Shown here one piece after another: positions 1 through 64,000 of a stretch of DNA of 64,000 bases; positions within the stretch are counted from its first letter, which is position 1, and each line of letters begins with the position of its first letter. This stretch comes from Streptomyces sp. NBC_00572. GTDB lineage: Bacteria > Actinomycetota > Actinomycetes > Streptomycetales > Streptomycetaceae. The DNA lies in NCBI RefSeq assembly GCF_026341815.1, contig NZ_JAPENX010000001.1, forward strand, positions 1,054,001 to 1,118,000, given 5' to 3'. Made by a program: the position numbers and the translations under genes. A model generated the notes under the pieces. That model saw only the letters and a list, made by a program, of their open reading frames with translations. It was not told the origin of the DNA and did not search any database.

Positions 1-16
1 CGATTACACTGGTCGG

Positions 17-1777
17 GTGCCTCAACTACGCCTCGCCCTGAATCAGATCGACTCGACCGTCGGAGACATCGCCGGGAACGCCGAGGCGATCGTGCACTGG
101 ACCCGGCACGCCGCCGGACAGGGTGCGCATCTCGTCGCGTTCCCCGAGATGGCGCTGACCGGATACCCCGTCGAGGACCTCGCACTGCGCTCCTCGTTCG
201 TCGAGGCGTCGCGGGTGGCCCTGCGCGGTCTCGCCCGCCGCCTCGCGGACGAGGGCTTCGGCGAGCTGCCGGTCGTCGTCGGCTACCTGGACCGCTCCGA
301 GCGGGCGGAGCCGAAGCTCGGCCGGCCCGCCGGTTCGCCGGAGAACGCCGCCGCCGTGCTGCACCGCGGCGAGGTGGTGCTGCGCTTCGCCAAGCACCAC
401 CTCCCGAACTACGGCGTCTTCGACGAGTACCGCTACTTCGTCCAGGGCGACACCCTGCCGGTCGTCCGGGTCCACGGGGTCGACGTGGCCCTGGCGATCT
501 GCGAGGACCTGTGGCAGGAGGGCGGCCGGGTCCCGGCGGCGCGCAGCGCGCGGGCGGGGCTGCTGCTGTCGGTGAACGCCTCGCCGTACGAGCGGAACAA
601 GGACGACACGCGCCTCGACCTGGTCCGCAAGCGGGCCCAGGAGGCCGGGTGCGTGACCGCGTATCTGGCGAGCACGGGCGGTCAGGACGAGCTGGTCTTC
701 GACGGCGACTCGATCGTGGTGGGCGCGGACGGCGAAGTGATCGCGCGTGCCCCGCAGTTCGTCGAGGGCAGCGTGATCCTGGACCTGGAGCTGCCGGCGG
801 CCGAGGCCGAGGCTCCGGAAGGTCTGGTGAACGACGGGCTGACGATCGACCGCGTGGTGGTCTCGGAGGAGCCGCTGCCGGCGTACGAGCCGGAGCTGAC
901 GGGTGGGTACGCGCACCGGCTCGACGACGACGAGGAGGTGTACTCGGCGCTGGTCATCGGCGTCCGCGCGTATGTCGCGAAGAACGGTTTCCGCTCGGTG
1001 CTCGTCGGCCTCTCCGGCGGCATCGACTCGGCGCTCGTCGCGGCCATCGCCTGCGACGCGCTCGGCGCGGAGAACGTGTACGGGGTGTCGATGCCCTCGA
1101 AGTACTCCTCCGACCACTCGCGCGGCGACGCGGCCGAGCTGGCCCGCCGCACCGGGCTCCACTACCGCACGGTGTCGATCGAGCCGATGTTCGACGCGTA
1201 CATGGGCGCGCTCGGCCTCACCGGCCTCGCCGAGGAGAACCTCCAGTCGCGGCTGCGCGGTACGACGCTGATGGCGCTCTCCAACCAGGAGGGCCACATC
1301 GTCCTCGCGCCGGGCAACAAGTCCGAGCTGGCGGTGGGCTATTCGACCCTGTACGGCGACTCCGTCGGCGCGTTCGGGCCCATCAAGGACGTCTACAAGT
1401 CGACCGTGTTCCGGCTGGCGCGCTGGCGCAACCGGGCGGCGGAGGAGCGCGGCCAGACCCCGCCGATCCCGGAGAGCTCGATCAGCAAGCCGCCCAGCGC
1501 CGAGCTGCGCCCCGGCCAGGTCGACACGGACTCGCTGCCGGACTACGACACCCTGGACGCGGTCCTGGCCCTGTACGTGGACCAGGACCGGGGCCGGGAC
1601 GAGATCGTGGCCGCGGGCTTCGACGAGGAGCTGGTCACGCGGACGCTGCGGATGGTGGACACGGCGGAGTACAAGCGGCGCCAGTACCCGCCGGGCACCA
1701 AGATCTCGGCGAAGGGCTTCGGCAAGGACCGCCGCCTCCCGGTCACGAACCGCTGGCGCGAGACGCCGGCCGGCTGA
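17..1777 (+). CDS. nadE: Glutamine-dependent NAD+ synthetase
   Basis: This cytosolic enzyme makes the last step of NAD biosynthesis: it amidates deamido-NAD with ammonia released from glutamine. The 586-residue product has the usual two parts. The N-terminal nitrilase-like amidase carries Glu44 (in AFPEMALTGYP), Lys126 (FAKHHLPNYG) and the nucleophile Cys162 (AICEDLW). The C-terminal synthetase carries the ATP-binding loop GLSGGIDSALVA near residues 330-340. The start is GTG at 17, only 16 bases into the window, so any promoter lies outside. Its 3' end overlaps the convergent MFS gene by 35 bp. Length and all catalytic residues fit a functional enzyme. Confidence 0.97.
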   Translation: MPQLRLALNQIDSTVGDIAGNAEAIVHWTRHAAGQGAHLVAFPEMALTGYPVEDLALRSSFVEASRVALRGLARRLADEGFGELPVVVGYLDRSERAEPKLGRPAGSPENAAAVLHRGEVVLRFAKHHLPNYGVFDEYRYFVQGDTLPVVRVHGVDVALAICEDLWQEGGRVPAARSARAGLLLSVNASPYERNKDDTRLDLVRKRAQEAGCVTAYLASTGGQDELVFDGDSIVVGADGEVIARAPQFVEGSVILDLELPAAEAEAPEGLVNDGLTIDRVVVSEEPLPAYEPELTGGYAHRLDDDEEVYSALVIGVRAYVAKNGFRSVLVGLSGGIDSALVAAIACDALGAENVYGVSMPSKYSSDHSRGDAAELARRTGLHYRTVSIEPMFDAYMGALGLTGLAEENLQSRLRGTTLMALSNQEGHIVLAPGNKSELAVGYSTLYGDSVGAFGPIKDVYKSTVFRLARWRNRAAEERGQTPPIPESSISKPPSAELRPGQVDTDSLPDYDTLDAVLALYVDQDRGRDEIVAAGFDEELVTRTLRMVDTAEYKRRQYPPGTKISAKGFGKDRRLPVTNRWRETPAG

Positions 1778-2990
1778 CCGGCGGTTCGACCGCCGTGCGG
1801 GGGCTTTTCGCGACCACGCGGGAGGCCCCCTCCCCCGTTCTCCCGCTCCGGTCACGGTCGAGCAGTCCCGCCACCGCGGCGACCGCGAGTCCCACCACCG
1901 TGAGGCCCGCGCCGACGAGGGCCGGCGAGGTCCAGCCCCAGCCGGCGGCGACGGCCGCGCCGCCCGCCCAGGCGCCGCCGGCGTTGGCGAGGTTGAAGGC
2001 GGAGTGGTTGGAGGCGGAGGCCAGCGTGGGGGCGTCCTTGGCCTTGTTCATGACCAGCATCTGGAGCGGCGTGGTGGTCATGAAGCCGACCGCACCGAGC
2101 ACCACGACCGTGACCAGGGCCAGCCAGGGCACGTGGACCGTGAAGCGGAAGGCGACCAGGGTGAGGACGAGGGCGGCGAGCGAGCCGTACAGCGTCGGGC
2201 GGAGCGCCCGGTCGGTCAGCGGGCCCGCGGCGAGCGCCCCGCCGGTCATGCCGAGGCCGAAGAGGGCGAGGACGACGGTGACCGTGGAGTCGCCGAAGCC
2301 CATCACCTCGGTGGTCATCGAGGCCAGGTACGAGTAGACGGCGAAGACGCCCGCGAAGCCGAAGACGGCGGTGAGCAGGCCCAGCAGCACCTGCGGGCGA
2401 CCGAGGGCGCGCACCTCGCGGCCCAGGCTCTGCCGCTCGTCCACCGGGACGTGCGGCACGAGGCGGGCGAGCGCGGCCATGGCGAGCAGGCCGATGACGG
2501 AGACCACGAGGAAGGTGGCCCGCCAGCCGAGGTGCTGTCCGAGCAGGGTCGCCGCCGGTACGCCGAGGATGTTGGCGACGGTCAGGCCCAGGAACATCGT
2601 GGCCACCGCCCGCGCCTGCCGGCCCTCGCGCACGAGCCGGGCGGCGACGACCGCGCCGAGGCCGAAGAACGCGCCGTGCGGAAGCCCGGCGAGGACCCGG
2701 CCGGCGATCAGCCAGCCGAAGCCGGGAGCGAGCGCGGAGGCCAGGTTGCCGACCGTGAAGAGGGCCATGAGCAGGAGCAGCATCCGCTTGCGCGGGACGC
2801 GCGAGCCGAGGGCGGTGAGCAGCGGGGCGCCGACGACGACGCCGATCGCGTACGCCGAGACGAGGTACCCGGCGGTGGGGACGGAGGTGCCCAGGTCGTC
2901 GGCGACCTGCGGGAGCAGGCCCATCATCACGAATTCGGTCGTGCCGATACCGAAGGCGGAGACGGCGAGCGCGAGCAGCGCCAGGGGCAT
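1743..2990 (-). CDS. MFS transporter, DHA1/AraJ-like
   Basis: A 415-residue polytopic membrane protein with about twelve hydrophobic segments. It opens with a family-typical segment including GIGTTEFVMMGLLP, followed by the loop GSRVPRKRMLLLL between the second and third helices, which matches the MFS signature GxxxDRxGRR in position. This subgroup (AraJ, YdhP, Cmr-like) exports sugars or drugs; the substrate cannot be read from sequence. It starts with ATG at 2990 behind an AAGG eight bases upstream. It is convergent with nadE, overlapping its end by 35 bp, and stands as a single gene. There is no adjacent regulator to suggest a ligand. Confidence 0.9.
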   Translation of the reverse strand: MPLALLALAVSAFGIGTTEFVMMGLLPQVADDLGTSVPTAGYLVSAYAIGVVVGAPLLTALGSRVPRKRMLLLLMALFTVGNLASALAPGFGWLIAGRVLAGLPHGAFFGLGAVVAARLVREGRQARAVATMFLGLTVANILGVPAATLLGQHLGWRATFLVVSVIGLLAMAALARLVPHVPVDERQSLGREVRALGRPQVLLGLLTAVFGFAGVFAVYSYLASMTTEVMGFGDSTVTVVLALFGLGMTGGALAAGPLTDRALRPTLYGSLAALVLTLVAFRFTVHVPWLALVTVVVLGAVGFMTTTPLQMLVMNKAKDAPTLASASNHSAFNLANAGGAWAGGAAVAAGWGWTSPALVGAGLTVVGLAVAAVAGLLDRDRSGRTGEGASRVVAKSPRTAVEPPVSRPASRASGS

Positions 2991-3083
2991 GGGAAGGGCC
3001 TTTCCGGAAGATAGTTCTTCAACGGAACAAAGCCTCTCAGATGTTTTCTTCCCGTCTTCCCCGAGTGACCTCGGAACCGGGTC

Positions 3084-4106
3084 TCAGAGCTTCACGCGGG
3101 CCGCGACCGGGAGGTGGTCGCTCTTCGTCTCCGGAAGGGCCCAGGACGACATCGGCTCGACTCCCCTGACCAGGATCTGGTCGATGCGGGCCATCGGGAA
3201 CGAGGCCGGCCAGCTGAAGCCGAAGCCGTCGCCGGCCGCGCCCTGGGTGGAGCGGAGCTGCGAGGTGATGCCGTTGAGCGCCCGGTCGTTCATGGTGCCG
3301 TTGAGGTCGCCGAGGAGGATGATCCGCTCGTGCTTGTCGTCGGAGATGGCCTCGCCGAGGGCGTTCGCGCTGATGTCGCGCTGGTTGGCGGTGAATCCGG
3401 CGTTGAGCTTGACCCGGACGGACGGCAGGTGGGCGACGTACACGGCCACCTCGCCCTTCGGGGTGACGATGTCGGCGCGCATCGCGCGGGTCCAGCCCAT
3501 CCGGATGTCGACCGGCTGCGCGGCGCGCAGCGGCAGCTTGCTCCACAGCCCGACCGTGCCCTGGACGGAGTGGTACGGGTACGCCTCCGCCAGGCCCTTC
3601 TCGTACGCCGGGACCATGTCGCCCTTCAGTTCCTCCAGGGCCAGGACGTCGGCGCCGGACGCGGCGAGCTGCTCGGCCGTGCCCGCGGGGTCCTGGTTGT
3701 CGGCGTTCACGTTGTGGGTGGCGACGGTCAGGTCACCGCCGGCCGCCGACTTGTCGGCGACGAGCCCGCCGAAGAGGTTCAGCCACACCACGGCCGGCAG
3801 CAGCAGGGCGATCAGCGCGGTGGCGGAGCGTCGCAGCAGGGCGACGACGAGGAGGACGGGGACGAAGAGGCCGAGCCAGGGCAGGAAGGTCTCGGTCAGG
3901 CTGCCGAGGTTGCCGACCCGGTTGGGGATGTCGGAGTGGAAGACCATCAGCAGGGTGAGGGCCACCGCGCACAGCGCGAGCAGGATGCCCCGGCGCCAGA
4001 TCCCCCGGTCGTGGCGGAGCCCCCCGAGGGCGGTCCGGAAGCGGGAGGTGGGGGGCTCGTTCCCCGCGCCGCCCTGCTCGGTCTCCGTCATGTCCACCCG
4101 CGCCAT
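3084..4106 (-). CDS. Endonuclease/exonuclease/phosphatase family membrane protein
   Basis: A 340-residue protein with a soluble N-terminus, two to three hydrophobic segments (about residues 35-125, including ILLALCAVALTLLMVF) and a C-terminal EEP fold. Conserved EEP pieces are visible: THNVNADNQDP, LALEELKG (metal-binding Glu), the loop ILLGDLNGTMND and the final KSDHLPVAA with the catalytic Asp-His pair. Family members hydrolyse phosphodiester or phosphomonoester bonds in nucleic acids, phosphoinositides or sphingomyelin; membrane-tethered Streptomyces members have no assigned substrate. ATG at 4106 has GAGGAC upstream. It is monocistronic, lying downstream of and in the same direction as the TetR gene after a gap of about 200 bp. 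Confidence 0.88.
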   Translation of the reverse strand: MARVDMTETEQGGAGNEPPTSRFRTALGGLRHDRGIWRRGILLALCAVALTLLMVFHSDIPNRVGNLGSLTETFLPWLGLFVPVLLVVALLRRSATALIALLLPAVVWLNLFGGLVADKSAAGGDLTVATHNVNADNQDPAGTAEQLAASGADVLALEELKGDMVPAYEKGLAEAYPYHSVQGTVGLWSKLPLRAAQPVDIRMGWTRAMRADIVTPKGEVAVYVAHLPSVRVKLNAGFTANQRDISANALGEAISDDKHERIILLGDLNGTMNDRALNGITSQLRSTQGAAGDGFGFSWPASFPMARIDQILVRGVEPMSSWALPETKSDHLPVAARVKL

Positions 4107-4309
4107 CGCCCGTCCTCACTGCCTTGCTGCCGTGCTGTCTTGCTGCCTTGCTCCGTGACCCGACATCGACACTAGGGGATGACGGGTCCGGCGTACCCCC
4201 CGGAGGACGACAGCTACGGCGTGGCGGGTTCCTGCAGGTGGCGCGCCCGGGCGGGCTGTGACAGAACGCGCACATTTGGCCGGGTCCGGTCTTGTCGTAC
4301 GGACAGCGG

Positions 4310-4969
4310 TCAGTCTCGGGGCCGGAGGCCCTCCATCACGGTGTCGACGACCCGCTCGGCGAGGCCGGGCTCCAGGGAGGCGCCGGGGCGGATGACGGTG
4401 CGCAGGAGCAGCGGGCCCACGAGGAGGTCGTTGACGAACTCGATGTCGAGGTCGTCGCGGATCTCCCCCTGTTCCATCCCGCGCCGCACGGTGTCCAGGC
4501 CGAGGAGGCGGCGCGGTTCGATGACGGTGTGGTGGTAGACCTCCCACAGCCGGGGATACAGCTGCATCTGCGCGAACACGTTGTGGAGCAGGCTGGAGGT
4601 CCGCTTGGCGACGCCGCGTTCGCGCAGCGACTCCAGGAGGACGACGAGGTCGCCCCGGACCGAGGTGCCGGAGAGCACCGGGTCCGGGGGTTCCACCGAG
4701 CGGAGCAGGTCGACGAAGAGCTCCTCCTTGCCGGTCCAGCGGCGGTAGATGGTGGCCTTGCCGACGCCGGCGGTGCGGGCGATCCGCTCGATGGACAGCT
4801 CGGCGAGCGGGACGCCCTCGTCCAGGAGCCCGACGACCGCGTCGAAGACGGCCCGCTCGACGCCCTCGCTCCGGGGCCGGCCCCGCCGGGCGCCGGTCGC
4901 GGCGCCGGTCGCGGCCCCGTCGTCGTGGGTTTCCGGGGTTCCGGGGGTCCCGCCGTCCTGCCGCGACAC
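4310..4969 (-). CDS. TetR-family transcriptional regulator, probable repressor of the adjacent DHA2 exporter
   Basis: A DNA-binding repressor with an N-terminal helix-turn-helix (ELSIERIARTAGVGKATIYR) and a C-terminal TetR_C ligand domain ending near EGLRPRD. I chose GTG at 4969 because GAGGTGGAG sits five bases ahead; a longer form from GTG at 5005 is open but has no good ribosome site. The gene follows the DHA2 exporter on the same strand within about 60 bp, so they probably share one transcript. The 31-bp perfect palindrome at 6748-6778 in front of the exporter is the likely operator, which gives an autoregulated exporter/repressor unit. The inducer is unknown. Confidence 0.92.
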   Translation of the reverse strand: MSRQDGGTPGTPETHDDGAATGAATGARRGRPRSEGVERAVFDAVVGLLDEGVPLAELSIERIARTAGVGKATIYRRWTGKEELFVDLLRSVEPPDPVLSGTSVRGDLVVLLESLRERGVAKRTSSLLHNVFAQMQLYPRLWEVYHHTVIEPRRLLGLDTVRRGMEQGEIRDDLDIEFVNDLLVGPLLLRTVIRPGASLEPGLAERVVDTVMEGLRPRD

Positions 4970-5028
4970 GTGCGCTCCACCTCTCGTTCGGCCCTCGGAC
5001 ACCACCGGCGCCTTCGGCGCCTCGTGTC

Positions 5029-6729
5029 CTACCGTCGGGCCGATTCTCCCGCCTCGGAGGCCGGGCCCGGCACCGAGCCCCGCCGGGCGTCACCGTCCGG
5101 GACGGTTCCGGGTGCCGCGGCGCCCGGTCCGGCACCGCCCGGTTCCGCCGCGCCCGTCGGCGTACGGCCCGGGAGGAAGACCGCGACGACCACCGCGCCG
5201 ATCAGGCCGATCACCGCCGAGGCCAGCGCCGTGACGTGCATGGCGTCCAGGAAGGCGTCGTACGCCGGGGCCACCAGGTCCCGGCCCGCCGGGCCGAGCT
5301 TCTCCGCGACCGCGAGCGTCGCCTCGACGGACTCGCCCGCCGTGGCGCGCAGGGCTTCCGGGACCCCGCCGAGGTGCCCATCGATCTCCCCGCGGTACGT
5401 GGAGGAGAGCAGCGAGCCGAGGACGGCGACGCCGAGCGCGCCGCCGACCTGCCGGAAGGTGTTGTTGATCGCCGAGCCGGAACCCGCCTTCTCGCGGGGC
5501 AGCGCCTGCATGATCGCGACCGTGACCGGCGGCATGATGTGCGCCATTCCCGCGCCCTGGACGAAGAAGACGACCTCCATGACCCAGACCGGGGTCGAGG
5601 CGTCGAAGAAGGCGAAGGCCGCGAGGCCCAGGGCGACGAGCAGCATGCCGGCGGTGCAGACGGCCTTGGCGCCGAAGCGTTCGACGACGAGCCGCGCGCG
5701 GGGCGCGAACACCATCTGCGCGACGGCCAGCGGCAGGATGAGCAGCCCGGACTGCAGGGCGCTGTAGCCGCGGACGCTCTGCAGGTAGAAGGCGGAGAAG
5801 AAGGTCACGCCCATGAGCGCGAAGAAGACGAGCGCGATGGCGGCGACGGCCGCCGAGAACGCGGGCCTCTTGAAGTACGTCATGTCGATCGCCGGGTGGT
5901 CGCTGCGCCGCTCGTGGAGGACGAAGAGGACCAGGACGGCGAGGCCGCCGAGGACCGGGGCGAGGACGGTGGCGTCGGTGAAGTCGGCCAGTTCGCCGCC
6001 GCGGATGATCCCGTAGACGAGGAGAACGAGTCCGACGACGGAGAGCAGCACGCCGGGGATGTCGATGCGGCCGGGCTTGGGGTCACGGGAGTCGGGGACC
6101 AGCCACATCATCAGGGCGAGGGCGATCAGCACGACCGGCACGTTGATGAGGAAGATCGATCCCCACCAGAAGTGTTCGAGCAGGATGCCGCCGGTGATCG
6201 GGCCGATCGCGATGGCGAGGCCGACGCTGCCGGCCCAGATGCCGATGGCCTTGGGCTGCTCGTCGCGCTCGAAGACGTTCATGAGGACGGCGAGCGTGGC
6301 GGGCATGACGAAGGCGGCGCCGAGGCCCATGACGGCCCGGAAGGCGATGAGCTCGCCCGGGGAGCCGGAGAGCGCGGCGAGGGCGGAGCCGATGCCGAAG
6401 ACGGTGATGCCGAAGAGCAGCACCTTCTTGCGGCCGAGGCGGTCGCCGAGCAGGCCGGAGGTGAAGAGGAGGCCGGCGAAGACGAGCGTGTAGGAGTTGA
6501 TCGCCCACTCCAGCTCGCTCTGGGTGGCGCCGATGCCGGTGGGCGCGGGGGCGGCGATCGTCTTGACGGCGACGTTCAGGATCGAGTTGTCGAGGACGAC
6601 GATCAGCAGGCTGAGCATCAGGACGCCGAGGACGGCCCAGCGGCGCCGGTGGACGGCCTCGGGGACCCGGAGTCCGGGGGGCACGGCGGATGCGGAGGAT
6701 GCGGAGGATGCAGAGGACGGCTGTGACAT
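5029..6729 (-). CDS. MFS transporter, DHA2 (EmrB/QacA) family
   Basis: A 566-residue drug:H+ antiporter with about fourteen membrane segments. Motif C of the export families is partly visible ([20 protein letters not shown] region), and the loop [13 protein letters not shown] is a clear motif A. The N-terminus carries a Ser/Ala repeat encoded by 9-bp DNA repeats (6690-6715). Of three in-frame starts (GTG 6738, ATG 6735, ATG 6729), ATG 6729 has AGGG eight bases upstream and is preferred. The gene is divergent from panB and precedes its TetR gene. It likely exports a toxic or self-made compound; the substrate cannot be inferred. Confidence 0.93.
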
Positions 6730-6747
6730 GCCCATCACCCTAGAGGT

Positions 6748-6778
6748 ATTTCGATACGAGACCGTCTCGTATCGAAAT
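6748..6778. promoter_or_regulatory. Perfect 31-bp palindromic operator upstream of the DHA2 exporter
   Basis: Two 15-bp arms (left ATTTCGATACGAGAC) flank a single central C at 6763 and are exact reverse complements. The core GATACGAGAC/GTCTCGTATC is the kind of site bound by TetR-family repressors. It ends about 19 bp upstream of the preferred ATG at 6729, so a bound repressor would cover the promoter. Confidence 0.85.
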
Positions 6779-6945
6779 TCCTGACCGAGCCTTTACGTTT
6801 GCGGGCATGTGAACGAGTCATCGCCACGCCGGTGTGAACAGCGCCACTCCGGCCCACTTCCCCGCCCGCCCGGCGAAGTGCCACCATGGATGTGGTCCGG
6901 GGACGCCGTCAGGGCGCCTCGAGATGACACAAGGAGCCGTGCACC

Positions 6946-7809
6946 ATGACGCTTCAGGCTGCCCAGAAACCGCCCGCCGACAGCAGCAAGGCGCTGTACG
7001 GCGGCAAGGGCACGCGCCGCATCACCGTCCACGACATCGCCGCCGCCAAGACCCGCGGCGAGAAGTGGCCCATGCTCACCGCCTACGACGCGATGACCGC
7101 CTCCGTCTTCGACGAGGCCGGCATCCCGGTGATCCTCGTCGGCGACTCGATGGGCAACTGTCACCTCGGCTACGACACCACCGTGCCCGTCACGATGGAC
7201 GAGATGACCCTGCTCTCCGCCGCCGTCGTCCGGGGCACCAAGCGCGCCCTCGTCGTCGGCGACCTCCCCTTCGGTTCGTACCAGGAAGGGCCCGTCCAGG
7301 CCCTGCGCAACGCCACCCGGCTGGTCAAGGACGCGGGCGTCGGCGCGATCAAGCTGGAGGGCGGCGAGCGCTCGCTGCCGCAGACGGAACTGCTCGTCCA
7401 GGCCGGCATCCCCGTCATGTCCCACCTGGGCCTCACCCCGCAGTCCGTGAACACCATGGGCTACCGGGTGCAGGGCCGCTCCGACGAGGCCGCGCACAAG
7501 CTGCTCCGCGACGCGAAGGCGGCGCAGGACGCGGGCGCGTTCGCGGTCGTCCTGGAGCTCGTACCGGCCGAGCTGGCCGCCGAGGTCACCCGCTCGCTGC
7601 ACATCCCGACCATCGGGATCGGCGCCGGCGCCGGCACCGACGCCCAGGTGCTCGTCTGGACCGACATGGCCGGTCTGACCGGCGGCAAGGTCCCGCGCTT
7701 CACCAAGCAGTACGCCAACCTCCGCGAGACGCTCGGCGACGCCGCGCGCGCCTTCGCCGAGGACGTCAGCGGCGGGGCGTTCCCCGCCGAGGAGCACACC
7801 TTCCACTAG
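6946..7809 (+). CDS. panB: 3-methyl-2-oxobutanoate hydroxymethyltransferase
   Basis: First committed enzyme of pantothenate and CoA synthesis: it transfers a hydroxymethyl group from 5,10-methylene-tetrahydrofolate to alpha-ketoisovalerate, giving ketopantoate. The 287-residue length is normal. Family blocks are present: PMLTAYDAMTASVFDEAG, VGDSMGNCHLGYDTT (metal-binding Asp), AIKLEGGE, VMSHLGLTPQ and LELVPAELA with the catalytic Glu. ATG at 6946 has AAGGAG about ten bases ahead. It is divergent from the DHA2 exporter and followed by a strong hairpin at 7845-7883, so it is probably monocistronic; panC and panD are not in the window. Confidence 0.98.
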   Translation: MTLQAAQKPPADSSKALYGGKGTRRITVHDIAAAKTRGEKWPMLTAYDAMTASVFDEAGIPVILVGDSMGNCHLGYDTTVPVTMDEMTLLSAAVVRGTKRALVVGDLPFGSYQEGPVQALRNATRLVKDAGVGAIKLEGGERSLPQTELLVQAGIPVMSHLGLTPQSVNTMGYRVQGRSDEAAHKLLRDAKAAQDAGAFAVVLELVPAELAAEVTRSLHIPTIGIGAGAGTDAQVLVWTDMAGLTGGKVPRFTKQYANLRETLGDAARAFAEDVSGGAFPAEEHTFH

Positions 7810-7844
7810 GCGTCACAGGTACGCGCAGACCACTGCGGCACCAC

Positions 7845-7883
7845 CCGACAGCCCGCCGACATCCCCCATCGGCGGGCTGTCGG
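7845..7883 (+). terminator. Rho-independent-type hairpin after panB
   Basis: A 15-bp perfect stem, CCGACAGCCCGCCGA (7845-7859) with its complement at 7869-7883, around a 9-base loop. There is only a short T-containing tail (TCGTCTGT), as is usual for GC-rich actinobacterial terminators. It separates panB from the ABC exporter genes. Confidence 0.85.
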
Positions 7884-7904
7884 TCGTCTGTAGGAGGATT
7901 GTCG

Positions 7905-8921
7905 GTGGCGGCTGGTCTAGTGGTGGCCATGACGCGATCACACACCAACGCCGTCGAGGTCCGGGGCCTCGTGAAGCACTTCGGCGCCACCAAGGCCCTC
8001 GACGGGGTCGACCTGGACGTACGGGAGGGCACCGTCCTCGGCGTGCTCGGTCCGAACGGCGCCGGGAAGACCACCCTCGTCCGCTGCCTCTCCACCCTCC
8101 TCGTCCCGGACGCCGGGACCGCCACCGTCGCCGGGTACGACGTGGTGAAGCACCCCCGCCAGCTGCGCCGCACCATAGGGCTCACCGGTCAGTACGCCTC
8201 GGTCGACGAGAAGCTGTCCGGCTGGGAGAACCTGTACATGATCGGGCGGCTGCTCGACCTCTCCCGCGCCGACGCCCGCCGCCGGTCCGACGAGATGCTG
8301 GAGCGCTTCTCCCTCACCGACGCCGCCAAGCGGCCCGCCATGACCTACTCCGGCGGCATGCGGCGCCGGCTCGACCTGGCCGCCTCGATGATCGGCCAGC
8401 CGGCCGTCCTCTACCTGGACGAGCCGACGACCGGCCTCGACCCCCGCACCCGCAACGAGGTGTGGGACGAGGTCCAGCGGATGGTCTCGGAGGGCGTCAC
8501 CGTCCTCCTGACCACCCAGTACATGGAGGAGGCGGAGCAGCTCGCGAGCGAGCTGACCGTCATCGACAAGGGCAAGGTCATCGCCAAGGGCGGGGTCGAC
8601 GAGCTCAAGGCCAAGGTCGGCGGCCGGACCCTGAAGGTCCGCCCGGTGGACCCGGACCAGCTGCCGGCGATGGCCGCCGCGCTCCGCGAGACCGGTCTCG
8701 ACGGTGTCGCCGGCTCGACCGTCGTCCCCGACGACGGCGCGCTGTACGTGCCGATCCTCACCGACCAGCAGCTGACCGCCGTCGTGGCCCTGCTCGGCGC
8801 ACGCGGCTTCGGCATCGCCCACATCGGCACCCATCTGCCCAGCCTGGACGAGGTGTTCCTGGCGATCACGGGCGAGAAGACCGCCGTTTCCGACGAGATC
8901 AACGAGGAGGTCGCCGCGTGA
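7905..8921 (+). CDS. ABC transporter ATP-binding protein, DrrA-like (daunorubicin resistance family)
   Basis: The ATPase of an export-type ABC transporter. Walker A is GPNGAGKTTLV, the Q-loop is GLTGQYASVDEKLSGWENL, the signature is YSGGMRRRLDLA, and Walker B is VLYLDEPTTGLD, followed by a C-terminal domain typical of DrrA proteins (HLPSLDEVFLAITGEK). GTG at 7905 is preferred because AGGAGG lies seven bases upstream; ATG at 7929 is the usual annotation choice but has no comparable ribosome site. The stop overlaps the permease start (GTGA), so the two are translationally coupled. The likely role is drug or lipid export across the membrane. Confidence 0.95.
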   Translation: MAAGLVVAMTRSHTNAVEVRGLVKHFGATKALDGVDLDVREGTVLGVLGPNGAGKTTLVRCLSTLLVPDAGTATVAGYDVVKHPRQLRRTIGLTGQYASVDEKLSGWENLYMIGRLLDLSRADARRRSDEMLERFSLTDAAKRPAMTYSGGMRRRLDLAASMIGQPAVLYLDEPTTGLDPRTRNEVWDEVQRMVSEGVTVLLTTQYMEEAEQLASELTVIDKGKVIAKGGVDELKAKVGGRTLKVRPVDPDQLPAMAAALRETGLDGVAGSTVVPDDGALYVPILTDQQLTAVVALLGARGFGIAHIGTHLPSLDEVFLAITGEKTAVSDEINEEVAA

Positions 8922-9772
8922 GCACGACCACGGTCACCAAGTCCCCCGTCGGCGCGCCGAGTCCGGCTGCGGCGCGGCGCGCGCCCATCGCCGAGGGCCG
9001 GATCGGCCTGCGGGCCAACCTGCGCCACATCGGCGCCCTCTCCCGTCGCAACGCGCTGCAGATCAAGCAGGACCCGGAGTCGATGTTCGACGCCGTCCTG
9101 ATGCCGATCATCTTCATCCTGCTCTTCGTGTACGTCTTCGGCGGCGCCATCTCGGGCAAGGGCAACAACGAGGTCTACGTGAACTACGTGACCCCGGGCC
9201 TGATGGCGATGATGGGCATGAACATCTCGATGGCCGTCGGCGTCGGCATCAACGACGACTTCAAGAAGGGGGTCATGGACCGGTTCCGGACGATGCCGAT
9301 CGCCCGGTCCTCCGTCCTGATCGCGAAGATCGTCGTCGAGGTCGGCCGGATGCTGATCGCCACCTCGATCCTCCTCGGCATGGGCTTCCTGCTCGGCCTG
9401 GAGATCCACACCTCGTTCTTCCACCTGCTCGCCGCCATCGGTCTCTCGATGGTCTTCGGAGCGTCGCTGATGTGGATCTTCATCCTGCTGGGTCTCACCC
9501 TGAAGACCGCGCAGGCGGTCCAGGGCATGGCCATGCTGGTCCTGATGCCGCTGCAGTTCGGTTCCTCGATCTTCGCCCCGCCGACGTCGATGCCCGACTG
9601 GCTGAAGGCCTTCACCGACTACAACCCGCTGTCGAACCTCGCCGACGCCGCCCGGAACCTGATCAACGGCGGCCCGGTCGCCCACTCCGTGTGGATGACC
9701 CTCGGCTGGGCGCTGGCGATCACGGTCATCACGGCCCCTCTGGCGGTGGCCAAGTTCCGCAAGAAGACCTGA
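8918..9772 (+). CDS. ABC transporter permease, DrrB-like (ABC-2 type)
   Basis: The 284-residue membrane partner of the preceding ATPase. After a soluble N-terminus of about 45 residues it has six hydrophobic segments and the ABC-2 type architecture. Conserved pieces include DPESMFDAVLMPIIFILLF, the cytoplasmic segment FKKGVMDRFRTMPIAR and the late ITVITAPLAVAKFRKK. The GTG start overlaps the ATPase stop. It is convergent with the SARP gene, with only about 39 bp between, which contains the small palindrome CCCCGCGGGG. No drug-biosynthesis genes are nearby, so the substrate is not predictable. Confidence 0.94.
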   Translation: MSTTTVTKSPVGAPSPAAARRAPIAEGRIGLRANLRHIGALSRRNALQIKQDPESMFDAVLMPIIFILLFVYVFGGAISGKGNNEVYVNYVTPGLMAMMGMNISMAVGVGINDDFKKGVMDRFRTMPIARSSVLIAKIVVEVGRMLIATSILLGMGFLLGLEIHTSFFHLLAAIGLSMVFGASLMWIFILLGLTLKTAQAVQGMAMLVLMPLQFGSSIFAPPTSMPDWLKAFTDYNPLSNLADAARNLINGGPVAHSVWMTLGWALAITVITAPLAVAKFRKKT

Positions 9773-9811
9773 GTCCGCCACAGGGGTCCCCGCGGGGATT
9801 CCCACGGGGGT

Positions 9812-12800
9812 TCAGGACTCGGCGCGCTCACTGATCGCGTCGGCGGCGCGACCGAGCAGGGCGGCGGCCTCCTCCAGGGAGAGGCCGCCGCCTTCGGCAT
9901 GTGCCGCCTCGAACGCGTCCTCACCGAGCACGGACCGGGTCAGCTCCGTCGCCCGCGTCAGGTTCTCCGCTTCGAGCGGCGACAGCAGGTGTCCTGGCGG
10001 GGCCAGGCCCTCCCGGGCCCCGAGCAGCACCGCGCCGGTCCGCGCCCCCGGCCCGCCGAGACCGGCGAGCGCCCAGGCGGCCCCGGCCAGATGGACCGAG
10101 GGCATCTGCGGGGCGACCATCATCGAAAGGGCGCCCAGGGAGCGTTCGTACGCCTCCCTGTTGAGGGCGAGCGCGGAGGCGTACCTCTTGTCCACGTTGT
10201 CCAGCCAGCCCAGGCTGCCGAGGGTGAAGCCCTCGAAGATCGAGAGGGTCTCGGAACTGAACTCCTGTCGCAGCGTCTGCAGATGCTCCCGGGCCTCGGC
10301 GGTGCGCCCGCTGCGGCCCAGTGCCAGGCCGAGGAACAGCCGGGCGCCCAGCAGCGGTTCATGCCCCAGGTTGGTTCCGCCGTCGACGATCTCGCGGAGG
10401 ATCGCCTCGCCCTCCTCGATCCGCCCGGTCTCGACGAGCACGCTCGCGTAGCGGGCCCGCAGCAGGGCCATCTGCGACTGGGCGCCGATCCGTTCCGCGT
10501 AGCCGATGGCGGCGGCGTAGTCCTCGGCCGCGCCTCCGAATTCGAGCCGACGCTCACGGGCCTCCGCGCGGGCGGACAGCGCCTCGGCCGCACCCCAGGC
10601 GTCACCGAGGCGTTCGAAGATCTCCAGACTCTCGTCGGCGTCGTTGCCGGCCTGGTCGGCCCAGTCGGCCCGGTTGGCGAGCATGTTGGCGCGCAGCTGG
10701 AGGGCGTTGCCGAGTTCCCAGTCGTAGCCGTGGTGGCGGCAGGCTTCGACGGTCGTGTCGAGCAGTTCGCGCAGCCGGCCCGCCTCGCCGATGAGGAGGA
10801 CCGCGAAGACGGCGAAGGAGCCGGGCAGCCGGCAGGTCTGGGGCAGGCCGGGGGTGTAGACGGCGGTCATCTCACGAAGACGGCGCACGCCCTCCGGACT
10901 GGTCCACCGTCCGGTCTCGTGGTCCATGTTGAGCAGCTCGACGAGCCGCACCCCGCGCCGGGCCTCCCAGCGCTGCTCCTCGGAGAACGGTGGCGGCGTG
11001 GCCGTACACGGCTCGTGCAGCGGTACGACGGGGGCGGCGGGCGCCGCGAACGGGTCGGGCCCGAGGGCGGCGGCGGCCCGCGCCCAGTGCAGGGCGTCGG
11101 TTCTCAGGTCGCGCATCTGCCAGTACCAGAGCAGGGAGTGGACGAGGACGAGCGTCTCGTCCTCGTCGTGGGCGGCGACAGCCCGGCGCAGGGCGGTGCG
11201 GAGGTTGCCGTACTCGGCTCCGAGACGCGCCATCGCGGCGACCTGCCCGGCCCCGCGCAGTTCGGGGTCGGTGGTGCGGGCGAGTTCCCGGTAGTACGTG
11301 AGATGACGCCGCTCCGTCGCGGCCCGCTCCCCGGACTCCTCAAGACGCTCCCCCGCGTACTCCGCCACCGTCTCCAGCAACCGGAACCGCATCCCCTCAC
11401 CGTCCCGCCCCGGCCCCGCCACCACCAACGACTTGTCCACCAGAGCACCCAGCAGGTCCAGCACCTCCGGACCACCACCGTCCGCACACACCGCCTCCGC
11501 CGCCGACAGATCCGCCCCGCCCGTGAACACCGCCAGCCGCCGCAGCACCGCCCGCTCCGGCCCCTCCAGCAAATCCCACGACCAGTCCACCACCGCCCGC
11601 AGAGTCTGCTGACGCGGCAACACCGTCCGCGCCCCCGACGTCAACAACCGGAACCGGTCGTCAAGACGCTCCGCGATCTGCCCCACCGACAACAACCGCA
11701 ACCGCGCCGCCGCCAACTCGATCGCCAACGGCAACCCGTCCAGACGACGACACACCTCCTCCGCCGCCCCCACATCCTCCGCCACCACAAAACCCGGACG
11801 CGCCGCCCCACCCCGCTCCCCCAACAACCGCAACGCCATCCCCATCGACAACGGCCCCAACGGCCGCACCACCTCCCCCGGCACCCCCAACGGCTCCCGA
11901 CTCGTCGCGAGAACCCGCAGGTCCGGGCAGCGGGTGAGCAGGGTCTCGGCGAGCTCGGCGGCGGCCGCCACGAGGTGCTCGCAGTTGTCGAGGAGCAGCA
12001 GCATCCGCCGCCCCGCGCAGTGCTCGACGAGCCGGGCGAGCGGATCGTCCCCGGCCCGCAGTTCCTCGGCTCCGGCGCCGCGCAGCACCGTTTCCCGGGC
12101 GCCGACGGCCGCGAGGACGGCCTCGACGACCGCCTCCGGGTCGGTGACGGCCGCGAGTTCGGCGACCCAGACGCCGTCCGGCCAGGCCCCGTCGGCGGCG
12201 CCGCGTTCGGCCGCCTCCTGGGAGAGCCGGGTCTTCCCGGCGCCCCCGGGCCCGAGCAGGGTGACGAGCCGGGCCGTGCGCAGGTCGTCCCGGAGGGCGG
12301 CGATCTCCTCGCCGCGCCCGACGAAGCTGGTGAGCCGCGCGCGCAGGTTGCCGCGGACGGGGGCCGTCCCGCCCTTCGCCGGAGCCTCCTCCTTCGCGTG
12401 CTTCGGGGCGGGAGTGCGCTCGGGCGTCCTCGGGCCCGCGAGCAGCTCCGCGTGGAGGGTGCGCAGGGCGGGCGACGGGTCCGTACCGAGGCGGTTGGCG
12501 AGCGCACGCCGGACGACCTCGTACGCGGCGAGGGCCTCGGCGGCGCGCCCGGTGTCCCGCAGGGCGCGGATCCGCAGCGCCTGGAGGGTCTCGTCCAGGG
12601 GGTGTGCGGCGCAGAGGGCGGTCAGTTCGGGGAGGGCCGTGGGTGCCTCGCCGAGTCCGAGGGCCGCGTCGAGCCTGGCCCGGCGGACGTCGAGACGGCG
12701 GGCCTCCCAACGGGGGGCCTCCGTGTCCCGGTCCGGCAGGTCGGCGAGGGCGGGCCCGCGCCAGAGCCCGAGAGCCTCGTCGAGGAGGGCGGCGGCACGC

Positions 12801-13153
12801 GCAGGGTCCCCGGCGCCGAGCGCGGCGACGCCTTCGGCGGCGAGCCGCTCGAAGCGGCGGGCGTCCACGTCCTCGGGCCGGGCGTCGAGCCGGTAGCCGC
12901 CCTCCGCGGAGACGATCCGGTCCCGGCCGAGGGCCTTGCGGAGCCGTCCGACGAGGGCCTGGAGCGCGGCGACCGCGTCGGCGGGCGGCTCGTCGCCGTG
13001 CCACACCTCGCCGACGAGATCCGGTACGGGCACGGTCCGGCCGGCCCGCAGGGCGAGGACGGTGAGCAGTGCGCGGACCCGCGGACCGCCGACGGCCACG
13101 TCGGAGCCGTCGGGCGTGCGGGCGAGGGTCGGGCCGAGGACGGAATAGTGCAC
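9812..13153 (-). CDS. AfsR/SARP-family regulator with BTAD, STAND ATPase and TPR-like domains
   Basis: A 1113-residue regulator. Residues 1-95 form an OmpR-type winged helix (VRALLTVLALRAG, LVGEVWHGDEPP), about 97-245 the bacterial transcriptional activation domain, 265-560 a STAND/NB-ARC ATPase (P-loop LLGPGGAGKTRL; LLLLDNCEHL as Walker B), and the remaining 500 residues are helical repeats. Such proteins activate secondary metabolism or development in Streptomyces; the ATPase acts as a nucleotide-dependent switch. Here no biosynthetic cluster adjoins it. The stretch 11290-11905 (residues about 416-621) has markedly different synonymous codon use, rich in TTG, GGG and GTG (see findings). Confidence 0.95.
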   Translation of the reverse strand: MHYSVLGPTLARTPDGSDVAVGGPRVRALLTVLALRAGRTVPVPDLVGEVWHGDEPPADAVAALQALVGRLRKALGRDRIVSAEGGYRLDARPEDVDARRFERLAAEGVAALGAGDPARAAALLDEALGLWRGPALADLPDRDTEAPRWEARRLDVRRARLDAALGLGEAPTALPELTALCAAHPLDETLQALRIRALRDTGRAAEALAAYEVVRRALANRLGTDPSPALRTLHAELLAGPRTPERTPAPKHAKEEAPAKGGTAPVRGNLRARLTSFVGRGEEIAALRDDLRTARLVTLLGPGGAGKTRLSQEAAERGAADGAWPDGVWVAELAAVTDPEAVVEAVLAAVGARETVLRGAGAEELRAGDDPLARLVEHCAGRRMLLLLDNCEHLVAAAAELAETLLTRCPDLRVLATSREPLGVPGEVVRPLGPLSMGMALRLLGERGGAARPGFVVAEDVGAAEEVCRRLDGLPLAIELAAARLRLLSVGQIAERLDDRFRLLTSGARTVLPRQQTLRAVVDWSWDLLEGPERAVLRRLAVFTGGADLSAAEAVCADGGGPEVLDLLGALVDKSLVVAGPGRDGEGMRFRLLETVAEYAGERLEESGERAATERRHLTYYRELARTTDPELRGAGQVAAMARLGAEYGNLRTALRRAVAAHDEDETLVLVHSLLWYWQMRDLRTDALHWARAAAALGPDPFAAPAAPVVPLHEPCTATPPPFSEEQRWEARRGVRLVELLNMDHETGRWTSPEGVRRLREMTAVYTPGLPQTCRLPGSFAVFAVLLIGEAGRLRELLDTTVEACRHHGYDWELGNALQLRANMLANRADWADQAGNDADESLEIFERLGDAWGAAEALSARAEARERRLEFGGAAEDYAAAIGYAERIGAQSQMALLRARYASVLVETGRIEEGEAILREIVDGGTNLGHEPLLGARLFLGLALGRSGRTAEAREHLQTLRQEFSSETLSIFEGFTLGSLGWLDNVDKRYASALALNREAYERSLGALSMMVAPQMPSVHLAGAAWALAGLGGPGARTGAVLLGAREGLAPPGHLLSPLEAENLTRATELTRSVLGEDAFEAAHAEGGGLSLEEAAALLGRAADAISERAES

Positions 13154-13299
13154 GGGCCCATTCTCCGTGAGTGGGTCCCCGACTCCGGAACTCCCCCCGC
13201 CGCCCGGTACGTTTCCCGCACATCAGGCTCGCGCACCGGGCCCGTACGCCGGGCCCTGTCCGGACCCCGACAGTCCTCCGTCCTTTGGGAGCATCCGCG

Positions 13300-14094
13300 A
13301 TGACCACGGCCACCACCCGGCGCCACGAGCGGCGGATCAGCCCCGTCTTCCTGGCGATCCTCGCCGTCATGGCCGTCACCGGCTGGGCGGTGTGGACGGA
13401 CTTCGCCGCCTCGCCCGGCCTGGCGATCTTCCTCTTCGTGACCTCGGCGTGGGTGGTGTCGCTCTGTCTGCACGAGTACGCGCACGCCCGTACGGCGCTG
13501 CACGGCGGTGACATCACGGTCGGTGCGAAGGGCTATCTGACCCTGAACCCGCTCGCGTACACCCATGCCGTCCTCAGCATCATCCTGCCGGTGCTGTTCG
13601 TGATCATGGGCGGGATCGGTCTGCCGGGCGGCGCGGTCTTCATCGAGCAGGGCCGGATCAAGGGCCGCTGGAAGCACAGCCTGATCTCGGCGGCGGGCCC
13701 CCTGGCGAACGTGCTGTTCGCGCTCGTCTGCACGGCCCCGTTCTGGCTGGACGCGCTCGACGGCGTACCGCTCGCGTTCCAGTTCGCGCTGGCCTTCCTG
13801 GCGTTCCTCCAGGTGACCGCGGCGCTCCTGAACTTCCTGCCGGTGCCGGGCCTGGACGGGTACGGCGTGGTGGAGCCCTGGCTGTCGTACAAGGTGAAGC
13901 GGCAGATCGAGCCGTACGCGCCGTACGGCTTCTTCATCGTGATCGCGCTGCTGTTCGTGCCGGCGATCAACAACGGCTTCTTCGACGCGATCGACGCGCT
14001 GATGCGGTCGCTCGGGGTGCCGGAGCTCTCGCGCTACTGCGGCTCGCAGCTCTTCCGCTTCTGGCAGGACGCGCCCGAGTTCTGCCAGGTCTGA
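13300..14094 (+). CDS. Site-2 protease family (M50) membrane protein
   Basis: A 264-residue polytopic protein with the zinc-protease motif HEYAH at residues 58-62 inside a membrane segment and the third-ligand motif LPVPGLDGYG near residue 185, as in intramembrane site-2 proteases. About six hydrophobic segments are seen. The family cleaves membrane-bound substrates such as anti-sigma factors, but many short actinobacterial members have no known target. ATG at 13300 follows GGGAG by about nine bases. It is divergent from the SARP regulator (about 146 bp between) and convergent with a small membrane-protein gene. Confidence 0.93.
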   Translation: MTTATTRRHERRISPVFLAILAVMAVTGWAVWTDFAASPGLAIFLFVTSAWVVSLCLHEYAHARTALHGGDITVGAKGYLTLNPLAYTHAVLSIILPVLFVIMGGIGLPGGAVFIEQGRIKGRWKHSLISAAGPLANVLFALVCTAPFWLDALDGVPLAFQFALAFLAFLQVTAALLNFLPVPGLDGYGVVEPWLSYKVKRQIEPYAPYGFFIVIALLFVPAINNGFFDAIDALMRSLGVPELSRYCGSQLFRFWQDAPEFCQV

Positions 14095-14099
14095 GCCCC

Positions 14100-14294
14100 C
14101 TAGGCCTCGACGGCGTCCGCCGCGGCGGCCTTGTCGAACTTCGCGCGGCGGATGTAGTACCAGGCCATGTTGGAGGACAGGCCGGCGAGCAGGACCCAGA
14201 CGACGCCGAGGAAGCTGCCCTCGACGAAGGAGACGACGGCCGCGGCGACGGCGAGGGCGCAGACCACGAGGGCGTAGAGGGCGAGGCGGGGCAT
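14100..14294 (-). CDS. Small two-helix membrane protein
   Basis: A 64-residue protein of unknown function. It has two hydrophobic stretches (LALYALVVCALAVAAAVVSF and SFLGVVWVLLAGLSSNMAWY) separated by a short turn, and a charged tail (RRAKFDKAAA). ATG at 14294 has GGAGCCGACCCCC ahead, a plausible ribosome site. It ends 5 bp from the convergent M50 gene. The fold looks like a helical hairpin in the membrane. Small proteins of this kind are common in Streptomyces, and I cannot assign a role. Confidence 0.75.
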   Translation of the reverse strand: MPRLALYALVVCALAVAAAVVSFVEGSFLGVVWVLLAGLSSNMAWYYIRRAKFDKAAAADAVEA

Positions 14295-14419
14295 GGGGGT
14301 CGGCTCCTGTCCGGTTACGGCTGCTGTGCCCGTCCAGTGTCCCCCATGCGCACCGCCCTGCCGGGACCGGCTCGGACGTCCTGTCCCGAACCGGCCCGGA
14401 CGTCCTGCCGGGGACCGGC

Positions 14420-15133
14420 TCAGACGTCGGTGACGCGGAGCCCGGCGTGGGCCTTGTAGCGGCGGTTGACCGAGATCAGGTTGGCGACGAGCGACTCGAC
14501 CTGGTGGGCGTTGCGCAGCCGGCCGGCGAAGACACCGCGCATGCCGGGGATGCGGCCGGCGAGGGCCTGGACGAGCTCGACGTCGGCGCGCTCCTCGCCG
14601 AGGACCATCACGTCCGTGTCGATCTCCTCCAGGGAGGTGTCCTGGAGGAGGACGGCGGAGAGGTGGTGGAAGGCGGCGGCGACCCGGGAGTCCGGGAGGA
14701 GCGCGGCGGCCTGCTCGGCGGCGGAGCCCTCCTCGGGCTTGAGGGCGTAGGCGCCCTGCTTGTCGAAGCCGAGCGGGTTGACGCAGTCCACGACGAGCTT
14801 GCCGGCCAGGTCGTCACGCAGGGACTCCAGGGTCTTGGCGTGGCCGTCCCACGGCACGGCGACGATCACGATGTCGCTGCGGCGGGCGCACTCGGCGTTG
14901 TCGGCGCCCTCGACGCCGTGGCCGATCTCCTCGGCGGCCGCCTGGGCCCGGTCGGCGGCGCGCGAGCCGATGATCACCTTCTGGCCGGCCTTGGCGAGCC
15001 GGTAGGCGAGGCCGCGGCCCTGGTCGCCGGTACCGCCGAGGACACCGACGACGAGGCCGGAGACGTCGGGAAGGTCCCACGGATCCTTGGGCGCGGCCTT
15101 GGGGGCGGGGGTGCTGGGAGTCGAGGAAGTCAT
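14420..15133 (-). CDS. npdG: NADPH-dependent F420 reductase (F420H2:NADP+ oxidoreductase)
   Basis: A 237-residue Rossmann protein that exchanges hydride between NADPH and deazaflavin F420, supplying F420H2 to reductases common in actinobacteria. Family features: the dinucleotide loop GVLGGTGDQGRGLA, the phosphate-binding IIGSRAADRAQ for NADP, VIVAVPWDGHAKTL, VVDCVNPLGFDKQG and AAAFHHLSAVLL. ATG at 15133 is preceded by about 25 bp of promoter-like sequence; an upstream extension is possible but lacks family similarity. It stands alone, divergent from the unknown gene at 15241. Confidence 0.94.
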   Translation of the reverse strand: MTSSTPSTPAPKAAPKDPWDLPDVSGLVVGVLGGTGDQGRGLAYRLAKAGQKVIIGSRAADRAQAAAEEIGHGVEGADNAECARRSDIVIVAVPWDGHAKTLESLRDDLAGKLVVDCVNPLGFDKQGAYALKPEEGSAAEQAAALLPDSRVAAAFHHLSAVLLQDTSLEEIDTDVMVLGEERADVELVQALAGRIPGMRGVFAGRLRNAHQVESLVANLISVNRRYKAHAGLRVTDV

Positions 15134-15240
15134 GGCCCCGACATTACCGACCGGTCGGGGCCGCCGGGGCCGCTCCCGTACGGGTGGATCCCCCGCAACC
15201 GGCCGCGCGCGGGCCGTGGTCTGGTGCAGGATGCGGGCCC

Positions 15241-15843
15241 ATGGATGCCGTACGGGTCGCGTTGCTGCGGGAAGTGCTCGCCGGGACGGAGTGGCCGCGG
15301 GCGGCCCGCCGGTTCGCGGGCGCGCTCCGGTCCTCGGTCGTTCCGCACCGGGGCGGGCTGCTGCTGGTCGGCACGGAGGAATACGAGCCCTGGCACCTGG
15401 CGGCGCATCTGGTCGACGAGTCGGCCTGGTCGGGGATCCCGGAGCTGGCGCCGACGCTGGTACGGCACCGGGTGCGGCCGGGCGATCCGGCCCACCTGGC
15501 GGTCGGGCTGGGCCGGCTGGAGGTGGCGGGGCGGGGGGCGACGCTGCTGATGGTGGCACCGGAGCGGCCGGACGCGGGCGTGCTCCAGCGGGTCCACGAC
15601 GCCCGGCGGGCGGGGGCGACGGTGCTGTCGCTCGACGGGGGCGACGAGGAGGTGCGGGGGCTCGCGCACGAGACGCTCACGGTGGCGGAGGGGGCGGAGG
15701 TGGACCTGGACACGATGCAGCACCTGGTGAGCGCGGCGGCCGGCGAGAACAGCCTGCCGTCACCGCGCGGAACCCGCCGCTTCCGCGACCGCCTCTCGGA
15801 CCTCGCGGACCGCCTGACGGCACCGCCCCCGGCACGCTGGTAG
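15241..15843 (+). CDS. Conserved actinobacterial hypothetical protein (200 aa)
   Basis: I do not recognise a named family. The 200-residue product is soluble, with no signal peptide or membrane segment. Visible pieces are VPHRGGLLLVGTEEYEPWH, a mid-region with beta-strand-like runs (GATLLMVAPERPDAG, AGATVLSLDGGD) and a basic C-terminus (GTRRFRDRLSDLADRL). The strand/helix alternation and VLSLDGGD suggest a small alpha/beta domain. ATG at 15241 is 108 bp from the divergent npdG start. Codon use is typical of the neighbours, so it is probably a real gene. Confidence 0.75.
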   Translation: MDAVRVALLREVLAGTEWPRAARRFAGALRSSVVPHRGGLLLVGTEEYEPWHLAAHLVDESAWSGIPELAPTLVRHRVRPGDPAHLAVGLGRLEVAGRGATLLMVAPERPDAGVLQRVHDARRAGATVLSLDGGDEEVRGLAHETLTVAEGAEVDLDTMQHLVSAAAGENSLPSPRGTRRFRDRLSDLADRLTAPPPARW

Positions 15844-15958
15844 CGAGGACGCCCCGGCGGGAGCCGACGGGCCCCGGCAGATGGGGGCAGGTCCTGGCAC
15901 GGCAGGTCCTGGGCGCCCCCGGCCCCGCCCCGCCCCGCCCCGGCGGTAAATCGTTTGC

Positions 15959-15980
15959 CTCCGGCGGTGGGCCGCCGGAG
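15959..15980 (+). promoter_or_regulatory. Leader hairpin covering the ribosome-binding site of the MFS gene
   Basis: A perfect 9-bp stem, CTCCGGCGG (15959-15967) with CCGCCGGAG (15972-15980), and a TGGG loop. Its 3' arm contains GGAG, the only Shine-Dalgarno-like sequence ahead of GTG 15992. It could be a terminator for the upstream gene, a translational brake, or both. Confidence 0.5.
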
Positions 15981-15991
15981 CATGGCCCCTC

Positions 15992-17296
15992 GTGTCTCCT
16001 GCCCTCGCGAAGCTTTCCGCGCTCCTGCCCGATCCGGCGCCGTGGCGTGCCTCCCGTGACTTCCGGCTCCTGTGGATCCAGGGGCTCGTCACGTACTTCA
16101 GCAGCGCGATGGCGATGATCGCCCTGCCGCTGCAGATCAAGGACCTGACGGGTTCGCCGCTCGCCGTCGGCGCGATGGGCGCGGTCGAGCTGGTGCCGCT
16201 CGTGGTGTTCGGCCTGTACGGCGGGGCGCTCGCCGACGCGGTCGACCGGCGGAAGGTGATCCTCCTGACCGAGGCGGGTCTGGGTCTGTTCGCCGGGATC
16301 CTGCTGGTCAACGCACTGCTCCCGGACCCGATGCTCTGGCCGCTGTACGTGGTCGCGGCCGGTGTCTCGGCGCTCGCGGGGCTCCAGCGTCCGGCCCTGG
16401 ACTCGCTCCTGGCCCGGATCGTGCCGCACGAGCACCAGACGGCGGCGGCCGCGCTGAACTCGCTGCGCTGGCAGATGGGCTCGATCGCGGGTCCGGCGCT
16501 CGCGGGCCTGGTTGTGGCGTTCGCGGGCCACGCTCCCGCGTACGGGGTGACGATCGTCGGCTTCGCCGCCTCGGTGCTGCTGTGCCGCCGGCTCTCCCCC
16601 GCGCCGCCCGCGCACGACGCGGAGAAGCCCTCGCTGCGGGGCATCGCGGAGGGCGCGCGGTACGCCTGGTCGCGGCCGGTGCTGCTCGGCACGTACGCGA
16701 TCGACCTCGCGGCGATGTTCTTCGCCTTCCCGAACACGATCTTCCCGTTCCTCGCGGACGAGCTGGACGCGGACTGGTCGCTGGGCCTGATGTACGCGGC
16801 GGGTTCGGTCGGCTCCCTGGTGCTCGGGCTGACCAGCGGCTGGACGTCGAAGGTGCGCCGGCACGGGCTGCTCGTGGTCGGGGGCGCCGCGGGCTGGGGT
16901 CTGGCGATCGCGGCGGCCGGCTGGTTCGGGAACATCTGGCTGGTCCTGCTCTGTCTGGCCTTCGCCGGGGCCGGGGACATGCTGAGCGGTCTGGGCCGGG
17001 CGACCATCTGGAACCAGACGATCCCTGAGGAGCTGCGCGGCCGGCTGGCCGGCATCGAGGTGCTCTCCTACAGCGTCGGCCCGCAGCTGGGCCAGGTCAG
17101 GGCGGGCGCGATGGCGGGCTGGACCGGGACCCGGTCGGCCGTCTGGACGGGTGGTGTGGCCTGCGTCGCCTCGGTGGGCCTGCTCTGCCTCGCGCTGCCG
17201 AAGCTCCTCACGTACGACTCCGAGACCGACGAGGACTCGCTGCGCCGCAAGGCCCAGCAGGAGGCGGCACAGAAGGAGGCGGCCGGGACCGTGTGA
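15992..17296 (+). CDS. MFS transporter (enterobactin-exporter EntS-like subfamily)
   Basis: A 434-residue twelve-helix transporter. After the N-terminal LWIQGLVTYFSSAMAMIALP segment it has the loop GGALADAVDRRKVILLTEAG, an exact MFS motif A variant, and the region GLQRPALDSLLARIVPHEHQ typical of the EntS/TetV-like MFS_3 group. These proteins export siderophores or drugs. The GTG start at 15992 lies 12 bases after the leader hairpin. It is monocistronic and convergent with the small Cys/His protein gene at 17404. No iron box is visible upstream, so the siderophore-export reading is only a family hint. Confidence 0.9.
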   Translation: MSPALAKLSALLPDPAPWRASRDFRLLWIQGLVTYFSSAMAMIALPLQIKDLTGSPLAVGAMGAVELVPLVVFGLYGGALADAVDRRKVILLTEAGLGLFAGILLVNALLPDPMLWPLYVVAAGVSALAGLQRPALDSLLARIVPHEHQTAAAALNSLRWQMGSIAGPALAGLVVAFAGHAPAYGVTIVGFAASVLLCRRLSPAPPAHDAEKPSLRGIAEGARYAWSRPVLLGTYAIDLAAMFFAFPNTIFPFLADELDADWSLGLMYAAGSVGSLVLGLTSGWTSKVRRHGLLVVGGAAGWGLAIAAAGWFGNIWLVLLCLAFAGAGDMLSGLGRATIWNQTIPEELRGRLAGIEVLSYSVGPQLGQVRAGAMAGWTGTRSAVWTGGVACVASVGLLCLALPKLLTYDSETDEDSLRRKAQQEAAQKEAAGTV

Positions 17297-17403
17297 GCGG
17301 TCCCGGCCGGGTCCCCGTGTCCAGGGCCGCTGGACAGGCCCCCGTCGGTTTCGGCCGTGCGGCAGCGTGCGTGCCGGCCCCGACGGGATTGGTCGGACCG
17401 GCC

Positions 17404-17643
17404 CTAGTCCGGGGGCTCCTGCGCCTCCGGCTTCCCCGCCTTGTCGTGCCAGCGCGGGTCGGTCTCCCACTCCAGGTTCCGCTCGCGGGCGGTCTCCATC
17501 GCGTGGGAGGCCTCCTCGCGGGTGGCGTACGGGCCGAAGCGGTTCTTGGCCGGGCACTCGGGGCCCTCTTCGACCTTCTTGTGCTCCAGGCAGTAGTACC
17601 ACTCGCCCGGTTTGCCCACGGTGCGCTTCTTGAACAAAGCCAT
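17404..17643 (-). CDS. Small Cys/His-containing conserved protein (79 aa)
   Basis: A 79-residue soluble protein of unknown function. It contains [19 protein letters not shown], where two Cys and one His are spaced as a possible metal site, followed by [18 protein letters not shown], which resembles a short SPOR-like strand-helix unit, and an acidic Pro-rich tail. ATG at 17643 has AAGGAG nine bases ahead, so expression is well supported. It is divergent from map, with about 60 bp between, a pairing that may be conserved in Streptomyces. Confidence 0.8.
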
Positions 17644-17704
17644 CGTCGTCGGCTCCTTCCTCCGAGACCATGCTGCCCCAGACCCGGTCGTTAGACTCGC
17701 TGGC

Positions 17705-18562
17705 ATGTCTGGCCAGTCGCTTCTCGTACCGGGGGAGCTCTCCCCCCATCGTTCCGTTCCGGGCTCCATCCGCCGTCCCGAGTACGTCGGGAAGCCCGCC
17801 CCGACCCCGTACAGCGGGCCCGAGGTGCAGGACTCCGACACCGTCGAACGGATGCGGATCGCCGGCCGCATCGCCGCTCAGGCGATGGAGGAGGCCGCCA
17901 AGCACATCGCCCCGGGTGTCACCACCGACGAGCTCGACCGGGTCGCGCACGAGTTCATGTGCGACCACGGCGCCTACCCCTCGACCCTCGGCTACCGCGG
18001 GTTCCCGAAGTCGCTGTGCGCCTCGATCAACGAGGTCATCTGTCACGGCATCCCGGACTCCACCGTCCTGCGGGACGGCGACATCGTGAACCTCGACGTC
18101 ACGGCGTACATCAACGGCGTCCACGGAGACAACAACGCCACCTACCTCTGCGGTGACGTCGACGAGGAGTCGCGACTCCTCGTCGAGCGGACCCGGGAGT
18201 CCCTGAACCGGGCCATCAAGGCGGTGAAGCCGGGCCGCCAGATCAACATCATCGGGCGGGTCATCGAGTCGTACGCCAAGCGCTTCGGCTACGGAGTCGT
18301 CCGCGACTTCACCGGGCACGGCATCAACTCGTCCTTCCACTCCGGCCTGATCGTCCCGCACTACGACTCGCCCCACCACACCACCGAGATCAAGACCGGC
18401 ATGACCTTCACCATCGAGCCGATGCTGACGCTCGGCACCCACGACTACGACATGTGGGACGACGGCTGGACGGTCGTGACCAAGGACCGGAAGCGGACGG
18501 CGCAGTTCGAGCACACGCTCGTGGTGACGGAGACCGGGGCGGAAATCCTCACGCTCCCCTGA
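17705..18562 (+). CDS. map: Methionine aminopeptidase, type I
   Basis: Removes the initiator methionine from nascent proteins in the cytosol. The 285-residue protein has an N-terminal extension of about 40 residues ([17 protein letters not shown]), which in actinobacterial MetAP1c types lies along the ribosome-facing side. It then has the pita-bread catalytic fold. The five metal ligands are present: Asp in VNLDVTAY, Asp in HGDNNATY, His in FTGHGI, Glu in FTIEPM and Glu in AQFEHT. The substrate-contact His is in VICHGIP. ATG at 17705 is chosen; the gene is single. Confidence 0.97.
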
Positions 18563-18651
18563 CTCCCGCCGAATCCCACTGATCTCCCACGTTGGCCCGC
18601 GTGCTCAAGTGGGTAGCTCTTTTACCGACAGGACGTCGGGAACCAGTTGAC

Positions 18652-18670
18652 TTAGGCAAGCCTAACTTGG
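18652..18670 (+). promoter_or_regulatory. Iron box (DmdR/IdeR-type operator) of the heme oxygenase gene
   Basis: TTAGGCAAGCCTAACTTGG matches 13 of 19 positions of the consensus TTAGGTTAGGCTAACCTAA and contains the exact 14-bp palindrome TTAGGCAAGCCTAA. It lies 45 bp upstream of the TTG start at 18716, just after a TTGAC-like -35 (18648-18652). Repression in iron-replete cells is expected. Confidence 0.8.
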
Positions 18671-18715
18671 CAGGATCGTCACTGGTTCCCGTCCCATCGG
18701 TCACGGAGGCACGCC

Positions 18716-19366
18716 TTGGACACGCCCTTCTCCACGCTCATCCGTACGGCTTCGCACGAGCAGCACACGGAGGCGGAGACGTCGTCCTTCATGGGCGACC
18801 TCCTGGGCGGACGCCTGGCAGTCGACGCCTACGCCCGCTACACCGAGCAGCTCTGGTTCGTGTACCGGGCCCTGGAGGACGGCGCGGAGGCGCTGCGCGA
18901 GGACCCGGTCGCCGGGCCCTTCATACAGACCGAGCTGTTCCGCACGACCGCCCTGGAGCAGGACCTCGCCCATCTGCGGGGCCCCGACTGGCGCGCCCGG
19001 GTCTCCCCGCTGCCCGCGACCGTCGCGTACGCCGAGCGGGTCGCCGAGTGCGCCCGTGACTGGCCCGCGGGGTACGTGGCCCACCACTACACGCGCTACC
19101 TGGGCGATCTGTCGGGCGGCCAGATCATCCGCGACAAGGCGGAGCGCACCTGGGGCTTCGCGCGCAAGGGCGACGGCGTCCGCTTCTACGTGTTCGACGC
19201 GATCTCCAACCCGGCCGCGTTCAAGCGGGGGTACCGGGAGCTGCTCGACGGGGTGAACGCCGACGACCTGGAGAAGCAGCGGATCGTCGACGAGTGCAAG
19301 CGCGCGTTCGCCTTCAACAGCGCGGTCTTCCACCAGCTGGGCGGGGAGTTCCCGCTGACCGCGTGA
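18716..19366 (+). CDS. hmuO: Heme oxygenase, biliverdin-producing (HmuO/HO-1 type)
   Basis: Opens the heme ring with O2 and reductant to give biliverdin, CO and Fe2+, freeing iron from imported heme in the cytosol. The 216-residue length matches bacterial HmuO. His17 in SHEQHTEAE is the expected proximal heme ligand, and the flexible glycine-rich distal helix is YLGDLSGGQII. The start is a rare TTG at 18716 with GGAGG six bases upstream; no better start exists. An iron box lies just upstream. It belongs functionally with the HtaA/HmuTUV genes a few kilobases downstream. A 24-bp repeat follows the stop. Confidence 0.95.
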   Translation: MDTPFSTLIRTASHEQHTEAETSSFMGDLLGGRLAVDAYARYTEQLWFVYRALEDGAEALREDPVAGPFIQTELFRTTALEQDLAHLRGPDWRARVSPLPATVAYAERVAECARDWPAGYVAHHYTRYLGDLSGGQIIRDKAERTWGFARKGDGVRFYVFDAISNPAAFKRGYRELLDGVNADDLEKQRIVDECKRAFAFNSAVFHQLGGEFPLTA

Positions 19367-19413
19367 GACCTCCCGAAGGGGACCTCGGCGCGTGAGCCTT
19401 CCCGAAGGGGACC
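19361..19413. repeat. 24-bp direct repeat at the end of hmuO
   Basis: Two copies of a 24-bp unit at 19361-19384 and 19390-19413 differ at two or three positions. Each begins GCGTGAG and contains CCCGAAGGGGACC; the first copy includes the hmuO stop codon. It looks like a local duplication of the gene's end, and the short palindromes CCCGAAGGG may aid termination. Confidence 0.6.
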
Positions 19414-19422
19414 GTCACGCGC

Positions 19423-20103
19423 TCAGCGCGGGAGCGTTCCCTCCAGGCGGACCCGTCCGCCGAGTTCCACGATGCCGTCAGGGCCGGGGGCAGTGAGCAG
19501 CTGCGAACCCCGGCCCTGTGTGATGTTCAGGGCCCGTCCCAGCTCCGCCGTGAGCAGCAGGGCCGCCGCGCCGGTCGCCTCGTCCTCGTCGATGCCGTCG
19601 CCGCGACCCGGGAACGCCCGTGCCCTGACACGGCCCGCGGCCTCCTCCTCCCAGGCCCAGGCGTAGATCCACTCCCCCGGCTCGGGCACCTCCAGGGCGT
19701 CCACCTCGGCGGCGGAGCCGTACTGGCGCAGGGTCCGCGGCGGCGCCCACTCGGCGCGCGCCTCGATCCAGGTGAACTCCCCGTCGCCGCGCACCCACAC
19801 CTCGCCCGCGGGCGGACAGATGACCTCCAGGTCGAGCAGCCAGGCGACGCCGACCAGCGGGTGTCCGGCGAACGGCAGCCGCAGCCCGGGGGTGTAGATG
19901 TCGACGATCCCGCGCTCCGGGTCGTCCACGAACACCGTCTCGCTGAAGCCGAGCTCCTTGGCGAGTGCCTGTCGGGAGGCCTCGTCGGGGTGGTCACGGG
20001 TGTCCCGTACGACTCCGAGGGCGTTGCCGTGCCGGCCGTCGCCCGCGCAGAAGACCCGGAGGACGTCGATATCGGGGCCGCCGCTGTGCTCGGTCGTGTT
20101 CAT
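19423..20103 (-). CDS. PhzF-family isomerase-like protein
   Basis: A 226-residue member of the PhzF/diaminopimelate-epimerase-like fold. The catalytic-Glu motif GFSETVFVDD (normally E in FSETxF) and the second-lobe signature GIDEDEATGAAALLL (usually DExATGSA) are both present, along with LPFAGHPLVGVAWLL. PhzF itself isomerises a phenazine precursor, but most homologues act on unknown small molecules. It is somewhat shorter than the usual 260-300 residues. It is convergent with hmuO and follows the HtaA genes on the same strand after a gap of about 108 bp. A link to heme use is not shown. Confidence 0.85.
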   Translation of the reverse strand: MNTTEHSGGPDIDVLRVFCAGDGRHGNALGVVRDTRDHPDEASRQALAKELGFSETVFVDDPERGIVDIYTPGLRLPFAGHPLVGVAWLLDLEVICPPAGEVWVRGDGEFTWIEARAEWAPPRTLRQYGSAAEVDALEVPEPGEWIYAWAWEEEAAGRVRARAFPGRGDGIDEDEATGAAALLLTAELGRALNITQGRGSQLLTAPGPDGIVELGGRVRLEGTLPR

Positions 20104-20210
20104 GGCGGAAATTGAACCATTTCACGATGCGCCGGCAGGGCCGCACCCGCGAATCGGGTGCGGCCCTGCCTTCTTTCGGGGGGGGTGGTGCGGGACGGTT
20201 CAGGACCTGT

Positions 20211-21875
20211 TCAGGACTCCATGGCCCGGCGGCGCACGGCGACGACGACGGCCGCGCCCGCGGCGGCGAGGGCGCCCGAGGCGCCGAGCAGGAGGCCGGT
20301 CGGGGCGCCCGGTCCGGTCGCGGCGAGCGCGCCGGAGCCGCCCACGGAGCCGCCGCCTCCGACCGTGCCGCCGCCTCCGACGGTTCCGCCGCCGCCCGTG
20401 GCGGACGAGCCGCCGGCCTCGCCGCCACCGGTGGAGCCGGAGCCGCCCGAGCCGCCGGTGGTCGAGGGGAGCGTGGCGTCCTCGTCGAGCGAGAGGGTCA
20501 GGGTCAGCGGGTCCATGGCGGTGCCGGTCGGGTAGCCGCCCTGGCCGCCGGGGGCGGAGAAGGTGGCGGAGCCGGCCGCCGTCAGCTTCGCCGGGACGTT
20601 CGCGAGGGTGACGACGCCGTCGTTCGCCGTCCAGTCGGACGTGGACAGGTCGAGGTCGGCGAAGGCCACGTCGTTCTCGGTGCCCCGGGCGCTGGTGACG
20701 TCGGCGGACAGGGTGCCGGTGGAGCCGGTCGCCTTCACCTTCACGTCGCCGATGGTCCAGTCGATGCCGTGCGCGGCGCAGACGAAGGCGAGCTTGCCGG
20801 AGAAGGCCGCCTCGGCCTTGCGGGCGTCGGCGTCGAGGTCGGCCTTGACGAAGCCGAACTCGTAGGCCGATCCCTGCTTCTTCGCCTCGCCGGAGGGGGT
20901 GACGGAGCCGCCGCACATCTCGCCGACGTACTTCTGCCAGCTCTGCTTCACACCCCACGTCAGTGTGCCGTTCACGACCCCGGACGGGGCGCCGGTCGGC
21001 GCCGTGGCGGTCGGGTCGGTCGTGGCGGGGGCGGTGGTGGCGGGGTCGGTGGGCTGCGTGCCGGTCGCGGTCGGGGCCGGGCTGGTGGGCGCGGTGACGG
21101 TCGGGGCGGGGCTGGTGGGCGCCGTGGTGGTCGGGGCGGTCGTCGGTGCCGTGGTGGTCGGGGCCGTGGTCGGCGGAGTGGTGGGGGGCGTGGTCGGCGG
21201 CGCCGTGGTCGGGGGCGCGGTGGTCGGCATGCCGCCCGCCTTCACCGTGAGGGTGGCGGCGTCGAGGTCGTCGCCCTCCTTGTAGAAGCCTGCGAACGCC
21301 GCCGCGCCGTCCTTCGTCAGCTTCGCCGGTATGTCCTTGAACGTCATGACGCCGCCCGCGCCCTGGCTCGGCCGGACGCCGGTCATGTCGAGCGCGGCGA
21401 TGGCGATGTCCGAGCGGGTGGAGACGGAGCCGTCCTTCTCCTTGGTGACGACGTCGGCGGTGATCTCGCCGGTCGGCGCGGCCGTGCCCTTCGTCGACAG
21501 CCTGACGTCCGAGAACCGGATGTCGAGCGCGCCCTGGTGGGCCTCGAAGCGGACGCCGCCCTTGAAGGAGTTGGCGGTGGCGTGGGTGCCCGTGTCGTAC
21601 GTGCCGGTGCCGTCCACGAAGGTGAAGACGCCGTTGTTCGCCGCCTGCTTGGCGCCTCCCTCAAGGGTGGTCTTCCCGTGGGCGAACCCTCCGGCCAGAT
21701 AAGTGCGGAAGGACTGCTTGATGCCCCAGTCCAGCGTGCCGTCGCTCAGCGTCATCGAGGGCGCGGCATCGGCCGCGGCGGGCAGGGCGAGGGCGACGGC
21801 GCCCGTGCCGAGGGCGGCTGCCGTGGCGACGGCGGCGGCCAGGGTGACGGAACGGTGGCGCGAGGGGGTGGCCAT
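20211..21875 (-). CDS. HtaA-domain heme-binding protein with LAXTG sortase signal
   Basis: A 554-residue secreted surface protein. It has a signal peptide (AAAVATAAALGTGAVALALP, cleavage near AAADAAPS) and HtaA domain 1 (about 40-205; SFRTYLAGG, FEAHQGALDIRF). A Thr/Pro-rich linker of about 85 residues follows, then HtaA domain 2 (about 300-465; SWQKYVGEMCGG, FVCAAHGIDWTIGD) and a Gly/Ser linker. The end is LAATG at 517-521, a hydrophobic helix and RRRAMES, a class E sortase signal. Corynebacterial HtaA domains bind hemin through conserved Tyr and His, both kept here. ATG at 21875 has AGGAGA upstream. It is probably co-transcribed with the HtaA gene 69 bp upstream. Confidence 0.93.
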   Translation of the reverse strand: MATPSRHRSVTLAAAVATAAALGTGAVALALPAAADAAPSMTLSDGTLDWGIKQSFRTYLAGGFAHGKTTLEGGAKQAANNGVFTFVDGTGTYDTGTHATANSFKGGVRFEAHQGALDIRFSDVRLSTKGTAAPTGEITADVVTKEKDGSVSTRSDIAIAALDMTGVRPSQGAGGVMTFKDIPAKLTKDGAAAFAGFYKEGDDLDAATLTVKAGGMPTTAPPTTAPPTTPPTTPPTTAPTTTAPTTAPTTTAPTSPAPTVTAPTSPAPTATGTQPTDPATTAPATTDPTATAPTGAPSGVVNGTLTWGVKQSWQKYVGEMCGGSVTPSGEAKKQGSAYEFGFVKADLDADARKAEAAFSGKLAFVCAAHGIDWTIGDVKVKATGSTGTLSADVTSARGTENDVAFADLDLSTSDWTANDGVVTLANVPAKLTAAGSATFSAPGGQGGYPTGTAMDPLTLTLSLDEDATLPSTTGGSGGSGSTGGGEAGGSSATGGGGTVGGGGTVGGGGSVGGSGALAATGPGAPTGLLLGASGALAAAGAAVVVAVRRRAMES

Positions 21876-21944
21876 GACGGGGTTCTCCTAGAGGGACTTG
21901 GGGCGCAAGGGGGGGCGAGACGCAAGGGGTGCGCACGGGGGGTT

Positions 21945-23396
21945 TCAGGCCGAGGGGGTACGGGTGGGAGTACTGCCGCTACGGCCACGGCGTACGGCGA
22001 CGAAGACCGCGAGTGCGGCGGCGAGCAGCACGCCCGCCCCGATCGCGACGTACAGCCCGGTGGGGGACGAGGAGGGTTCGGAGGCCGCCGCGGGTGCGGG
22101 TGCGGCGGACGCGGAAGGAGTCGTGGGCGCCGCGGGGGTGGGCTTCGCGTCGCTGCCGAGATCAGGGAGCGCGGGCAGTTGGGCCTTGGTGCCGACGGCG
22201 ACGGCCAGGGACACCGGGTCCATCGCGGTCCCGGCCTTGTACATCCCGCCGAAGGCCTTGGCGCCGCCCTCGGTGAGGGTGGCGGGGGCCTCGATGACGG
22301 CGGCGAGGCCGTTCTTCGGGGTGAGGTCGCGGGCGGTGAAGGTGACGAGGGGGACGGCCTTCTCGGTCCGGCCCGCGCTGGTGACATCGGCGCCGAGGGT
22401 GCCGGTTCCGCCGCTCACCTTCACGGTGACCTTTCCGAGGGTGAGGTCGAGGTGGGCGCCGGTGAAGCGGACGCTGCCCGCGAAGGCGGCGTCGAGGGTG
22501 CCGTTCCTCGGGTCGTACGTGCCCTTGCCGTCGGGGAAGCGGAAGAGCGCGCCGCCGTCCTGGGCGCCGTCGGCGAGGGTCCACTCGCCCTGGGAGACGG
22601 CTCCGGTGACGTACTCGCGGAAGGTGCGGCGCACGCCCCAGTCGACGGCGGCGGCGCGGAGGTTTCCGGCGGCCGGGGCCGACGGTGACGAACTCGCGGT
22701 GGCGGAAGGCGTCTTGGAAGGGCCGCCGGTGGGCTCGGTGGTGGGCGTGGCGCTCGGTGTGGCCTTCCGCGGCGAGCGGACGTCGACGGTGAGGCTGACG
22801 GGGTCGAGCGAGGTACCGGCCGGGTAGTAGCCGGCGAAGGCGGTGGCGCCCTGGGCGGTGAGCCTGGCGGGCACGCCGGCGAGCGAGACGGGGCTGCCTC
22901 CGCCGCGCATGTCGATCCCGCCGACGTCGAGCGTGGCGAGCGGCACCCGGGAGGAGACGGTCGTCCGGCCGCTGCCCTTGGCCTTGCTCGCCATGTCGGC
23001 GTAGAGGGTTCCCCTTCCGCCGTGGATCCGGATCCGGGGGCGGCTGATGGTGAGGTCCAGCTCGTTGCTGCCGTCCGCCTTGCGGTGGCCGGTGAAGTGG
23101 ACGCCGCCGGAGAAGGCGGCTTCGAAGGCGCCGGTCTCCGGGTCGTACGAGCCCTGCGCGGAGTGGAACCGGAACTGGCTGCCGCCGACCGTGGCGGCTC
23201 CGCCGGTGAGGCCCCAATCGCCTTGGGCGATGGGACCGGTGACATAGCTCTGGAAGGAGGACTTGATGCCCCAGTCGAGCCGTCCGCCCTGCACCGTGCG
23301 GCTCTCCGCGTGGGCGGCGCCGGCCGGGACGAGGGCGGCGAGCAGGGCCGCGAACAGGGTCACGGCGAGCGCGCGGGCGGGTCTGGACAGCAGCAT
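21945..23396 (-). CDS. HtaA-domain heme-binding protein with C-terminal membrane anchor
   Basis: A 483-residue protein with a signal peptide (ALAVTLFAALLAALVPAGA, cleavage after AHA) and two HtaA domains: about 35-195 (SFQSYVTGPIAQGDW, VHFTGHRK) and 230-395 (TFREYVTGAVSQGEW, FTGAHLDLTLG). An Ala/Pro-rich linker leads to a membrane helix (LYVAIGAGVLLAAALAVFV) and a basic tail. It has no LAXTG, so it should stay membrane-anchored, whereas the downstream HtaA protein can be moved to the wall. ATG at 23396 follows GGAGG by six bases. It is divergent from hmuT, with the iron box 24 bp upstream. Likely role: taking up or relaying heme to HmuT. Confidence 0.93.
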   Translation of the reverse strand: MLLSRPARALAVTLFAALLAALVPAGAAHAESRTVQGGRLDWGIKSSFQSYVTGPIAQGDWGLTGGAATVGGSQFRFHSAQGSYDPETGAFEAAFSGGVHFTGHRKADGSNELDLTISRPRIRIHGGRGTLYADMASKAKGSGRTTVSSRVPLATLDVGGIDMRGGGSPVSLAGVPARLTAQGATAFAGYYPAGTSLDPVSLTVDVRSPRKATPSATPTTEPTGGPSKTPSATASSSPSAPAAGNLRAAAVDWGVRRTFREYVTGAVSQGEWTLADGAQDGGALFRFPDGKGTYDPRNGTLDAAFAGSVRFTGAHLDLTLGKVTVKVSGGTGTLGADVTSAGRTEKAVPLVTFTARDLTPKNGLAAVIEAPATLTEGGAKAFGGMYKAGTAMDPVSLAVAVGTKAQLPALPDLGSDAKPTPAAPTTPSASAAPAPAAASEPSSSPTGLYVAIGAGVLLAAALAVFVAVRRGRSGSTPTRTPSA

Positions 23397-23420
23397 GGAA
23401 CCCCTCCGAGGGCTAGCAAG

Positions 23421-23439
23421 TGAGGTAAGGCTAACCTAA
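23421..23439. promoter_or_regulatory. Iron box between htaA and hmuTUV
   Basis: TGAGGTAAGGCTAACCTAA matches 17 of 19 consensus positions, the best in the window. It lies 24 bp upstream of the HtaA start at 23396 and 95 bp upstream of the hmuT start at 23535, so one bound DmdR/IdeR dimer pair could silence both directions. Confidence 0.93.
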
Positions 23440-23534
23440 GCTACATCCAGCCTCGGCCGGAATCCTCCCGGCGCGAAGCCGATGGACCAGAACCACGGCA
23501 GTACGAAGCGGAACGAACGACAGGACGGTGTCCG

Positions 23535-24542
23535 GTGCGCAGAACTCGCCTCGCGGGAGCGCTGACAGCAGTGCTCGCCCTCGCCCTCATGGCGACCGGC
23601 TGCGGTGACGGAGGCGGAAGCGGAACCGGGGTCGGCCCGGCGAGCGCGTCCACCGCAACCCCCGACCGGGTCGAGCCGCTCGCCGACCCGGTCGGGCCCC
23701 GGCTCCCCGTCACCGTCCCCTCCGCCGACGGCCGCACGGTCACCGTCACCTCCACCGACCGGATCGTGCCGCTCAGCGGCTCCCTCAGCGAGATCGTCTT
23801 CACCCTCGGCCTCGGCACGAAGGTCGTCGCCCGGGACATCACCGCCACCTTCGAACAGGCCGGGAAACTCCCGGTGGTGACCCGCGCCCACGACGTCTCC
23901 GCCGAGAGCGTGCTCTCCCTCAGGCCCACCCTCGTCCTCGCCGAGGGCACCACAGGACCGGCCGAGGCCATCGCCCAGATCCGGGACGCGGGCATCCCGC
24001 TCGTCGTCGTGAAGCCCGCGAAGGCACTCGCCGACGTCGGCACCCGCATCGACGCGGTCGCCGCGGCCCTCGGCGTACGGAAGTCCGGGGCCGCGCTCAG
24101 GAAGCGCACCCAGGAGCGGATCGACACCGCGCGGAAGGAGATTCCGGCCCGCGAGGAGAAGCCGCGGGTGGCCTTCCTGTACGTGCGCGGCACGGCCGCC
24201 GTCTATCTGCTCGGCGGGGCCGAGTCGGGCGCGAGCTCGCTCCTCGAAGCCGCCGGGGCGATCGACGCGGGCAAGGAGTCCGGCCTGACCAAGGACTTCA
24301 CCCCGATCACCAGCGAGGCCCTGGCGAAGGCCGCACCCGACGCGATCCTCGTCATGAGCAAGGGACTCGACTCGGTCGGCGGGATCGACGGCCTGGTGAA
24401 GATCCCCGGCGTCGCCGAGACCCCGGCCGGCGCCGACCGCCGGGTCGTCACCGTCGACGACGGCGTCCTCCTCAACTACGGCCCGCGCACCGACCGGGTA
24501 CTGAAGTCCCTGGTCGGCCAGTTGTACGGGGAGAACCAGTGA
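23535..24542 (+). CDS. hmuT: Heme ABC transporter substrate-binding lipoprotein
   Basis: The extracytoplasmic heme receptor of a class III (BtuF-like) ABC importer. The 335-residue precursor has a lipoprotein signal ending in LMATGC, a polar linker and the helical-backbone fold: RIVPLSGSLSEIVFTLGLG, the segment VSAESVLSLRPTLVLAEG, and the late DGVLLNYGPRTDRVLKSL. HmuT proteins ligate heme with Tyr and His; candidates are His in TRAHDVSAES and Tyr in LYVRGTAAVYLLGG. GTG at 23535 has only a weak GGAC ribosome site. Its stop overlaps the hmuU start (GTGA). Confidence 0.93.
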   Translation: MRRTRLAGALTAVLALALMATGCGDGGGSGTGVGPASASTATPDRVEPLADPVGPRLPVTVPSADGRTVTVTSTDRIVPLSGSLSEIVFTLGLGTKVVARDITATFEQAGKLPVVTRAHDVSAESVLSLRPTLVLAEGTTGPAEAIAQIRDAGIPLVVVKPAKALADVGTRIDAVAAALGVRKSGAALRKRTQERIDTARKEIPAREEKPRVAFLYVRGTAAVYLLGGAESGASSLLEAAGAIDAGKESGLTKDFTPITSEALAKAAPDAILVMSKGLDSVGGIDGLVKIPGVAETPAGADRRVVTVDDGVLLNYGPRTDRVLKSLVGQLYGENQ

Positions 24543-25636
24543 CGGCGCTCCAGGAGACCCCGCCGGCCCTCGGCAAGGACCCTTCGCCGCAGGCACCTCC
24601 CGTCGCACGGCCTCGTACCGCCGCCCTCCTCACCGCCGGCCTCCTCGGCGTCCTGCTCCTCCTCGCCCTGCTCTCCGCCGGGATCGGGGCGTACGAGATC
24701 CCGCTCGGTGACGTCCTCGCCTCCGTGCAGCACCGGATCGGGCTCGGCGGGCACGCCCTCGACCGCACGGCCGAGAGCGTCCTGTGGAACATCCGGCTCC
24801 CCCGGGTCGTCCTCGCCGTCCTCGTCGGCGCCTCGCTCGGCTGCGCGGGCGCCCTCATGCAGGGCGTGTTCGGCAATCCGCTCGCGGAGCCGGGCGTCAT
24901 CGGCATCTCGGCGGGCGCGGCCGTCGGCGCGGTCGGCGCGATCGCGCTCGGGCTCACCTTCCTCGGCAACTGGACGGTGACGGTCTGCGCGTTCGCCGCC
25001 GGGCTCGCGACCGTGCTCCTCGTGTACGCGATGTCCCGCTCCGGCGGCCGTACGGAGGTGGTGACCCTGATCCTCACCGGTATCGCGGTGAACGCCTTCG
25101 CGGGCGCGCTCATCGGCCTCTTCATCTTCTTCGCCGACAACGCGCAGGTCACCCAGATCACCTTCTGGCAGCTCGGCTCGCTCGCCCAGGCCACCTGGCC
25201 CAAGGTCCTCGCCGTACTGCCGTGCGCGCTCCTCGGCCTCGCCGTCGCCCCCTTCTACGCCCGCCGGCTCGACCTGCTCGCCCTCGGCGAGCGGCCCGCC
25301 CGCCATCTGGGCGTGGACGTGGAGCGGCTGCGGGTCGCCCTGATCCTGGTGGTGGCACTGCTCACGGCGGCGGCGGTCGCGGTGGCCGGGATCATCACCT
25401 TCGTCGGTCTGCTCGTCCCGCATCTGCTGCGAATGGCGAACGGTCCCGGCCACCGCTTCCTGGTGCCGGGCAGCGCGCTCGGCGGCGCGGTCGTCCTCAC
25501 GGCCGGCGACCTCGCGGCCCGTACGGTCGCGGCCCCGGCCGAACTTCCCCTGGGCGTCCTCACCGCCCTCCTCGGCAGCCCGTTCTTCTTCTGGCTGCTG
25601 CGCAGGACCCGTCGCAGGCAAGGTGGTTGGGCATGA
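24539..25636 (+). CDS. hmuU: Heme ABC transporter permease
   Basis: A FecCD/BtuC-type permease of 365 residues with about ten membrane helices. The first 30 residues are polar; helix 1 is ALLTAGLLGVLLLLALLSAG. Family signatures are NIRLPRVVLAVLVGASLGCA, LAEPGVIGISAGAAVGA and the ATPase-coupling loop GERPARHLGVDVERLR. The ends FVGLLVPHLLRM and PLGVLTALLGSPFFFWLLRR are nearly invariant in the family. Start and stop overlap those of hmuT and hmuV, so the three genes form one coupled operon. It carries heme across the membrane as a dimer. Confidence 0.96.
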   Translation: MTALQETPPALGKDPSPQAPPVARPRTAALLTAGLLGVLLLLALLSAGIGAYEIPLGDVLASVQHRIGLGGHALDRTAESVLWNIRLPRVVLAVLVGASLGCAGALMQGVFGNPLAEPGVIGISAGAAVGAVGAIALGLTFLGNWTVTVCAFAAGLATVLLVYAMSRSGGRTEVVTLILTGIAVNAFAGALIGLFIFFADNAQVTQITFWQLGSLAQATWPKVLAVLPCALLGLAVAPFYARRLDLLALGERPARHLGVDVERLRVALILVVALLTAAAVAVAGIITFVGLLVPHLLRMANGPGHRFLVPGSALGGAVVLTAGDLAARTVAAPAELPLGVLTALLGSPFFFWLLRRTRRRQGGWA

Positions 25637-26493
25637 CATCCGTACGCCTCCGGGGACTGCTCCCCGCACTCGCACACCGGCGCACGCGCGCAATGCCCTC
25701 CCCCGCCGCGCCCGGCGATCCGGTCGCCGAGGCCGTCGGCGTGCGGGTCGAGCGCGGCGGCCGGGCCGTGCTCGACGGGGTCGGAATCGAGGTGCGGGCC
25801 GGAGAGGTGCTCGCCCTGGTGGGGCCCAACGGGGCCGGCAAGTCGACGCTGCTCGCCGCGCTCGCCGCCGATCTCGCGCCGAGCGCCGGAGAGGTACGGA
25901 TCGGGGGTCGGCCGGCGGCCGGCTGGACGCCCGGTGAACTGGCCCTGCGGCGGGCGGTGCTGCCGCAGGACGCGGCCCTCTCCTTCCCCTTCGCCGTCGC
26001 CGACGTGGTGCGGATGGGCCGGGCCCCGTGGGCGGGGACCGAGCGGGAGGAGGAGGACGAGGCGGCCGTCGCCGGGGCGATGGCGGTCACGGAGGTCGGG
26101 GCCTTCGCCGAGCGCCCGTTCTCCGCGCTGTCGGGAGGCGAGCGGGCCCGGGTCGCGCTGGCCCGGGTCCTGGCCCAGCGAACCGGTCTCCTGCTGCTCG
26201 ACGAACCGACGGCCGCCCTCGACCTGCGCCACCAGGAACTGGTCCTGCGGGTCTGCCGGGAGCGCGCGGCGGCCGGGGACGCGGTGGTGGTCGTCCTGCA
26301 CGACCTCGGGCTCGCGGCGGCCCACGCGGACCGGGTCGGGGTGCTGCACGAGGGCCGGATCGCGGTGGCGGGGCCGCCTTCGGACGTCCTCGAAGCGGAA
26401 TTGCTGAGCCGGGTCTACCGGCAGCCGGTGGAGGTGTTCCCGCACCCGCGGACCGGCGTCCCCCTGGTCGTACCCAGGCGTACTTACGAGTAA
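25633..26493 (+). CDS. hmuV: Heme ABC transporter ATP-binding protein
   Basis: The 286-residue ATPase of the heme importer. Walker A is GPNGAGKSTLL, the Q-loop is LPQDAALSFPFAVADVV with the heme-type continuation RMGRAPW, the signature is LSGGERARVALA, Walker B is LLLLDEPTAALD and the switch His is VVVLHDLGLAAAHAD. ATG at 25633 overlaps the hmuU stop (ATGA). An N-terminal extension of about 35 residues (LLPALAHRRTRAMPSPAA) is unusual; an internal ATG at 25693 (MPSPAAPG) is an alternative start. The stop is followed at once by a short hairpin at 26494. Confidence 0.96.
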   Translation: MTSVRLRGLLPALAHRRTRAMPSPAAPGDPVAEAVGVRVERGGRAVLDGVGIEVRAGEVLALVGPNGAGKSTLLAALAADLAPSAGEVRIGGRPAAGWTPGELALRRAVLPQDAALSFPFAVADVVRMGRAPWAGTEREEEDEAAVAGAMAVTEVGAFAERPFSALSGGERARVALARVLAQRTGLLLLDEPTAALDLRHQELVLRVCRERAAAGDAVVVVLHDLGLAAAHADRVGVLHEGRIAVAGPPSDVLEAELLSRVYRQPVEVFPHPRTGVPLVVPRRTYE

Positions 26494-26514
26494 GGGGAAT
26501 GCGGACAATTCCCC
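26494..26514 (+). terminator. Short hairpin after hmuV
   Basis: GGGGAAT (26494-26500) pairs with ATTCCCC (26508-26514) around a 7-base loop, directly after the hmuV stop, followed by CCTCCTTGAC. It is modest but well placed to end the hmuTUV transcript before the efe promoter. Confidence 0.55.
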
Positions 26515-26625
26515 CTCCTTGACCCGCCCTTGACCATCCCATGAGAACCCCATGGAGCCCCTGTGATCCCGCCGTGTCCGGTCCGCCGGACCTGAGAGCT
26601 GAATCACTGGACGGCCGGGCATGGC

Positions 26626-26659
26626 TGAGGTAAGCCTCGGTTAAGTTAGGTCCGCCTCA
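26626..26659 (+). promoter_or_regulatory. Two abutting iron-box-like sites upstream of efeO
   Basis: TGAGGTAAGCCTCGGTTAA (26626-26644) matches 12 of 19 and TTAAGTTAGGTCCGCCTCA (26641-26659) 13 of 19 positions of the iron-box consensus; they share four bases. Each is weaker than the htaA/hmu box, but together they lie 30 bp before the efeO start, consistent with iron repression. Confidence 0.6.
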
Positions 26660-26688
26660 GTCCCCGTCCCCGCGTTTCTGGAGTCCCC

Positions 26689-27843
26689 ATGCGAGCCGTT
26701 CGCCTCTCCGTCGTCACCGCCGCAGCGACCGCTGCGGCCCTGGCCGCCGTCACGGGCTGCACCGAGAAGAGCGACGCCAAGGCGGACGACGGCACGGTCA
26801 CCGTCGTTGCCAAGGACGACTCCTGCGAGGTCTCGAAGAAGGCGTTCCCGGCCGGTCACCTGAAGCTGGCCGTCGAGAACCGCGGCTCCAAGGTCACCGA
26901 GGTCTACGTCCTCTACCCGGACGACCGCATCGTCACCGAGCGCGAGAACATCGGCCCCGGCACCAAGGCCACCATCACCGCCGAGATCAAGGCCGGCGAC
27001 TACGCCATCGCCTGCAAGCCCGGCATGGTCGGCGACGGCATCCGCCAGGAGGTCAAGGCCACCGGCGGCGCCGCGGGCGCCAAGCGCTCCCCCGAGATGG
27101 ACGCGGCCGTCGCCGCCTACCGCCAGTACGTCCAGGCGCAGGCCGACGCGACCCTCCCCAAGGTGAAGGTCTTCACCGACGCCGTCCGCGCCGGTGACAT
27201 CGAGGCCGCCAAGAAGGCCTACGCCGAGTCCCGCATCGGCTGGGAGCGCACCGAGCCGGTCGCCGAGTCCTTCGGCGACCTCGACCCCAAGGTCGACGTA
27301 CGCGAGGACGGCCTGGAGGCCGGCCAGGACCCGGCGAAGGACTGGACCGGCTGGCACCGCCTGGAGAAGGCCCTCTGGAAGGACAAGAAGCTCGGAGCCG
27401 CCGAGAAGACCCTCGCCGACACCCTCGACAAGGACCTCGCGGACTGGGTGAAGCGGGTCGGCAAGGCCGAGATCACCCCGACCTCGATGGCCAACGGCGC
27501 CAAGGAGCTCCTCGACGAGGTCGCCACCGGCAAGGTCACCGGCGAGGAGGAGCGTTACTCCCACACCGACCTCGTCGACTTCAAGGCCAACGTCGAGGGC
27601 GCGCAGAAGTCCTTCGACCTGCTCCGGCCGGTCGCCACGAAGAACGACCCGAAGCTCGTCGCCGAACTGGACAAGCAGTTCGCCGCGCTGAACGCGCTGC
27701 TCGACAAGTACCGCACGGACAAGAGCAGCTACGTCTTCACCTCGTACGACAAGGTCACCCCGGCCCAGCGCAAGGAGCTGTCGGACGGCGTCAACGCGCT
27801 GGCCGAGCCGCTCTCCAAGCTCGCTGCCGCCGTCGTCAAGTAA
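26689..27843 (+). CDS. efeO: EfeO: iron-uptake lipoprotein with cupredoxin and imelysin (M75) domains
   Basis: The extracytoplasmic component of the EfeUOB ferrous/ferric iron system. The 384-residue precursor has a lipobox (AAVTGC, Cys near 24), a cupredoxin-like domain (about 35-125; KDDSCEVSKKAFPAG, YAIACKPGMVG) and an M75/imelysin domain (about 135-384). The latter holds the metal-binding HxxE in GWHRLEKALW and the repeated helical pattern YRQYVQAQADATLPKV. ATG at 26689 follows TGGAG by five bases. It is first in the operon efeO-efeB-efeU and has iron-box-like sites upstream. It likely binds and oxidises or presents iron to EfeU. Confidence 0.95.
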   Translation: MRAVRLSVVTAAATAAALAAVTGCTEKSDAKADDGTVTVVAKDDSCEVSKKAFPAGHLKLAVENRGSKVTEVYVLYPDDRIVTERENIGPGTKATITAEIKAGDYAIACKPGMVGDGIRQEVKATGGAAGAKRSPEMDAAVAAYRQYVQAQADATLPKVKVFTDAVRAGDIEAAKKAYAESRIGWERTEPVAESFGDLDPKVDVREDGLEAGQDPAKDWTGWHRLEKALWKDKKLGAAEKTLADTLDKDLADWVKRVGKAEITPTSMANGAKELLDEVATGKVTGEEERYSHTDLVDFKANVEGAQKSFDLLRPVATKNDPKLVAELDKQFAALNALLDKYRTDKSSYVFTSYDKVTPAQRKELSDGVNALAEPLSKLAAAVVK

Positions 27844-27870
27844 CCAGTAGCGAGAGACGGGGACGCGAAG

Positions 27871-29154
27871 ATGTCCGAGGAGATCCAGGAGACCCAGGGA
27901 ACGACGTCGGCGGACGAGACCGCCGCGCCGTCCCGCCGCAAGGTCATCGGCTGGGGCGGTGCCGGGCTCGCGCTCGGTGCCGCCACCGTCGGCGGCGGCG
28001 TCGCGCTGAGCCGGGACGGGGACACCCCCGTGCCGGTCGCCGACAGCGGCTCGGCCGTGCCGTTCCACGGCCCGCACCAGGCCGGTATCGCCACCGCGGT
28101 CCAGGACCGGCTGCACTTCGCCGCCTTCGACGTGAAGACGAAGGACCGCGCCGAGCTGGTCCAGCTGCTCAAGGACTGGACGCGGGCCGCCGAGCGCATG
28201 ACGGCCGGCGCCGAGGTCGGCGAGGGCGCGTACGGTGGCCTTCCGGAGGCCCCGCCGGACGACACCGGCGAGGCCCTCGGCCTCAAGCCCTCCCGTCTCA
28301 CCCTCACGATCGGCTTCGGCCCCTCGCTCTTCGACGGGCGTTTCGGGCTGAAGGACAAGCGGCCCGGGGCCTTGGTGGAGCTGCCCAAGTTCCCGGGCGA
28401 CAACCTGGATCCGGTGTGCAGCGGCGGCGACCTGTGCGTGCAGGCGTGCGCGGACGACCCGCAGGTCGCCGTGCACGCCATCCGGAACCTGGCGCGGATC
28501 GGCTTCGGCAAGGTCGCGGTGCGCTGGTCGCAGCTGGGCTTCGGCAAGACGTCCTCGACGACCCCCGACGCCCAGACCCCCCGTAACCTCTTCGGCTTCA
28601 AGGACGGCACCCGCAACATCGCGGGCACCGAGACCGAGCGGCTCGCGAAGCACGTGTGGGTCTCCGGCAAGGACGCCGAGGGCGCCGCGGCCTGGCTGGA
28701 CGGCGGCTCGTACCTCGTCGCCCGCCGCATCCGGATGAACGTCGAGACCTGGGACCGCACCCCGCTCGCCGAGCAGGAGGACATCTTCGGCCGCGACAAG
28801 CGCGAGGGTGCGCCCGCCGGCAAGGCCAAGGAGCACGACGAGCCGTTCCTGAAGGCGATGAAGCCGGACTCGCACGTCCGGCTCGCCCACCCGGACAGCA
28901 ACGCCGGGGCGACGATCCTGCGGCGCGGCTACTCCTTCACCGACGGCACGGACGGACTCGGGCGCCTGGAGGCGGGCCTGTTCTTCCTGGCGTACCAGAA
29001 GGACGTCCGGACCGGCTTCATCCCGGTGCAGACCTCCCTGTCGCGGGCCGACGTCCTCAACGAGTACATCCAGCACGTGGGTTCGGCGCTGTTCGCGATC
29101 CCGCCGGGCGTCCGGGACAAGGACGACTGGTGGGGCCGGGCGCTGTTCGCGTGA
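27871..29154 (+). CDS. efeB: EfeB: Tat-exported Dyp-type heme peroxidase
   Basis: A 427-residue DyP-type peroxidase that in Efe systems oxidises Fe2+ or, by some reports, removes iron from heme (deferrochelatase). The N-terminus has a twin-arginine signal, SRRKVIGWGGAGLALG, so it is exported folded with heme. The signature GFKDGTRN supplies the catalytic Asp, and RRIRMNVETW supplies the distal Arg. Its start (ATG 27871) lies 28 bp after efeO. A heme enzyme exported next to HtaA/HmuTUV could also act on captured heme, but this is inference. Confidence 0.95.
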   Translation: MSEEIQETQGTTSADETAAPSRRKVIGWGGAGLALGAATVGGGVALSRDGDTPVPVADSGSAVPFHGPHQAGIATAVQDRLHFAAFDVKTKDRAELVQLLKDWTRAAERMTAGAEVGEGAYGGLPEAPPDDTGEALGLKPSRLTLTIGFGPSLFDGRFGLKDKRPGALVELPKFPGDNLDPVCSGGDLCVQACADDPQVAVHAIRNLARIGFGKVAVRWSQLGFGKTSSTTPDAQTPRNLFGFKDGTRNIAGTETERLAKHVWVSGKDAEGAAAWLDGGSYLVARRIRMNVETWDRTPLAEQEDIFGRDKREGAPAGKAKEHDEPFLKAMKPDSHVRLAHPDSNAGATILRRGYSFTDGTDGLGRLEAGLFFLAYQKDVRTGFIPVQTSLSRADVLNEYIQHVGSALFAIPPGVRDKDDWWGRALFA

Positions 29155-29184
29155 CGCTCCACGTAACCCCGGGAGGGAACCGGC

Positions 29185-30066
29185 GTGTTCGGTAACTATC
29201 TGATCGGCCTGCGCGAGGGCCTTGAGGCCAGCCTGGTCGTCTGCATCCTCATCGCCTATCTGGTGAAGACCGGCCGGCGGGACGCGCTGAAGCCGATCTG
29301 GATCGGCATCGGCGTGGCCGTCGGCGTGGCCCTCGCCTTCGGCGCCGGTCTCGAATTCGGCTCCCAGGAGCTGACCTTCGAGGCACAGGAACTGCTCGGC
29401 GGCTCGCTGTCGATCGTCGCGGTCGTCCTGGTGACCTGGATGGTCTTCTGGATGCGGCGCACGGCCCGGCACCTCAAGGCCGAGCTGCACGGCAAGCTGG
29501 ACGCGGCCCTTCAGATGGGCACCGGCGCGCTGGTCGCCACCGCCTTCCTGGCGGTGGGCCGCGAGGGCCTGGAGACGGCGCTGTTCGTGTGGGCGTCGGT
29601 CCGGGCCTCCTCGGACGGCACGTTCGCGCCGCTGGCCGGTGTCCTCCTCGGGCTGCTCACCGCCGTGCTCCTCGGCTGGCTGTTCTACCGGGGCGCGCTG
29701 AGGATCAACCTGGCGAAGTTCTTCACCTGGACCGGCGGGATGCTGGTCGTGGTGGCGGCGGGCGTCCTCGCGTACGGCGTGCACGACCTCCAGGAGGCCC
29801 GCTTCCTCGACGGCCTCGCGAACAAGGCCTTCGACATCTCGGCGACGATCCCGCCGGACAGCTGGTACGGCACGCTCCTCAAGGGCGTCTTCAACTTCCA
29901 GCCGAACCCGACGGTCCTTCAGGTCACGGTGTGGGCGCTGTATCTGGTCCCGACGCTCGCGCTGTTCCTGGCCCCGATAGGGTCGGGTCCGTCCGTGCGG
30001 GTGAAGAAGCAGAAGGCGACCGATGAGAAGGCTGACGCTGAGGCGAGCGCCGAGACGACCGCTTGA
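29185..30066 (+). CDS. efeU: EfeU: FTR1-family iron permease
   Basis: A 293-residue, seven-helix oxidase-dependent iron permease. The two REGLE iron-binding motifs of the FTR1 family are intact: LREGLEASLVV in helix 1 and GREGLETALFV in helix 4. ATG or GTG choice: the gene begins GTG at 29185, preceded by GGGAGGG. The C-terminus is a charged tail (VKKQKATDEKADAEASAET). It is third in the efe operon and its end overlaps the next gene by 44 bp, in another frame. Confidence 0.95.
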   Translation: MFGNYLIGLREGLEASLVVCILIAYLVKTGRRDALKPIWIGIGVAVGVALAFGAGLEFGSQELTFEAQELLGGSLSIVAVVLVTWMVFWMRRTARHLKAELHGKLDAALQMGTGALVATAFLAVGREGLETALFVWASVRASSDGTFAPLAGVLLGLLTAVLLGWLFYRGALRINLAKFFTWTGGMLVVVAAGVLAYGVHDLQEARFLDGLANKAFDISATIPPDSWYGTLLKGVFNFQPNPTVLQVTVWALYLVPTLALFLAPIGSGPSVRVKKQKATDEKADAEASAETTA

Positions 30067-31081
30067 GCGGCTGTCGGCACGACGGTCCACCAGACCCGCG
30101 CGACCCGCGCGGCTCCTCGCCGCGACGGCGGCGGCGACCGTCCTGGCACTGACGGCGAGCGGCTGCGTGACGGTGCACGGCGAACTCGCGCTGATGCCGC
30201 CGGCCACGCAGGCCGAGGCGGCGCAGGCCCTCGCCGATTTCACGAGCGCCTACAACAAGGCCGACAAGGCCCACGACCCGGCCCTGGACGCGGGCCGGGT
30301 CACCGGCCCGCTCGGGGAGATCAACCAGGCGGGTCTGCGCGCGCGTGCGGTCACCGCCCCCGGCGGCAACCCGAACCACCAGCCCCTCGAACTGACGGAC
30401 GCGCGCTTCGTGCTGCCCCGCAAGGCGGGCTGGCCGCGCTGGTTCCTCGCGGACACGGACTCCAACCGGGACACCGACGAGGGCCGCGGCGACCAGCGCT
30501 GGCTCCTGGTCTTCGTGCGCAACGGGCCCCAGCAGCTGTGGGAGGTGGCCCACCTGGTGGTCACCAGCCCGTCCGCGGTGCCCGAGTTCGCCGAGGAGGA
30601 CGGGTACGCGGTGCCGGTCGCCGCGGACACCGACGCGCTCGCGGTCGCGCCCGAGGACCTCGGCAAGGAGTACGTCTCGTTCCTGAAGGACGGGCAGCCG
30701 GGGCCGTACACGACGGGGGCGCACACGACGCTCCTGCGGGAGGAGCGGCAGAAGGGCGCCAAGCGGCCGGGGCTCGCCACCCAGTACCTCGACCGGGTCA
30801 CGGACCAGGGCGACTTCGCTCCCCTCGGGCTGCGGACGAAGGACGGCGGCGCGTTCGTCTTCTTCGCGACGCGGTTCTTCGAACGGCAGACGGCGGCGCC
30901 CGGCTACCGGCCCAAGGTCGGCCCCGACGTCAAGGCGCTGCTGACCGGCGAGGTCAAGAACACCGTCACCAAGGAGTGGGTGTCCAACCAGGCGGCCCTG
31001 GTGAAGCCGGCGGGCACGGACCGCGACGGCGTCACGATCAAGGCCCGACTCCAGGGCGTGGTGGGCGCGCAGGGCTCGTAG
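30023..31081 (+). CDS. Lipoprotein of unknown function, fourth gene of the efe operon
   Basis: A 352-residue exported protein with an Arg-rich N-terminus, a hydrophobic core and the lipobox LTASGC (Cys near 50). The mature part has about 300 soluble residues, including QRWLLVFVRNGPQQLWEVA, VSFLKDGQPGPYTTGAHTT and FFATRFFERQTAAPGY; I recognise no named domain with certainty. ATG at 30023 lies inside the efeU tail, a 44-bp overlap in another frame, so its translation is probably coupled to efeU. That position suggests an accessory role in iron uptake or in envelope quality control of the Efe complex. A tandem-repeat array follows. Confidence 0.85.
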   Translation: MRRLTLRRAPRRPLERLSARRSTRPARPARLLAATAAATVLALTASGCVTVHGELALMPPATQAEAAQALADFTSAYNKADKAHDPALDAGRVTGPLGEINQAGLRARAVTAPGGNPNHQPLELTDARFVLPRKAGWPRWFLADTDSNRDTDEGRGDQRWLLVFVRNGPQQLWEVAHLVVTSPSAVPEFAEEDGYAVPVAADTDALAVAPEDLGKEYVSFLKDGQPGPYTTGAHTTLLREERQKGAKRPGLATQYLDRVTDQGDFAPLGLRTKDGGAFVFFATRFFERQTAAPGYRPKVGPDVKALLTGEVKNTVTKEWVSNQAALVKPAGTDRDGVTIKARLQGVVGAQGS

Positions 31082-31100
31082 CAGCCTTCGCCCGGGCACG

Positions 31101-31235
31101 GTCGGAACCTCGTGCAGGCCTGGCCGGAGCCTCGAACGCGCCTGGGTCGGAACCTCGTGCAGGCCTGGCCAGCGTCTCGAACGCGCCTGGGTCGAAGCCT
31201 CGTGCAGGCCCCGCCCGATCCTCGTACGGCCCTGG
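31101..31235. repeat. Three tandem copies of a 45-bp unit
   Basis: Copies at 31101-31145, 31146-31190 and 31191-31235 share the core CCTCGTGCAGGCC. Copies 1 and 2 are nearly identical and copy 3 has drifted. The period is a multiple of three, but no convincing gene covers it. It lies in the 168-bp gap between the efe-operon lipoprotein and the convergent prim-pol gene. Confidence 0.9.
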
Positions 31236-31249
31236 TCCCGCCCCGGTGG

Positions 31250-32029
31250 TCAGCGGGTCAGGGGCCAGGCGATCTCGTGGGCCGTGTGCTCGCCGTCGCC
31301 CTCCGCCTCGCGCGCGGCCGCGTGGCGGGCGCAGGCGTCCTGGAGGGTCTCCAGGAGGTTCAGCGGGTCGGGCAGCGGGTGCTCGGGGCCGCGGAGCCAG
31401 GCGACGACCGGATGGGCGCTCTCGTCCCCGGGGAGCCGGGCGGGCGGTACGAGGACGTAGCTGCCGCGGCAGTGCCAGCGGAGCCCCGGGTGCTCGTCCA
31501 TGGTCTCGGGGTGGCAGTCGAGCTCACACGGCCACCACTCGTCCTCGTCCTCGGGGGTGCCGCGAGTGGCGGTGAAGAAGAGCATCCGCCCGCCGACCGT
31601 GTCGACGTCGGCGGACTCGGCGACGGGCCCGACCTCGACGCCCTCGGCGAGGAGGCGCTCCAGGGCGGCGCGGCCGGCGGCGAGCGGTACGTCGAGGACG
31701 TCGTGGACCATGCCGGTGGCGGTGACGAAGTTCGCCTCGGGCTCGTTGCGGGCCCAGCGCTCGATCTGGGCGCGATCGGTGGTCGACTGCGTCTGCCAGG
31801 CGAAGGAGACGGGGTGCCGGGCGGGGGTGGGACAGCCGATCCGCTCACAGGAACAGCTGTAGCCGACGGGGTACGCGGCGGGGGCGAGGGGCAGCCCTGC
31901 GGCGGCGACGGCCAGGAGCAGCTTCTCGCGGTCGTTCTCGTCGTCGGCCGCGGTGCGTTTCGGGCGCCTGCGCAGCCACTGCGCGAGTTTGCTCTCCGTG
32001 CCGCGGTAGCGGCCGATCCCGTCGCCCAT
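31250..32029 (-). CDS. Bifunctional DNA primase/polymerase (prim-pol) N-terminal-domain protein
   Basis: A 259-residue protein that looks like a standalone prim-pol (AEP-superfamily) domain. Recognisable features are AAAGLPLAPAAYPVGYSC at the start, the Cys cluster GYSCSCERIGCPTPARHP, FAWQTQSTTD, and the segment WARNEPEANFVTATGMVHDV where prim-pol proteins carry their metal Asp. Prim-pols in plasmids and integrated elements start DNA synthesis, but Streptomyces chromosomes also carry solitary copies of unknown role. No helicase, integrase or excisionase gene adjoins it. ATG at 32029. Catalytic competence is uncertain because the usual acidic pair is not clear. Confidence 0.8.
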   Translation of the reverse strand: MGDGIGRYRGTESKLAQWLRRRPKRTAADDENDREKLLLAVAAAGLPLAPAAYPVGYSCSCERIGCPTPARHPVSFAWQTQSTTDRAQIERWARNEPEANFVTATGMVHDVLDVPLAAGRAALERLLAEGVEVGPVAESADVDTVGGRMLFFTATRGTPEDEDEWWPCELDCHPETMDEHPGLRWHCRGSYVLVPPARLPGDESAHPVVAWLRGPEHPLPDPLNLLETLQDACARHAAAREAEGDGEHTAHEIAWPLTR

Positions 32030-32165
32030 CTATCCCCTCACACCTCATGCTCGCCCGTTCGGCTCTGCCCATGGTCCCACCATCCTGCGCCTCAGGTGAC
32101 CGGAGTGTGGAACCGGGGTGCCGATCCGGTGTGCGGAAACGTCGCGGAGAGGTCGCGGAGACGTT

Positions 32166-32786
32166 TCAGCCGCGCGGTGCGAGGCCGCGCAGGGCCAGGT
32201 CGACGAGGCTGTCGGCGTAGGCGTGGGTCAGCGGCAGGGTGCGGTGGAGCCAGCGGTGGTGGAGCGGACCGACGAGGAGTTCCAGGGCGATGCGGGGGTC
32301 GATGTCGGGGTCGACGTGGCCCGCGGCCTGGGCGGCCTCGATGCGGCGGGCGTAGTACGCGAGCTGGGGTTCGAGCAGCGCCTCGGTGAAGCGGGCGCCC
32401 AGCTCGGGGTCGACGATGCCCTCGGCGGCGAGGGCGCGGGTGGGGGCGTCGAAGGCGGGGTTGTTCATCTCGTCGACGGTGGCGCGCAGGACGTACTTGA
32501 GGTCGGCGGCGAGGTCCCCGGTGTCGGGGATCTCACTGTCGGCGTCTCCGCCGAGCGCTTCGTTGGCCTGCGCGGCGAGGTCGAGGAAGGCGTCGAGGAG
32601 GACGGCCGCCTTGGAGGGCCACCAGCGGTAGATGGTCTGCTTGCCGACGCCGGCGCGGGCGGCGATGCCCTCGATGGTGGTCTTCGCGTATCCGGTCTCG
32701 GAGACGAGGGCGAGGGCGGCGTCGAAGATGGCGCGGCGGGAGCGTTCGCTGCGGCGGGAGGCGTCGGGGGCCTTGGTCTCGGACAT
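32166..32786 (-). CDS. TetR-family transcriptional regulator
   Basis: A 206-residue repressor-type regulator. The helix-turn-helix is TIEGIAARAGVGKQTIYRWW, followed by the C-terminal domain of the TetR_C_11 type (VDPDIDPRIALELLVGPLHHR). ATG at 32786. It is divergent from the dimethylargininase gene, with about 210 bp between, and could control it, but I find no clear palindrome to support this. It is not part of an operon. Confidence 0.93.
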   Translation of the reverse strand: MSETKAPDASRRSERSRRAIFDAALALVSETGYAKTTIEGIAARAGVGKQTIYRWWPSKAAVLLDAFLDLAAQANEALGGDADSEIPDTGDLAADLKYVLRATVDEMNNPAFDAPTRALAAEGIVDPELGARFTEALLEPQLAYYARRIEAAQAAGHVDPDIDPRIALELLVGPLHHRWLHRTLPLTHAYADSLVDLALRGLAPRG

Positions 32787-32995
32787 GGCTCCAACCTAGC
32801 AGCACGCGAGACGCCGCGTCTCGCCATGGGTGGCCCGGTGCGACCGGGCGGGGCCGGGTGCGCCCGCGTGCGAACCACCCGAACGGTCCACTGCGCGCGG
32901 GGCCCGGAAGGCGGACCATGGGGTCCACCGATCCGGCGGATCTTTCCGGCGCCTCGGTCTTCGCTTTCCGTCCGCCCGTCCGTGAGGAGCCCTCA

Positions 32996-33826
32996 TTGCG
33001 CACCACTCCGCGCACGTCCTCGCCCCGCCGTTATCTGATGTGCCCACCCACGCACTTCAAGGTGACGTACTCCATCAACCCCTGGATGGACCCCACGAAA
33101 CCGGTCGACCTGCCGCTCGCCCTCGCCCAGTGGGAGGACCTGCGCGACCGCTACCGCGCGCTCGGCCACAGCGTCGAGCTCCTCGACCCGGACCCGGCGC
33201 TGCCGGACATGGTCTTCGCGGCGAACGGCGCGACCGTCGTCGAGGGCCGGGTCCTCGGCGCCAAGTTCGCCCACGCCGAGCGCGCGGCCGAGGCCGGGGC
33301 GCACGTGTCCTGGTTCCGCGGAAACGGTTGGGCAGAGGACGCGGTACGGGTCCCGGACCACGTCAACGAGGGCGAGGGCGACTTCGCCGTCACCGCCTCC
33401 TGGATCCTCGCCGGGCGCGGTTTCCGCTCCAGCCCGCTCTCCCACGACGAGGCGCAGGAGTTCTTCGGCCGCCCGGTGATCGGCCTGGAGCTGGTGGACC
33501 CGCGGTACTACCACCTGGACACGGCGCTCTGCGTCCTGGACGACGCGGCCGACGAGGTCATGTACTACCCGGACGCCTTCTCCCCCGGCAGTCGCGCGGT
33601 GCTCGCCCGGCTCTTCCCCGACGCCCTGATCGCGACGGACACGGACGCGGCGGCCCTCGGCCTGAACGCGGTGAGCGACGGCCTGCACGTCCTCCTCCCG
33701 CAGGCGGCGGTGGACCTCTTCGACCCCCTGCGCCGACGCGGCTTCGAACCGATCGGCATGGACCTGGGCGAACTCCTCAAGGGCGGCGGCAGCGTGAAGT
33801 GCTGCACCCAGGAGCTGCGTCCCTAG
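32996..33826 (+). CDS. ddaH: Dimethylarginine dimethylaminohydrolase-like amidinohydrolase
   Basis: A pentein-fold enzyme of the guanidino-group-modifying superfamily. Family members hydrolyse methylated arginine to citrulline plus amine, or arginine-like substrates. The 276-residue product has the catalytic Cys near the C-terminus (GSVKCCTQELRP), the catalytic His in YYHLDTALCVLD, and the acidic substrate-binding segments PDMVFAANGA and GEGDFAVTA. The start is TTG at 32996 with GAGGAG upstream; an in-frame ATG at 32858 would add an unrelated low-complexity leader. It is divergent from the TetR gene at 32166. Confidence 0.9.
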   Translation: MRTTPRTSSPRRYLMCPPTHFKVTYSINPWMDPTKPVDLPLALAQWEDLRDRYRALGHSVELLDPDPALPDMVFAANGATVVEGRVLGAKFAHAERAAEAGAHVSWFRGNGWAEDAVRVPDHVNEGEGDFAVTASWILAGRGFRSSPLSHDEAQEFFGRPVIGLELVDPRYYHLDTALCVLDDAADEVMYYPDAFSPGSRAVLARLFPDALIATDTDAAALGLNAVSDGLHVLLPQAAVDLFDPLRRRGFEPIGMDLGELLKGGGSVKCCTQELRP

Positions 33827-34081
33827 GGGGTGGGCGGCCACGGGGGCCGACGGCCCTGAACCGCCTCCGTAAAGTGCCCCTCCTGGTCTGCGGAAACGTG
33901 ACTGCGGGGGGCATTTGCGGTGGGTACGCACGGCAGGTCCCGGCCTACGACCGCAGCGCCCCGTTCACCCTGCGCAGGAGTGCCCCCGACGGCGAGGCCT
34001 GCGGCCCCGTCGTCTGGCAGGCCGGAGTCCGCGCCGACCCCGTACGCGGTCCGGTCTCCCCCGTCCGACCGGGGCGGAAGG

Positions 34082-35065
34082 TCAGTCCTGGTCCTCCGGC
34101 GGCCAGGAGTCGCCCCACTCGGCGTCACGGGCCTGCTTGTAGAGCGAGCCGTGGCGCTTGGTGACCGTGTCGCGGCCGAGGCCGTCCGGGCCGCACAGGT
34201 CGAGGAGGACCAGGCCCTTGCGGATCTGCGGCCTGCGGGTGATGCGGGAGGCCGCCGGCGCCGGCGGGAACCGGGTCGCCGCCACATAGCTGTACTTCTC
34301 GTCCTCGTACGGCAGCGAACCGCCCTTCACCTGCCGGTGCAGCGAGGAGCGGCTGACCCGCGCCGAGAAGTGGCACCAGTCGGTGCCCGGTTCGATCGGG
34401 CAGGCCCCGCTGTGCGGGCAGGGCGCGGCGACCGTGAACCCGGCCTCGATCAGCAGGGTGCGGGCCGCGATGATCCGCTCGTAGCCGTCGGGGGTGCCGG
34501 GCTCGACGATCACCACGGTCTGCGCGACGCGCGCCACCTCGGTCACCAGCGCCGTCCGGTCGGCCTCGGTCAGCTCCTTGAGGACGTACGAGACGGTGAC
34601 GAGGTCCGTGTCCGCGAGCCGCAGCGCGCCGCCGATCCGGGCCGTGCGCCATTCGGCATCCAGGTTCCCGGCGGCGAGTTCGCGCCCGAGGGCGAGGGCG
34701 GGCTCCGCCCAGTCCAGGACGGTGGTGCGGGGCGGCTGCTCCTCCCAGGCCTCGGCGACGGCCCAGGTCGCCGCACCCGTACCGCCGCCGACGTCGGTGT
34801 GGGTACGCGGCTCCCAGTCGGGTGCGGCCGCGCGCAGGGCGTCGAGGACGCCCCGTACCGCCTCGAAGGTCGCCGGCATCCGGTACGCGGCGTACGCGGC
34901 GACGTCGGAGCGGTCGCGCAGCACGGGGGCGTCCGTCGGGGTGGTCCCCCGGTAGTTGGCGATCAGCCGCTCGACGGCCTGGGCGGCCTGCTTGGGCGGC
35001 AGCCCGTCGAGGAGCCCGGCGAGGGCGGCGCGCAGGGAGTCGGCGGAGGGAGCGGAGACGTTCAC
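34082..35065 (-). CDS. Rsm22-family ribosomal small-subunit methyltransferase-like protein
   Basis: A 327-residue protein of the Rsm22/METTL17 family, associated with small-ribosomal-subunit assembly. The SAM-binding region is HTDVGGGTGAATWAVAEAW. The C-terminal half keeps four cysteines: two in CPHSGACP, one in DWCHFSAR and one in LLDLCGPDG. They match the set known to bind a 4Fe-4S cluster in mitochondrial METTL17. ATG at 35065. It is monocistronic, between an apparent 255-bp gap (33827-34081, no supported gene) and the Bcr/CflA exporter. Confidence 0.9.
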   Translation of the reverse strand: MNVSAPSADSLRAALAGLLDGLPPKQAAQAVERLIANYRGTTPTDAPVLRDRSDVAAYAAYRMPATFEAVRGVLDALRAAAPDWEPRTHTDVGGGTGAATWAVAEAWEEQPPRTTVLDWAEPALALGRELAAGNLDAEWRTARIGGALRLADTDLVTVSYVLKELTEADRTALVTEVARVAQTVVIVEPGTPDGYERIIAARTLLIEAGFTVAAPCPHSGACPIEPGTDWCHFSARVSRSSLHRQVKGGSLPYEDEKYSYVAATRFPPAPAASRITRRPQIRKGLVLLDLCGPDGLGRDTVTKRHGSLYKQARDAEWGDSWPPEDQD

Positions 35066-35178
35066 CGAGACAGTCTAGGCGGCGGGCACGGGGGCCTCGG
35101 CAGGCCTCGGGACCACCGGACCGGAGGGCCGCCCGGGCGGCAGCCCCGCCTTCCCCGGCGCGACCCGTCAGACACCCC

Positions 35179-36477
35179 CTAAATCCCCGTGGCCGCCTTC
35201 GCCGCGTTCGTAGCCCTGGTCGTCTGCCACGGCCTGCACAGGCCCAGGAAGCAGGCCAGGGCCAGGACGGCGCAGGTCAGCTGGACGACCGCCATCGGGA
35301 CGGCGGTGTGTTCGCCGGCGATGCCGACGAGCGGGGAGGCGACGGCGCCGACGAGGAACGACGTCGTGCCGAGCAGGGCGGACGCGGACCCGGCGGCGTG
35401 CGGGGTGCGCATCAGGGCCTGGGCGTTGGTGTTCGGCATGGCGAGGCCCATCGCGGACATCAGGACGAAGAGTCCGGCCGCGATCGGCACGAGCCCGACC
35501 TCTCCGAAGACGCCGCTGGTCATGAGGAGCAGCGCGAGCGAGGAGACGAGGATGGTCCCGAGGCCCCAGCCGAGCGCCTTGTCGAGGCTGACGCGGCCGA
35601 CGAGCAGTTTGCCGTTGATCTGGCCGACGGCGACGAGTCCGATCGAGTTGAGGCCGAAGAGCAGGCTGAAGGTCTGCGGCGAGGCCCCGTAGATCTCCTG
35701 CACGACGAACGGCGACGCCGATATGTAGGCGAAGAGGGCGGCGAACGCGAGCCCGCCGGTCAGCATGTACCCGGCGAAGACCCGGTCGGTGAGCAGGCCC
35801 TTCATGGTGCGCAGGGCCTGACCGACCCCGCCCTCGTGCCGGCGCTCGGGCGGCAGCGTCTCGGCGAGGAAGCGCCAGACGACGAGGGTGAGGAGGATGC
35901 CGATGACGGTGAGGACGTAGAAGACGCCCCGCCAGTCGGTGATCCGCAGGATCTGGCCGCCGATGAGGGGCGCGATGATCGGGGCGACGCCGGAGATCAG
36001 CATCAGAGTGGAGAAGAACCGGGCCATCTCCACGCCGTCGTACAGGTCGCGGACGACCGCGCGGGCGATGACGATGCCGGCGGCGCCGGCGAGGCCCTGG
36101 AGCAGCCGGAAGCCGATGAGCGTCTCGGCGGTGGGGGCGAGGGCGCAGACGGCGGTGGCGAGGACGTACACGATCATGCCGATGAGCAGCGGGCGGCGTC
36201 GGCCCCACTTGTCGCTCATGGGGCCGACGACGAGCTGGCCGAGGGCCATGCCGGCGAGGCAGGCGGTGAGGGTGAGCTGGACGGTGGCGGCGGGGGCGTT
36301 CAGCGCGCCGGTGACCTCCGGCAGGGCCGGGAGGTACATGTCCATGGAGAGCGGGGGCAGGGCGGTCAGCCCACCCAGGACGAGGGTGACGAGCAGCCCG
36401 GTCCGCCGGGTGGCGGTGACGGCCGGGGCGCTTTCGGTTATGTGTCCTTGTGTTGTTTTCTGGCCGCTCTCCGGCAT
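35179..36477 (-). CDS. Bcr/CflA-family multidrug efflux MFS transporter
   Basis: A 432-residue twelve-helix drug:H+ antiporter. The family entry sequence MDMYLPALPEV (Bcr/CflA signature) lies in the first helix, with motif A as GPMSDKWGRRRPLLIG and the segment QGLAGAAGIVIARAVVRDLY. ATG at 36477 is preferred because GGAG sits six bases ahead; ATG at 36489 is the longer alternative. It is divergent from the Gfo/Idh gene with under 100 bp between. Substrates of homologues include bicyclomycin and chloramphenicol; the substrate here is unknown. Confidence 0.94.
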   Translation of the reverse strand: MPESGQKTTQGHITESAPAVTATRRTGLLVTLVLGGLTALPPLSMDMYLPALPEVTGALNAPAATVQLTLTACLAGMALGQLVVGPMSDKWGRRRPLLIGMIVYVLATAVCALAPTAETLIGFRLLQGLAGAAGIVIARAVVRDLYDGVEMARFFSTLMLISGVAPIIAPLIGGQILRITDWRGVFYVLTVIGILLTLVVWRFLAETLPPERRHEGGVGQALRTMKGLLTDRVFAGYMLTGGLAFAALFAYISASPFVVQEIYGASPQTFSLLFGLNSIGLVAVGQINGKLLVGRVSLDKALGWGLGTILVSSLALLLMTSGVFGEVGLVPIAAGLFVLMSAMGLAMPNTNAQALMRTPHAAGSASALLGTTSFLVGAVASPLVGIAGEHTAVPMAVVQLTCAVLALACFLGLCRPWQTTRATNAAKAATGI

Positions 36478-36569
36478 CAACCGCTCCATTTCGTTGAATC
36501 CTTGCCTATGCTCTCAGCTCGATCGGCATGGTCGAGACCTCTGTGGGACGGATGGGACGGGTGGGGAAC

Positions 36570-37574
36570 ATGGGCGACACGGTGCGCTGGGGAATTCTGG
36601 CGACGGGCGGCATAGCGGAACGGTTCACCACGGACCTGCTGACGCTCGACGGCGCGGAGGTCGTCGCCGTCGCGTCCCGTACCGAGGCGTCGGCGAAGGC
36701 CTTCGCCGACCGGTTCGGGATCCCGCGAGCGTACGGCGAGTGGGACGGGCTCTTCACCGACGAGGACGTCGACGTCGTGTACGTGGCGACCCCGCACCAC
36801 GCGCACCGGGAGGCGGCCGGGCGCGCCCTGGAGGCGGGCAAGGCGGTGCTCTGCGAGAAGGCTCTCACGCTCAACGCGCGCGAGGCAGAGGAACTCGTCA
36901 CCCTGTCCCGGGACCGCGGCCTCTTCCTGATGGAGGCCATGTGGATGTACTGCAACCCGCTGATCCGACGCTTCACGGAGCTGGTCCGCGACGGGGCGAT
37001 CGGCGAGATCAGGACCGTACAGGCGGACTTCGGGCTCGCGGGCCCGTTCGCGGCGGACCACCGGCTGCGGGACCCTGCGGTGGGCGGCGGGGCGCTGCTC
37101 GACCTGGGCGTGTACCCGGTGTCGTTCGCACAGCTGCTGCTCGGTGAGCCGGACAAGGTCCACGCGCACGCGCTGCTCTCTCCGGAGGGCGTCGACCTCA
37201 ACACCGGCATGCTGCTCGGCTGGTCGGACTCGGGGGCGTCGGCCCTGCTGTCCTGCTCGCTCGACGGGGACACGCCTCTGACGGCCTCGGTGACGGGTTC
37301 GCTGGGCCGGATCGACATTCCGCGCGGCTTCTTCTTCCCGGATCGGTTCACGCTCCACCGCGACGGCCACGAGCCGGAGGAGTACGTGGCGGAGAACGAC
37401 CCGCACTCCCTCCGGCACGAGGCCACCGAGGTGATGCGCTGCCTGCGGGCGGGCGAGACGGAGTCCCCGCTCGTCCCCCTCGATGGCTCCCTCGCGGTGA
37501 TGCGGACGCTCGACGCGGTACGGGACCGCATCGGCGTCCGCTATCCCCAGGAACAGCCGGTCGAGCAGGCGTGA
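36570..37574 (+). CDS. Gfo/Idh/MocA-family oxidoreductase
   Basis: A 334-residue NAD(P)-dependent dehydrogenase. The N-terminal Rossmann fold begins RWGILATGGIAERFTTDLL; the family motif E-K-P is present as VLCEKALTLN; the catalytic region is LLDLGVYPVSFAQLLLG with GALLDLG preceding the usual His/Tyr positions. It resembles trans-1,2-dihydrobenzene-1,2-diol dehydrogenase or sugar dehydrogenases, but the substrate is not assignable. I prefer ATG at 36570 (GGTGGGG upstream) to ATG at 36528, whose extra 14 residues are not family-like. Confidence 0.92.
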   Translation: MGDTVRWGILATGGIAERFTTDLLTLDGAEVVAVASRTEASAKAFADRFGIPRAYGEWDGLFTDEDVDVVYVATPHHAHREAAGRALEAGKAVLCEKALTLNAREAEELVTLSRDRGLFLMEAMWMYCNPLIRRFTELVRDGAIGEIRTVQADFGLAGPFAADHRLRDPAVGGGALLDLGVYPVSFAQLLLGEPDKVHAHALLSPEGVDLNTGMLLGWSDSGASALLSCSLDGDTPLTASVTGSLGRIDIPRGFFFPDRFTLHRDGHEPEEYVAENDPHSLRHEATEVMRCLRAGETESPLVPLDGSLAVMRTLDAVRDRIGVRYPQEQPVEQA

Positions 37575-37597
37575 TCAAGCGGGCTTGAGGCCCGGGA

Positions 37598-39238
37598 TCA
37601 CGCCGGCCTGAGGCCCGGGTCGCCCGCCTCCGTGACGAAGGAGGCGGCCGTGGTGACGGGGGCGCCCTGGGTCGTCACGTACGGCACCGTACGGAAGTCG
37701 GCCCGGGCGCTCTCCTCGCCGAGCGCGACCGTCACATAGCCGCGCCGCCCGTTGAAGAACCTCAGGTGCGGGTTGGACTGCATGAGCTTGTCGTAGTTCG
37801 ACGGGCGGTCGGCGCCGTCCTTGCCGCTGCTGATCGAGGTGGCGACGATCTCGGTGCCGACGGTCCGCGAGGCCGGGTCGCGGAAGTCGGCCTTGATGTC
37901 GAGGCCGTAGCCGACGTGGACGTCACCGGTCAGCACCATCAGGTTCTCGACGCCGGCGGCCTCCACCCCCGCGAGGATCCGCTGCCGGGACGCCGGGTAG
38001 CCGTCCCAGGAGTCCATGGAGAGCTTGAAGTCGGCGGTGGGCCGGTCGCGGCGCTCGGCGAAGACGACCTGCTGCGGCAGCACGTTCCAGCGGGCCCGGG
38101 ACCGGCGCCAGCCGTCCACCAGCCACCGCTCCTGCGTGGCGCCGGTCATCGTCCGCGCCGGGTTCTCGGACTCCGGTCCCGGCACCTGCCAGCCGTCGCC
38201 GTACGCCTGGTCGGAGCGGTACTGGCGGGTGTCGAGGATGTCGAACTGTGCGAGCCGCCCGAAGCCCAGCCGCCGGTAGAGCCGCATGTCGGGGCCCTCG
38301 GGCCGCTGGGGGGCGCGGAGCGGCTGGTGCTCCCAGTAGGCGCGGTAGGCGGCGGCGCGGCGGAGCAGGAACTCCTCCGGCGGGACGCCGTTCTCGGGGA
38401 TGCCGCCCGCGTAGTTGTTCTCGGTCTCGTGGTCGTCCCACGTGACGACGAAGGGGTGGGCGGCGTGCGCGGCCCGCAGGTCGGGGTCCGACTTGTAGAG
38501 CCCGTACCGGAGCCGGTAGTCGTCCAGGGTGAGCGTCTCGCGGTTGAAGACGGCCGGGAGGGTCCGGTCGGTGTAGGCGCGGGCGCCGCCGGTGGCGTTC
38601 ACGGCGTACTCGTACAGGTAGTCGCCGAGGTGGAAGACGACGTCGACGTCCTCCTGCGCGAGGTGGCGGTAGGCCGTGAAGTACCCGTCGTGGTACGCCT
38701 GGCAGGAGACGGCGGCGAGCTTCAGACCGGCCTTGTGGGCCCAGGGCGCGGGCGCGGTGCGGGTGCGGCCGACGGGGCTGGTCCAGTCGCCGACCCGGAA
38801 GCGGTAGAAGAACTCGCGGTCCGGGTCGAGGTGGTCGACCTCGACGTGGACGGTGTGCGAGAACTCCGGGTGCGCGGTGGCGCGCCCGCGCCGCACGGTC
38901 CGCCCGAAGCGCTCGTCGCGGGCCAGCTCCCAGTGCACGGAGACCCGCTCGGCGGGCAGCCCGCCGCCGGGCTCGAAGGGGCGGGGCGCGAGCCGGGTCC
39001 AGAGCAGGACGGACCCGGGCAGCGGGTCGCCGGACGCCACGCCGAGGGTGAACGGGTTCTCGGTGACACGCCGGCCGTCGAGCTCGGCGGCGGCCGCGGC
39101 ACCGGCGACGGGCAACTGGGTCGCGAAGGCGAGCGCGGCGGCGGCCCCGGTGACGGTGAGGAACCGGCGTCGGCCGAAGTGCCGTGCGGCGGCGCGGAGT
39201 TCCTCGGAATGCTCGTGGACGTCGTGTACGCGGTTCAT
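37598..39238 (-). CDS. phoD: Alkaline phosphatase D (PhoD-like), Tat-exported
   Basis: A 546-residue secreted phosphodiesterase/phosphomonoesterase that releases phosphate outside the cell. The twin-arginine signal is [19 protein letters not shown]; mature processing is likely near AAAAAEL. An N-terminal immunoglobulin-like domain ([18 protein letters not shown]) precedes the catalytic domain with [19 protein letters not shown] and LTGDVHVGY, which hold the Fe/Ca ligands. ATG at 39238 has GGGAGGG five bases ahead. PhoD genes are usually PhoP-controlled; no clear PHO box was identified by eye. It is divergent from the SDR gene. Confidence 0.95.
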
Positions 39239-39373
39239 GTGACCCTCCCCAGACGGATGCTGTCCGTCCGTCATTCGAGGGGGGCGGGACGACCTCACGT
39301 TGTCGGGTACAGAACATCCACGTGTCGGGACAATGAGTTCATGGGGCACGCGTCTCGCGTACGCTGCGCGCCC

Positions 39374-40132
39374 ATGAGCATCGCAGTGGTGACGGGAGCG
39401 GGTTCGGGCATCGGCCGCAGCGTGGCCCACGCCCTCGCGGCGGCCGGCTGGTCGGTGGCCCTGGCGGGACGCCGGGCGGACGCCCTGGAGGAGACGGCGG
39501 CGGCCCTGCCCGCCGGGGACACCGGGCCGGGCGACTTCCTGGTCGTCCCGACGGACGTGACGTCGGCGGAGGAGGTCACAGCCCTCTTCGCGGCGGTACG
39601 GGACCGCTACGGCCGCGTCGACCTGCTCTTCAACAACGCCGGTACGTTCGCGGGCGGCGGCGTCCCCGTCGAGGACCTGGACCCGGACACCTGGCGCACG
39701 GTCGTCGACGTCAACCTGACGGGCGCGTTCCTCTGCGCCCAGGCGGCCTTCCGGACCATGAAGGAACAGGACCCGCAGGGCGGCCGGATCATCAACAACG
39801 GCTCGATCTCCGCCCACGTACCGCGCCCGCACTCGATCGCGTACACGGCGACGAAGCACGCGATGACGGGCCTGACGAAGTCCCTGTCGCTCGACGGACG
39901 CCCGTACCGGATCGCCTGCGGTCAGCTGGACATCGGCAACGCGGCGACGGAGATGACGGCCCGCATGCAGACCGGCATCCTCCAGGCCAACGGGGAACTG
40001 GCGGTGGAGCCGGTGATGGACGCGGCGGACGTGGCGGCGACGGTGGTGCACATGGCGGCACTGCCGCTGGAGGCGAACGTGCAGTTCGCGACGGTGATGG
40101 CGACGGGCATGCCGTACATCGGGCGGGGATGA
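39374..40132 (+). CDS. Short-chain dehydrogenase/reductase
   Basis: A 252-residue classical SDR. The cofactor loop is [13 protein letters not shown] with an Arg-rich second strand (LAGRRADAL), suggesting NADP(H). The catalytic set is Asn in FNNAGTF, Ser in NNGSISAH, Tyr and Lys in [13 protein letters not shown] at 39374. It is monocistronic: it ends in a repeat-built hairpin at 40130-40199 that it shares with the convergent NTF2-like gene. The physiological substrate is unknown. Confidence 0.94.
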
Positions 40133-40199
40133 CCCCGCCCGACGCACGGACGGTGGGCGGGGACGGCCCCGCCGGACGCACGGACGGTGGGCGGGGTCA
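40130..40199. terminator. Bidirectional terminator built from a direct repeat
   Basis: TGACCCCGCCC (40130-40140) pairs with GGGCGGGGTCA (40189-40199), and both contain the stop codon region of a flanking gene. Inside, the 22-mer GACGCACGGACGGTGGGCGG plus GG occurs at 40141-40162 and 40175-40196 and allows alternative CCCCGCC/GGCGGGG stems. It separates two convergent genes. Confidence 0.7.
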
Positions 40200-40520
40200 G
40201 GCCTGACCGGTCTCGAAGCGGGAGATCTTGCCGCCCTCGACGACGAAGTGCCAGCGGGTCTTCATCTCGCCCCAGGTGTCGTTCCGGAAGCGGGCGACGA
40301 GATCGAGACCGCCGCCCTTCTCGGACTCGATCTCCATGTGCCCGCGCGAGGCGAAGATCTCTTTCTCCGTCCATTCGTCCAGGTCCCGGTCGGACCCGTC
40401 GTCGGACATGGTCGCTCCGGGAGCCAGGGTCTCCAGGAAGGCCGTCTGGTCATTGGCGTTGAGGGCCGTGACGAACGCACGCACGGCCGGGTCGGTGAGC
40501 CGGTCAACGGGAAGGGTCAT
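40197..40520 (-). CDS. NTF2-like / SnoaL-type small protein
   Basis: A 107-residue cytosolic protein with the cone-shaped NTF2-like fold. It begins VRAFVTALNANDQTAFLETL, typical of nuclear-transport-factor-2-like proteins, and ends WHFVVEGGKISRFETGQA, the usual closing strands. Such folds serve as isomerases, hydrolases or binding proteins; no catalytic set is certain. ATG at 40520. It is convergent with the SDR gene and its stop lies within the shared terminator. Confidence 0.85.
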   Translation of the reverse strand: MTLPVDRLTDPAVRAFVTALNANDQTAFLETLAPGATMSDDGSDRDLDEWTEKEIFASRGHMEIESEKGGGLDLVARFRNDTWGEMKTRWHFVVEGGKISRFETGQA

Positions 40521-40623
40521 GCCCTAGCCGTACACCGCGCCGGGCCCCCGGCGCGTGTCGCACGCCGAAGGGACCCGGCAGGCTGCCCCGGATGACCGAC
40601 AGCGGCCGGGGGCGGGCGGCCCG

Positions 40624-41742
40624 TCAGGACCAGTCACAGGCCTTGCCGTCGTTGTCACGGTCGAGGCCCGAGCGGTAGCCGGGCTGACCCCGGTAGATGG
40701 GGGCCTTGCCGGCGGCCCGGACGGCGTCGCAGTTCTTGTAGTAGGCGAGGCCGCCACCGGAGCCGCCGGAGCTGCCGCCACCGCTGCCGTGGCGGTTCGG
40801 GTCGGCGTCGCGATCCGAGTACCGGTCCGAGTCCCGATCCGAGTCCCCGTACAGGCGGGCGTAGTCCTCGCTCGGGCAGGACAGACCGGGCCGGGTCAGG
40901 GAGAGGCGTACGGACATGTGGGCGGGCCGCTCGACGTCCTCGCCCGCCTCCGGGTCCTGGAAGCAGATCCGCCAGTCCTCGTGCCGGGCGCTCAGCTCCA
41001 CGTCCGTGTACACGCTGGCCCCCCGGATCTCCGTGAGACCCACCTCGCGGAGTTCGGCCGAGCCCTTCGCGAAGGTCATGCCGACGACGTTCGGCACCTT
41101 GGGGAAGACGACGGCCACCCCGTCCCGCGCCGGACACGGGCTGCTCTTCTCGACGACGGCGAACTCGATCCTGATCCGCCGCCCCTTCGAGGCCGTGGCC
41201 GTCTCCCCGGCGGCCGGCTCCTGGAAGCACACCTTCCAGTTGCCGTCCACGAGCTGCATCTTGTCGTCCTCGGTCGCGTCGTGCGACCGCGCACGGAACC
41301 CGGCCTCGTACGCCGCCCGCGACGCCGTCTCCAGATTCTGCCCCCGGTAGTCGGCCACGACCCGCCGCACCGTGGGGGTCGGGGTGGGCGTGGGCGGGGT
41401 GTAGGGGGCGAAGGCCGTCGGACGCGTGCCGACGAGCGGCTTGGCATCGGCGACGGTGGGCTTGTCCGCGGACGAATCGCTCGTGCCCACGGCCACGAAC
41501 CAGACCCCGGAGAGGACGGTCGCGAGCACCTTCCGGCCCGGCGACCACCGGGTCCGCCAGGCCAACACGATGCCCGCCGGGGGCATGAGGACGAGACAGA
41601 GGACGACGAACCCGGGCCGCCGCCACCAGCGTTCCCCGGTCGACCTCACGGACGCCGGGCCGTTCGTGCCCCGCGACACGTCCGACCGCCCCCGAGACCC
41701 GCTCCCAAACCCACCCTGATCCTGACTCCGATCGTGCTCCAC
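40624..41742 (-). CDS. Membrane-anchored PASTA-like and excalibur calcium-binding domain protein
   Basis: A 372-residue protein with a basic cytoplasmic N-terminus, two hydrophobic segments (about 45-90) and a Pro/Thr linker. Two PASTA-like domains follow (VVADYRGQNLETASRAAYEAG; FPKVPNVVGMTFAKGSAEL), each with paired cysteines (WKVCFQEP...SSPC; WRICFQDP...LSCP). A Ser/Asp/Arg low-complexity stretch (DSDRDSDRYSDRDAD) and a C-terminal excalibur domain (YYKNCDAVRAAGKAP, DRDNDGKACDWS) complete it. PASTA domains bind muropeptides or beta-lactams; excalibur is an EF-hand-like Ca2+ motif. There is no kinase domain. It is probably an envelope protein binding cell wall and calcium. Confidence 0.9.
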   Translation of the reverse strand: MEHDRSQDQGGFGSGSRGRSDVSRGTNGPASVRSTGERWWRRPGFVVLCLVLMPPAGIVLAWRTRWSPGRKVLATVLSGVWFVAVGTSDSSADKPTVADAKPLVGTRPTAFAPYTPPTPTPTPTVRRVVADYRGQNLETASRAAYEAGFRARSHDATEDDKMQLVDGNWKVCFQEPAAGETATASKGRRIRIEFAVVEKSSPCPARDGVAVVFPKVPNVVGMTFAKGSAELREVGLTEIRGASVYTDVELSARHEDWRICFQDPEAGEDVERPAHMSVRLSLTRPGLSCPSEDYARLYGDSDRDSDRYSDRDADPNRHGSGGGSSGGSGGGLAYYKNCDAVRAAGKAPIYRGQPGYRSGLDRDNDGKACDWS

Positions 41743-41873
41743 GGCGCGCGGGACCTTCCCCTCCCTGACGACTTCTCAGCGCCACACAGCCTATGACCTG
41801 CGTGTTCGCTGGCCTCGGGCAGGGCCGTACGGGCAGTGTCCGCGTAACCGCCGTACCCACCCCAGGAGGAGCG

Positions 41874-42308
41874 ATGTCGAACGCCGGCAAGGTCGTCAAG
41901 CTGTACGCGAAGGGGGCCCCCGTCGGGGCCGAGGACGGGGCCCTGGTCGGCTTCCTCGCCGACCCGACCCGGGCCGGGGAGTGGCTGGTCACCCGGGAGG
42001 ACGGGGGCTTCCGGATGACCGCGAAGGGCACGGAGGAGACCATCGCCTCGGCGGGCACCGAGCGCGCCCCGGCGCTCGTCCGCCCCGACGACTCCCCCGC
42101 CTCCGTCTGGCGCCTCCAGCGCGTCGACGCCGACGGCACCACCACGATCACCTCGCTCGTCGACCTCAAGGACGGCACGTACGTGATCGACCAGAACGGC
42201 CTGGCCCTCGGCCGCGACCTCTTCGAGGACCGGTCCCTGCTTCCCAAGCGCGTCTTCGTCCGCACGGACGACCGGGACCCCCAGTGGAGGATCGAGGTCC
42301 TCGCCTGA
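41874..42308 (+). CDS. Hypothetical beta-rich protein (144 aa)
   Basis: A 144-residue soluble protein without signal peptide. Short strands alternate with turns (KVVKLYAKGAPVG, EWLVTREDGGFRMTAKG, VWRLQRVDADGTTTITSLVD, KDGTYVIDQNGLALG). The pattern, with a repeated W/L-x-x-x motif about every 45 residues, resembles a beta-trefoil such as I66-type protease inhibitors, but this is only a fold guess. ATG at 41874 has CAGGAGGAGCG ahead, a strong ribosome site. It is a single gene between two minus-strand genes. Confidence 0.75.
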   Translation: MSNAGKVVKLYAKGAPVGAEDGALVGFLADPTRAGEWLVTREDGGFRMTAKGTEETIASAGTERAPALVRPDDSPASVWRLQRVDADGTTTITSLVDLKDGTYVIDQNGLALGRDLFEDRSLLPKRVFVRTDDRDPQWRIEVLA

Positions 42309-42449
42309 GTTCGTAGAACCGGAGCACACACGCCACCGCCCCATCCGGGCCCCCGGGTGGGGCGCAGCCATGACCAGTCGCCCGTTCGGTCCGGCCAGGT
42401 GTCCCCCTGGCCGGGCCCTCCCGGGCCCGGGAACACACAACAGGCCGCG

Positions 42450-43196
42450 TCAGCCGGTGAACCCCGGCACCACCAGACCGGACTCGTACGCGATGACCAC
42501 CGCATGGGTCCGGTTCTGTGCGCCCAGCTTGGTCAGCACGTTCCCGACGTGCGTCTTCACCGTCTCCAGGCTCACCGTCAGCGACTCCGCGATCTCCGGG
42601 TTGGAGAGGCCGGTGGCCATCAACCGCAACACCTCTTCCTCCCGCCCCGTCAGCGCCGCCTTCGGCAGCGCCGCTGCGGAGTCCAGCGGACGGGCGGCGA
42701 CCATCCGGCGCAGCGTCGCCGGGAAGAGGATCGCCTCCCCCGCCGCCACCACCCGCACGGCCTCCGCGATCTGCCGGACCGGAAGCCGCTTGAGCACGAA
42801 CCCGCTGGCCCCCGCACTGAGGGCGGCGGTGACGTAGTCGTCGTTCTCGAACGTGGTGATGACGACCACCTTCGGTGGCGCGAAGGAAGGGCCGACCGAA
42901 TCCGCCGGCTCCGGAGACTGCGGAGACTGCGGAGACTGGGCCAACTCCGGCGACTCCGCGAGGAGTTGCCGGGTGGCCTCGATCCCGTTGCGGCGTGGCA
43001 TCCGTACGTCCATCAGGACCACGTCAGGACGCAGCCGCCGCGCCCGCTCGACCGCCTCCACACCGTCGGCGGCCTCCCCGACCACCACGATCCCCGGCTG
43101 CGCCGCGAGCAGGGTACGCAGACCACTGCGCGTCACCTCGTCGTCGTCCGCGATCAGGAGGGTCGTCACGGTCTCGCCGGTGTCGGGGCCTGTCAT
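42450..43196 (-). CDS. NarL/FixJ-type response regulator
   Basis: A 248-residue regulator with a receiver domain (phospho-acceptor Asp in VVLMDVRMPRRNG, about residue 56; switch Thr in VVITTFEND; Lys in GFVLKRLP) and a LuxR helix-turn-helix (LTGREEEVLRLMATGLSNPE, LTVSLETVKTHVGNVLTKLG). Between helix 3 and strand 4 is an extra segment of about 20 residues with SPQSPQSPE, encoded by a 9-bp tandem repeat at 42912-42938. Its start overlaps the kinase stop (ATGA). It probably controls the divergent serine hydrolase at 44611 or a transport function; this is inference from position. Confidence 0.95.
   Translation of the reverse strand: MTGPDTGETVTTLLIADDDEVTRSGLRTLLAAQPGIVVVGEAADGVEAVERARRLRPDVVLMDVRMPRRNGIEATRQLLAESPELAQSPQSPQSPEPADSVGPSFAPPKVVVITTFENDDYVTAALSAGASGFVLKRLPVRQIAEAVRVVAAGEAILFPATLRRMVAARPLDSAAALPKAALTGREEEVLRLMATGLSNPEIAESLTVSLETVKTHVGNVLTKLGAQNRTHAVVIAYESGLVVPGFTG
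42912..42938. repeat. 9-bp tandem repeat inside the response-regulator gene
   Basis: GGAGACTGC, GGAGACTGC and GGAGACTGG follow each other without gaps (plus-strand reading). They keep the frame and encode repeated Ser-Pro-Gln in the receiver domain insert. Confidence 0.9.
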
Positions 43197-44473
43197 GCCG
43201 ACAACCGTACGGGCAGCCTGACCGCCAGTCGCCAGTGCCTCGGCCCGTCCGGGCCCGCCTCGATCTCCCCGTGCAGCAGGCGCACGCGCTCGACGAGACC
43301 GGGCAGGCCGTGCCCGGAAGTGGGGAAGGCCTTCCGGCGGCCCGGCCCCGCGCCCACCCCCGTACCGGCCCCGGTCCCGTTGACCACCCCTAGCTCAAGA
43401 ACGTCCGGTCCGGCCGCCACCCACACCTCGATCGGACCGCCCGCTCCGTGCCGCATGGCGTTCGTCAGCCCCTCCTGCAGGATCCGGTACGCCGCCCGCG
43501 ACAGCGTCCCCTGCACCTGCGCCAGATCCCCCGACCGTTCCCACTCCACCGCCGCGCCCGCGTGCCGCAACCGGTCGAGCAGCTCGGGCAGATCGGCCAG
43601 GGTGCGGGTCGGCGCCGTCTCCGCCTCCTGCTCGCGCAGCACCCCGAGCACGTAGTCCAGGTCTTCGAGCGCGGCACGGGCCGATTCCTCGATGCTGCGG
43701 AGGGCGGCACGCGCCGCCACCGGGTCGGCGGACATCAACTCGCTCGCGACAGCGGCCTGGATCGTGTTCGTCGTCAGCGTGTGCCCGATGGAGTCGTGCA
43801 ACTCGTGGGCCAGCCGGTTGCGTTCGGCCAACCGCAGTTCCCGCTCGGCCGCGAGGGCGAGCCGCTCGGCCGTCGACGGCCCGAGCAGCCTCGGCGCCGA
43901 CCACCGCAGGGCGTTGGTGACCAGCACGCAGACGGCTGCCGCGAGCAGCAGACAGCCCAACGCCACCGCCCAGCTCTGCCAGCCGCCCTCCACCCGCACC
44001 GACCGGCCGAACAGGCTCAGTTCGAACTCGGCGCCGAGCCAACCCCCCGGGAGGGCCAGGGCCACGAAGAGCAGCACACCGCTCGCGAGCGCACCCGTCC
44101 AGCCCAGCGCCACATGCAGCAGCAGCCAGAGAGGAGTCCGCCAACGGTCGGCGACGGACGGAACGGACGAGGAGACGGACGAGGGGACGGCGGCCCCCGG
44201 GGCGGCCGGGGTCGGCAACGCCACCCTCAGCAGCCGACGGGCGGACACGACCAGGACCCGCCGAGTGGTGCGGGCCAGACCGATCAGGCCGATCAACGCC
44301 GCCCAGACGAGGAGGACCACGACGACCTGGACTCCCTCGGGAGCGGATCGCCAGGCCAGCGCCGGCAGCAGCGCGAAGGACAGCAGGGGAAGGCTGGCCA
44401 GAACGGCGCCGTAGGCGAACAACGCTCCCGAGTACGTGGAACGGCGCAGCAGCGGCCGGAGTCCCTTGATCAT
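43193..44473 (-). CDS. Sensor histidine kinase (HisKA_3, NarL-partner type)
   Basis: A 426-residue membrane kinase. It has four to five hydrophobic segments in the first 190 residues, a dimerisation/phospho-acceptor region with LAHELHDSIGHTLTTNTIQ (phospho-His in ELHDSIGH) and a HATPase domain ending GHGLPGLVERVRLLHGEIEA. Just before the G2 box is an extra Gly-rich loop (GTGAGTGVGAGPGRRKAF). ATG at 44473; the stop overlaps the regulator start, so the two are coupled. There is no recognisable extracellular sensor domain, which suggests it reads a membrane or envelope signal. Confidence 0.95.
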   Translation of the reverse strand: MIKGLRPLLRRSTYSGALFAYGAVLASLPLLSFALLPALAWRSAPEGVQVVVVLLVWAALIGLIGLARTTRRVLVVSARRLLRVALPTPAAPGAAVPSSVSSSVPSVADRWRTPLWLLLHVALGWTGALASGVLLFVALALPGGWLGAEFELSLFGRSVRVEGGWQSWAVALGCLLLAAAVCVLVTNALRWSAPRLLGPSTAERLALAAERELRLAERNRLAHELHDSIGHTLTTNTIQAAVASELMSADPVAARAALRSIEESARAALEDLDYVLGVLREQEAETAPTRTLADLPELLDRLRHAGAAVEWERSGDLAQVQGTLSRAAYRILQEGLTNAMRHGAGGPIEVWVAAGPDVLELGVVNGTGAGTGVGAGPGRRKAFPTSGHGLPGLVERVRLLHGEIEAGPDGPRHWRLAVRLPVRLSA

Positions 44474-44610
44474 AATCGGCCAGTATGTACGGGCGGTTCA
44501 CGAGCGTCCTCCCCCGATCGGGGGAGCAAAAGCTCCCGCCTTCCCGCGATGCGCGTCCGCCCCCCTGGAAAACATGATCGTGTCCTGCCCGATCGACGAA
44601 AGGACAGCTG

Positions 44611-45786
44611 ATGAACACGCAAGCGAAGAAGGCGTCGAGGTTCCGCTTCTCCCGACGGCAGGCGGGAGGCCGCCGCGGAGGAGCGGCCGCTGCGGCCGCG
44701 GTGGTCGTCGCCGTCATGGCGGCGGGAGCCCTGGCGCCGCCCACGGCGTTCGCCGCCCCGAAGCAGGACACCGTCCAGCAGGGCCTGAACGCGCTGGTGA
44801 GGGAGGGCCAGCCCGCCGCGCTGGCGAGCGTCAAGGACAGTGAGGGCCGCACTCGTACGTACGTCGCCGGGGTGGGGAACCTGGCCACCGGAGCGAAGGT
44901 GCCGAGGGACGGTCAGGTGCGGATCGGCAGCAACACGAAGACGTTCACGGCGGTGGTCGTCCTGCAATTGGTCGGTGAGGGAAAGGTCGACCTCGAAGCG
45001 TCGGTCGACACGTACCTCCCGGGCCTCGTACGCGGGGAGGGCATCGACGGAAATCGCATCACCGTCCGTCAGCTCCTGCAGCACACGAGCGGAATTCCCG
45101 AGTACTCGGAGGACATCAGCGACGAAGAACTCCCGTACCGGTACTTCGAACCCCGCGACCTCGTCGACATCGCGCTCAAGCACAAGGCCGAATTCGAGCC
45201 GGGGAAGAAGTGGAGCTACAGCAACACGAATTACGTACTGGCAGGCCTGATCATCCAGAAGGTCACCGGCCGGCCGTTGGCGGAGGAGATCGACCGACGC
45301 GTCATCAAGAAGATCGGACTGCGCCACACGTATTTCCCCGCTCCTGGTGACAAGAGCATCCGGGAACCCCACCCGAGGGGCTATCACAGGACGAAGGCGG
45401 GGGAGCCGCTGCGCGACTTCACGGAACTCGACCCGTCGGCGGGCTGGGCGGCGGGCCAGATGATCTCCACCAACTCGGACCTCAACCGCTTCTTCGGCAA
45501 GCTCCTCGGCAGCGACCTCCTCCTCGCCGAAGCCCAACGCACCCAGATGCGCACGACCGTGCCGATCGAGGGCACCCAGTTCCACTACGGCCTGGGGCTC
45601 ATGAGCAGGCCGCTGTCGTGCGGCGGCGTCTACTGGGGCCACGGCGGCGACATCGCGGGCTACGAGACCAGGGGCGGGGTCACCGACGCCGGCCGGGCCG
45701 CCAACGTGGCGGTGACGAGCATCCCGATGGAGAAGGCGGGCATCAACGGTGTGCAGAAGGTCGTGGACACGGCTTTGTGCAGTTGA
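44611..45786 (+). CDS. Secreted serine hydrolase, beta-lactamase/D,D-peptidase (class C-like) family
   Basis: A 391-residue exported protein. The N-terminus is basic (SRFRFSRRQAGGRRGG), then hydrophobic (AAAVVVAVMAAGALAPPTAFA). The penicillin-recognising fold has all three motifs: SxxK as GSNTKTF, YxN as WSYSNTNYVL and HGG in YWGHGGDIAG. This fits a D-alanyl-D-alanine carboxypeptidase or esterase rather than a true beta-lactamase. ATG at 44611 follows AAAGGACAGCTG. It is divergent from the two-component system (137 bp apart), suggesting control by it in response to wall stress. Confidence 0.93.
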   Translation: MNTQAKKASRFRFSRRQAGGRRGGAAAAAAVVVAVMAAGALAPPTAFAAPKQDTVQQGLNALVREGQPAALASVKDSEGRTRTYVAGVGNLATGAKVPRDGQVRIGSNTKTFTAVVVLQLVGEGKVDLEASVDTYLPGLVRGEGIDGNRITVRQLLQHTSGIPEYSEDISDEELPYRYFEPRDLVDIALKHKAEFEPGKKWSYSNTNYVLAGLIIQKVTGRPLAEEIDRRVIKKIGLRHTYFPAPGDKSIREPHPRGYHRTKAGEPLRDFTELDPSAGWAAGQMISTNSDLNRFFGKLLGSDLLLAEAQRTQMRTTVPIEGTQFHYGLGLMSRPLSCGGVYWGHGGDIAGYETRGGVTDAGRAANVAVTSIPMEKAGINGVQKVVDTALCS

Positions 45787-45946
45787 GCGGGGGGCCTGGG
45801 GGTACGGGTCTGTGAGGTGCCTGGGGGTGGGCCGGGCTCGTGGGCTTCTGGTGCGGGACCCGGCCTACGCAGAGCCCCGGGCAGTGTCCGGGGGTTGCTT
45901 GCGTCTGGCGGCCGGTGGGTGGGGCCCGGCGGTGACCCCGCCCCCC

Positions 45947-46084
45947 GGACCGCCCTCCGAGAGGTCTTTCGCTCCTGGAGGCGGTGGGTCAAGGGTGGCC
46001 GAAGGCCATCGCGCAGCGACGCGACCGCAGGGAGCGCCCTTGACGCACCGCCGGAAGGAGCGACTCTCGGAAAGAGGGCGGTCC
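45947..46084. repeat. 138-bp imperfect palindromic element in a gene-free 399-bp stretch
   Basis: The gap 45787-46185 has no supported gene. Within it, the left arm from GGACCGCCCTCCGAGAG (45947) reads through GCTCCTGGAGGCGGTGGGTC and is mirrored by the right arm ending at 46084. Inner arms around GTCAAGGG and CCCTTGAC flank a centre containing the small hairpin TGGCCGAAGGCCA. Weak symmetry may extend to about 45910-46112. This looks like a dispersed palindromic repeat or degenerate non-autonomous mobile element rather than a simple terminator. Confidence 0.75.
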
Positions 46085-46185
46085 CACCCGCACCAAGGAA
46101 GTGGGCCCACGCCAAGAACCTGCCCACCCGACACCCACCCACCCGGCCCACCCCACGCGCCTGAGAAACCCCACTCACCAGACCC

Positions 46186-46647
46186 TCAGTCCAAACAGAA
46201 CTCGTTGCCCTCAGGGTCCGCCATCACGATCCACCCGGTACTCATCGGAGGCTCCGGCTCGAAGCGGCGCAGCCGCTTCGCCCCCAGCGCGACCAGCCGC
46301 TCGCATTCGGCCTCCAGGGCCGCCATCCTCTCCTCCCCCTCCAGTCCGGGCGCCGCCCTGACATCGAGGTGCACCCGGTTCTTGGCCACCTTGTCCTCCG
46401 GCACCTGCTGGAAGAACACCCTCGGCCCCTGACCCTCCGGGTCCTCCAGCGCCGACCGCGTGTTGCGCTCCTCCTCCGGCACCCCGAGCTTCGCCAGGAA
46501 GTCGTCCCACGCGGCCAGCGGGTCCGCGCCCTCCGGCAGCTCCACCCCGGGCGGGGCGGGGTGGACGTAGCCCAGTACGTCACGCCAGAAGGTCGACAGC
46601 GCCCCCGGGTCGTGCGCGTCGAACGTGACCTGGAATTGACGGCTCAT
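46186..46647 (-). CDS. VOC-family (glyoxalase/bleomycin-resistance-like) protein
   Basis: A 153-residue metal-binding vicinal-oxygen-chelate fold protein. The first beta-alpha unit is FQVTFDAHDPGALSTFWRDV, the middle strand holds VHLDVRAAPG, and the closing motif is WIVMADPEGNEFCLD, all typical. Candidate metal ligands are His in FDAHDP, His in RVHLDV and Glu in GNEFCL. ATG at 46645-46647 with GGAG about nine bases upstream. It is divergent from the WYL regulator across a hexanucleotide repeat, so the two are probably linked in regulation. The substrate is unknown. Confidence 0.92.
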   Translation of the reverse strand: MSRQFQVTFDAHDPGALSTFWRDVLGYVHPAPPGVELPEGADPLAAWDDFLAKLGVPEEERNTRSALEDPEGQGPRVFFQQVPEDKVAKNRVHLDVRAAPGLEGEERMAALEAECERLVALGAKRLRRFEPEPPMSTGWIVMADPEGNEFCLD

Positions 46648-46693
46648 CGTGCTGCTCCGTTCGTTGCGCTGTGCAGGTAGCGGTCGCGCAGCT

Positions 46694-46737
<44 letters not shown>

Positions 46738-46837
46738 GTGTCCCCATCTGCTTCTGCGTCCGCCTCTGCGTCCATGGATCCACCCTGGCACCCAAGGCGG
46801 ACAGAATCGGTCCGCCTTCTCTGGCAGGCTGGTCCAC

Positions 46838-47824
46838 ATGGACGAGCGGGGTACGACCGAGCGGGTGCTCACCCTCCTCGGGCTGCTGCAGCAGCGTCAT
46901 CTCTGGACCGGCCCCGAGCTCGCCGAACGGCTGCGCGTCACGCCCCGTACGGTCCGGCGCGATGTCGAACGGCTGCGCACGCTGGGCTATCCGGTCCATG
47001 CCGGCCAGGGAGTGGGCGGCGGCTACCGGCTCGGCCGGGGGCAGGCCCTGCCGCCGCTCCTCCTCGACGACGAGGAGGCGATCGCCACGGCGGTCTCCCT
47101 GCTCGCCGGCGCGGCCGCGGGCACCGGCGACGCCGCGCTCCGGGCGCTGACCAAGCTCGACCAGGTGCTGCCGACCCGGCTGCGGCACGAGGTGCGCACC
47201 CTGTCGGGCTCGGTGGAGTTCTTCGGCGCGGGCGGCCGCACGCCGGTCGATCCCGAGGTGCTCATGACGCTGGCCGGAGCCTGCCGCGCGGAGGTCGAGG
47301 CGGGCTTCGACTACCCCTCCGGAGACACGCCACTACCGCGCCGGGTCGAGCCCCACCGTCTGGTCGCCTCCGACCGGCGCTGGTACCTCCTCGCGTACGA
47401 CCTCGACCGGGACGACTGGCGCACCTTCCGCGTGGACAGGATGACGGCGGTGACGGCCCGGACGTGGCGCTTCCGCCCCCGCGCGGCGCCGGACGCGGCG
47501 GAGTACGTACAGGAGGGCGTGGCGAGCCGGGTCTACCCGCATCGGGCGCGTTTCCTCGTCCATGCTCCGGCGGACACGGTCCGCGCACAGATCCCTCCGT
47601 CGGCGGCTCTCGTACGAGAACGGGGCAAGGACCGTTGCGAGGTCCGGAGCGGCGCGGCGAGCCTCGACCGCGTGCTCATGCACGTACTCCTCCTGGGGCA
47701 CGAGTTCGAACTGCTCGACCCTCCGGAGCTCAAGGCCCGCTGCCAAGCCCTGGCGGAGAAACTCCTGTCGGCCGCCGCAGCGGCGGCCCCTCCACGACCG
47801 GGCGACGGGCAGGCGGAGGCATAG
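46838..47824 (+). CDS. WYL-domain transcriptional regulator with HTH_11
   Basis: A 328-residue regulator. The N-terminal winged helix is LTLLGLLQQRHLWTGPELAE with RVTPRTVRRDVERLRTLGYP, followed by a WYL domain (about 140-225; RRWYLLAYDLDRDDWRTFRVDR, with Trp-Tyr-Leu literal) and the WCX C-terminal extension. WYL proteins sense nucleic acids or small ligands and control DNA-damage or metabolic genes. ATG at 46838. It likely controls the divergent VOC gene. The start region follows a hexanucleotide microsatellite that could change promoter spacing. Confidence 0.94.
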   Translation: MDERGTTERVLTLLGLLQQRHLWTGPELAERLRVTPRTVRRDVERLRTLGYPVHAGQGVGGGYRLGRGQALPPLLLDDEEAIATAVSLLAGAAAGTGDAALRALTKLDQVLPTRLRHEVRTLSGSVEFFGAGGRTPVDPEVLMTLAGACRAEVEAGFDYPSGDTPLPRRVEPHRLVASDRRWYLLAYDLDRDDWRTFRVDRMTAVTARTWRFRPRAAPDAAEYVQEGVASRVYPHRARFLVHAPADTVRAQIPPSAALVRERGKDRCEVRSGAASLDRVLMHVLLLGHEFELLDPPELKARCQALAEKLLSAAAAAAPPRPGDGQAEA

Positions 47825-47833
47825 GGCCGGGGA

Positions 47834-48388
47834 ATGGCGAGCTGGGACGAGACCGAGGTGCGCACTCGGATACGGGAGCTGGCGGCGCGGGACCCGGAGT
47901 GTGCGCGTTTCGGGTCTGGCATGCACCGGTACGAGCTGCGCCCCGCGCTCCCCGAGGCGGAGATCAGCGCGTTCGAGGAGGAGCACGGCATCCGACTCCC
48001 CCCGGACTACCGTGACTTCGTGGCGGGGGTGGGCGACGGCCCCGCCGGCCCGGCCCACGGGTTGCTGCCGTTGACGACTCCCCGCCCGGAGGCGGGGGAC
48101 GACTGGGCCGTGGACGGCGAGTGGGAGGAGGACCGCCGGCCGGGCCGGCTCGCCACGCGGTTCCCCCTCACGGATCCCCTCCCCGGCGTGATCGGCGGCA
48201 GGGAGGAGGAACTGACCCCGGGCACGCTCACACTGGCGGAGGAAGGCTGCGGCATGTACGTCCGGCTGGTCGTGACGGGACCGCGGGCGGGCGAGATCTG
48301 GCGACTGGATCCGGACTGGGGCGGCTTCGTCCCCGCGTACCCCGATTTCCGGGCCTGGTACACCAACTGGCTGCGCACTCCTGCCTAG
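47834..48388 (+). CDS. SMI1/KNR4 (SUKH)-family protein
   Basis: A 184-residue cytosolic protein of the SUKH superfamily. The signature is LPEAEISAFEEEHGIRLPPDYRDF (a run around residues 40-63: EISAFEEEHGIRLP), followed by VGDGPAGPAHGLLPL and a C-terminal WRLDPDWGGFVPAYPDFRAW. SUKH proteins often serve as immunity proteins to contact-dependent toxins, but no toxin is seen next to it; solitary copies are frequent in Streptomyces. The start ATG 47834 is 10 bp after the WYL gene, so the two may be co-transcribed. Confidence 0.88.
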   Translation: MASWDETEVRTRIRELAARDPECARFGSGMHRYELRPALPEAEISAFEEEHGIRLPPDYRDFVAGVGDGPAGPAHGLLPLTTPRPEAGDDWAVDGEWEEDRRPGRLATRFPLTDPLPGVIGGREEELTPGTLTLAEEGCGMYVRLVVTGPRAGEIWRLDPDWGGFVPAYPDFRAWYTNWLRTPA

Positions 48389-48389
48389 A

Positions 48390-48782
48390 ATGACGGCCAT
48401 GGCATGCCGCATCAGTGAACTGGTCATCGACTGTGCCGATCCCGAGCGGCTCGCCGCGTTCTGGAGCGAGGTCCTCGGGTACGTCGAGCTCGGCCGGGAG
48501 GACGACGGAAGCATCGAGATCGGTCCGCCCGACGCCGGCTTCGGCGGCCCGCAGCCCACTCTCGTCCTGAGCCCCAGCAGCGACCCGCGCACCGGGAAGC
48601 TTCCGCTCCACATCGACGTCAACCCCACCGACCGCGACCAGGACGCCGAGCTGGAGCGGCTGCTGGCCCTCGGCGCGAGGCCGGCGGACATCGGTCAGAC
48701 CGGCGCCGAGAACTGGCACGTCCTGGTCGATCCGGAGGGGAACGAGTTCTGTCTCCTGCACCGGCGTCTCCAGCCGCTCTGA
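48390..48782 (+). CDS. VOC-family protein
   Basis: A 130-residue glyoxalase-like domain: ISELVIDCADPERLAAFWSE at the start, LPLHIDVNPTD in the middle (candidate metal His) and WHVLVDPEGNEFCLLH at the end (candidate Glu). It is a distant paralogue of the protein at 46186; both end with the DPEGNEFCL strand. ATG at 48390 begins two bases after the preceding stop; ATG at 48399 (MACRISEL) is possible. It is probably co-transcribed with the SUKH gene. The substrate is unknown. Confidence 0.88.
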   Translation: MTAMACRISELVIDCADPERLAAFWSEVLGYVELGREDDGSIEIGPPDAGFGGPQPTLVLSPSSDPRTGKLPLHIDVNPTDRDQDAELERLLALGARPADIGQTGAENWHVLVDPEGNEFCLLHRRLQPL

Positions 48783-48784
48783 CA

Positions 48785-48824
48785 GCTCTGCGGGTACTCT
48801 GCCCGCTCTGCGGGTGCTGTGCCC
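48785..48824. repeat. 20-bp tandem duplication
   Basis: GCTCTGCGGGTACTCTGCCC (48785-48804) is directly repeated at 48805-48824 with two differences. It lies just after the stop of the VOC gene at 48782. Confidence 0.85.
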
Positions 48825-48833
48825 GTCACGGAC

Positions 48834-49170
48834 CTATGCGGGGTTCACGGACCACACGTCGTTCGAGCCGAGGGTGGCGTTCATCGCATACGTGCCGTCG
48901 AAGGGGACGAGCACCGCGTTCGTGATCTCCTCGATGTCCAGCACCTCGCCCTGTTGGAAGGTGCCGGCCGTCACCCAGTACTCGGGATGCGGCGTGAACG
49001 GCAGGATGGCGCCGGGCTCCGCCTGCACCGCGAAGACCGGGGCGCCGGTCATGCCGATGCCGACCGAGGCGGTCCCCTCCGGTACGCGCGGCCCCGCCCA
49101 TGAGGAACCCCCGCCGGGAGGGTGCGGAACCTTGGGCGTGAGCCGGCACGTTCGCCTCCATGGGATACAT
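48834..49170 (-). pseudogene. Probable frameshifted gene: Tat signal in one frame, conserved-looking C-terminus in another
   Basis: From ATG 49170 or 49161 one frame reads a twin-arginine-like signal (AHAQGSAPSRRGFLMGGAA) and then loses coding character. A second frame becomes protein-like at about 49130, continuing through VPEGTASVGIGMTGAPVFAV to VLVPFDGTYAMNATLGSNDV and a stop at 48834. Alone, the second frame could start at ATG 49052, giving 72 residues. A single-base frameshift near 49080-49110 would join a signal peptide to a short secreted beta-rich protein. I do not recognise the C-terminal family. A sequencing error would give the same picture. Confidence 0.5.
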
Positions 49171-49415
49171 CGCCGGCGCCGTGGGTCGGCGCGGACGGCG
49201 CGGAATGTGACGACCAGACTGGGCGCGGGGGTCCCGCCGACCGTGGTGATCGCCGTGTCGGTCGTCCGGACTGTCCCGCGTCTTCACCCGCCGGGGGATC
49301 GCGGACCCGCCGGCCGACCCGGGTCTCCGCTCGCAGGCCGACCCGGGTCTCCACCCGCATCGCCGCGTCCGAATTCCGCCAGCGACCAGGCCACCCGCCG
49401 CGCGACCCTGGCCGC

Positions 49416-49934
49416 ATGAGCACCCAGACCACCACCACGACCGCCTACGCCGCCCGCGCCATCGCGCCCTCCGCCCTCGCCGAACTGCGCGTCACCGACG
49501 ACGCGGGCCGCGCCTGCGTTCCGTACGCCGCCGACGAGGGCGGCGACCCCCTCCGCTGCTGTCTGCGTCTCTCCGTCCCGGGTGAGCGGATCGCGCTCGT
49601 CTCGTACGCGCCGCTGCGTCGCTGGGCGGCCGAGACCGGGGCCGAGCCGGGCGCGTACGACGAGCAGGGGCCCGTCTTCGTCCACGCCGAGGAGTGCGGC
49701 GGTCCCGCACCCTCGGAGACGTACCCCTTCGCCCGTGCGGAAGCGCTCCGGACCCTGCGTCGCTACGACGCGGCGGGCCGCATCGTCGGGGGCCGACTCC
49801 TGGAGATCCCGGAGGCGACGTCCGAGGGCTTCGACCTGGCCTTCGACGAGGCCTTCGCCGACCCGGCCGTGGCACTGGTCCACGTCCGGGCGGTCGAGTA
49901 CGGCTGCTTCCACTTCGAGGTCCGTCGCCCCTGA
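49416..49934 (+). CDS. DUF1203-domain protein
   Basis: A 172-residue cytosolic protein of the DUF1203 family, function unknown. Typical blocks are VPYAADEGGDPLRCCLRLS (Cys-Cys pair), RIALVSYAPLRRW, GPVFVHAEECGG and VALVHVRAVEYGCFHFEV. The Cys and His positions suggest a metal site but nothing is established. ATG at 49416. The 245 bp upstream hold a 17-bp direct repeat (GGCCGACCCGGGTCTCC at 49312 and 49336) and no gene I can support. Confidence 0.85.
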   Translation: MSTQTTTTTAYAARAIAPSALAELRVTDDAGRACVPYAADEGGDPLRCCLRLSVPGERIALVSYAPLRRWAAETGAEPGAYDEQGPVFVHAEECGGPAPSETYPFARAEALRTLRRYDAAGRIVGGRLLEIPEATSEGFDLAFDEAFADPAVALVHVRAVEYGCFHFEVRRP

Positions 49935-49956
49935 ACGACACTCTCCGCCGGCCGGT

Positions 49957-50916
49957 TCAGCGGGACCGCGGGTCCAGCCAGGGCCTGCGCCCCGGTCCGG
50001 TCGGGTGGGTGCCCGTGACGGCCATGACCACCGAGTAGAGGCTGGTCTCGGCGGCGATGAAGAGGCGGTTGCGCTTGGCTCCGCCCCAGGCGATGTTGGC
50101 GACCGCCTCGGGAACGTCGAGCCGCCCGATCAGGGTGCCGTCGGGGTCGTAGCAGTGCACTCCGTCGTTCATGGCGGCCGCCCAGAGCCGGCCGGCGTCG
50201 TCGAAGCGGAGGTTGTCGAAGCGGGCCGCCTCCCGGGCGCCCGCTTCGGCGAAGATCTTGCCGTCCGACAGCGTGCCGTCCTCGCGTACGTCGAAGACCC
50301 TGATGAAGCCCGCCCGGGTGTCGGAGACGAAGAGCTGCCGCTCGTCGGCCGAGAAGACGAGGCCGTTCGGGGCGGCGAAGCAGTCGGCGACCAGCCGTAC
50401 TTCGCCCGTGGCGGGATCGATGCGGTAGACGTTGTTGGAGCCGATCTCGCTCTCCGCGAGGTAGCCCTCGTAGTCGCTGGTGATGCCGAAGTCCGGGTCG
50501 GAGAACCAGATGGAGCCGTCGGACTTGACCGCCGCGTCGTTCGGGCTGTTCAACCGCTTGCCCTGCCAGCGGTCGGCGAGGACGGTGATCGTGCCGTCGT
50601 GTTCGGTGCGGGTGACCCGGCGGTTGCCCTGCTCACAGGTGATCAGCCGGCCTTGGCGGTCGAGGGTGTTGCCGTTGGTGTGTCCGGCGGTGCGGCGGAA
50701 GATGCTGACGGCGCCGGTCTCCTCGTCCCAGCGCAGCATCCGGTCGTTGGGGATGTCGCTCCAGACCACCTGCTTCCAGGCGGGCAGGTAGATCGGCCCC
50801 TCGGCCCAGCGGCAGCCGGTGTAGAGGACCTCCAGGCCGTCGTCACCGTTCATGCACCGTCCGGTACGGAACCGGTCGTCGAACATCTCGTACAGTGCGG
50901 GGCGCTCGCTGGTCAT
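49957..50916 (-). CDS. SMP-30/gluconolactonase-family protein
   Basis: A 319-residue six-bladed beta-propeller, probably a sugar-lactone lactonase. The metal-site pattern of the family is present: WAEGPIYLP with the first Glu, LNSPNDAAVKSDGSIWFSDP with Asn and Asp, and LFVSDTRAG with the last Asp. ATG at 50916 is preferred (AAGGAA seven bases ahead) over ATG 50931. It is divergent from the Lrp/AsnC-type regulator gene 103 bp away, which is likely its regulator. Substrate lactone is unknown; a sugar-catabolic role is inferred. Confidence 0.93.
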   Translation of the reverse strand: MTSERPALYEMFDDRFRTGRCMNGDDGLEVLYTGCRWAEGPIYLPAWKQVVWSDIPNDRMLRWDEETGAVSIFRRTAGHTNGNTLDRQGRLITCEQGNRRVTRTEHDGTITVLADRWQGKRLNSPNDAAVKSDGSIWFSDPDFGITSDYEGYLAESEIGSNNVYRIDPATGEVRLVADCFAAPNGLVFSADERQLFVSDTRAGFIRVFDVREDGTLSDGKIFAEAGAREAARFDNLRFDDAGRLWAAAMNDGVHCYDPDGTLIGRLDVPEAVANIAWGGAKRNRLFIAAETSLYSVVMAVTGTHPTGPGRRPWLDPRSR

Positions 50917-51018
50917 GCGCGTTCCTTCCATCCTGACAGATGCCGAATGTCATACGGCCTGTTAGCAAGATTGGTGGATGAGATACGGTCATCGCAAGAT
51001 CAACCCGAACGGAGAGTT

Positions 51019-51480
51019 GTGGATCAAATCGATCGCGTCCTGCTGGCGGAGCTCCAGCAGGACGCCACCCAGTCCTACGCCGCACTGGGCCAGGCCGTGG
51101 GCCTCTCCGCCGGGGCGGCCCATGAGCGCGTGCGGAAGCTGAGGGAACGCGGTGCGATCCGGCGCACCACCGTGGAGGTGGATCCCGCGGCGGTGGGCAG
51201 CGCCGTCCTGGCCTACGTGATGGTCGACTCGGTCTCCTGGATGGGCGATTCGGCGCAGGACTTCGCCGCGCTCCCCGAGATCCTGGAGGCGCACGTCATC
51301 GCCGGCAGCGCGTCGGTGCTGGTGAAGGTCAGGACGGCCACCACCGAGCAGCTGCAGGACGTGCTGCGCCGCATCTACGCCATCGACGGGGTCAGCGGAA
51401 CGCAGGCCACGGTCGTCCTGGAGACCTTCTTCGAGCGGCCGGTCTCGCCGCGGCTCGGTGACCCGCCGCTGCCGGGATGA
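51019..51480 (+). CDS. Lrp/AsnC-family transcriptional regulator
   Basis: A 153-residue regulator: a helix-turn-helix (SYAALGQAVGLSAGAAHERV) followed by the ligand-binding RAM domain (VLAYVMVDSVSW, VIAGSASVLVKVRTATTEQL). Family members bind amino acids or other small ligands as octamers. The start is GTG at 51019 with GGAGAG unusually close (two bases). It is divergent from the SMP-30 gene and followed by the rnpB terminator hairpin. It probably senses a metabolite of the lactonase pathway. Confidence 0.92.
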   Translation: MDQIDRVLLAELQQDATQSYAALGQAVGLSAGAAHERVRKLRERGAIRRTTVEVDPAAVGSAVLAYVMVDSVSWMGDSAQDFAALPEILEAHVIAGSASVLVKVRTATTEQLQDVLRRIYAIDGVSGTQATVVLETFFERPVSPRLGDPPLPG

Positions 51481-51498
51481 CCGGGCCGGTCGAACGAA

Positions 51499-51539
51499 AA
51501 GGGCCCCCGCCCAGGCGCATTGCCTGGGCGAGGGCCCTT
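51499..51539. terminator. Strong bidirectional hairpin between the Lrp gene and rnpB
   Basis: An 18-bp stem, AAGGGCCCCCGCCCAGGC (51499-51516) with its near-complement at 51522-51539, and a 5-base loop. Read on the minus strand it is followed by TTTTCG, a proper terminator for rnpB; on the plus strand it also ends the Lrp transcript. Confidence 0.92.
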
Positions 51540-51552
51540 CTCACGTGGGCCG

Positions 51553-51957
51553 ACAGACGAGTCGGGCTGTACGCCGGGTTCTGTGCCCCGGGACCTCGCG
51601 GTCGTCGGGGCGACGGCCATCCATCTAGGACCGGCGTTGCCGCCGGCCTCCTGCGGTCTACCCGCGGACTCGGGCGAGCAGCCCTCGAACATCCGCGCAG
51701 GGACACCGAAGTGTCCCCTCTTGACCTTGCTCCGAGTGGGGTTTACCTAGCCGCCTGAGTCACCTCAGGCGCTGGTGGTCTCTTACACCACCGTTTCACC
51801 CTTACCGAGGACCGAAGTCCCCGGCGGTCTGTTTTCTGTGGCACTGTCCCGCGGGTCACCCCGGGTGGCCGTTAGCCACCACCCTGCTCTGTGGAGCCCG
51901 GACGTTCCTCGGGAAGATCCGAGGATCTCCACGCGGCCGCCCGCCCGGCTCGTCTGC
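51553..51957 (-). ncRNA. rnpB: RNase P RNA (bacterial type A, actinobacterial)
   Basis: Catalytic RNA that matures the 5' ends of tRNAs. On the minus strand the universal blocks appear in order: GAGGAACGTCCGGGCTCCA (51892-51910), ACAGAAAACAGACCGCC, GGTAAGGGTGAAACGGTGG and GTAAGAGACCACC, AGATGGATGGCCGTCGCC, and ACAGAACCCGGCGTACAG (51567-51584). The P1 helix joins CAGACGAGCCGGGC near 51956 with GCCCGACTCGTCTG near 51554, which sets the ends to within a few bases. The length of about 405 nt is normal. A TAGCAT -10 box (51967-51972) lies about ten bases upstream. Confidence 0.97.
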
Positions 51958-51998
51958 CGTGCCGACCATGCTACCCGCCGTTTCGGAGGCGGCCGGCC

Positions 51999-52595
51999 TC
52001 AGAGGAAGTCGGCCGTCTCCAGGTCGAAGCCGAAGGGGGCGGGGAGGGGAAGGGGCTTGCCGAACGGCACGGCGTGAAGCTCGCGATAGTCGCCGCGTTC
52101 CGGGTCGGTGAAGAGCGTCACGGTGGACGTGTCCCGGTCGACCAGCAAGTAGAGCGGGACGCCTCCGCCGGCGTAGCAGCGCCGCTCGGTCTCGCGGTCG
52201 GCGTTCGGCCGGCTGGAGGTGACCTCCAGCACCATCACGACACCGTCACCAGGCATCCAGGGGTCGGCTCCCGCGAACAGGTCGGCGTCGACGGGGGCGA
52301 ACGTGAGGTCCGGGATGACGTGGTTCCTCGGTCGCTCCGCAGCACTCGCCATCTTGAGGCCCTTGTTCCCCGAGGCATCCATGTCGGTCGCCGATTTCCT
52401 GATCACCTGCCTGAGGATGCGGCTGATGTACTTCTCGTGGTCCCCGTCCGGCGGCGGCGTCACGACGATCTCCCCCTCGATCAGCTCCGCGCGGAAGCCC
52501 TCCGGCGTGCCCAGCGCCAGAAAGCCCTCCACCAGGATGTCCGCCCGCGTGAGCGAATCGTGCGGCATGGCAGTCATGTCGTCAGACTCGGACAT
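51999..52595 (-). CDS. Uma2-family (PD-(D/E)XK nuclease-like, DUF820) protein
   Basis: A 198-residue member of the Uma2 family, abundant in actinobacteria and cyanobacteria and predicted to have a restriction-endonuclease fold. The signature pieces are AELIEGEIVVTPPPDGDHEK, VIPDLTFAPVDAD (catalytic Asp) and VVMVLEVTSSRPNADRETE (Glu-x-x motif EVTS). Activity on DNA has not been settled for the family. ATG at 52595 (MSESDD); ATG at 52577 is possible. It lies upstream of rnpB, on the same strand. The copy number of such genes per Streptomyces genome is typically high. Confidence 0.92.
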   Translation of the reverse strand: MSESDDMTAMPHDSLTRADILVEGFLALGTPEGFRAELIEGEIVVTPPPDGDHEKYISRILRQVIRKSATDMDASGNKGLKMASAAERPRNHVIPDLTFAPVDADLFAGADPWMPGDGVVMVLEVTSSRPNADRETERRCYAGGGVPLYLLVDRDTSTVTLFTDPERGDYRELHAVPFGKPLPLPAPFGFDLETADFL

Positions 52596-52710
52596 CGAGG
52601 CACCTGCCGTCCATCGGATGGGGGTCGTTCCCTCGATCGTGGCACATGATCCGGACGGTACGGCGGACCACGCTTGACCTTGCCGCAGCGTCAGGGTTTC
52701 TACTGGGCGC

Positions 52711-53484
52711 ATGCGTATCGGCGAGATCGCCGCCCTGGTCGGGGTCACCCCCCGCGCCGTGCGGCACTACCACCAGTCGGGCCTGCTGCCCGAGCCCGCG
52801 CGGCGGGCCAACGGATACCGGGAGTACGGCGTCCGGGACGCCGTACTGCTCGCACGTATCCGGCGGCTCACCGAGCTGGGGCTCGGGCTCGACGAGGTAC
52901 GGGGAGTGCTCGCCGACGACGAGGGGCGGGGCCTCGCGGACGTGCTGGAGGAGCTCGCGGAGGACCTGGCACGGCAGGAGGCGGAGATCCGGGCGCGCCG
53001 GGAACGTCTCTCCGCGCTCCTCGACGAGGCCCGGGCCGGGCGGCTCCCCGCCGACGGGCCCATGTCGCCGGAGCTCACCGCCCTGCTCGCGGGCCTGGGC
53101 GAACTGCCCGAGTCCCCGATGGCGGCGAAGGACCGGGAGATCCTGGCCCTGCTCGACGTCGTCGTACCCGAGAGGGAACGGGCCCGGCTGATGGGCCTGA
53201 TGGAGGGGGCGGCGGAGCACGCGCACGAGGTGTACCCGCTGCTCGACGCCCTCTCCGGGGCGGAGCCGGACGACCCCCGGGTCGCCGAGGCGGCGCGGGT
53301 GCTCGCCGCCTGCCTGCCGGACGAACTGGGGGTCGAGATCCCGGCCGCCGCGCCGGGCGGCACCACCGGTACGTCCGACACCTCCCTCGCAGACACCCTC
53401 TTCGCGGACCTCGCCCCGGCGCAGTCCGCGGCCATCCACCTGGCGATGCGCCTGGTCCGGGACCGACGGGAGCAGAGCCGATGA
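52711..53484 (+). CDS. MerR-family transcriptional regulator
   Basis: A 257-residue regulator with an N-terminal MerR winged helix (RIGEIAALVGVTPRAVRHYH, GYREYGVRDAVLLARI) and a coiled-coil dimer helix (EDLARQEAEIRARRERL). The rest is a helical effector domain of about 130 residues without the metal-binding cysteines of metal sensors, so it probably responds to an organic compound. ATG at 52711. Its stop overlaps the start of the membrane protein gene (ATGA), so the two are coupled and probably regulate and carry out one response. Confidence 0.93.
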   Translation: MRIGEIAALVGVTPRAVRHYHQSGLLPEPARRANGYREYGVRDAVLLARIRRLTELGLGLDEVRGVLADDEGRGLADVLEELAEDLARQEAEIRARRERLSALLDEARAGRLPADGPMSPELTALLAGLGELPESPMAAKDREILALLDVVVPERERARLMGLMEGAAEHAHEVYPLLDALSGAEPDDPRVAEAARVLAACLPDELGVEIPAAAPGGTTGTSDTSLADTLFADLAPAQSAAIHLAMRLVRDRREQSR

Positions 53485-54371
53485 CCGGAGCAGGAGCGAC
53501 GACGTCGGCAGAGCCCATCACCGGCCGCAGAAGTGGCGGGCTCCGGCTTCTCCGCCTCGTCGCCTACGTCGCTCTCCCCGCCGAGGTCGTCCTCGCCGTC
53601 CTTCTCGTCGGTGGGGTCCGGATATCCGCCGCCGTGTGGGCCGGCGCCGAGCTCCTCATGGTCGCGCTCCTCCTCGCCGAAGGGCTCGCCTATCTGCGCC
53701 TGCGCCGGAGGGGGTTCTCCCGGCGGGCTGCCGTCCACGAGCTCGTGCCCGGGCCGGTGCTGCGGATCATGGGGCACGAGCTGCGGATCATGGCGAGTCT
53801 GGGGCGGTGGGTGGCACGGCGCCCACACGGGGTCGAGGGCGTCGACGGGGTGTTCCCGCACGCGCGGGACCAGGCAGCGCTCATGTCCGGCTTCGCGTTC
53901 GTGTGCCTGATCGAGAGCGTCGGCATGTCGTATCTGCTCGCCGACTGGCCCGTCGTCCACGCGATCGTGCTCGTCCTGGACGTCTACACCGTGCTCTTCG
54001 TCCTCGGGCTTCACGCCGCCTCCGTGACCCGCCCGCACACCCTCGCCGGGGACGTCCTGCGGCTGCGGCAGGCCGCGCACGTCGACGTGTCCGTGCCCCT
54101 CGACCGGATCGCGTCCGTCCGTCACGAGCTGGTGTTCTCGCACGAGAAGGCCGAGGGCGAGCTGAACCTCGCCGTCGGTTCGCAGACCTCCCTCACGATC
54201 GAGCTGGCCGAGCCCGTCGACGCGCCCCGCTTCTTCGGCGCGCCCCGGCCCGTACAGCTGATCCGGTTCCACGCCGACGACGCGCGCGCCCTGTACCGCG
54301 AGCTGGGCCCGGCCGTCACGCGGGCGCGAACAGCACCTTCGCCGTTCCCGGGTCCGCTTCCGCGAGTCTGA
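53481..54371 (+). CDS. Membrane protein of unknown function, coupled to the MerR regulator
   Basis: A 296-residue protein with four predicted membrane helices: two near the N-terminus (AYVALPAEVVLAVLLVGGV, AGAELLMVALLLAEGLAYL) and two central (ALMSGFAFVCLIESVGMSYL, AIVLVLDVYTVLFVLGLHA). A cytoplasmic C-terminal domain of about 100 residues follows (RQAAHVDVSVPLDRIASVR, VQLIRFHADDARALYRELG), which looks like a PH-like domain. I know no function. ATG 53481 overlaps the MerR stop. Its 3' end overlaps the convergent RNB gene by 56 bp. Confidence 0.82.
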   Translation: MTGAGATTSAEPITGRRSGGLRLLRLVAYVALPAEVVLAVLLVGGVRISAAVWAGAELLMVALLLAEGLAYLRLRRRGFSRRAAVHELVPGPVLRIMGHELRIMASLGRWVARRPHGVEGVDGVFPHARDQAALMSGFAFVCLIESVGMSYLLADWPVVHAIVLVLDVYTVLFVLGLHAASVTRPHTLAGDVLRLRQAAHVDVSVPLDRIASVRHELVFSHEKAEGELNLAVGSQTSLTIELAEPVDAPRFFGAPRPVQLIRFHADDARALYRELGPAVTRARTAPSPFPGPLPRV

Positions 54372-55758
54372 CCCGCAGCCACTCCCCCAGCGGCAGGCGG
54401 GAGTCGCCGCCCTCGATGCGGGCGACGACCGCCGGGTCGTCGAGGTGGACGGTGCCGACGGCCGGTTCGCGTTCCTTCACGTCGATCACGTACGCGTCGA
54501 AGATCTCGCCGACGCGTTCCCGCAGGAGCGCCGCCTCGACGATGTCGACGCTCTCGCGTTCGACGGTGTTCGCGCGGCGCGAGCCGTCGGCCATCTCGTC
54601 GGGGAGGGCGGGCAGGGCGGCGCGTACCCACTCGGGCGGTTCGTCGCCCGCCACGGCCGCGACGCACAGCTCGCCCGCGTACCGGTCGACGAGGCGGCGC
54701 AGGGGCGCGGTGCAGTGGGTGTACTCGTCGGCGACGGCGGCGTGCACGGCGGGGGTGGGGATGTGGCCGTCGGTGAAGACGGTGTATCCGGCGCCGCGGA
54801 GCAGGGTGGTGCACTCCTGGAGGAAGGCGGCGTGGCGCGGGTCGGTGGGGTCGGCGGAGCGGACGACGTCGGCGTACGAGACGTGGTGGGGCCAGTCGAC
54901 GCCGAGGGCCTGCGCGGAGCGGCGCAGGCGGGCGACGGCGCCGTCGGGGGCGGTGGGGAGGGTGCGCAGGATGCCGGTGCCGGCGGCGGTCATGAGGTCG
55001 GCGGCGGCCATGCCGGTGAGGAGGGAGATCTGGGCGTTCCAGCCGTCGGCGGGGAGCGGGGCCCGGTAGGCGAGGGAGTAGGTGTGGTCCTGCTCGACGA
55101 TCTCCTGTTCGGGGGCGTTGAGGGAGATCCCGCCGCGTTCGGCTTCGAGGGCTTCGCGGAGGCGTCCGATGTCGCGGAGGAGGGCGACGGGTTCCTCGGC
55201 CGTGCCCGTGTCGATCTGCTTCTGCACGCCCGCGTAGTCGAGTTTGGCGCGGCTGCGGACGAGGGCGCGGCGGACGTCGGTGGCGACGCGGCGGCCTTCC
55301 GCGTCGAGGTCGATGCGCCACAGGAGGGCGGGGCGGGGCTCGCCGGGGAGGAGGCTGGCGGCGCCCTCGGAGAGGACGGTGGGGTGGAGGGGGACCTTGC
55401 CGTCGGGGAAGTAGAGGGTGAGGACGCGCCGGTGGGCCTCGGCGTCGAGGGCGGAGCCGGGGGTGACGAAGGCGGCGACGTCGGCGATGGCGTAGTGGAC
55501 GCGGTAGCCGCCGTCGGACCTGCGGGCCAGGTGCATGGCCTGGTCGAGGTCGGTGGAGGTCGGCGGGTCGACGGTGAAGAAGGGCAGGTCGGTGGCGTCG
55601 TACGCAGGGAGCCGGGGGGCTTTCGCGACGGCCTCGGCTTCGGCGAGGACGGCCGGCGGGAAGTCCTCGGGGATCGCGAGCTCGGTACGGAGTGCGCGCA
55701 GGGCGGCCCGCAGCGGAGCCTCGGCTGCGCCGGTCACGTGAATGTGGCGGCGGGGCAT
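54316..55758 (-). CDS. RNB-domain ribonuclease (RNase II/R-like)
   Basis: A 480-residue 3'-5' exoribonuclease-like protein. The RNB catalytic core starts FFTVDPPTSTDLDQAMHLAR, where the Asp set of the two-metal site is recognisable (D..TDLDQ instead of the usual D..RDFDDA). It continues with VHYAIADVAAFVTPGSALD, LYFPDGKVPLHP, and YTHCTAPLRRLVDRY (Tyr/Arg substrate contacts). It lacks the N-terminal cold-shock domains and a clear C-terminal S1 domain of RNase R, so it is shorter than usual. ATG at 55758. Confidence 0.92.
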   Translation of the reverse strand: MPRRHIHVTGAAEAPLRAALRALRTELAIPEDFPPAVLAEAEAVAKAPRLPAYDATDLPFFTVDPPTSTDLDQAMHLARRSDGGYRVHYAIADVAAFVTPGSALDAEAHRRVLTLYFPDGKVPLHPTVLSEGAASLLPGEPRPALLWRIDLDAEGRRVATDVRRALVRSRAKLDYAGVQKQIDTGTAEEPVALLRDIGRLREALEAERGGISLNAPEQEIVEQDHTYSLAYRAPLPADGWNAQISLLTGMAAADLMTAAGTGILRTLPTAPDGAVARLRRSAQALGVDWPHHVSYADVVRSADPTDPRHAAFLQECTTLLRGAGYTVFTDGHIPTPAVHAAVADEYTHCTAPLRRLVDRYAGELCVAAVAGDEPPEWVRAALPALPDEMADGSRRANTVERESVDIVEAALLRERVGEIFDAYVIDVKEREPAVGTVHLDDPAVVARIEGGDSRLPLGEWLRVRLAEADPGTAKVLFAPA

Positions 55759-55903
55759 GGACCGAGCGTATGGGGCGGGGCGGGGGGCGGCACCTCGTAG
55801 GGGGTGGGCGCGGCGCCTGTCCGTGCGGGGAGGGGTGCGGCACCTCGTACGCTGGGCTCCTGGGGCCGCACCCCCATCCCCGTACGGACGAAGGAGAACC
55901 ACC

Positions 55904-56671
55904 GTGCTCGTGCTGTTGCCGCCCTCCGAGGGCAAGGCCTCCTCGGGGCGCGGGGCGCCGCTCAAGCCGGAGTCGCTGTCCCTGCCGGGGCTCGCGGAGG
56001 CGCGGGCGGCCGTCCTGGACGAGCTGGTCGAGCTGTGCGCGGCCGACGAGGAGAAGGCGCGCGTGGTGCTGGGCCTGAGCGAGGGCCTGCGCGGCGAGGT
56101 CGCGAAGAACGTGGACCTGCGGACGGCGGGCGCGCGGCCGGCCGGGGAGATCTACACGGGTGTGCTGTACGACGCGCTGGGTCTGGCGTCCCTGGACGCG
56201 GCGGCCAAGAGGCGGGCGGGGCGGTCCCTGCTCGTGTTCTCGGGGCTGTGGGGCGCTGTGCGGGTGACCGACCGGATTCCGTCGTACCGCTGCTCGATGG
56301 GGGTCAAGCTGCCGGGGCTCGGCGCGCTCGGCGGGCATTGGCGGGACTCGATGGCGTCCGTCCTTCCCGAGGCGGCCGGGGACGGTCTTGTCCTGGACCT
56401 GCGTTCGTCGGCGTACGCGTCCGCGTGGAAGCCGAAGGGGGAGGTGGCGGCGCGGACGGCGACGGTGCGGGTGCTGCACGCGCCGACCCGGAAGGTGGTC
56501 AGCCACTTCAACAAGGCGACGAAGGGCCGGATCGTCCGGAGTCTCCTGGAGGCGGGCGCGGTGCCGCGCTCGACGGAGGAGCTGGTGGTGGCGCTGCGGG
56601 ACCTGCGGTACGTGGTGGAGGAGAGCGGGAAGCCGGGGGCGCTCGACGTGCTGGTGGACGAGATCCACTAA
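55904..56671 (+). CDS. yaaA: Peroxide stress protein YaaA (UPF0246)
   Basis: A 255-residue cytosolic protein of the YaaA family. In E. coli YaaA lowers free iron and limits damage under H2O2 stress. Conserved pieces are LLPPSEGKASSG at the start, AGEIYTGVLYDALGL, FSGLWGAVRVTDRIPSYRCS and FNKATKGRIVRSLL. The start is GTG at 55904 with AAGGAG eight bases ahead. It precedes the KDPG aldolase gene after 64 bp that contain an operator-like repeat. Confidence 0.94.
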   Translation: MLVLLPPSEGKASSGRGAPLKPESLSLPGLAEARAAVLDELVELCAADEEKARVVLGLSEGLRGEVAKNVDLRTAGARPAGEIYTGVLYDALGLASLDAAAKRRAGRSLLVFSGLWGAVRVTDRIPSYRCSMGVKLPGLGALGGHWRDSMASVLPEAAGDGLVLDLRSSAYASAWKPKGEVAARTATVRVLHAPTRKVVSHFNKATKGRIVRSLLEAGAVPRSTEELVVALRDLRYVVEESGKPGALDVLVDEIH

Positions 56672-56676
56672 TCACT

Positions 56677-56704
56677 CGTTGCACCCTGCGCAACGCTCGT
56701 TGCG
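56677..56704 (+). promoter_or_regulatory. Operator-like GTTGC/GCAAC repeats before the KDPG aldolase gene
   Basis: GTTGC at 56678 and 56699 (exactly 21 bp, two helical turns, apart) with inverted GCAAC at 56690. CGCAACGCTCGTTGCG (56689-56704) is a perfect palindrome with 7-bp arms. Ends about 32 bp before the ATG at 56736. Confidence 0.6.
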
Positions 56705-56735
56705 TGTGACGCTCGCCGTGGGCAGGATGAGGCCC

Positions 56736-57410
56736 ATGACGAGCGTGTTCGACCTTGCCCCGGAAGCCTCCCCTGTCCCGGGAACCCCCGGCGTCCCCGT
56801 CGTCCCGGTGGTCGTGATCGAGGACGCCGCCGACGCCGTGCCGCTGGCCCGGGCCCTGGTGGCCGGCGGGCTGCCGCTCGTCGAGGTCACCCTGCGCACC
56901 CCGGCCGCGCTCGACGCCGTACGCGCGATCGCGGCCGAGGTGCCGGACGCGGTCGTCGGCGCGGGCACGGTCGTCTCGGTCGCCGGAGTCGCCGACGCGG
57001 TGGGCGCCGGGGCCCGGTTCCTGGTCAGCCCCGGGTGGACGGAGCGGCTGCTCGGCGCGATGCGGGAGTCCGGAGTGCCGTTCCTGCCGGGGGTGTCGAC
57101 GACCTCGGAGGTCGTGGCGCTGCTCGAACGGGGCGTGGAGGAGATGAAGTTCTTCCCGGCCGAGGCGGCGGGCGGCGTCCCGTACCTGAAGTCCCTGTCG
57201 GGGCCGCTCCCCCAGGCCCGTTTCTGCCCGACGGGCGGGGTCTCCCTCGCCTCCGCCCCCGCCTACCTCGCGCTGCCGAACGTCGGCTGCGTCGGCGGTA
57301 CGTGGATGCTGCCGCCCGACGCCCTCGCCGCCCGCGACTGGGCCCGGGTGGAGACGCTGGCGCGGGAGGCGGCGGCGCTGCGGGGGCCCGTCAACGGGCG
57401 GGTCCGTTGA
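56736..57410 (+). CDS. eda: KDPG/KHG aldolase (2-dehydro-3-deoxyphosphogluconate aldolase)
   Basis: A 224-residue class I aldolase that splits KDPG to pyruvate and glyceraldehyde 3-phosphate (or 4-hydroxy-2-oxoglutarate). The catalytic Glu is in LVEVTLRTP, the Schiff-base Lys in EEMKFFPAEA, and the phosphate-binding end is FCPTGGVSL. A 28-residue N-terminal extension (SPVPGTPGVPVVPVVVIED) is slightly longer than usual. ATG at 56736; ATG at 56727 is possible. Its 3' end overlaps the convergent GNAT gene by 20 bp. No edd or KDG kinase gene is adjacent. Confidence 0.94.
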   Translation: MTSVFDLAPEASPVPGTPGVPVVPVVVIEDAADAVPLARALVAGGLPLVEVTLRTPAALDAVRAIAAEVPDAVVGAGTVVSVAGVADAVGAGARFLVSPGWTERLLGAMRESGVPFLPGVSTTSEVVALLERGVEEMKFFPAEAAGGVPYLKSLSGPLPQARFCPTGGVSLASAPAYLALPNVGCVGGTWMLPPDALAARDWARVETLAREAAALRGPVNGRVR

Positions 57411-58230
57411 ACGCGACGCCCAGGTGGTCGGCCACCGGGCGGTAGCCGAGGCGCTGGTAGAGGGCGTTGCTGGTGGGGTTGGAGAGGTCCGTGAAGAGCA
57501 GGACCTGGGCGGCACCGAGGGCGTCGGCCGCGAGCCGACCGACGGCCTCGGTGGCCCCCGCCGCATACCCGTGGCCGCGCTCGGCGCGCGGGGTGTAGAC
57601 GAGGTGGACGCGGGCCTGGCCCTCGATCGTGCGGGAGACGGCGGCCATCGAGACCGCGCGGCCGCCGGGCGTGTCCCAGAGGATCAGGCGGCCCTCGGAG
57701 ATCCGCTCGGTGACGAAGCCGGTGTAGTCATCGGCGGGCTCGTCCCCGATGGCCTCCGCGAACTCCCTCGTCCAGGCCGCGACGAGCGGGACGTCGGCCT
57801 CGGTCGCGATCCGGTGCCGGCCGGCCGGGGCCGGGTCCGGCGGGGTCGGCTCGCCGAGCCGGAAGAGCCGCATCCGGACGACCGGCGCCCAGGGGCGGCC
57901 GGAGGCCTCCGCGTACGCCTCCACCGTGCCCGTCTCGCCACGGACCTCCGTGGGCTCCTGACCCGCTCGGAGGGCGAGGACGGGCTCCTCCCCCGCTCGG
58001 CAGGCGAGGGCGAGGGCCGCCTCCTCCGTGGTCGCCCCGAGGTCGAGGACCCCGGACGGGGAGACCGCGAGGACCCCGGTGACCCGGCCGTCGGGCTCGG
58101 CCCACCAGCCCAGCCGGTCCGCCCGGTCCATGAGGGTGAGCACGGCGGTGTTACGGGCGGGCTCGGCGGCGAGGTGTTCCCCCGCCGCGGCGCGGAAGGC
58201 GGCGGTGTCTTCGGTGAAGTGCCAGGTCAT
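57391..58230 (-). CDS. GNAT-family N-acetyltransferase
   Basis: A 279-residue GNAT protein of the two-lobed type. The C-terminal lobe has the acetyl-CoA loop VHLVYTPRAERGHGYAAGAT and LLFTDLSNPTSNALYQRLGY, both standard. The N-terminal lobe (THFTEDTAAFRA-like start, residues 1-130) resembles the degenerate half of mycothiol-synthase-like or Eis-like enzymes. ATG at 58230. It lies 69 bp downstream of the RNase H/phosphatase gene on the same strand, so it may join that operon. The acceptor is unknown. Confidence 0.9.
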   Translation of the reverse strand: MTWHFTEDTAAFRAAAGEHLAAEPARNTAVLTLMDRADRLGWWAEPDGRVTGVLAVSPSGVLDLGATTEEAALALACRAGEEPVLALRAGQEPTEVRGETGTVEAYAEASGRPWAPVVRMRLFRLGEPTPPDPAPAGRHRIATEADVPLVAAWTREFAEAIGDEPADDYTGFVTERISEGRLILWDTPGGRAVSMAAVSRTIEGQARVHLVYTPRAERGHGYAAGATEAVGRLAADALGAAQVLLFTDLSNPTSNALYQRLGYRPVADHLGVAFNGPAR

Positions 58231-58298
58231 GACGGGATGGTGGTACGGGGCGTGGTCCCCGCGCCAGCCCTTTGCGGGGGCTCGCCGCCCCTGCCCGG

Positions 58299-59594
58299 CT
58301 ACCGCAGGTGGGAGGTGTCGTTGAGGAGCCGTACGGACGCGTTGCCGTCGGCGTAGTAGGCGACCGCCGAGATCGACGCGGCCGACAGCTCCATCCGGAA
58401 CAGCGACTCCGGCGGGGCGCCGAGCGCGAGCCGCACCAGGGTCTTGATCGGCGTGACGTGGGTGACCAGGAGGACGGTCCGGCCCGCGTGGGCGGCGGTC
58501 AGCCGGTCCCGAGTCGCGGCGACGCGCCGGGCGACGGTCGCGAAGCTCTCGCCGCCGCCGGTGGGCGCGGCCTTCGGCGAGGCGAGCCAGGCGTCGAGGT
58601 CCTCGGGGTGGCGCTCCCGCACCTCGCCGAAGGTCAGCCCTTCCCACGCGCCGAAGTCGGTCTCGCGCAGCCCCTGCTCGACGTGCACGTCGAGCCCGAG
58701 GCGGGCGGCGACGGCGGCGGCGGTCTGGCGGCAGCGGGTGAGCGGCGAGCTGACGATCTCCTGGATGGTCCCGCGTGCGGCCAGCGCCGCCGCGACGGCC
58801 TCGGCCTGCCGGAGCCCGGCCGCCGAGAGCTCGGGATCGGTGCCCCCGCTCCCGGAGAACCGCTTCTCGGGCGTGAGCGCGGTCTCGCCGTGGCGCAGGA
58901 GTACGAAGGTGGCGGGCGCGCTCATGTCGGGCCCGCCGGACCAGCCCTGACCTGGGGCGGCCGTGGTGGCGGGGGCCGGCTGGGCGGCCGGGGCGGTGGG
59001 CCCGGTGGCCTCCGTTCCGCCCGGCCGCGCACCGAGCGCCGCGCGGGCGCGGGCCGCGCCCGCTGTCGCGTCGCCGGGCGGGCCCGACGGGGGCGGGGTC
59101 GCGGCGTTGCGGGCGGCCGAGGTGTCCAGCGCGGCCGTCGACGCGGACGGTTCCCACTGGCGGCCCTGCTTGCCCGCGTCCATCGCCTCGTTCGCGAGCC
59201 GGTCCGCGTGCTTGTTGCGCTCGCGCGGGATCCACTCGTAGCGGACCCGGCCCGCCGGGAAGACCCGGCCCGCCTCGGCCGCCAGCGGCTTCATGTCCGG
59301 GTGCTTGATCTTCCAGCGGCCGGACATCTGCTCCACGACCAGCTTGGAGTCCATCCGGACGTGGACGGTGACGTCGGGGAACAGTGCCCGCGCCGCCTTC
59401 AGGCCCGCGACCAGGCCCTTGTACTCGGCGACGTTGTTCGTCGCCACACCGATGTACTCGGCCGCCTCCGCGAGCGTCTCGCCCGTCACGGGGTCGAGGA
59501 CGACCGCCCCGTACCCCGCGGGCCCCGGGTTGCCCCGGGAACCCCCGTCGGCCTCGACGATCACCTCACGCGAAGACGGGGACGGAGACGTCAT
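58299..59594 (-). CDS. Bifunctional RNase HI / acid phosphatase
   Basis: A 431-residue fusion. The N-terminal RNase HI domain (1-145) has the acidic set: Asp in EADGGSRGNPG, Glu in NNVAEYKGL, Asp in RMDSKLV and Asp in NKHADRLANEA; it cuts RNA in RNA-DNA hybrids. A Pro/Ala-rich linker of about 90 residues leads to a histidine phosphatase domain (CobC-like) with LLRHGETALT, the catalytic Glu region LRETDFGAWEG and VTHVTPIKTL. This fusion is a known actinobacterial type. ATG 59594 shares one base with the stop of the zinc-ribbon gene (TAATG), so translation is coupled. Confidence 0.96.
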   Translation of the reverse strand: MTSPSPSSREVIVEADGGSRGNPGPAGYGAVVLDPVTGETLAEAAEYIGVATNNVAEYKGLVAGLKAARALFPDVTVHVRMDSKLVVEQMSGRWKIKHPDMKPLAAEAGRVFPAGRVRYEWIPRERNKHADRLANEAMDAGKQGRQWEPSASTAALDTSAARNAATPPPSGPPGDATAGAARARAALGARPGGTEATGPTAPAAQPAPATTAAPGQGWSGGPDMSAPATFVLLRHGETALTPEKRFSGSGGTDPELSAAGLRQAEAVAAALAARGTIQEIVSSPLTRCRQTAAAVAARLGLDVHVEQGLRETDFGAWEGLTFGEVRERHPEDLDAWLASPKAAPTGGGESFATVARRVAATRDRLTAAHAGRTVLLVTHVTPIKTLVRLALGAPPESLFRMELSAASISAVAYYADGNASVRLLNDTSHLR

Positions 59595-60337
59595 TACAGG
59601 CCGGACTCCGAGGTGCGGACGAGGATGCGGTGGCAGTTCTCGCAGCGCAGGACCTCGTCCTTGGCGGCGGCACGGACCTCGTTCACCTCGGTGATGTTGA
59701 GCTCGATGTGGCAGCCCTCGCACTTGCGCTGGTACAGCCGGGCCGCACCGACGCCGCCCTGCTGGACGCGCAGCTTCTCGTACAGCTTCAGGAGGTCCGC
59801 CGGGACGGTGCCCGCGACGAGCTCGCGCTCCTTCTCCACGGACGCCTCCTCGGCGTCGAGCTCGCCCTCGGCGGCGTCGCGGCGTGCGGTCGCGTCGTCC
59901 GTCTTGGCCTGGACGGCGGAGACCCGCTCGGTCAGCTCGGCGAGGCGCTCCTGCACGGACTCGCGGCGCTCCATGACCTCAAGGACGATCTCCTCCAGGT
60001 CGCCCTGGCGCTTGGCGAGCGAGACGATCTCGCGCTGCAGGCTCTCCAGGTCCTTCGGGGAGGACACGGCGCCGGAGTCGAGGCGCTGCTGGTCGCGCGC
60101 GGCCCGCTGACGGACCTGGTCGACGTCCTGCTCGGCCTTGGTCTGCTCACGGCCGCAGTCGCTCTCCTCGGTCTGCGCGGCGACGAGCAGGTCACGCAGC
60201 TGGGTGAGGTCCTTGGTCAGCGACTCGATCTCGGCGTGCTCGGGCAGCGACCGGCGCTTGTGCGCGAGCTGCTGGAGGCGGACGTCGAGGGCCTGGACGT
60301 CGAGGAGGCGGATCTGGTCGGCGGGCGCGGCGTTCAG
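59594..60337 (-). CDS. Coiled-coil C4-type zinc ribbon protein, CTG start
   Basis: A 247-residue protein with a long N-terminal coiled coil (about 10-190; RLQQLAHKRRSLPEHAEIES, LRDLLVAAQTEESDCGRE) and a C-terminal zinc ribbon (CEGCHIELN and CENCHRILV). The family start is NAAPADQIRLLDVQALDVR, directly preceded by CTG at 60337. No ATG, GTG or TTG lies near it in frame: the next upstream start (60472) would run deep into the Nif3 gene. GGAG lies seven bases ahead, and CTGA overlaps the Nif3 stop. Homologues may bind nucleic acids or act in transcription; the function is not established. Confidence 0.9.
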   Translation of the reverse strand: MNAAPADQIRLLDVQALDVRLQQLAHKRRSLPEHAEIESLTKDLTQLRDLLVAAQTEESDCGREQTKAEQDVDQVRQRAARDQQRLDSGAVSSPKDLESLQREIVSLAKRQGDLEEIVLEVMERRESVQERLAELTERVSAVQAKTDDATARRDAAEGELDAEEASVEKERELVAGTVPADLLKLYEKLRVQQGGVGAARLYQRKCEGCHIELNITEVNEVRAAAKDEVLRCENCHRILVRTSESGL

Positions 60338-61152
60338 TTGGGGGCTCCAGGGGAGGTGTGGTGGGAGGACCAGGGGTCGGTGACCGTCTTCGAGACGTGG
60401 ACGCGGAGGTCCCAGCCGTGACGGTCGGAAATCTCGTCGAGCTGGGCGGCCGCCTGCTCGCACCAGGGCCATTCGGTGGCCCAGTGGGCGGCGTCGACCA
60501 GGCCCAGAGGCGACTGCTGGGTCGCCTCCGAGACGGGGTGGTGGCGCAGGTCGGCGGTGAGGAAGGCGTCCACTCCGGCGGCCCGTACGGCGTCGAAGAG
60601 GCTGTCGCCGGAGCCGCCGCTGACGGCGACGCGGCGCACGGTCATGCCGGGGTCGCCCGCGATCCGGATGCCCTGCGCGGTGGCGGGCAGCCGCTTCGCC
60701 GCGCGGGCGGCGAACTCGGCGAGGGTCTCGGGGTGGTCGAGCTCGCAGATCCGGCCGAGGTTGTTCTCGGGCACGAGGGGGCCGGTGACGCGGAGGTCGA
60801 GGGCGCCGGCGAGGGCGTCGGAGACGCCGGGGTCGGCGGTGTCGGCGTTGGTGTGCGCGACGTGGAGGGCGATGTCGTGCTTGATGAGGCTGTGCACGAC
60901 GCGGCCCTTGAAGTGGCCGGCCGCGACGGTCGTCGTCCCGCGCAGATAGAGCGGGTGGTGGGTGACGATCAGGTCGGCGCCGAGAGCGATCGCCTCGTCG
61001 GCGATCTCCTGGACGGGGTCGACGGCGAAGAGCACACGGGTGACCTCGGCGTCGGGGTCACCGCAGACGGTGCCGACGGCGTCCCACGACTCGGCCCGCT
61101 CTGGTGGCCAGAGGGTGTCGAGCGTGGCGATGACTTCAGACAGGCGGGGCAC
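60334..61152 (-). CDS. Nif3-like dinuclear metal-center protein (YqfO/DUF34)
   Basis: A 272-residue Nif3 family protein, forming toroidal hexamers with two metals per subunit. The metal ligands are visible: His-His in LIVTHHPLYLRG, and His and Glu in DAAHWATEWPW; WDAVGTVCGDPD is the usual N-terminal block (normally WDNxGL). The role in vivo is unclear; GTP cyclohydrolase-like and metal-handling functions have been suggested. The start is GTG at 61152. It is first in the coupled operon Nif3 / zinc ribbon / RNase H-phosphatase. Confidence 0.94.
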   Translation of the reverse strand: MPRLSEVIATLDTLWPPERAESWDAVGTVCGDPDAEVTRVLFAVDPVQEIADEAIALGADLIVTHHPLYLRGTTTVAAGHFKGRVVHSLIKHDIALHVAHTNADTADPGVSDALAGALDLRVTGPLVPENNLGRICELDHPETLAEFAARAAKRLPATAQGIRIAGDPGMTVRRVAVSGGSGDSLFDAVRAAGVDAFLTADLRHHPVSEATQQSPLGLVDAAHWATEWPWCEQAAAQLDEISDRHGWDLRVHVSKTVTDPWSSHHTSPGAPN

Positions 61153-61223
61153 GAGGAAAGGCTACCTGTCCTCAGTGCCCCGCAGTCCGGCCCGGTGTCC
61201 GGGTGTACGGAAGTCCGCTTCCG

Positions 61224-62258
61224 TCACTTCTTCACGAGGTAGCCGCGCAGGTCGTCGAGGACGCTGTTCGCCGCCGTCACGCCGAGGCCGAGGTACCAGG
61301 TCTCGTCCGGGACGTCCTTGGCCTGGCCGGCCTTGACGGCCTTGAGGTTCTTCCAGAGCGGGTTGGCCTGGGCGGTGTCCTTCTTGGTGGCCTTGGCCTC
61401 GCCGTACACGCCGGTGAAGATCCAGTCGCCGTCGGCCTCGTCGATCTTCTCCGGGCTGATCTCGGCCGCGAGGTCGTCGATCTGCTGGTTCTCGGGCCGC
61501 GGCAGGCCGGTGTCCTCAAGGATCGTGCCGATGAAGGACGCCTTCGCGTACAGGCGGATCTTGCCGGGGAGGTAGCGGACCATCGAGACGGTCGGCTTGT
61601 TCGTGCCGAGGTCCGTGCCGAGCTGCTTCGCCTTGGTCTCGTACGCGGCGAGCTTCTCCTTCGCCTCGGAGGTCTTGTCGAGCGCGGCGGCGTTGAGGAG
61701 GTAGTTCTCCTTCCAGGTGAAGCCCGGACGGATGGAGAACACGGTCGGCGCGATCTTCGACAGCTCGTCGTACTTGTCGGCGGCGCGCAGCTGGCTGCCG
61801 AGGATCAGGTCGGGCTGGAGGTTGGCGATCGCCTCGAGGTTGAGGTTGTTGATCGTGCCGACGGACTTCGGGGTGCCGGCGTCCTTCTTGAGGTAGCCGG
61901 GGATGCCGTCGTCGCCTTCGGCGGGGGCGTAGCCGACGGGCTGGATGCCGAGGGAGACGACGTTGTCGAACTCGCCGACGTCGAGGACGACGACCCGCTT
62001 GGGGGCGGCCTTCAGCTCGGTCTTGCCGAGGGCGTGGGTGAGGGTGCGCGGGAACTGGCCGGCCTTGGCGTCCGTACCCATGGCCGCGGTCTTCGCGGCG
62101 GCGTCGCCGAAGTCCTTGCCGCCGGTGGCGACGTCCTTCTTCTTGGTCGCGTCCTCCTTCGCGGAGGCGTCGGATCCGTCGCCTCCGCCGCAGGCCGCGA
62201 GCGAAAGGGCGGCGGCGAGGGCGACGGCGGCGGCGGTGCCGCGACGGCGGAGGGACAT
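61224..62258 (-). CDS. Iron-siderophore ABC transporter substrate-binding lipoprotein
   Basis: A 344-residue FecB/FepB-like receptor. The lipoprotein signal ends in LSLAACGGG (Cys near 23). The mature protein has VVVLDVGEFDNVVSLGIQPVG, NLEAIANLQPDLILGSQLRA and the closing LAVTAANSVLDDLRGYLV-type region. No permease or ATPase gene is in the window beside it, so it probably works with a siderophore ABC transporter elsewhere. An iron box lies 94 bp upstream. ATG at 62258 has AGGAG-like GGAGCC ahead. Confidence 0.94.
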   Translation of the reverse strand: MSLRRRGTAAAVALAAALSLAACGGGDGSDASAKEDATKKKDVATGGKDFGDAAAKTAAMGTDAKAGQFPRTLTHALGKTELKAAPKRVVVLDVGEFDNVVSLGIQPVGYAPAEGDDGIPGYLKKDAGTPKSVGTINNLNLEAIANLQPDLILGSQLRAADKYDELSKIAPTVFSIRPGFTWKENYLLNAAALDKTSEAKEKLAAYETKAKQLGTDLGTNKPTVSMVRYLPGKIRLYAKASFIGTILEDTGLPRPENQQIDDLAAEISPEKIDEADGDWIFTGVYGEAKATKKDTAQANPLWKNLKAVKAGQAKDVPDETWYLGLGVTAANSVLDDLRGYLVKK

Positions 62259-62352
62259 GAGAAGGCTCCTGTACGTGTCCTGGCGGGGATACGGGCGCGA
62301 CCGGCCGGAGCGTACGTCCGTCCGGGTGAACGGGCGGAGTCACAGGCTCCGT

Positions 62353-62371
62353 TTAGGTTCGCCTTACCTTA
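62353..62371 (-). promoter_or_regulatory. Iron box of the siderophore receptor gene
   Basis: TTAGGTTCGCCTTACCTTA matches 15 of 19 consensus positions. It lies 94 bp upstream of the minus-strand start at 62258 and about 144 bp before the plus-strand gene at 62515. Confidence 0.87.
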
Positions 62372-62514
62372 CTCACCACCGGTAACTCCAGCACAACCGC
62401 CCCCCACCCCTCAGTCGAATCGCCGCACAGCCACCCTTATGTGTGAAGTGACCCTGCTCGTGTTGTTCGGCTGGAAGTGCGAAAACTAGCTTCGTGGCCG
62501 GAGGTGACGAGTCG

Positions 62515-63687
62515 ATGACAGCGTGTGCCATCGAGACCACGGCCGAGGACGACGACCGCGACGGGGAGCGCCCCGGGGGCGCCGCCTGGCCGACGGGCTT
62601 CACGATCACGGCGAACGGCGCGTACGCGGCCAGGCTCGCAGGCGACGGGGACGCCCTGTACGTGGAGAGGTGGACCCTCGACGGCCCGGAGCCGTACGCC
62701 GTCCCGCTCCCCCTCGACCAGCCGGAGGAGCCCGGCACCCAGTTGCTGCCCCTCGCCGACGGCCGGGTCCTGGTGGCCCGCCGGGTGGACGGGCGGCGGA
62801 ACACGTTCTCGCTGCTCTACCCCACGGGCCCGGCCACCGGGGAGCTGCGGCTCGGCGCCGTGGAGGCCCCGGGCTCCGAGCACCTGGTGCTGCTGCCGCC
62901 CTCGCCGGACGGCATCTGCGCGTACGCGATGTGCGTGGGTCCCGACACGACATCCCTGTGGCTGGTCGCGGGCGGGGCCTTCGGTCCCGGGCAGGTGGCG
63001 GAGGTCAAGGGCCGCTGCTCGGGCGGGGTGTGGCTCGACCGTACGGGCCGGATGCTCGCGCTCGACCGGCGGCTCGACGGCGGGCCGGTGAAGGCGGTCG
63101 CCGTCGACCTGGAGCGGGGCGGGGAGGTGACGCCGCTGCTGCAGATCGCCGAGGACAGCAACGACCGGCTGCTCCTGGCGGATCCGGACAGCGGGCTGCT
63201 GCTGATCCGTTCCGACGCACCGTCACCGGGGCACGACCGGCTGGGCTGGGGTGTGCTCGGGAGCCTGTTGCCGGTGCGGTTCCCGGAGTGTCTGCGGCTG
63301 GACGACGCGGCGGTGACGCCGTTCGCCGTGCAGCCGGGGCAGGTACTGATGCCGGAGAGCTGCGCGGTGGCGCTGCGGATCGACGCGGCGGGCGGCAGCT
63401 GGGTGGGAACCTGGCAACCCTCGGCCCGCCGGATGGGCCAACTGGCCGCACCCGTGGGGTGGCAGGCGGGGGCGGGCCTGTGGACGGCCGGGGGCGTGCT
63501 CCGGCTGCCGTACGCGACGGCCGGGGCGCCGTGCGGGCTGGCCGACGTGGAGCTGCCGACGGAGCCCGAACCGGGGCCCGGGGCGGCCCCCGGGCCGATG
63601 GCGGCGGAGGTCGTCGAGGAGCCCCGGGTGTGCCGTCCGGTGCCGTTGCAGCAGGCTCCTCTCACCGACGGGAAACCCGCTGGCTAG
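62515..63687 (+). CDS. Conserved hypothetical protein (390 aa), possible beta-propeller
   Basis: A 390-residue cytosolic protein with no signal peptide. Repeated short strands with D/G turns (ALYVERWTLDGPEP, DGRVLVARRVDGRRN, GVWLDRTGRMLALDRRLDGG, NDRLLLADPDSGLLLIRSD) suggest a six- or seven-bladed beta-propeller, but I cannot name the family. The start is ATG 62515 with GGAGGTGA seven bases ahead, one of the strongest ribosome sites in the window; GTG 62494 is less likely. It is single and divergent from the siderophore receptor gene. The C-terminal 50 residues are low-complexity. Confidence 0.8.
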   Translation: MTACAIETTAEDDDRDGERPGGAAWPTGFTITANGAYAARLAGDGDALYVERWTLDGPEPYAVPLPLDQPEEPGTQLLPLADGRVLVARRVDGRRNTFSLLYPTGPATGELRLGAVEAPGSEHLVLLPPSPDGICAYAMCVGPDTTSLWLVAGGAFGPGQVAEVKGRCSGGVWLDRTGRMLALDRRLDGGPVKAVAVDLERGGEVTPLLQIAEDSNDRLLLADPDSGLLLIRSDAPSPGHDRLGWGVLGSLLPVRFPECLRLDDAAVTPFAVQPGQVLMPESCAVALRIDAAGGSWVGTWQPSARRMGQLAAPVGWQAGAGLWTAGGVLRLPYATAGAPCGLADVELPTEPEPGPGAAPGPMAAEVVEEPRVCRPVPLQQAPLTDGKPAG

Positions 63688-63735
63688 ACTCTCGGGCTGC
63701 ACAGCAGGACCGATGTCAACGGGGTGAGTTCGACC

Positions 63736-63870
63736 ATGTCGGAAACCAGCACGGACGGGCAGGAGCGGAACGGCTCCGGCAAGCACCGCGGTGAGGCCGC
63801 GCCGACGGAGGACTCCGCGTCCTCCCCGCACGGCCGCCACCGCCGCGAGCCCGACGCGCACGGCCGCTGA
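63736..63870 (+). CDS. Small hydrophilic protein (44 aa)
   Basis: A 44-residue charged, probably disordered protein (SETSTDGQERNGSGKHRGEA; SPHGRHRREPDAHGR), with no Leu, Ile or aromatic core. ATG at 63736 has GGGGTGAG seven bases ahead, and a strong hairpin follows the stop, which together suggest a real small gene. Function unknown. It is 48 bp after the preceding gene, so it may be co-transcribed. Confidence 0.55.
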   Translation: MSETSTDGQERNGSGKHRGEAAPTEDSASSPHGRHRREPDAHGR

Positions 63871-63893
63871 GGCCGGTTCAGGGAGCGGTAGGG

Positions 63894-63925
63894 CGAAGGG
63901 CCCCGGGTCACCCCGGGGCCCTTCG
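63894..63925. terminator. Strong hairpin, probably bidirectional
   Basis: CGAAGGGCCCCGGG (63894-63907) pairs perfectly with CCCGGGGCCCTTCG (63912-63925) around TCAC, followed by TCTTCCCC. It ends the upstream plus-strand genes. Confidence 0.88.
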
Positions 63926-63979
63926 TCTTCCCCACCATCCCCCCGGCCGAACCGCACCCCGGCCGGTGGTCGCCCGGTC

Positions 63980-64000
63980 TCAGCCCTTCTTCAGGCCGAG
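63980..64000 (-). CDS. Possible 3' end of a minus-strand gene cut by the window edge
   Basis: The last 21 bases read, on the minus strand, Leu-Gly-Leu-Lys-Lys-Gly and a TGA stop. With a convergent terminator just before, this is a plausible gene terminus, but the six residues are too few to identify anything. Confidence 0.3.
   Translation of the reverse strand, partial: LGLKKG

What the first reader, a model, noticed from the sequence alone, without database searches (positions are those of the whole stretch)
11290..11905. Sharp codon-usage patch inside the SARP/STAND regulator
Residues about 416-621 use G-ending codons, notably TTG for Leu, GGG for Gly and GTG for Val, while flanking parts use the CTC/CTG and GGC style of the genome. 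The change at about 11905 is abrupt. The patch coincides with the most conserved part of the ATPase, where paralogues share similar sequence. Gene conversion or recombination with another AfsR-like gene is a natural explanation.
Basis: partly seen in the sequence, partly recalled or inferred. Interest (0 to 1): 0.5.

Follow-up and report, generated by a model that had tools for sequence, protein, structure and literature searches.

The report
Gene-conversion patch shared by two regulators
A stretch of about 670 bases inside a Streptomyces regulatory gene appears to have been overwritten by the matching stretch of a second regulatory gene more than a megabase away; such copying recurs in related species and goes with an extreme preference for G and T on one DNA strand, as seen in the repeats of some antibiotic-assembly genes.

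Summary
The codon patch is real. In gene A (window 9812-13153, minus strand; BTAD + AAA/NB-ARC-like regulator) codons 416-616 end in G or T at 130 of 133 fourfold codons, the strongest skew in 404 kb of this genome sampled. The donor exists: paralogue gene B (L007:6876-10316) matches window 11238-11911 at 673 of 674 bases, while outside the tract A and B are 67% (N side) and 57% (C side) identical. Of 16 genomes in which both genes were seen, 6 have A and B homogenised over nearly the same segment (98.5-99.9%) and 10 do not (78-87%). Flank trees separate A from B; the patch tree pairs A with B within homogenised genomes. The window's patch is closer to B than to A copies in 9 of 10 unhomogenised genomes (one tie): direction B to A. 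All 6 homogenised pairs are GT-skewed; none of the 10 other A copies is. The tract meets the numerical GRINS criteria (skewed repeats of polyketide synthase genes), but lies in regulators at distant loci. Exceptions (G292, G294, G262) show the link is not strict.

The parts
9812..13153 (-). Gene A: BTAD (SARP-type) activator with AAA/NB-ARC-like STAND ATPase and long C-terminal part, 1113 aa; recipient of the conversion
   Evidence: ORF; Pfam BTAD 96-238, AAA_16 277-408, Trans_reg_C 24-82; synteny with orthologues
11238..11911 (-). Converted tract: 673 of 674 bases identical to gene B at G000:C1:548295-548968; codons 415-639 of A. Single difference at 11315; bounding mismatches at 11237 and 11912
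11306..11908 (-). GT-skewed (GRINS-like) part of the tract, codons 416-616: 130 of 133 fourfold codons end in G or T on the coding strand
8876..9772 (+). ABC-2 transporter permease next to gene A; synteny marker of A loci
   Evidence: Pfam ABC2_membrane on ORF 8462-9772; conserved beside A in other genomes
13171..14094 (+). Peptidase M50-like protein next to gene A; synteny marker of A loci (start codon uncertain)
   Evidence: Pfam Peptidase_M50; conserved beside A

Best explanation
The patch is the product of recent, non-reciprocal ectopic gene conversion from paralogue B into gene A, the latest of repeated conversions between these two loci in this Streptomyces group (concerted evolution limited to one module of about 220 codons, where the paralogues are most alike). 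Shown: donor, tract edges, conflict of patch and flank trees, homogenised pairs in several species each with its own tract sequence, nesting of the window's patch among B copies. The tract behaves like a GRINS: a repeated segment with intense GC and TA skew on the coding strand that keeps being exchanged. Inferred: the exchange is non-crossover repair between direct repeats on the same chromosome arm (in nine other genomes with both genes on one contig the 1.6-2.1 Mb between them is kept), and the GT skew is built up by a strand-asymmetric bias acting on the segment while it is being exchanged and decays once exchange stops. Not known: whether the skew drives conversion or conversion makes the skew.
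For: Near-identical donor, 673/674. Among aa-identical codons, 1/211 differ in the tract vs 82/228 and 71/177 in the flanks; segment score 657 vs a maximum of 42 in 2000 shuffles. Of 16 genomes with both genes, 6 homogenised (G000; G061 618/624, G014 609/618, G334 620/621, G407 612/621; G399 660/664), 10 not. Flank trees: A and B one change each; patch tree: 10 changes, with A+B sister pairs in G000, G061, G014, G334, G407. Over shared columns the window's patch is closer to the B than to the A copy in 9 of 10 unhomogenised genomes, e.g. G294 563 vs 505 of 618; G409 is a tie, 444 vs 445 of 624. Orthology by neighbours: each of 37 loci tested carries only A-type (ABC permease, M50) or only B-type (SpoIIE, FAD_binding_9) markers. 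Skew edge follows tract edge: in G334 and G407 homogenisation starts some 25-40 codons earlier and codons 401-412 are 100% G/T-ending, vs 25-50% in G000, G061, G014. Substitutions toward vs from G/T in the patch: G000_B 49:5, G014_B 51:7, G334_B 64:2, G407_B 47:6; unhomogenised G292_B 2:33 to 6:22 in five pairings.
Against: G292 is homogenised over codons 570-641 (2 differences in 209 nt) without skew, and codons 617-640 of the five homogenised tracts examined show little skew: conversion alone does not bring skew at once. G294 B is skewed (0.35/0.35) although its A is not homogenised. G262 A is skewed, with no B found in its 190-contig assembly. Flanks of the skewed lineages also lean toward G/T, though far less (G000_B 110:59, G334_A 77:37, G262_A 91:58). 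Homogenisation needs only 3 changes on the A-flank tree and gives 2-3 independent pairs, so the skew-homogenisation link is not significant once relatedness counts. Polarisation used one outgroup by parsimony (two in one comparison). The N-flank tree gives A as one group but with support of only 4 (B 100). In the G334/G407 group the direction is unclear: the patch clade mixes A and B rows.
Confidence: 0.92

Rival explanations
1. Constraint: an RNA structure, translation-speed programme or protein requirement keeps G-ending codons in this stretch.
For: The position of the skewed stretch is similar in the homogenised genomes, and its 3' edge near codon 616 is shared by the five examined.
Against: 0 of 80 named homologues (8 of them A orthologues) and 0 of 10 A copies in unhomogenised genomes have it; the 5' edge shifts with the conversion edge in G334 and G407; the same amino acids with flank codons give almost no GC skew.
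Confidence: 0.03
2. Import of the segment from a third, foreign source with GT-rich codon style into both genes.
For: Both copies carry the same unusual style.
Against: The patch tree places the sequences inside the A/B family with B copies as nearest kin; B copies show a graded series of GC skew from 0.07 to 0.40; no third near-identical copy in the genome (the next match is 70% over 269 bases).
Confidence: 0.04
3. Assembly artefact: one locus was filled with reads of the other.
For: Exact repeats can be mis-resolved; in G346 gene B is split between contigs at the tract (contig C6 ends in it, a match on C9 starts just after it).
Against: Unique flanks on both sides of both copies; G061, a separate assembly, shows the same with A and B differing in 6 of 624 bases and from G000 by 4-5%; four other genomes (G014, G334, G407, G399) agree, each with its own tract sequence.
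Confidence: 0.02
4. The skew comes first: a GT-rich coding strand is a preferred RecA pairing substrate and makes the segment a conversion hot spot (cause, not consequence).
For: RecA binds preferentially to TGG repeats resembling Chi (PMC3763553, start of abstract in the listing); among 14 genomes, B copies in homogenised genomes are more skewed than in the others (Mann-Whitney p = 0.005 without phylogenetic correction).
Against: Does not explain why the skew arose; G292 was converted over an unskewed segment.
Confidence: 0.35
5. Conversion comes first: strand-asymmetric repair of heteroduplex (NucS cuts G-T, G-G, T-T mismatches) gives a conversion bias toward G/T on one strand.
For: NucS present and the MutS domain V not found in this genome; NucS substrate preference G-T, G-G, T-T (PMC8228993, passages) is formally the class in which the invading strand carries G/T and the recipient C/A; changes in skewed lineages are mostly C>G and C>T.
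Against: Needs a constant polarity of invasion; NucS is reported to reduce recombination between diverged DNA, and mycobacterial repair patches are short (PMC11551744, passages); skewed repeats also occur in phyla such as cyanobacteria and firmicutes (PMC10394414, passages), which as far as I recall mostly use MutS-MutL.
Confidence: 0.3

Closest known systems
[quoted passage not shown]
   Same: Repeat over 500 bp with over 80% identity to another region, mean absolute GC and TA skews well over 0.15 (0.43/0.42 by the published recipe), recoding with G/T-rich codons, sign of gene conversion; most common in actinobacteria (PMC10394414, passages).
   Different: Lies in regulators, not a PKS; the partner is in another gene on another contig, not within the same PKS; a single pair; homogenised and unhomogenised, skewed and unskewed states can be compared across species.
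Interlocus gene conversion / concerted evolution of paralogues
   Same: Higher identity between paralogues than between orthologues over a bounded tract, flanks evolving independently.
   Different: Confined to one protein module and accompanied by strong strand-specific skew.
SARP/AfsR-like regulators with a STAND ATPase
   Same: BTAD plus AAA/NB-ARC-like domain.
   Different: Ordinary members as proteins; the peculiarity is in the DNA history of one segment.

Membership tests
GRINS | Region of at least 500 bp with over 80% identity to another region (150-nt windows, step 30, five-window mean) | tested here: met
   630 nt in A vs B and 660 nt in B vs A, mean best-window identity 0.82 with windows out of register; direct comparison 673/674
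GRINS | Mean absolute GC skew and TA skew over 0.15 | tested here: met
   0.426 and 0.417 in A; 0.424 and 0.397 in B; criteria from PMC9899208 methods (passage)
GRINS | Repeat partner within the same PKS or gene cluster | tested here: not met
   Partner gene B is on another contig, with different neighbours; neither gene is a PKS
GRINS | Evidence of gene conversion between copies | tested here: met
   Patch vs flank tree conflict and homogenised pairs
Recent interlocus gene conversion | Bounded tract of paralogue identity exceeding flanks and exceeding orthologue identity | tested here: met
   G000 A-B 673/674 in the tract, 67%/57% flanks; G000 A vs G014 A 550/618 in the patch
SARP/STAND regulator | BTAD and STAND-type ATPase domains | tested here: met
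   BTAD E 6e-40; AAA_16 over cut-off; NB-ARC and nSTAND1 matched but below cut-off
SARP/STAND regulator | Activation of antibiotic pathway genes | not testable with these tools
   No expression or binding data

The most novel reading that the evidence does not exclude
The A/B pair is a natural experiment showing how GRINS arise: repeated ectopic conversion with a strand-specific bias (for instance NucS acting on G-T, G-G and T-T heteroduplex mismatches, or RecA preferring GT-rich strands) drives a segment to near saturation with G/T at silent sites, and the skew decays when exchange stops. That would be a strand-asymmetric form of biased gene conversion in bacteria, not confined to polyketide synthases.
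Probability: 0.35. Interest if true: 0.82.

Novelty: new variant of a known kind. Interest (0 to 1): 0.6.

Why it matters
GRINS were named in polyketide synthases and, as I recall the original abstract (not held in the library), their mechanism is unknown. Here the same signature sits in a simple two-gene system at conserved loci, with homogenised and unhomogenised relatives, so whether conversion makes the skew or the skew makes conversion can be tested. It also shows that a regulatory ATPase module can evolve in concert in two regulators while their DNA-binding and C-terminal parts diverge, which misleads gene trees.

Tried and rejected
G-quadruplex as the cause: G4 motifs on the coding strand of the patch are 0-1 per gene in homogenised and unhomogenised copies alike; dropped.

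Constraint and foreign import: rejected on orthologue and tree evidence.

Do other strong skews in the genome mark repeats? Two weaker skewed stretches found in the 404 kb sample have no second full-length copy in the genome, so skew of about 0.27 alone does not imply a repeat.

Do this genome's PKS genes hold strong GRINS? In the three PKS stretches fetched (L234-L236) there are 83-92% internal repeats with mild mean skew and only 6 of 1536 windows with both skews above 0.25.

Phylogenetically independent pairs: only 2-3, too few for a sign test.

Correction made on recheck: BLAST identities cover unequal parts of the patch; on shared columns the window's patch is closer to B in 9 of 10 unhomogenised genomes, with G409 a tie, not 10 of 10.

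Papers: PMC9899208, PMC10394414, PMC11907408, PMC8228993, PMC11551744 and PMC11915812 were seen as found passages only; PMC3763553 as the start of its abstract in a listing; the original GRINS paper (PNAS 2021) is not held and is cited from others and from recall. Searches for GRINS or gene conversion in SARP regulators: 160 papers, 20 listed; 3; 1, a review of genetic tools; 9 citing papers; 508, 12 listed; judged by titles and the starts of abstracts, none treats this.

Full report
What is there. The finding lies in gene A, window 9812-13153 on the minus strand, 1113 aa, with BTAD, Trans_reg_C, AAA_16 and AAA_22 domains over their Pfam cut-offs and NB-ARC and nSTAND1 below theirs. The genus is inferred to be Streptomyces: of the 80 named loci with relatives, 78 bear Streptomyces titles and two 'Actinobacteria bacterium'. 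Codons 416-639 have G3 0.74 and C3 0.14 against 0.37 and 0.55 elsewhere, and TTG is 18 of 34 Leu codons there against 0 of 129 elsewhere. In codons 416-616, 130 of 133 fourfold codons end in G or T. Recoding the protein with flank codon usage gives almost no GC skew, so amino acids do not explain it. In a 404 kb sample of this genome no other stretch reaches both skews above 0.30.

The donor. The same genome holds one other near-identical copy, in gene B on contig C1. Position by position, window 11238-11911 is identical to B except at 11315, and the next mismatches on either side are 11237 and 11912. Outside, A and B are 67% (N side) and 57% (C side) identical. Among codons for the same amino acid, 1 of 211 differ in the tract against 82 of 228 and 71 of 177 in the flanks. 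B carries the same skew, so conversion explains the patch in A but not the origin of the skew.

Relatives. I searched 61 genomes and then 392 of the genus (206 with a match at E up to 1e-60; only the best matches are listed) and fetched chosen loci among the best. In sixteen genomes both genes were seen: 14 with open frames and two with frameshifts compared as raw DNA. Six are homogenised over the tract: G000, G061 (618 of 624), G014 (609 of 618), G334 (620 of 621), G407 (612 of 621) and G399 (660 of 664). Ten are not: G294, G329, G410, G292, G186, G167, G342, G331, G409 (78-87%) and G248 (560 of 655). Neighbours confirm orthology: each of the 37 loci tested carries only A-type or only B-type markers. 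Fetched loci of the A or B type with one visible member (A in G262, G395, G122, G024, G315; B in G346, G370) are left out of the 16; of these, G262 A, G370 B and G346 B are skewed and the other four are not. From a shared contig length, G186 appears to be Streptomyces sp. CB02009.

Trees and direction. On the N and C flanks, 19 A rows and 15 B rows each need one change of label (support for A on the N side only 4, otherwise 100); on the patch they need 10, and A and B of the same genome are sisters in the five homogenised genomes included (rows of G410 and G370 are partial, and G370_B is a long, misread row on the C side). An AU test rejects A monophyly on the patch. The patches of G000, G061 and G014 nest among B rows, and on shared columns the window's patch is closer to B than to A in 9 of 10 unhomogenised genomes, with G409 a tie. 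Hence B to A in this clade. In the G334/G407 group the direction is open. In ten genomes other than G000 with both genes on one contig (G061, G014, G294, G407, G292, G342, G331, G409, G248, G399) they are on the same strand and 1.6-2.1 Mb apart (coordinates); crossing over between them would delete or duplicate that DNA, so non-crossover conversion is inferred. In G000 they are on different contigs, A more than 1 Mb from either end of its own.

Skew and conversion. In the six homogenised genomes both copies have GC skew 0.30-0.42 and TA skew 0.28-0.37. In the 10 others, A copies have GC skew -0.07 to 0.14 and B copies 0.07 to 0.35; the GC skew of B exceeds that of A in each of the ten. The 5' edge of the skew follows the 5' edge of the homogenised tract: in G334 and G407 both begin some 25-40 codons earlier than in G000, G061 and G014. 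Polarised changes in the patch run toward G/T in skewed lineages (also G294_B 43:10, G410_B 40:8, G262_A 58:1) and away in unskewed ones (G395_A 6:27, G410_A 8:28); in the flanks the same skewed lineages lean the same way but only about 1.4 to 2.1 to 1 (parsimony, mostly one outgroup). Against a strict link: G292 is homogenised over codons 570-641 without skew, the last 20 or so codons of the tracts show little skew, G294 B is skewed without homogenisation, and G262 A is skewed with no B seen. Counting relatedness, there are only 2-3 independent contrasts.

What it resembles. By the published GRINS recipe (PMC9899208 methods, passage) the A/B segment passes on length, identity and both skews in all five homogenised genomes tested, and in none of the nine unhomogenised ones tested except G410, where B vs A passes and A vs B does not. 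The definition in that paper asks for a partner within the same PKS, which is not met, so I do not file it as a GRINS; it works like one. I recall, but could not read, that the original paper mentions other gene families. None of the nine citing papers listed is about regulators by title.

Mechanism. Shown: repeated conversion and its co-occurrence with skew. Inferred: a strand-specific bias. Two candidates are RecA preference for TGG-like sequence (PMC3763553, start of abstract) and NucS preference for G-T, G-G and T-T mismatches (PMC8228993, passages); NucS is present and the MutS domain V was not found in this genome. Neither mechanism was tested here.

Noticed in passing
L234 (G000:C2:5441000-5460900), 1000-3663 and 6160-8799: Modular PKS of the same genome with a 2.7 kb internal repeat at 92% identity; skew only mild (about 0.30/0.20 in the 630-nt window at 6001).
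   Followed up: partly
L241:8131-8941 and L249:4651-5341: Two other moderately skewed stretches (about -0.27/-0.27 on the plus strand) in the genome sample, without a second full-length copy.
   Followed up: partly
G346 contigs C6 and C9 (L116, L130): Gene B is split between contigs at the tract, as expected if the tract is an unresolved exact repeat there; such assemblies may hide homogenised pairs.
   Followed up: no
L089 and L090 (G399), L103 and L104 (G248): Both genes are broken into several frames in these assemblies (completeness 55% and 88%); sequencing error is my guess, not tested.
   Followed up: no
window 9899-13303 (+): A 1134-aa open frame runs antisense through gene A; taken as a high-G+C shadow frame, not tested.
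   Followed up: no

Follow-up and report, generated by a model that had tools for sequence, protein, structure and literature searches.

The htaA2 gene lies on the minus strand at 20211..21875 of the window analysed here, a stretch of 64,000 nucleotides from Streptomyces sp. NBC_00572, and translation of the open reading frame places its ATG start at 21875 and the end of its stop codon at 20211. Its product (P0002) is a tandem HtaA/CR-domain protein of 554 amino acids with an LAXTG sorting signal, as indicated by Pfam, the reading frame and alignment. On the same strand, htaA1 (21945..23396) encodes a tandem HtaA protein of 483 amino acids that has a membrane tail but lacks LAXTG (Pfam and tail inspection). 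Pfam also identified hmuO (18716..19366, plus strand), a heme oxygenase (PF01126), and, between hmuO and htaA2, a PhzF-like frame of 226 amino acids (19423-20103, minus strand) that aligns only with N-terminal positions 10-79 of the 281 in the Pfam model. On the plus strand, and running divergently from htaA2 and htaA1, are hmuT (23535..24542), the heme-binding protein of an ABC importer (Peripla_BP_2) with a lipobox-like MATGC near its N-terminus; hmuU (24539..25636), a FecCD-family permease; hmuV (25633..26493), an ABC ATPase whose ATG overlaps the hmuU stop (Pfam and frame inspection); efeO (26689..27843), with cupredoxin and imelysin domains; efeB (27871..29154), a DyP-type peroxidase; and efeU (29185..30066), an FTR1 permease, all again from Pfam. 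Long open frames on the plus strand also cover htaA2 (19965-22688 is one example), and we regarded these as high-GC shadows of the genes on the opposite strand.

Between htaA1 and hmuT lies an iron box (23421..23439), a DmdR/DtxR-type palindrome that reads TTAGGTTAGCCTTACCTCA on the minus strand. It has 3 mismatches to the 19-base DmdR/DtxR consensus against which it was scored, with 0 expected in shuffles. An iron box beside htaA1 and hmuT is present in nearly all the Streptomyces and Kitasatospora loci that reach that position, the order htaA2-htaA1-hmuTUV is kept in the loci of these genera, and hmuO is found in most of them. The genes efeO-efeB-efeU (26689-30066, plus strand) come right after hmuTUV here and in close relatives only, not in distant Streptomyces or Kitasatospora. 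Streptomyces sp. WAC08241 has two copies of the heme locus (L018 and L027), one near each end of a single chromosome record; htaA1 and htaA2 of one copy share an open frame of 1111 residues with four HtaA domains, and in the other copy the htaA frames are broken. These frame oddities are likely to be sequencing errors.

Domain architecture and predicted fold of HtaA2

The product of htaA2 matches PF04213 (HtaA) with 253 bits, against a gathering score of 24, over two stretches, and an earlier note on this DNA was therefore right in placing two HtaA domains in one protein. From the N-terminus onward, and always on the minus strand, the protein comprises a signal peptide region (residues 1-35, 21771..21875), the boundary of which was inferred by inspection; HtaA/CR domain 1 (about residues 43-213, 21237..21749; Pfam, column mapping and AlphaFold); a Thr/Pro/Ala linker predicted to be disordered (residues 217-298, 20982..21227; composition and AlphaFold); HtaA/CR domain 2 (about residues 299-466, 20478..20981; Pfam, column mapping and models); a Gly/Ser/Thr-rich stalk, also predicted to be disordered (residues 467-516, 20328..20477; alignment and AlphaFold); the LAATG sorting motif (residues 517-521, 20313..20327; sequence and orthologue conservation); and a post-motif segment made of a hydrophobic helix and an RRRAMES tail (residues 522-554, 20214..20312; hydropathy and AlphaFold). 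Translation and hydropathy confirmed the motif at exactly the position that had been given, and likewise the helix and the tail after it.

The full-length AlphaFold model contains two folded domains and a helix after LAATG (526-537); the signal peptide, linker, stalk and tail are modelled with very low confidence, as would be expected of disordered regions. Because the pTM of this model was 0.39, the relative placement of the domains was left unused. Domain 2, modelled with a pLDDT of 91.7, has the CR beta-sandwich fold (Z 22 to 6jsa and 8smu): comparison with the crystal structures of HtaA, HtaB and ChtA gave Z values of 16-23, those of unrelated folds being 7.4 or less, and a structure search with the same model yielded E values down to 2.5e-11. 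The n-region of its signal peptide reads RHR, in place of the Tat-like RR of most close orthologues; one orthologue (L013) has RHR too, and judging from the sequence its export may follow either the Tat or the Sec route.

The linker had been described as some 85 residues of nearly only Thr, Pro and Ala, and this agrees well with the 82 residues that we count, 76 of which are Thr (33), Pro (24), Ala (16) or Ser (3). The suggestion that it is an O-glycosylated spacer fared less well as a conserved requirement. Only part of the family has a Thr/Pro-rich linker; other HtaA2 orthologues have linkers of like length made of Ala/Ser/Thr/Pro or of Gly/Asn/Ser/Asp, and in three of them (L029, L035 and L036) the linker is Gly/Asn/Ser-rich, the Thr/Pro-rich acceptor stretch not being conserved. 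Since the Thr/Pro composition is variable, glycosylation is no conserved function of the linker; the conserved property is that of a long flexible spacer. The genome encodes a Pmt-type mannosyltransferase (PF02366, 57 bits, in a frame of 661 amino acids), and glycosylation of this particular HtaA2 copy may take place, without being implied. The main text of the glycoproteome paper mentions neither HtaA nor the S. coelicolor genes SCO2270 and SCO2271.

Conservation of the LAXTG sorting signal

The LAATG motif of HtaA2 is followed by a hydrophobic stretch with a Kyte-Doolittle value of 2.1 over 19 residues and then by RRRAMES. When all the stop-to-stop frames of 60 amino acids or more in the whole window were scanned (n = 509), the combination of L[AP]xTG, hydrophobic stretch and basic tail was found in a single one, that of HtaA2. 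LAxTG arises by chance in 2.8% of the shuffles of the last 75 residues, so that the HtaA2 sequence taken by itself is merely suggestive of a sorting signal. The question was settled by the orthologues. In an alignment of 24 HtaA2 sequences from Streptomyces and Kitasatospora, L517, A518, T520 and G521 are invariant, as are two Arg of the tail, and the flanking stalk hardly aligns. A second sample of the genus gave an HtaA2 match in 21 of 41 genomes, about half being without a match, and the system is hence accessory; the loci of this sample with a readable C-terminus carry LAXTG (as LAATG, LASTG or LANTG), the exception being one locus (L062) in which the frame runs on. The earlier note had named lack of conservation of LAXTG in orthologues as the finding that would speak against its proposal, and the motif is kept. 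On this conservation we regard the sorting signal as genuine. In NCBIfam no sorting-signal or LAETG family model matches P0002 even at E = 10, and the motif call thus rests on pattern and conservation.

HtaA1 likewise ends in a hydrophobic tail with basic residues, and no LAXTG stands ahead of its anchor here or in its orthologues. In the HtaA1 of two loci (L030 and L032) an LA[AT]TG is located inside the membrane helix and not before it, and therefore cannot serve as a sorting motif. The neighbouring HtaA protein is, as had been proposed, predicted to be anchored in the membrane only, and the pairing of an HtaA protein bearing LAXTG with a membrane-only HtaA protein is conserved across orthologous loci. 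The genome has four matches over the curated class E sortase cut-off (NF033747), three of them within 3.5 kb, and LAXTG is the motif preferred by SrtE1 of S. coelicolor (PMC5148588). The stretch matched at L050 (G000:C2:1717859-1718617), a class E sortase hit that passes the cut-off, includes an in-frame TAG.

These data bear on two other ways of reading the C-terminus. The frequency of LAxTG in the tail shuffles would fit a chance match of LAATG in a low-complexity, Ala/Gly-rich tail, yet this is contradicted by the conservation data, LAXTG being invariant across diverged orthologues and the tail of helix plus Arg being complete, and we consider such a coincidence extremely improbable. It could also be that sortase makes little or no use of LAXTG and that HtaA2 is a tail-anchored membrane protein, becoming a free hemophore upon release from the membrane. 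The C-tail of the S. albidoflavus homologue inserts stably in the membranes of E. coli, which has no class E sortase (PMC10924467), and HtaA in corynebacteria is membrane-tethered and partly secreted (PMC12494546). Against this stand the strictly conserved L-A-T-G that precedes the helix, though the stalk around it hardly aligns, the absence of LAXTG before the anchor of the paralogue HtaA1 and the four class E sortase matches, and mere tail anchoring of HtaA2 appears improbable to us.

Heme pockets of the two domains

The axial Tyr of CR domains has been shown to coordinate hemin, and functions have been described for the pocket positions (PMC12494546). We mapped the pocket columns onto the C. 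diphtheriae CR2 sequence. Domain 1 of HtaA2 presents a canonical pocket, with S55, axial Y59, helper H113 and Y198. Domain 2 keeps S312, axial Y316 and Y448, both domains thus having the axial Tyr and the propionate-contacting Ser and Tyr, and its helper column is occupied by A367. The axial Tyr is found in 26 of 26 copies of each domain. Two residues past the helper column of domain 2 there is a histidine, H369, that might stand in for the helper His.

Domain 2 also contains a pair of cysteines, C321 after the axial-Tyr helix and C366 before the helper position. This pair occurs in 13 of the 26 HtaA2 second domains, including that of the window protein, with both cysteines together in 13 of 13, and the helper His is present in none of these 13 copies versus 12 of the remaining 13. 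Proteins with the pair cluster in the tree of domain 1, where one or two changes are needed and deep support is weak, so that the pattern amounts to one or two evolutionary events and not thirteen. In the predicted models C321 comes after helix 311-320, and C366 is the last residue of a strand that leads into a turn. Because the residue of ChtA equivalent to C366 contacts the helper (PMC12494546), closeness of C321 and C366 is plausible on the modelled structure, and the finding that the two cysteines come either together or not at all suggests a disulfide next to the heme pocket of domain 2. An association of the pair with Sec export, as opposed to Tat, was rejected, since close orthologues combine RR with the pair.

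The altered pocket of domain 2 is the least ordinary part of HtaA2, and among open-licence papers we found no report of this loss of the helper His with gain of two Cys. A solved variant of C. glutamicum HtaA, H434A (6jsc), is helper-less by mutation, whereas domain 2 of HtaA2 is naturally so. One may speculate that domain 2 of this Streptomyces subgroup has a rebuilt pocket, in which a disulfide would act as a redox gate or a Cys as iron ligand. We hold this to be unlikely. With a gating disulfide, heme would be held or released according to the extracellular thiol state, and the rebuilt pocket would add a novel type of CR domain to a heme relay that runs from wall to membrane.

A proposed heme relay and its known relatives

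Given the conserved signal, the class E sortases, the pair of HtaA proteins with and without LAXTG and the heme-import locus, a relay is the natural reading. We estimate at roughly three in four the probability that HtaA2 is a wall-linked outer heme receptor in an Isd-like relay of CR domains leading from HtaA2 to HtaA1 and then to HmuTUV and HmuO. Iron limitation, acting through the iron box, would switch on HtaA2 along with its membrane-tethered paralogue HtaA1 and the divergently encoded hmuTUV importer. After export, the C-terminal helix would hold the protein briefly, and a class E sortase would cut between T520 and G521 and join it covalently to peptidoglycan. The Gly-rich stalk would span the wall, with domain 2 near to it and domain 1 reaching outward past the disordered linker of 82 residues. 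Hemin would be taken up by domain 1 through axial Y59 and helper H113 and would then pass to domain 2, to HtaA1 and to HmuT; HmuUV would import it and HmuO would open the ring, freeing the iron.

Some observations speak against parts of this scheme. Because domain 2 is without the usual helper His, its place in the relay is unsure, and since corynebacterial HtaA proteins work with a membrane helix alone, some being secreted (PMC12494546), heme uptake in itself does not require attachment to the wall. HtaA2 could moreover be mainly a heme sink or a hemoprotein-binding surface protein, serving protection against toxic heme or storage instead of feeding HmuTUV. The departure of the domain 2 pocket from the canonical one would suit such a role, as would the reported toxicity of hemin above nM levels to S. 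atratus, a species that carries this cluster too (PMC10060970), but the iron box and the synteny with an importer and a heme oxygenase point to iron acquisition and make a sink quite improbable. As the outer arm, HtaA2 almost certainly belongs to an ordinary system for the uptake of iron from heme. If it acts by the relay proposed here, the logic of Isd would be realized in soil bacteria through CR domains and a class E sortase, as a testable Gram-positive chain of wall-anchored receptor, membrane-held receiver and importer. Heme transfer between CR domains was named as an open question in the 2025 paper on the ChtA and HtaA structures (PMC12494546), and the conserved pair of HtaA2 and HtaA1 would be a good place to examine it.

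The observation on HtaA2 is a true one, read correctly in the main, and is already described at the annotation level. The earlier note knew of no description of a sortase-E-anchored HtaA protein, a statement that has to be withdrawn: SCO2270 was among the S. coelicolor sortase substrates named in 2011 (PMC3123327), substrates having been listed before, and in 2024 an S. albidoflavus protein with two HtaA domains and LASTG was put to the test on the prediction that it is a sortase substrate exported by Tat (PMC10924467). SCO2270 is the orthologue of htaA2 by gene order, with hmuO, the htaA genes and hmuTUV in the same arrangement, and a 2025 paper described SCO2267 and SCO2270-2274 as the homologues of hmuO, htaA and hmuTUV (PMC12161575). 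In S. atratus two tandem HtaA genes lie beside heme transport genes, in a cluster that occurs in a range of streptomycetes (PMC10060970). The S. albidoflavus protein (WP_129815067.1 / WP_010637519.1) resembles HtaA2 in its two HtaA domains, LASTG, hydrophobic helix and RRR, and the core of its signal peptide, LAAAVATA, is very similar. Its signal peptide and C-tail were functional in reporter fusions, where the twin-arginine signal was Tat-dependent (PMC10924467), whereas HtaA2 has RHR at that place. Among open-licence papers we found neither a demonstration of wall anchoring, by fractionation or otherwise, or of heme binding for Streptomyces HtaA proteins nor a description of a relay from HtaA2 to HtaA1, and the Cutibacterium HtaA paper does not mention sortase.

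The HtaA proteins of Corynebacterium diphtheriae and C. glutamicum share with HtaA2 the tandem CR domains, the axial Tyr, the fold and the hmuTUV locus. They differ from it in having a membrane helix, with no sortase motif described, and in a second domain that keeps the helper His where HtaA2 has an Ala and the Cys pair. In the Isd system, heme moves from one Tyr-ligating domain to another, along receptors anchored by sortase, and on to the lipoprotein of an ABC importer. The Isd proteins of Staphylococcus aureus (IsdA/B/C and IsdE) are thus alike in their working, a comparison drawn in PMC12494546, but they employ NEAT domains and class A/B sortases and are not homologous to the HtaA2 system.
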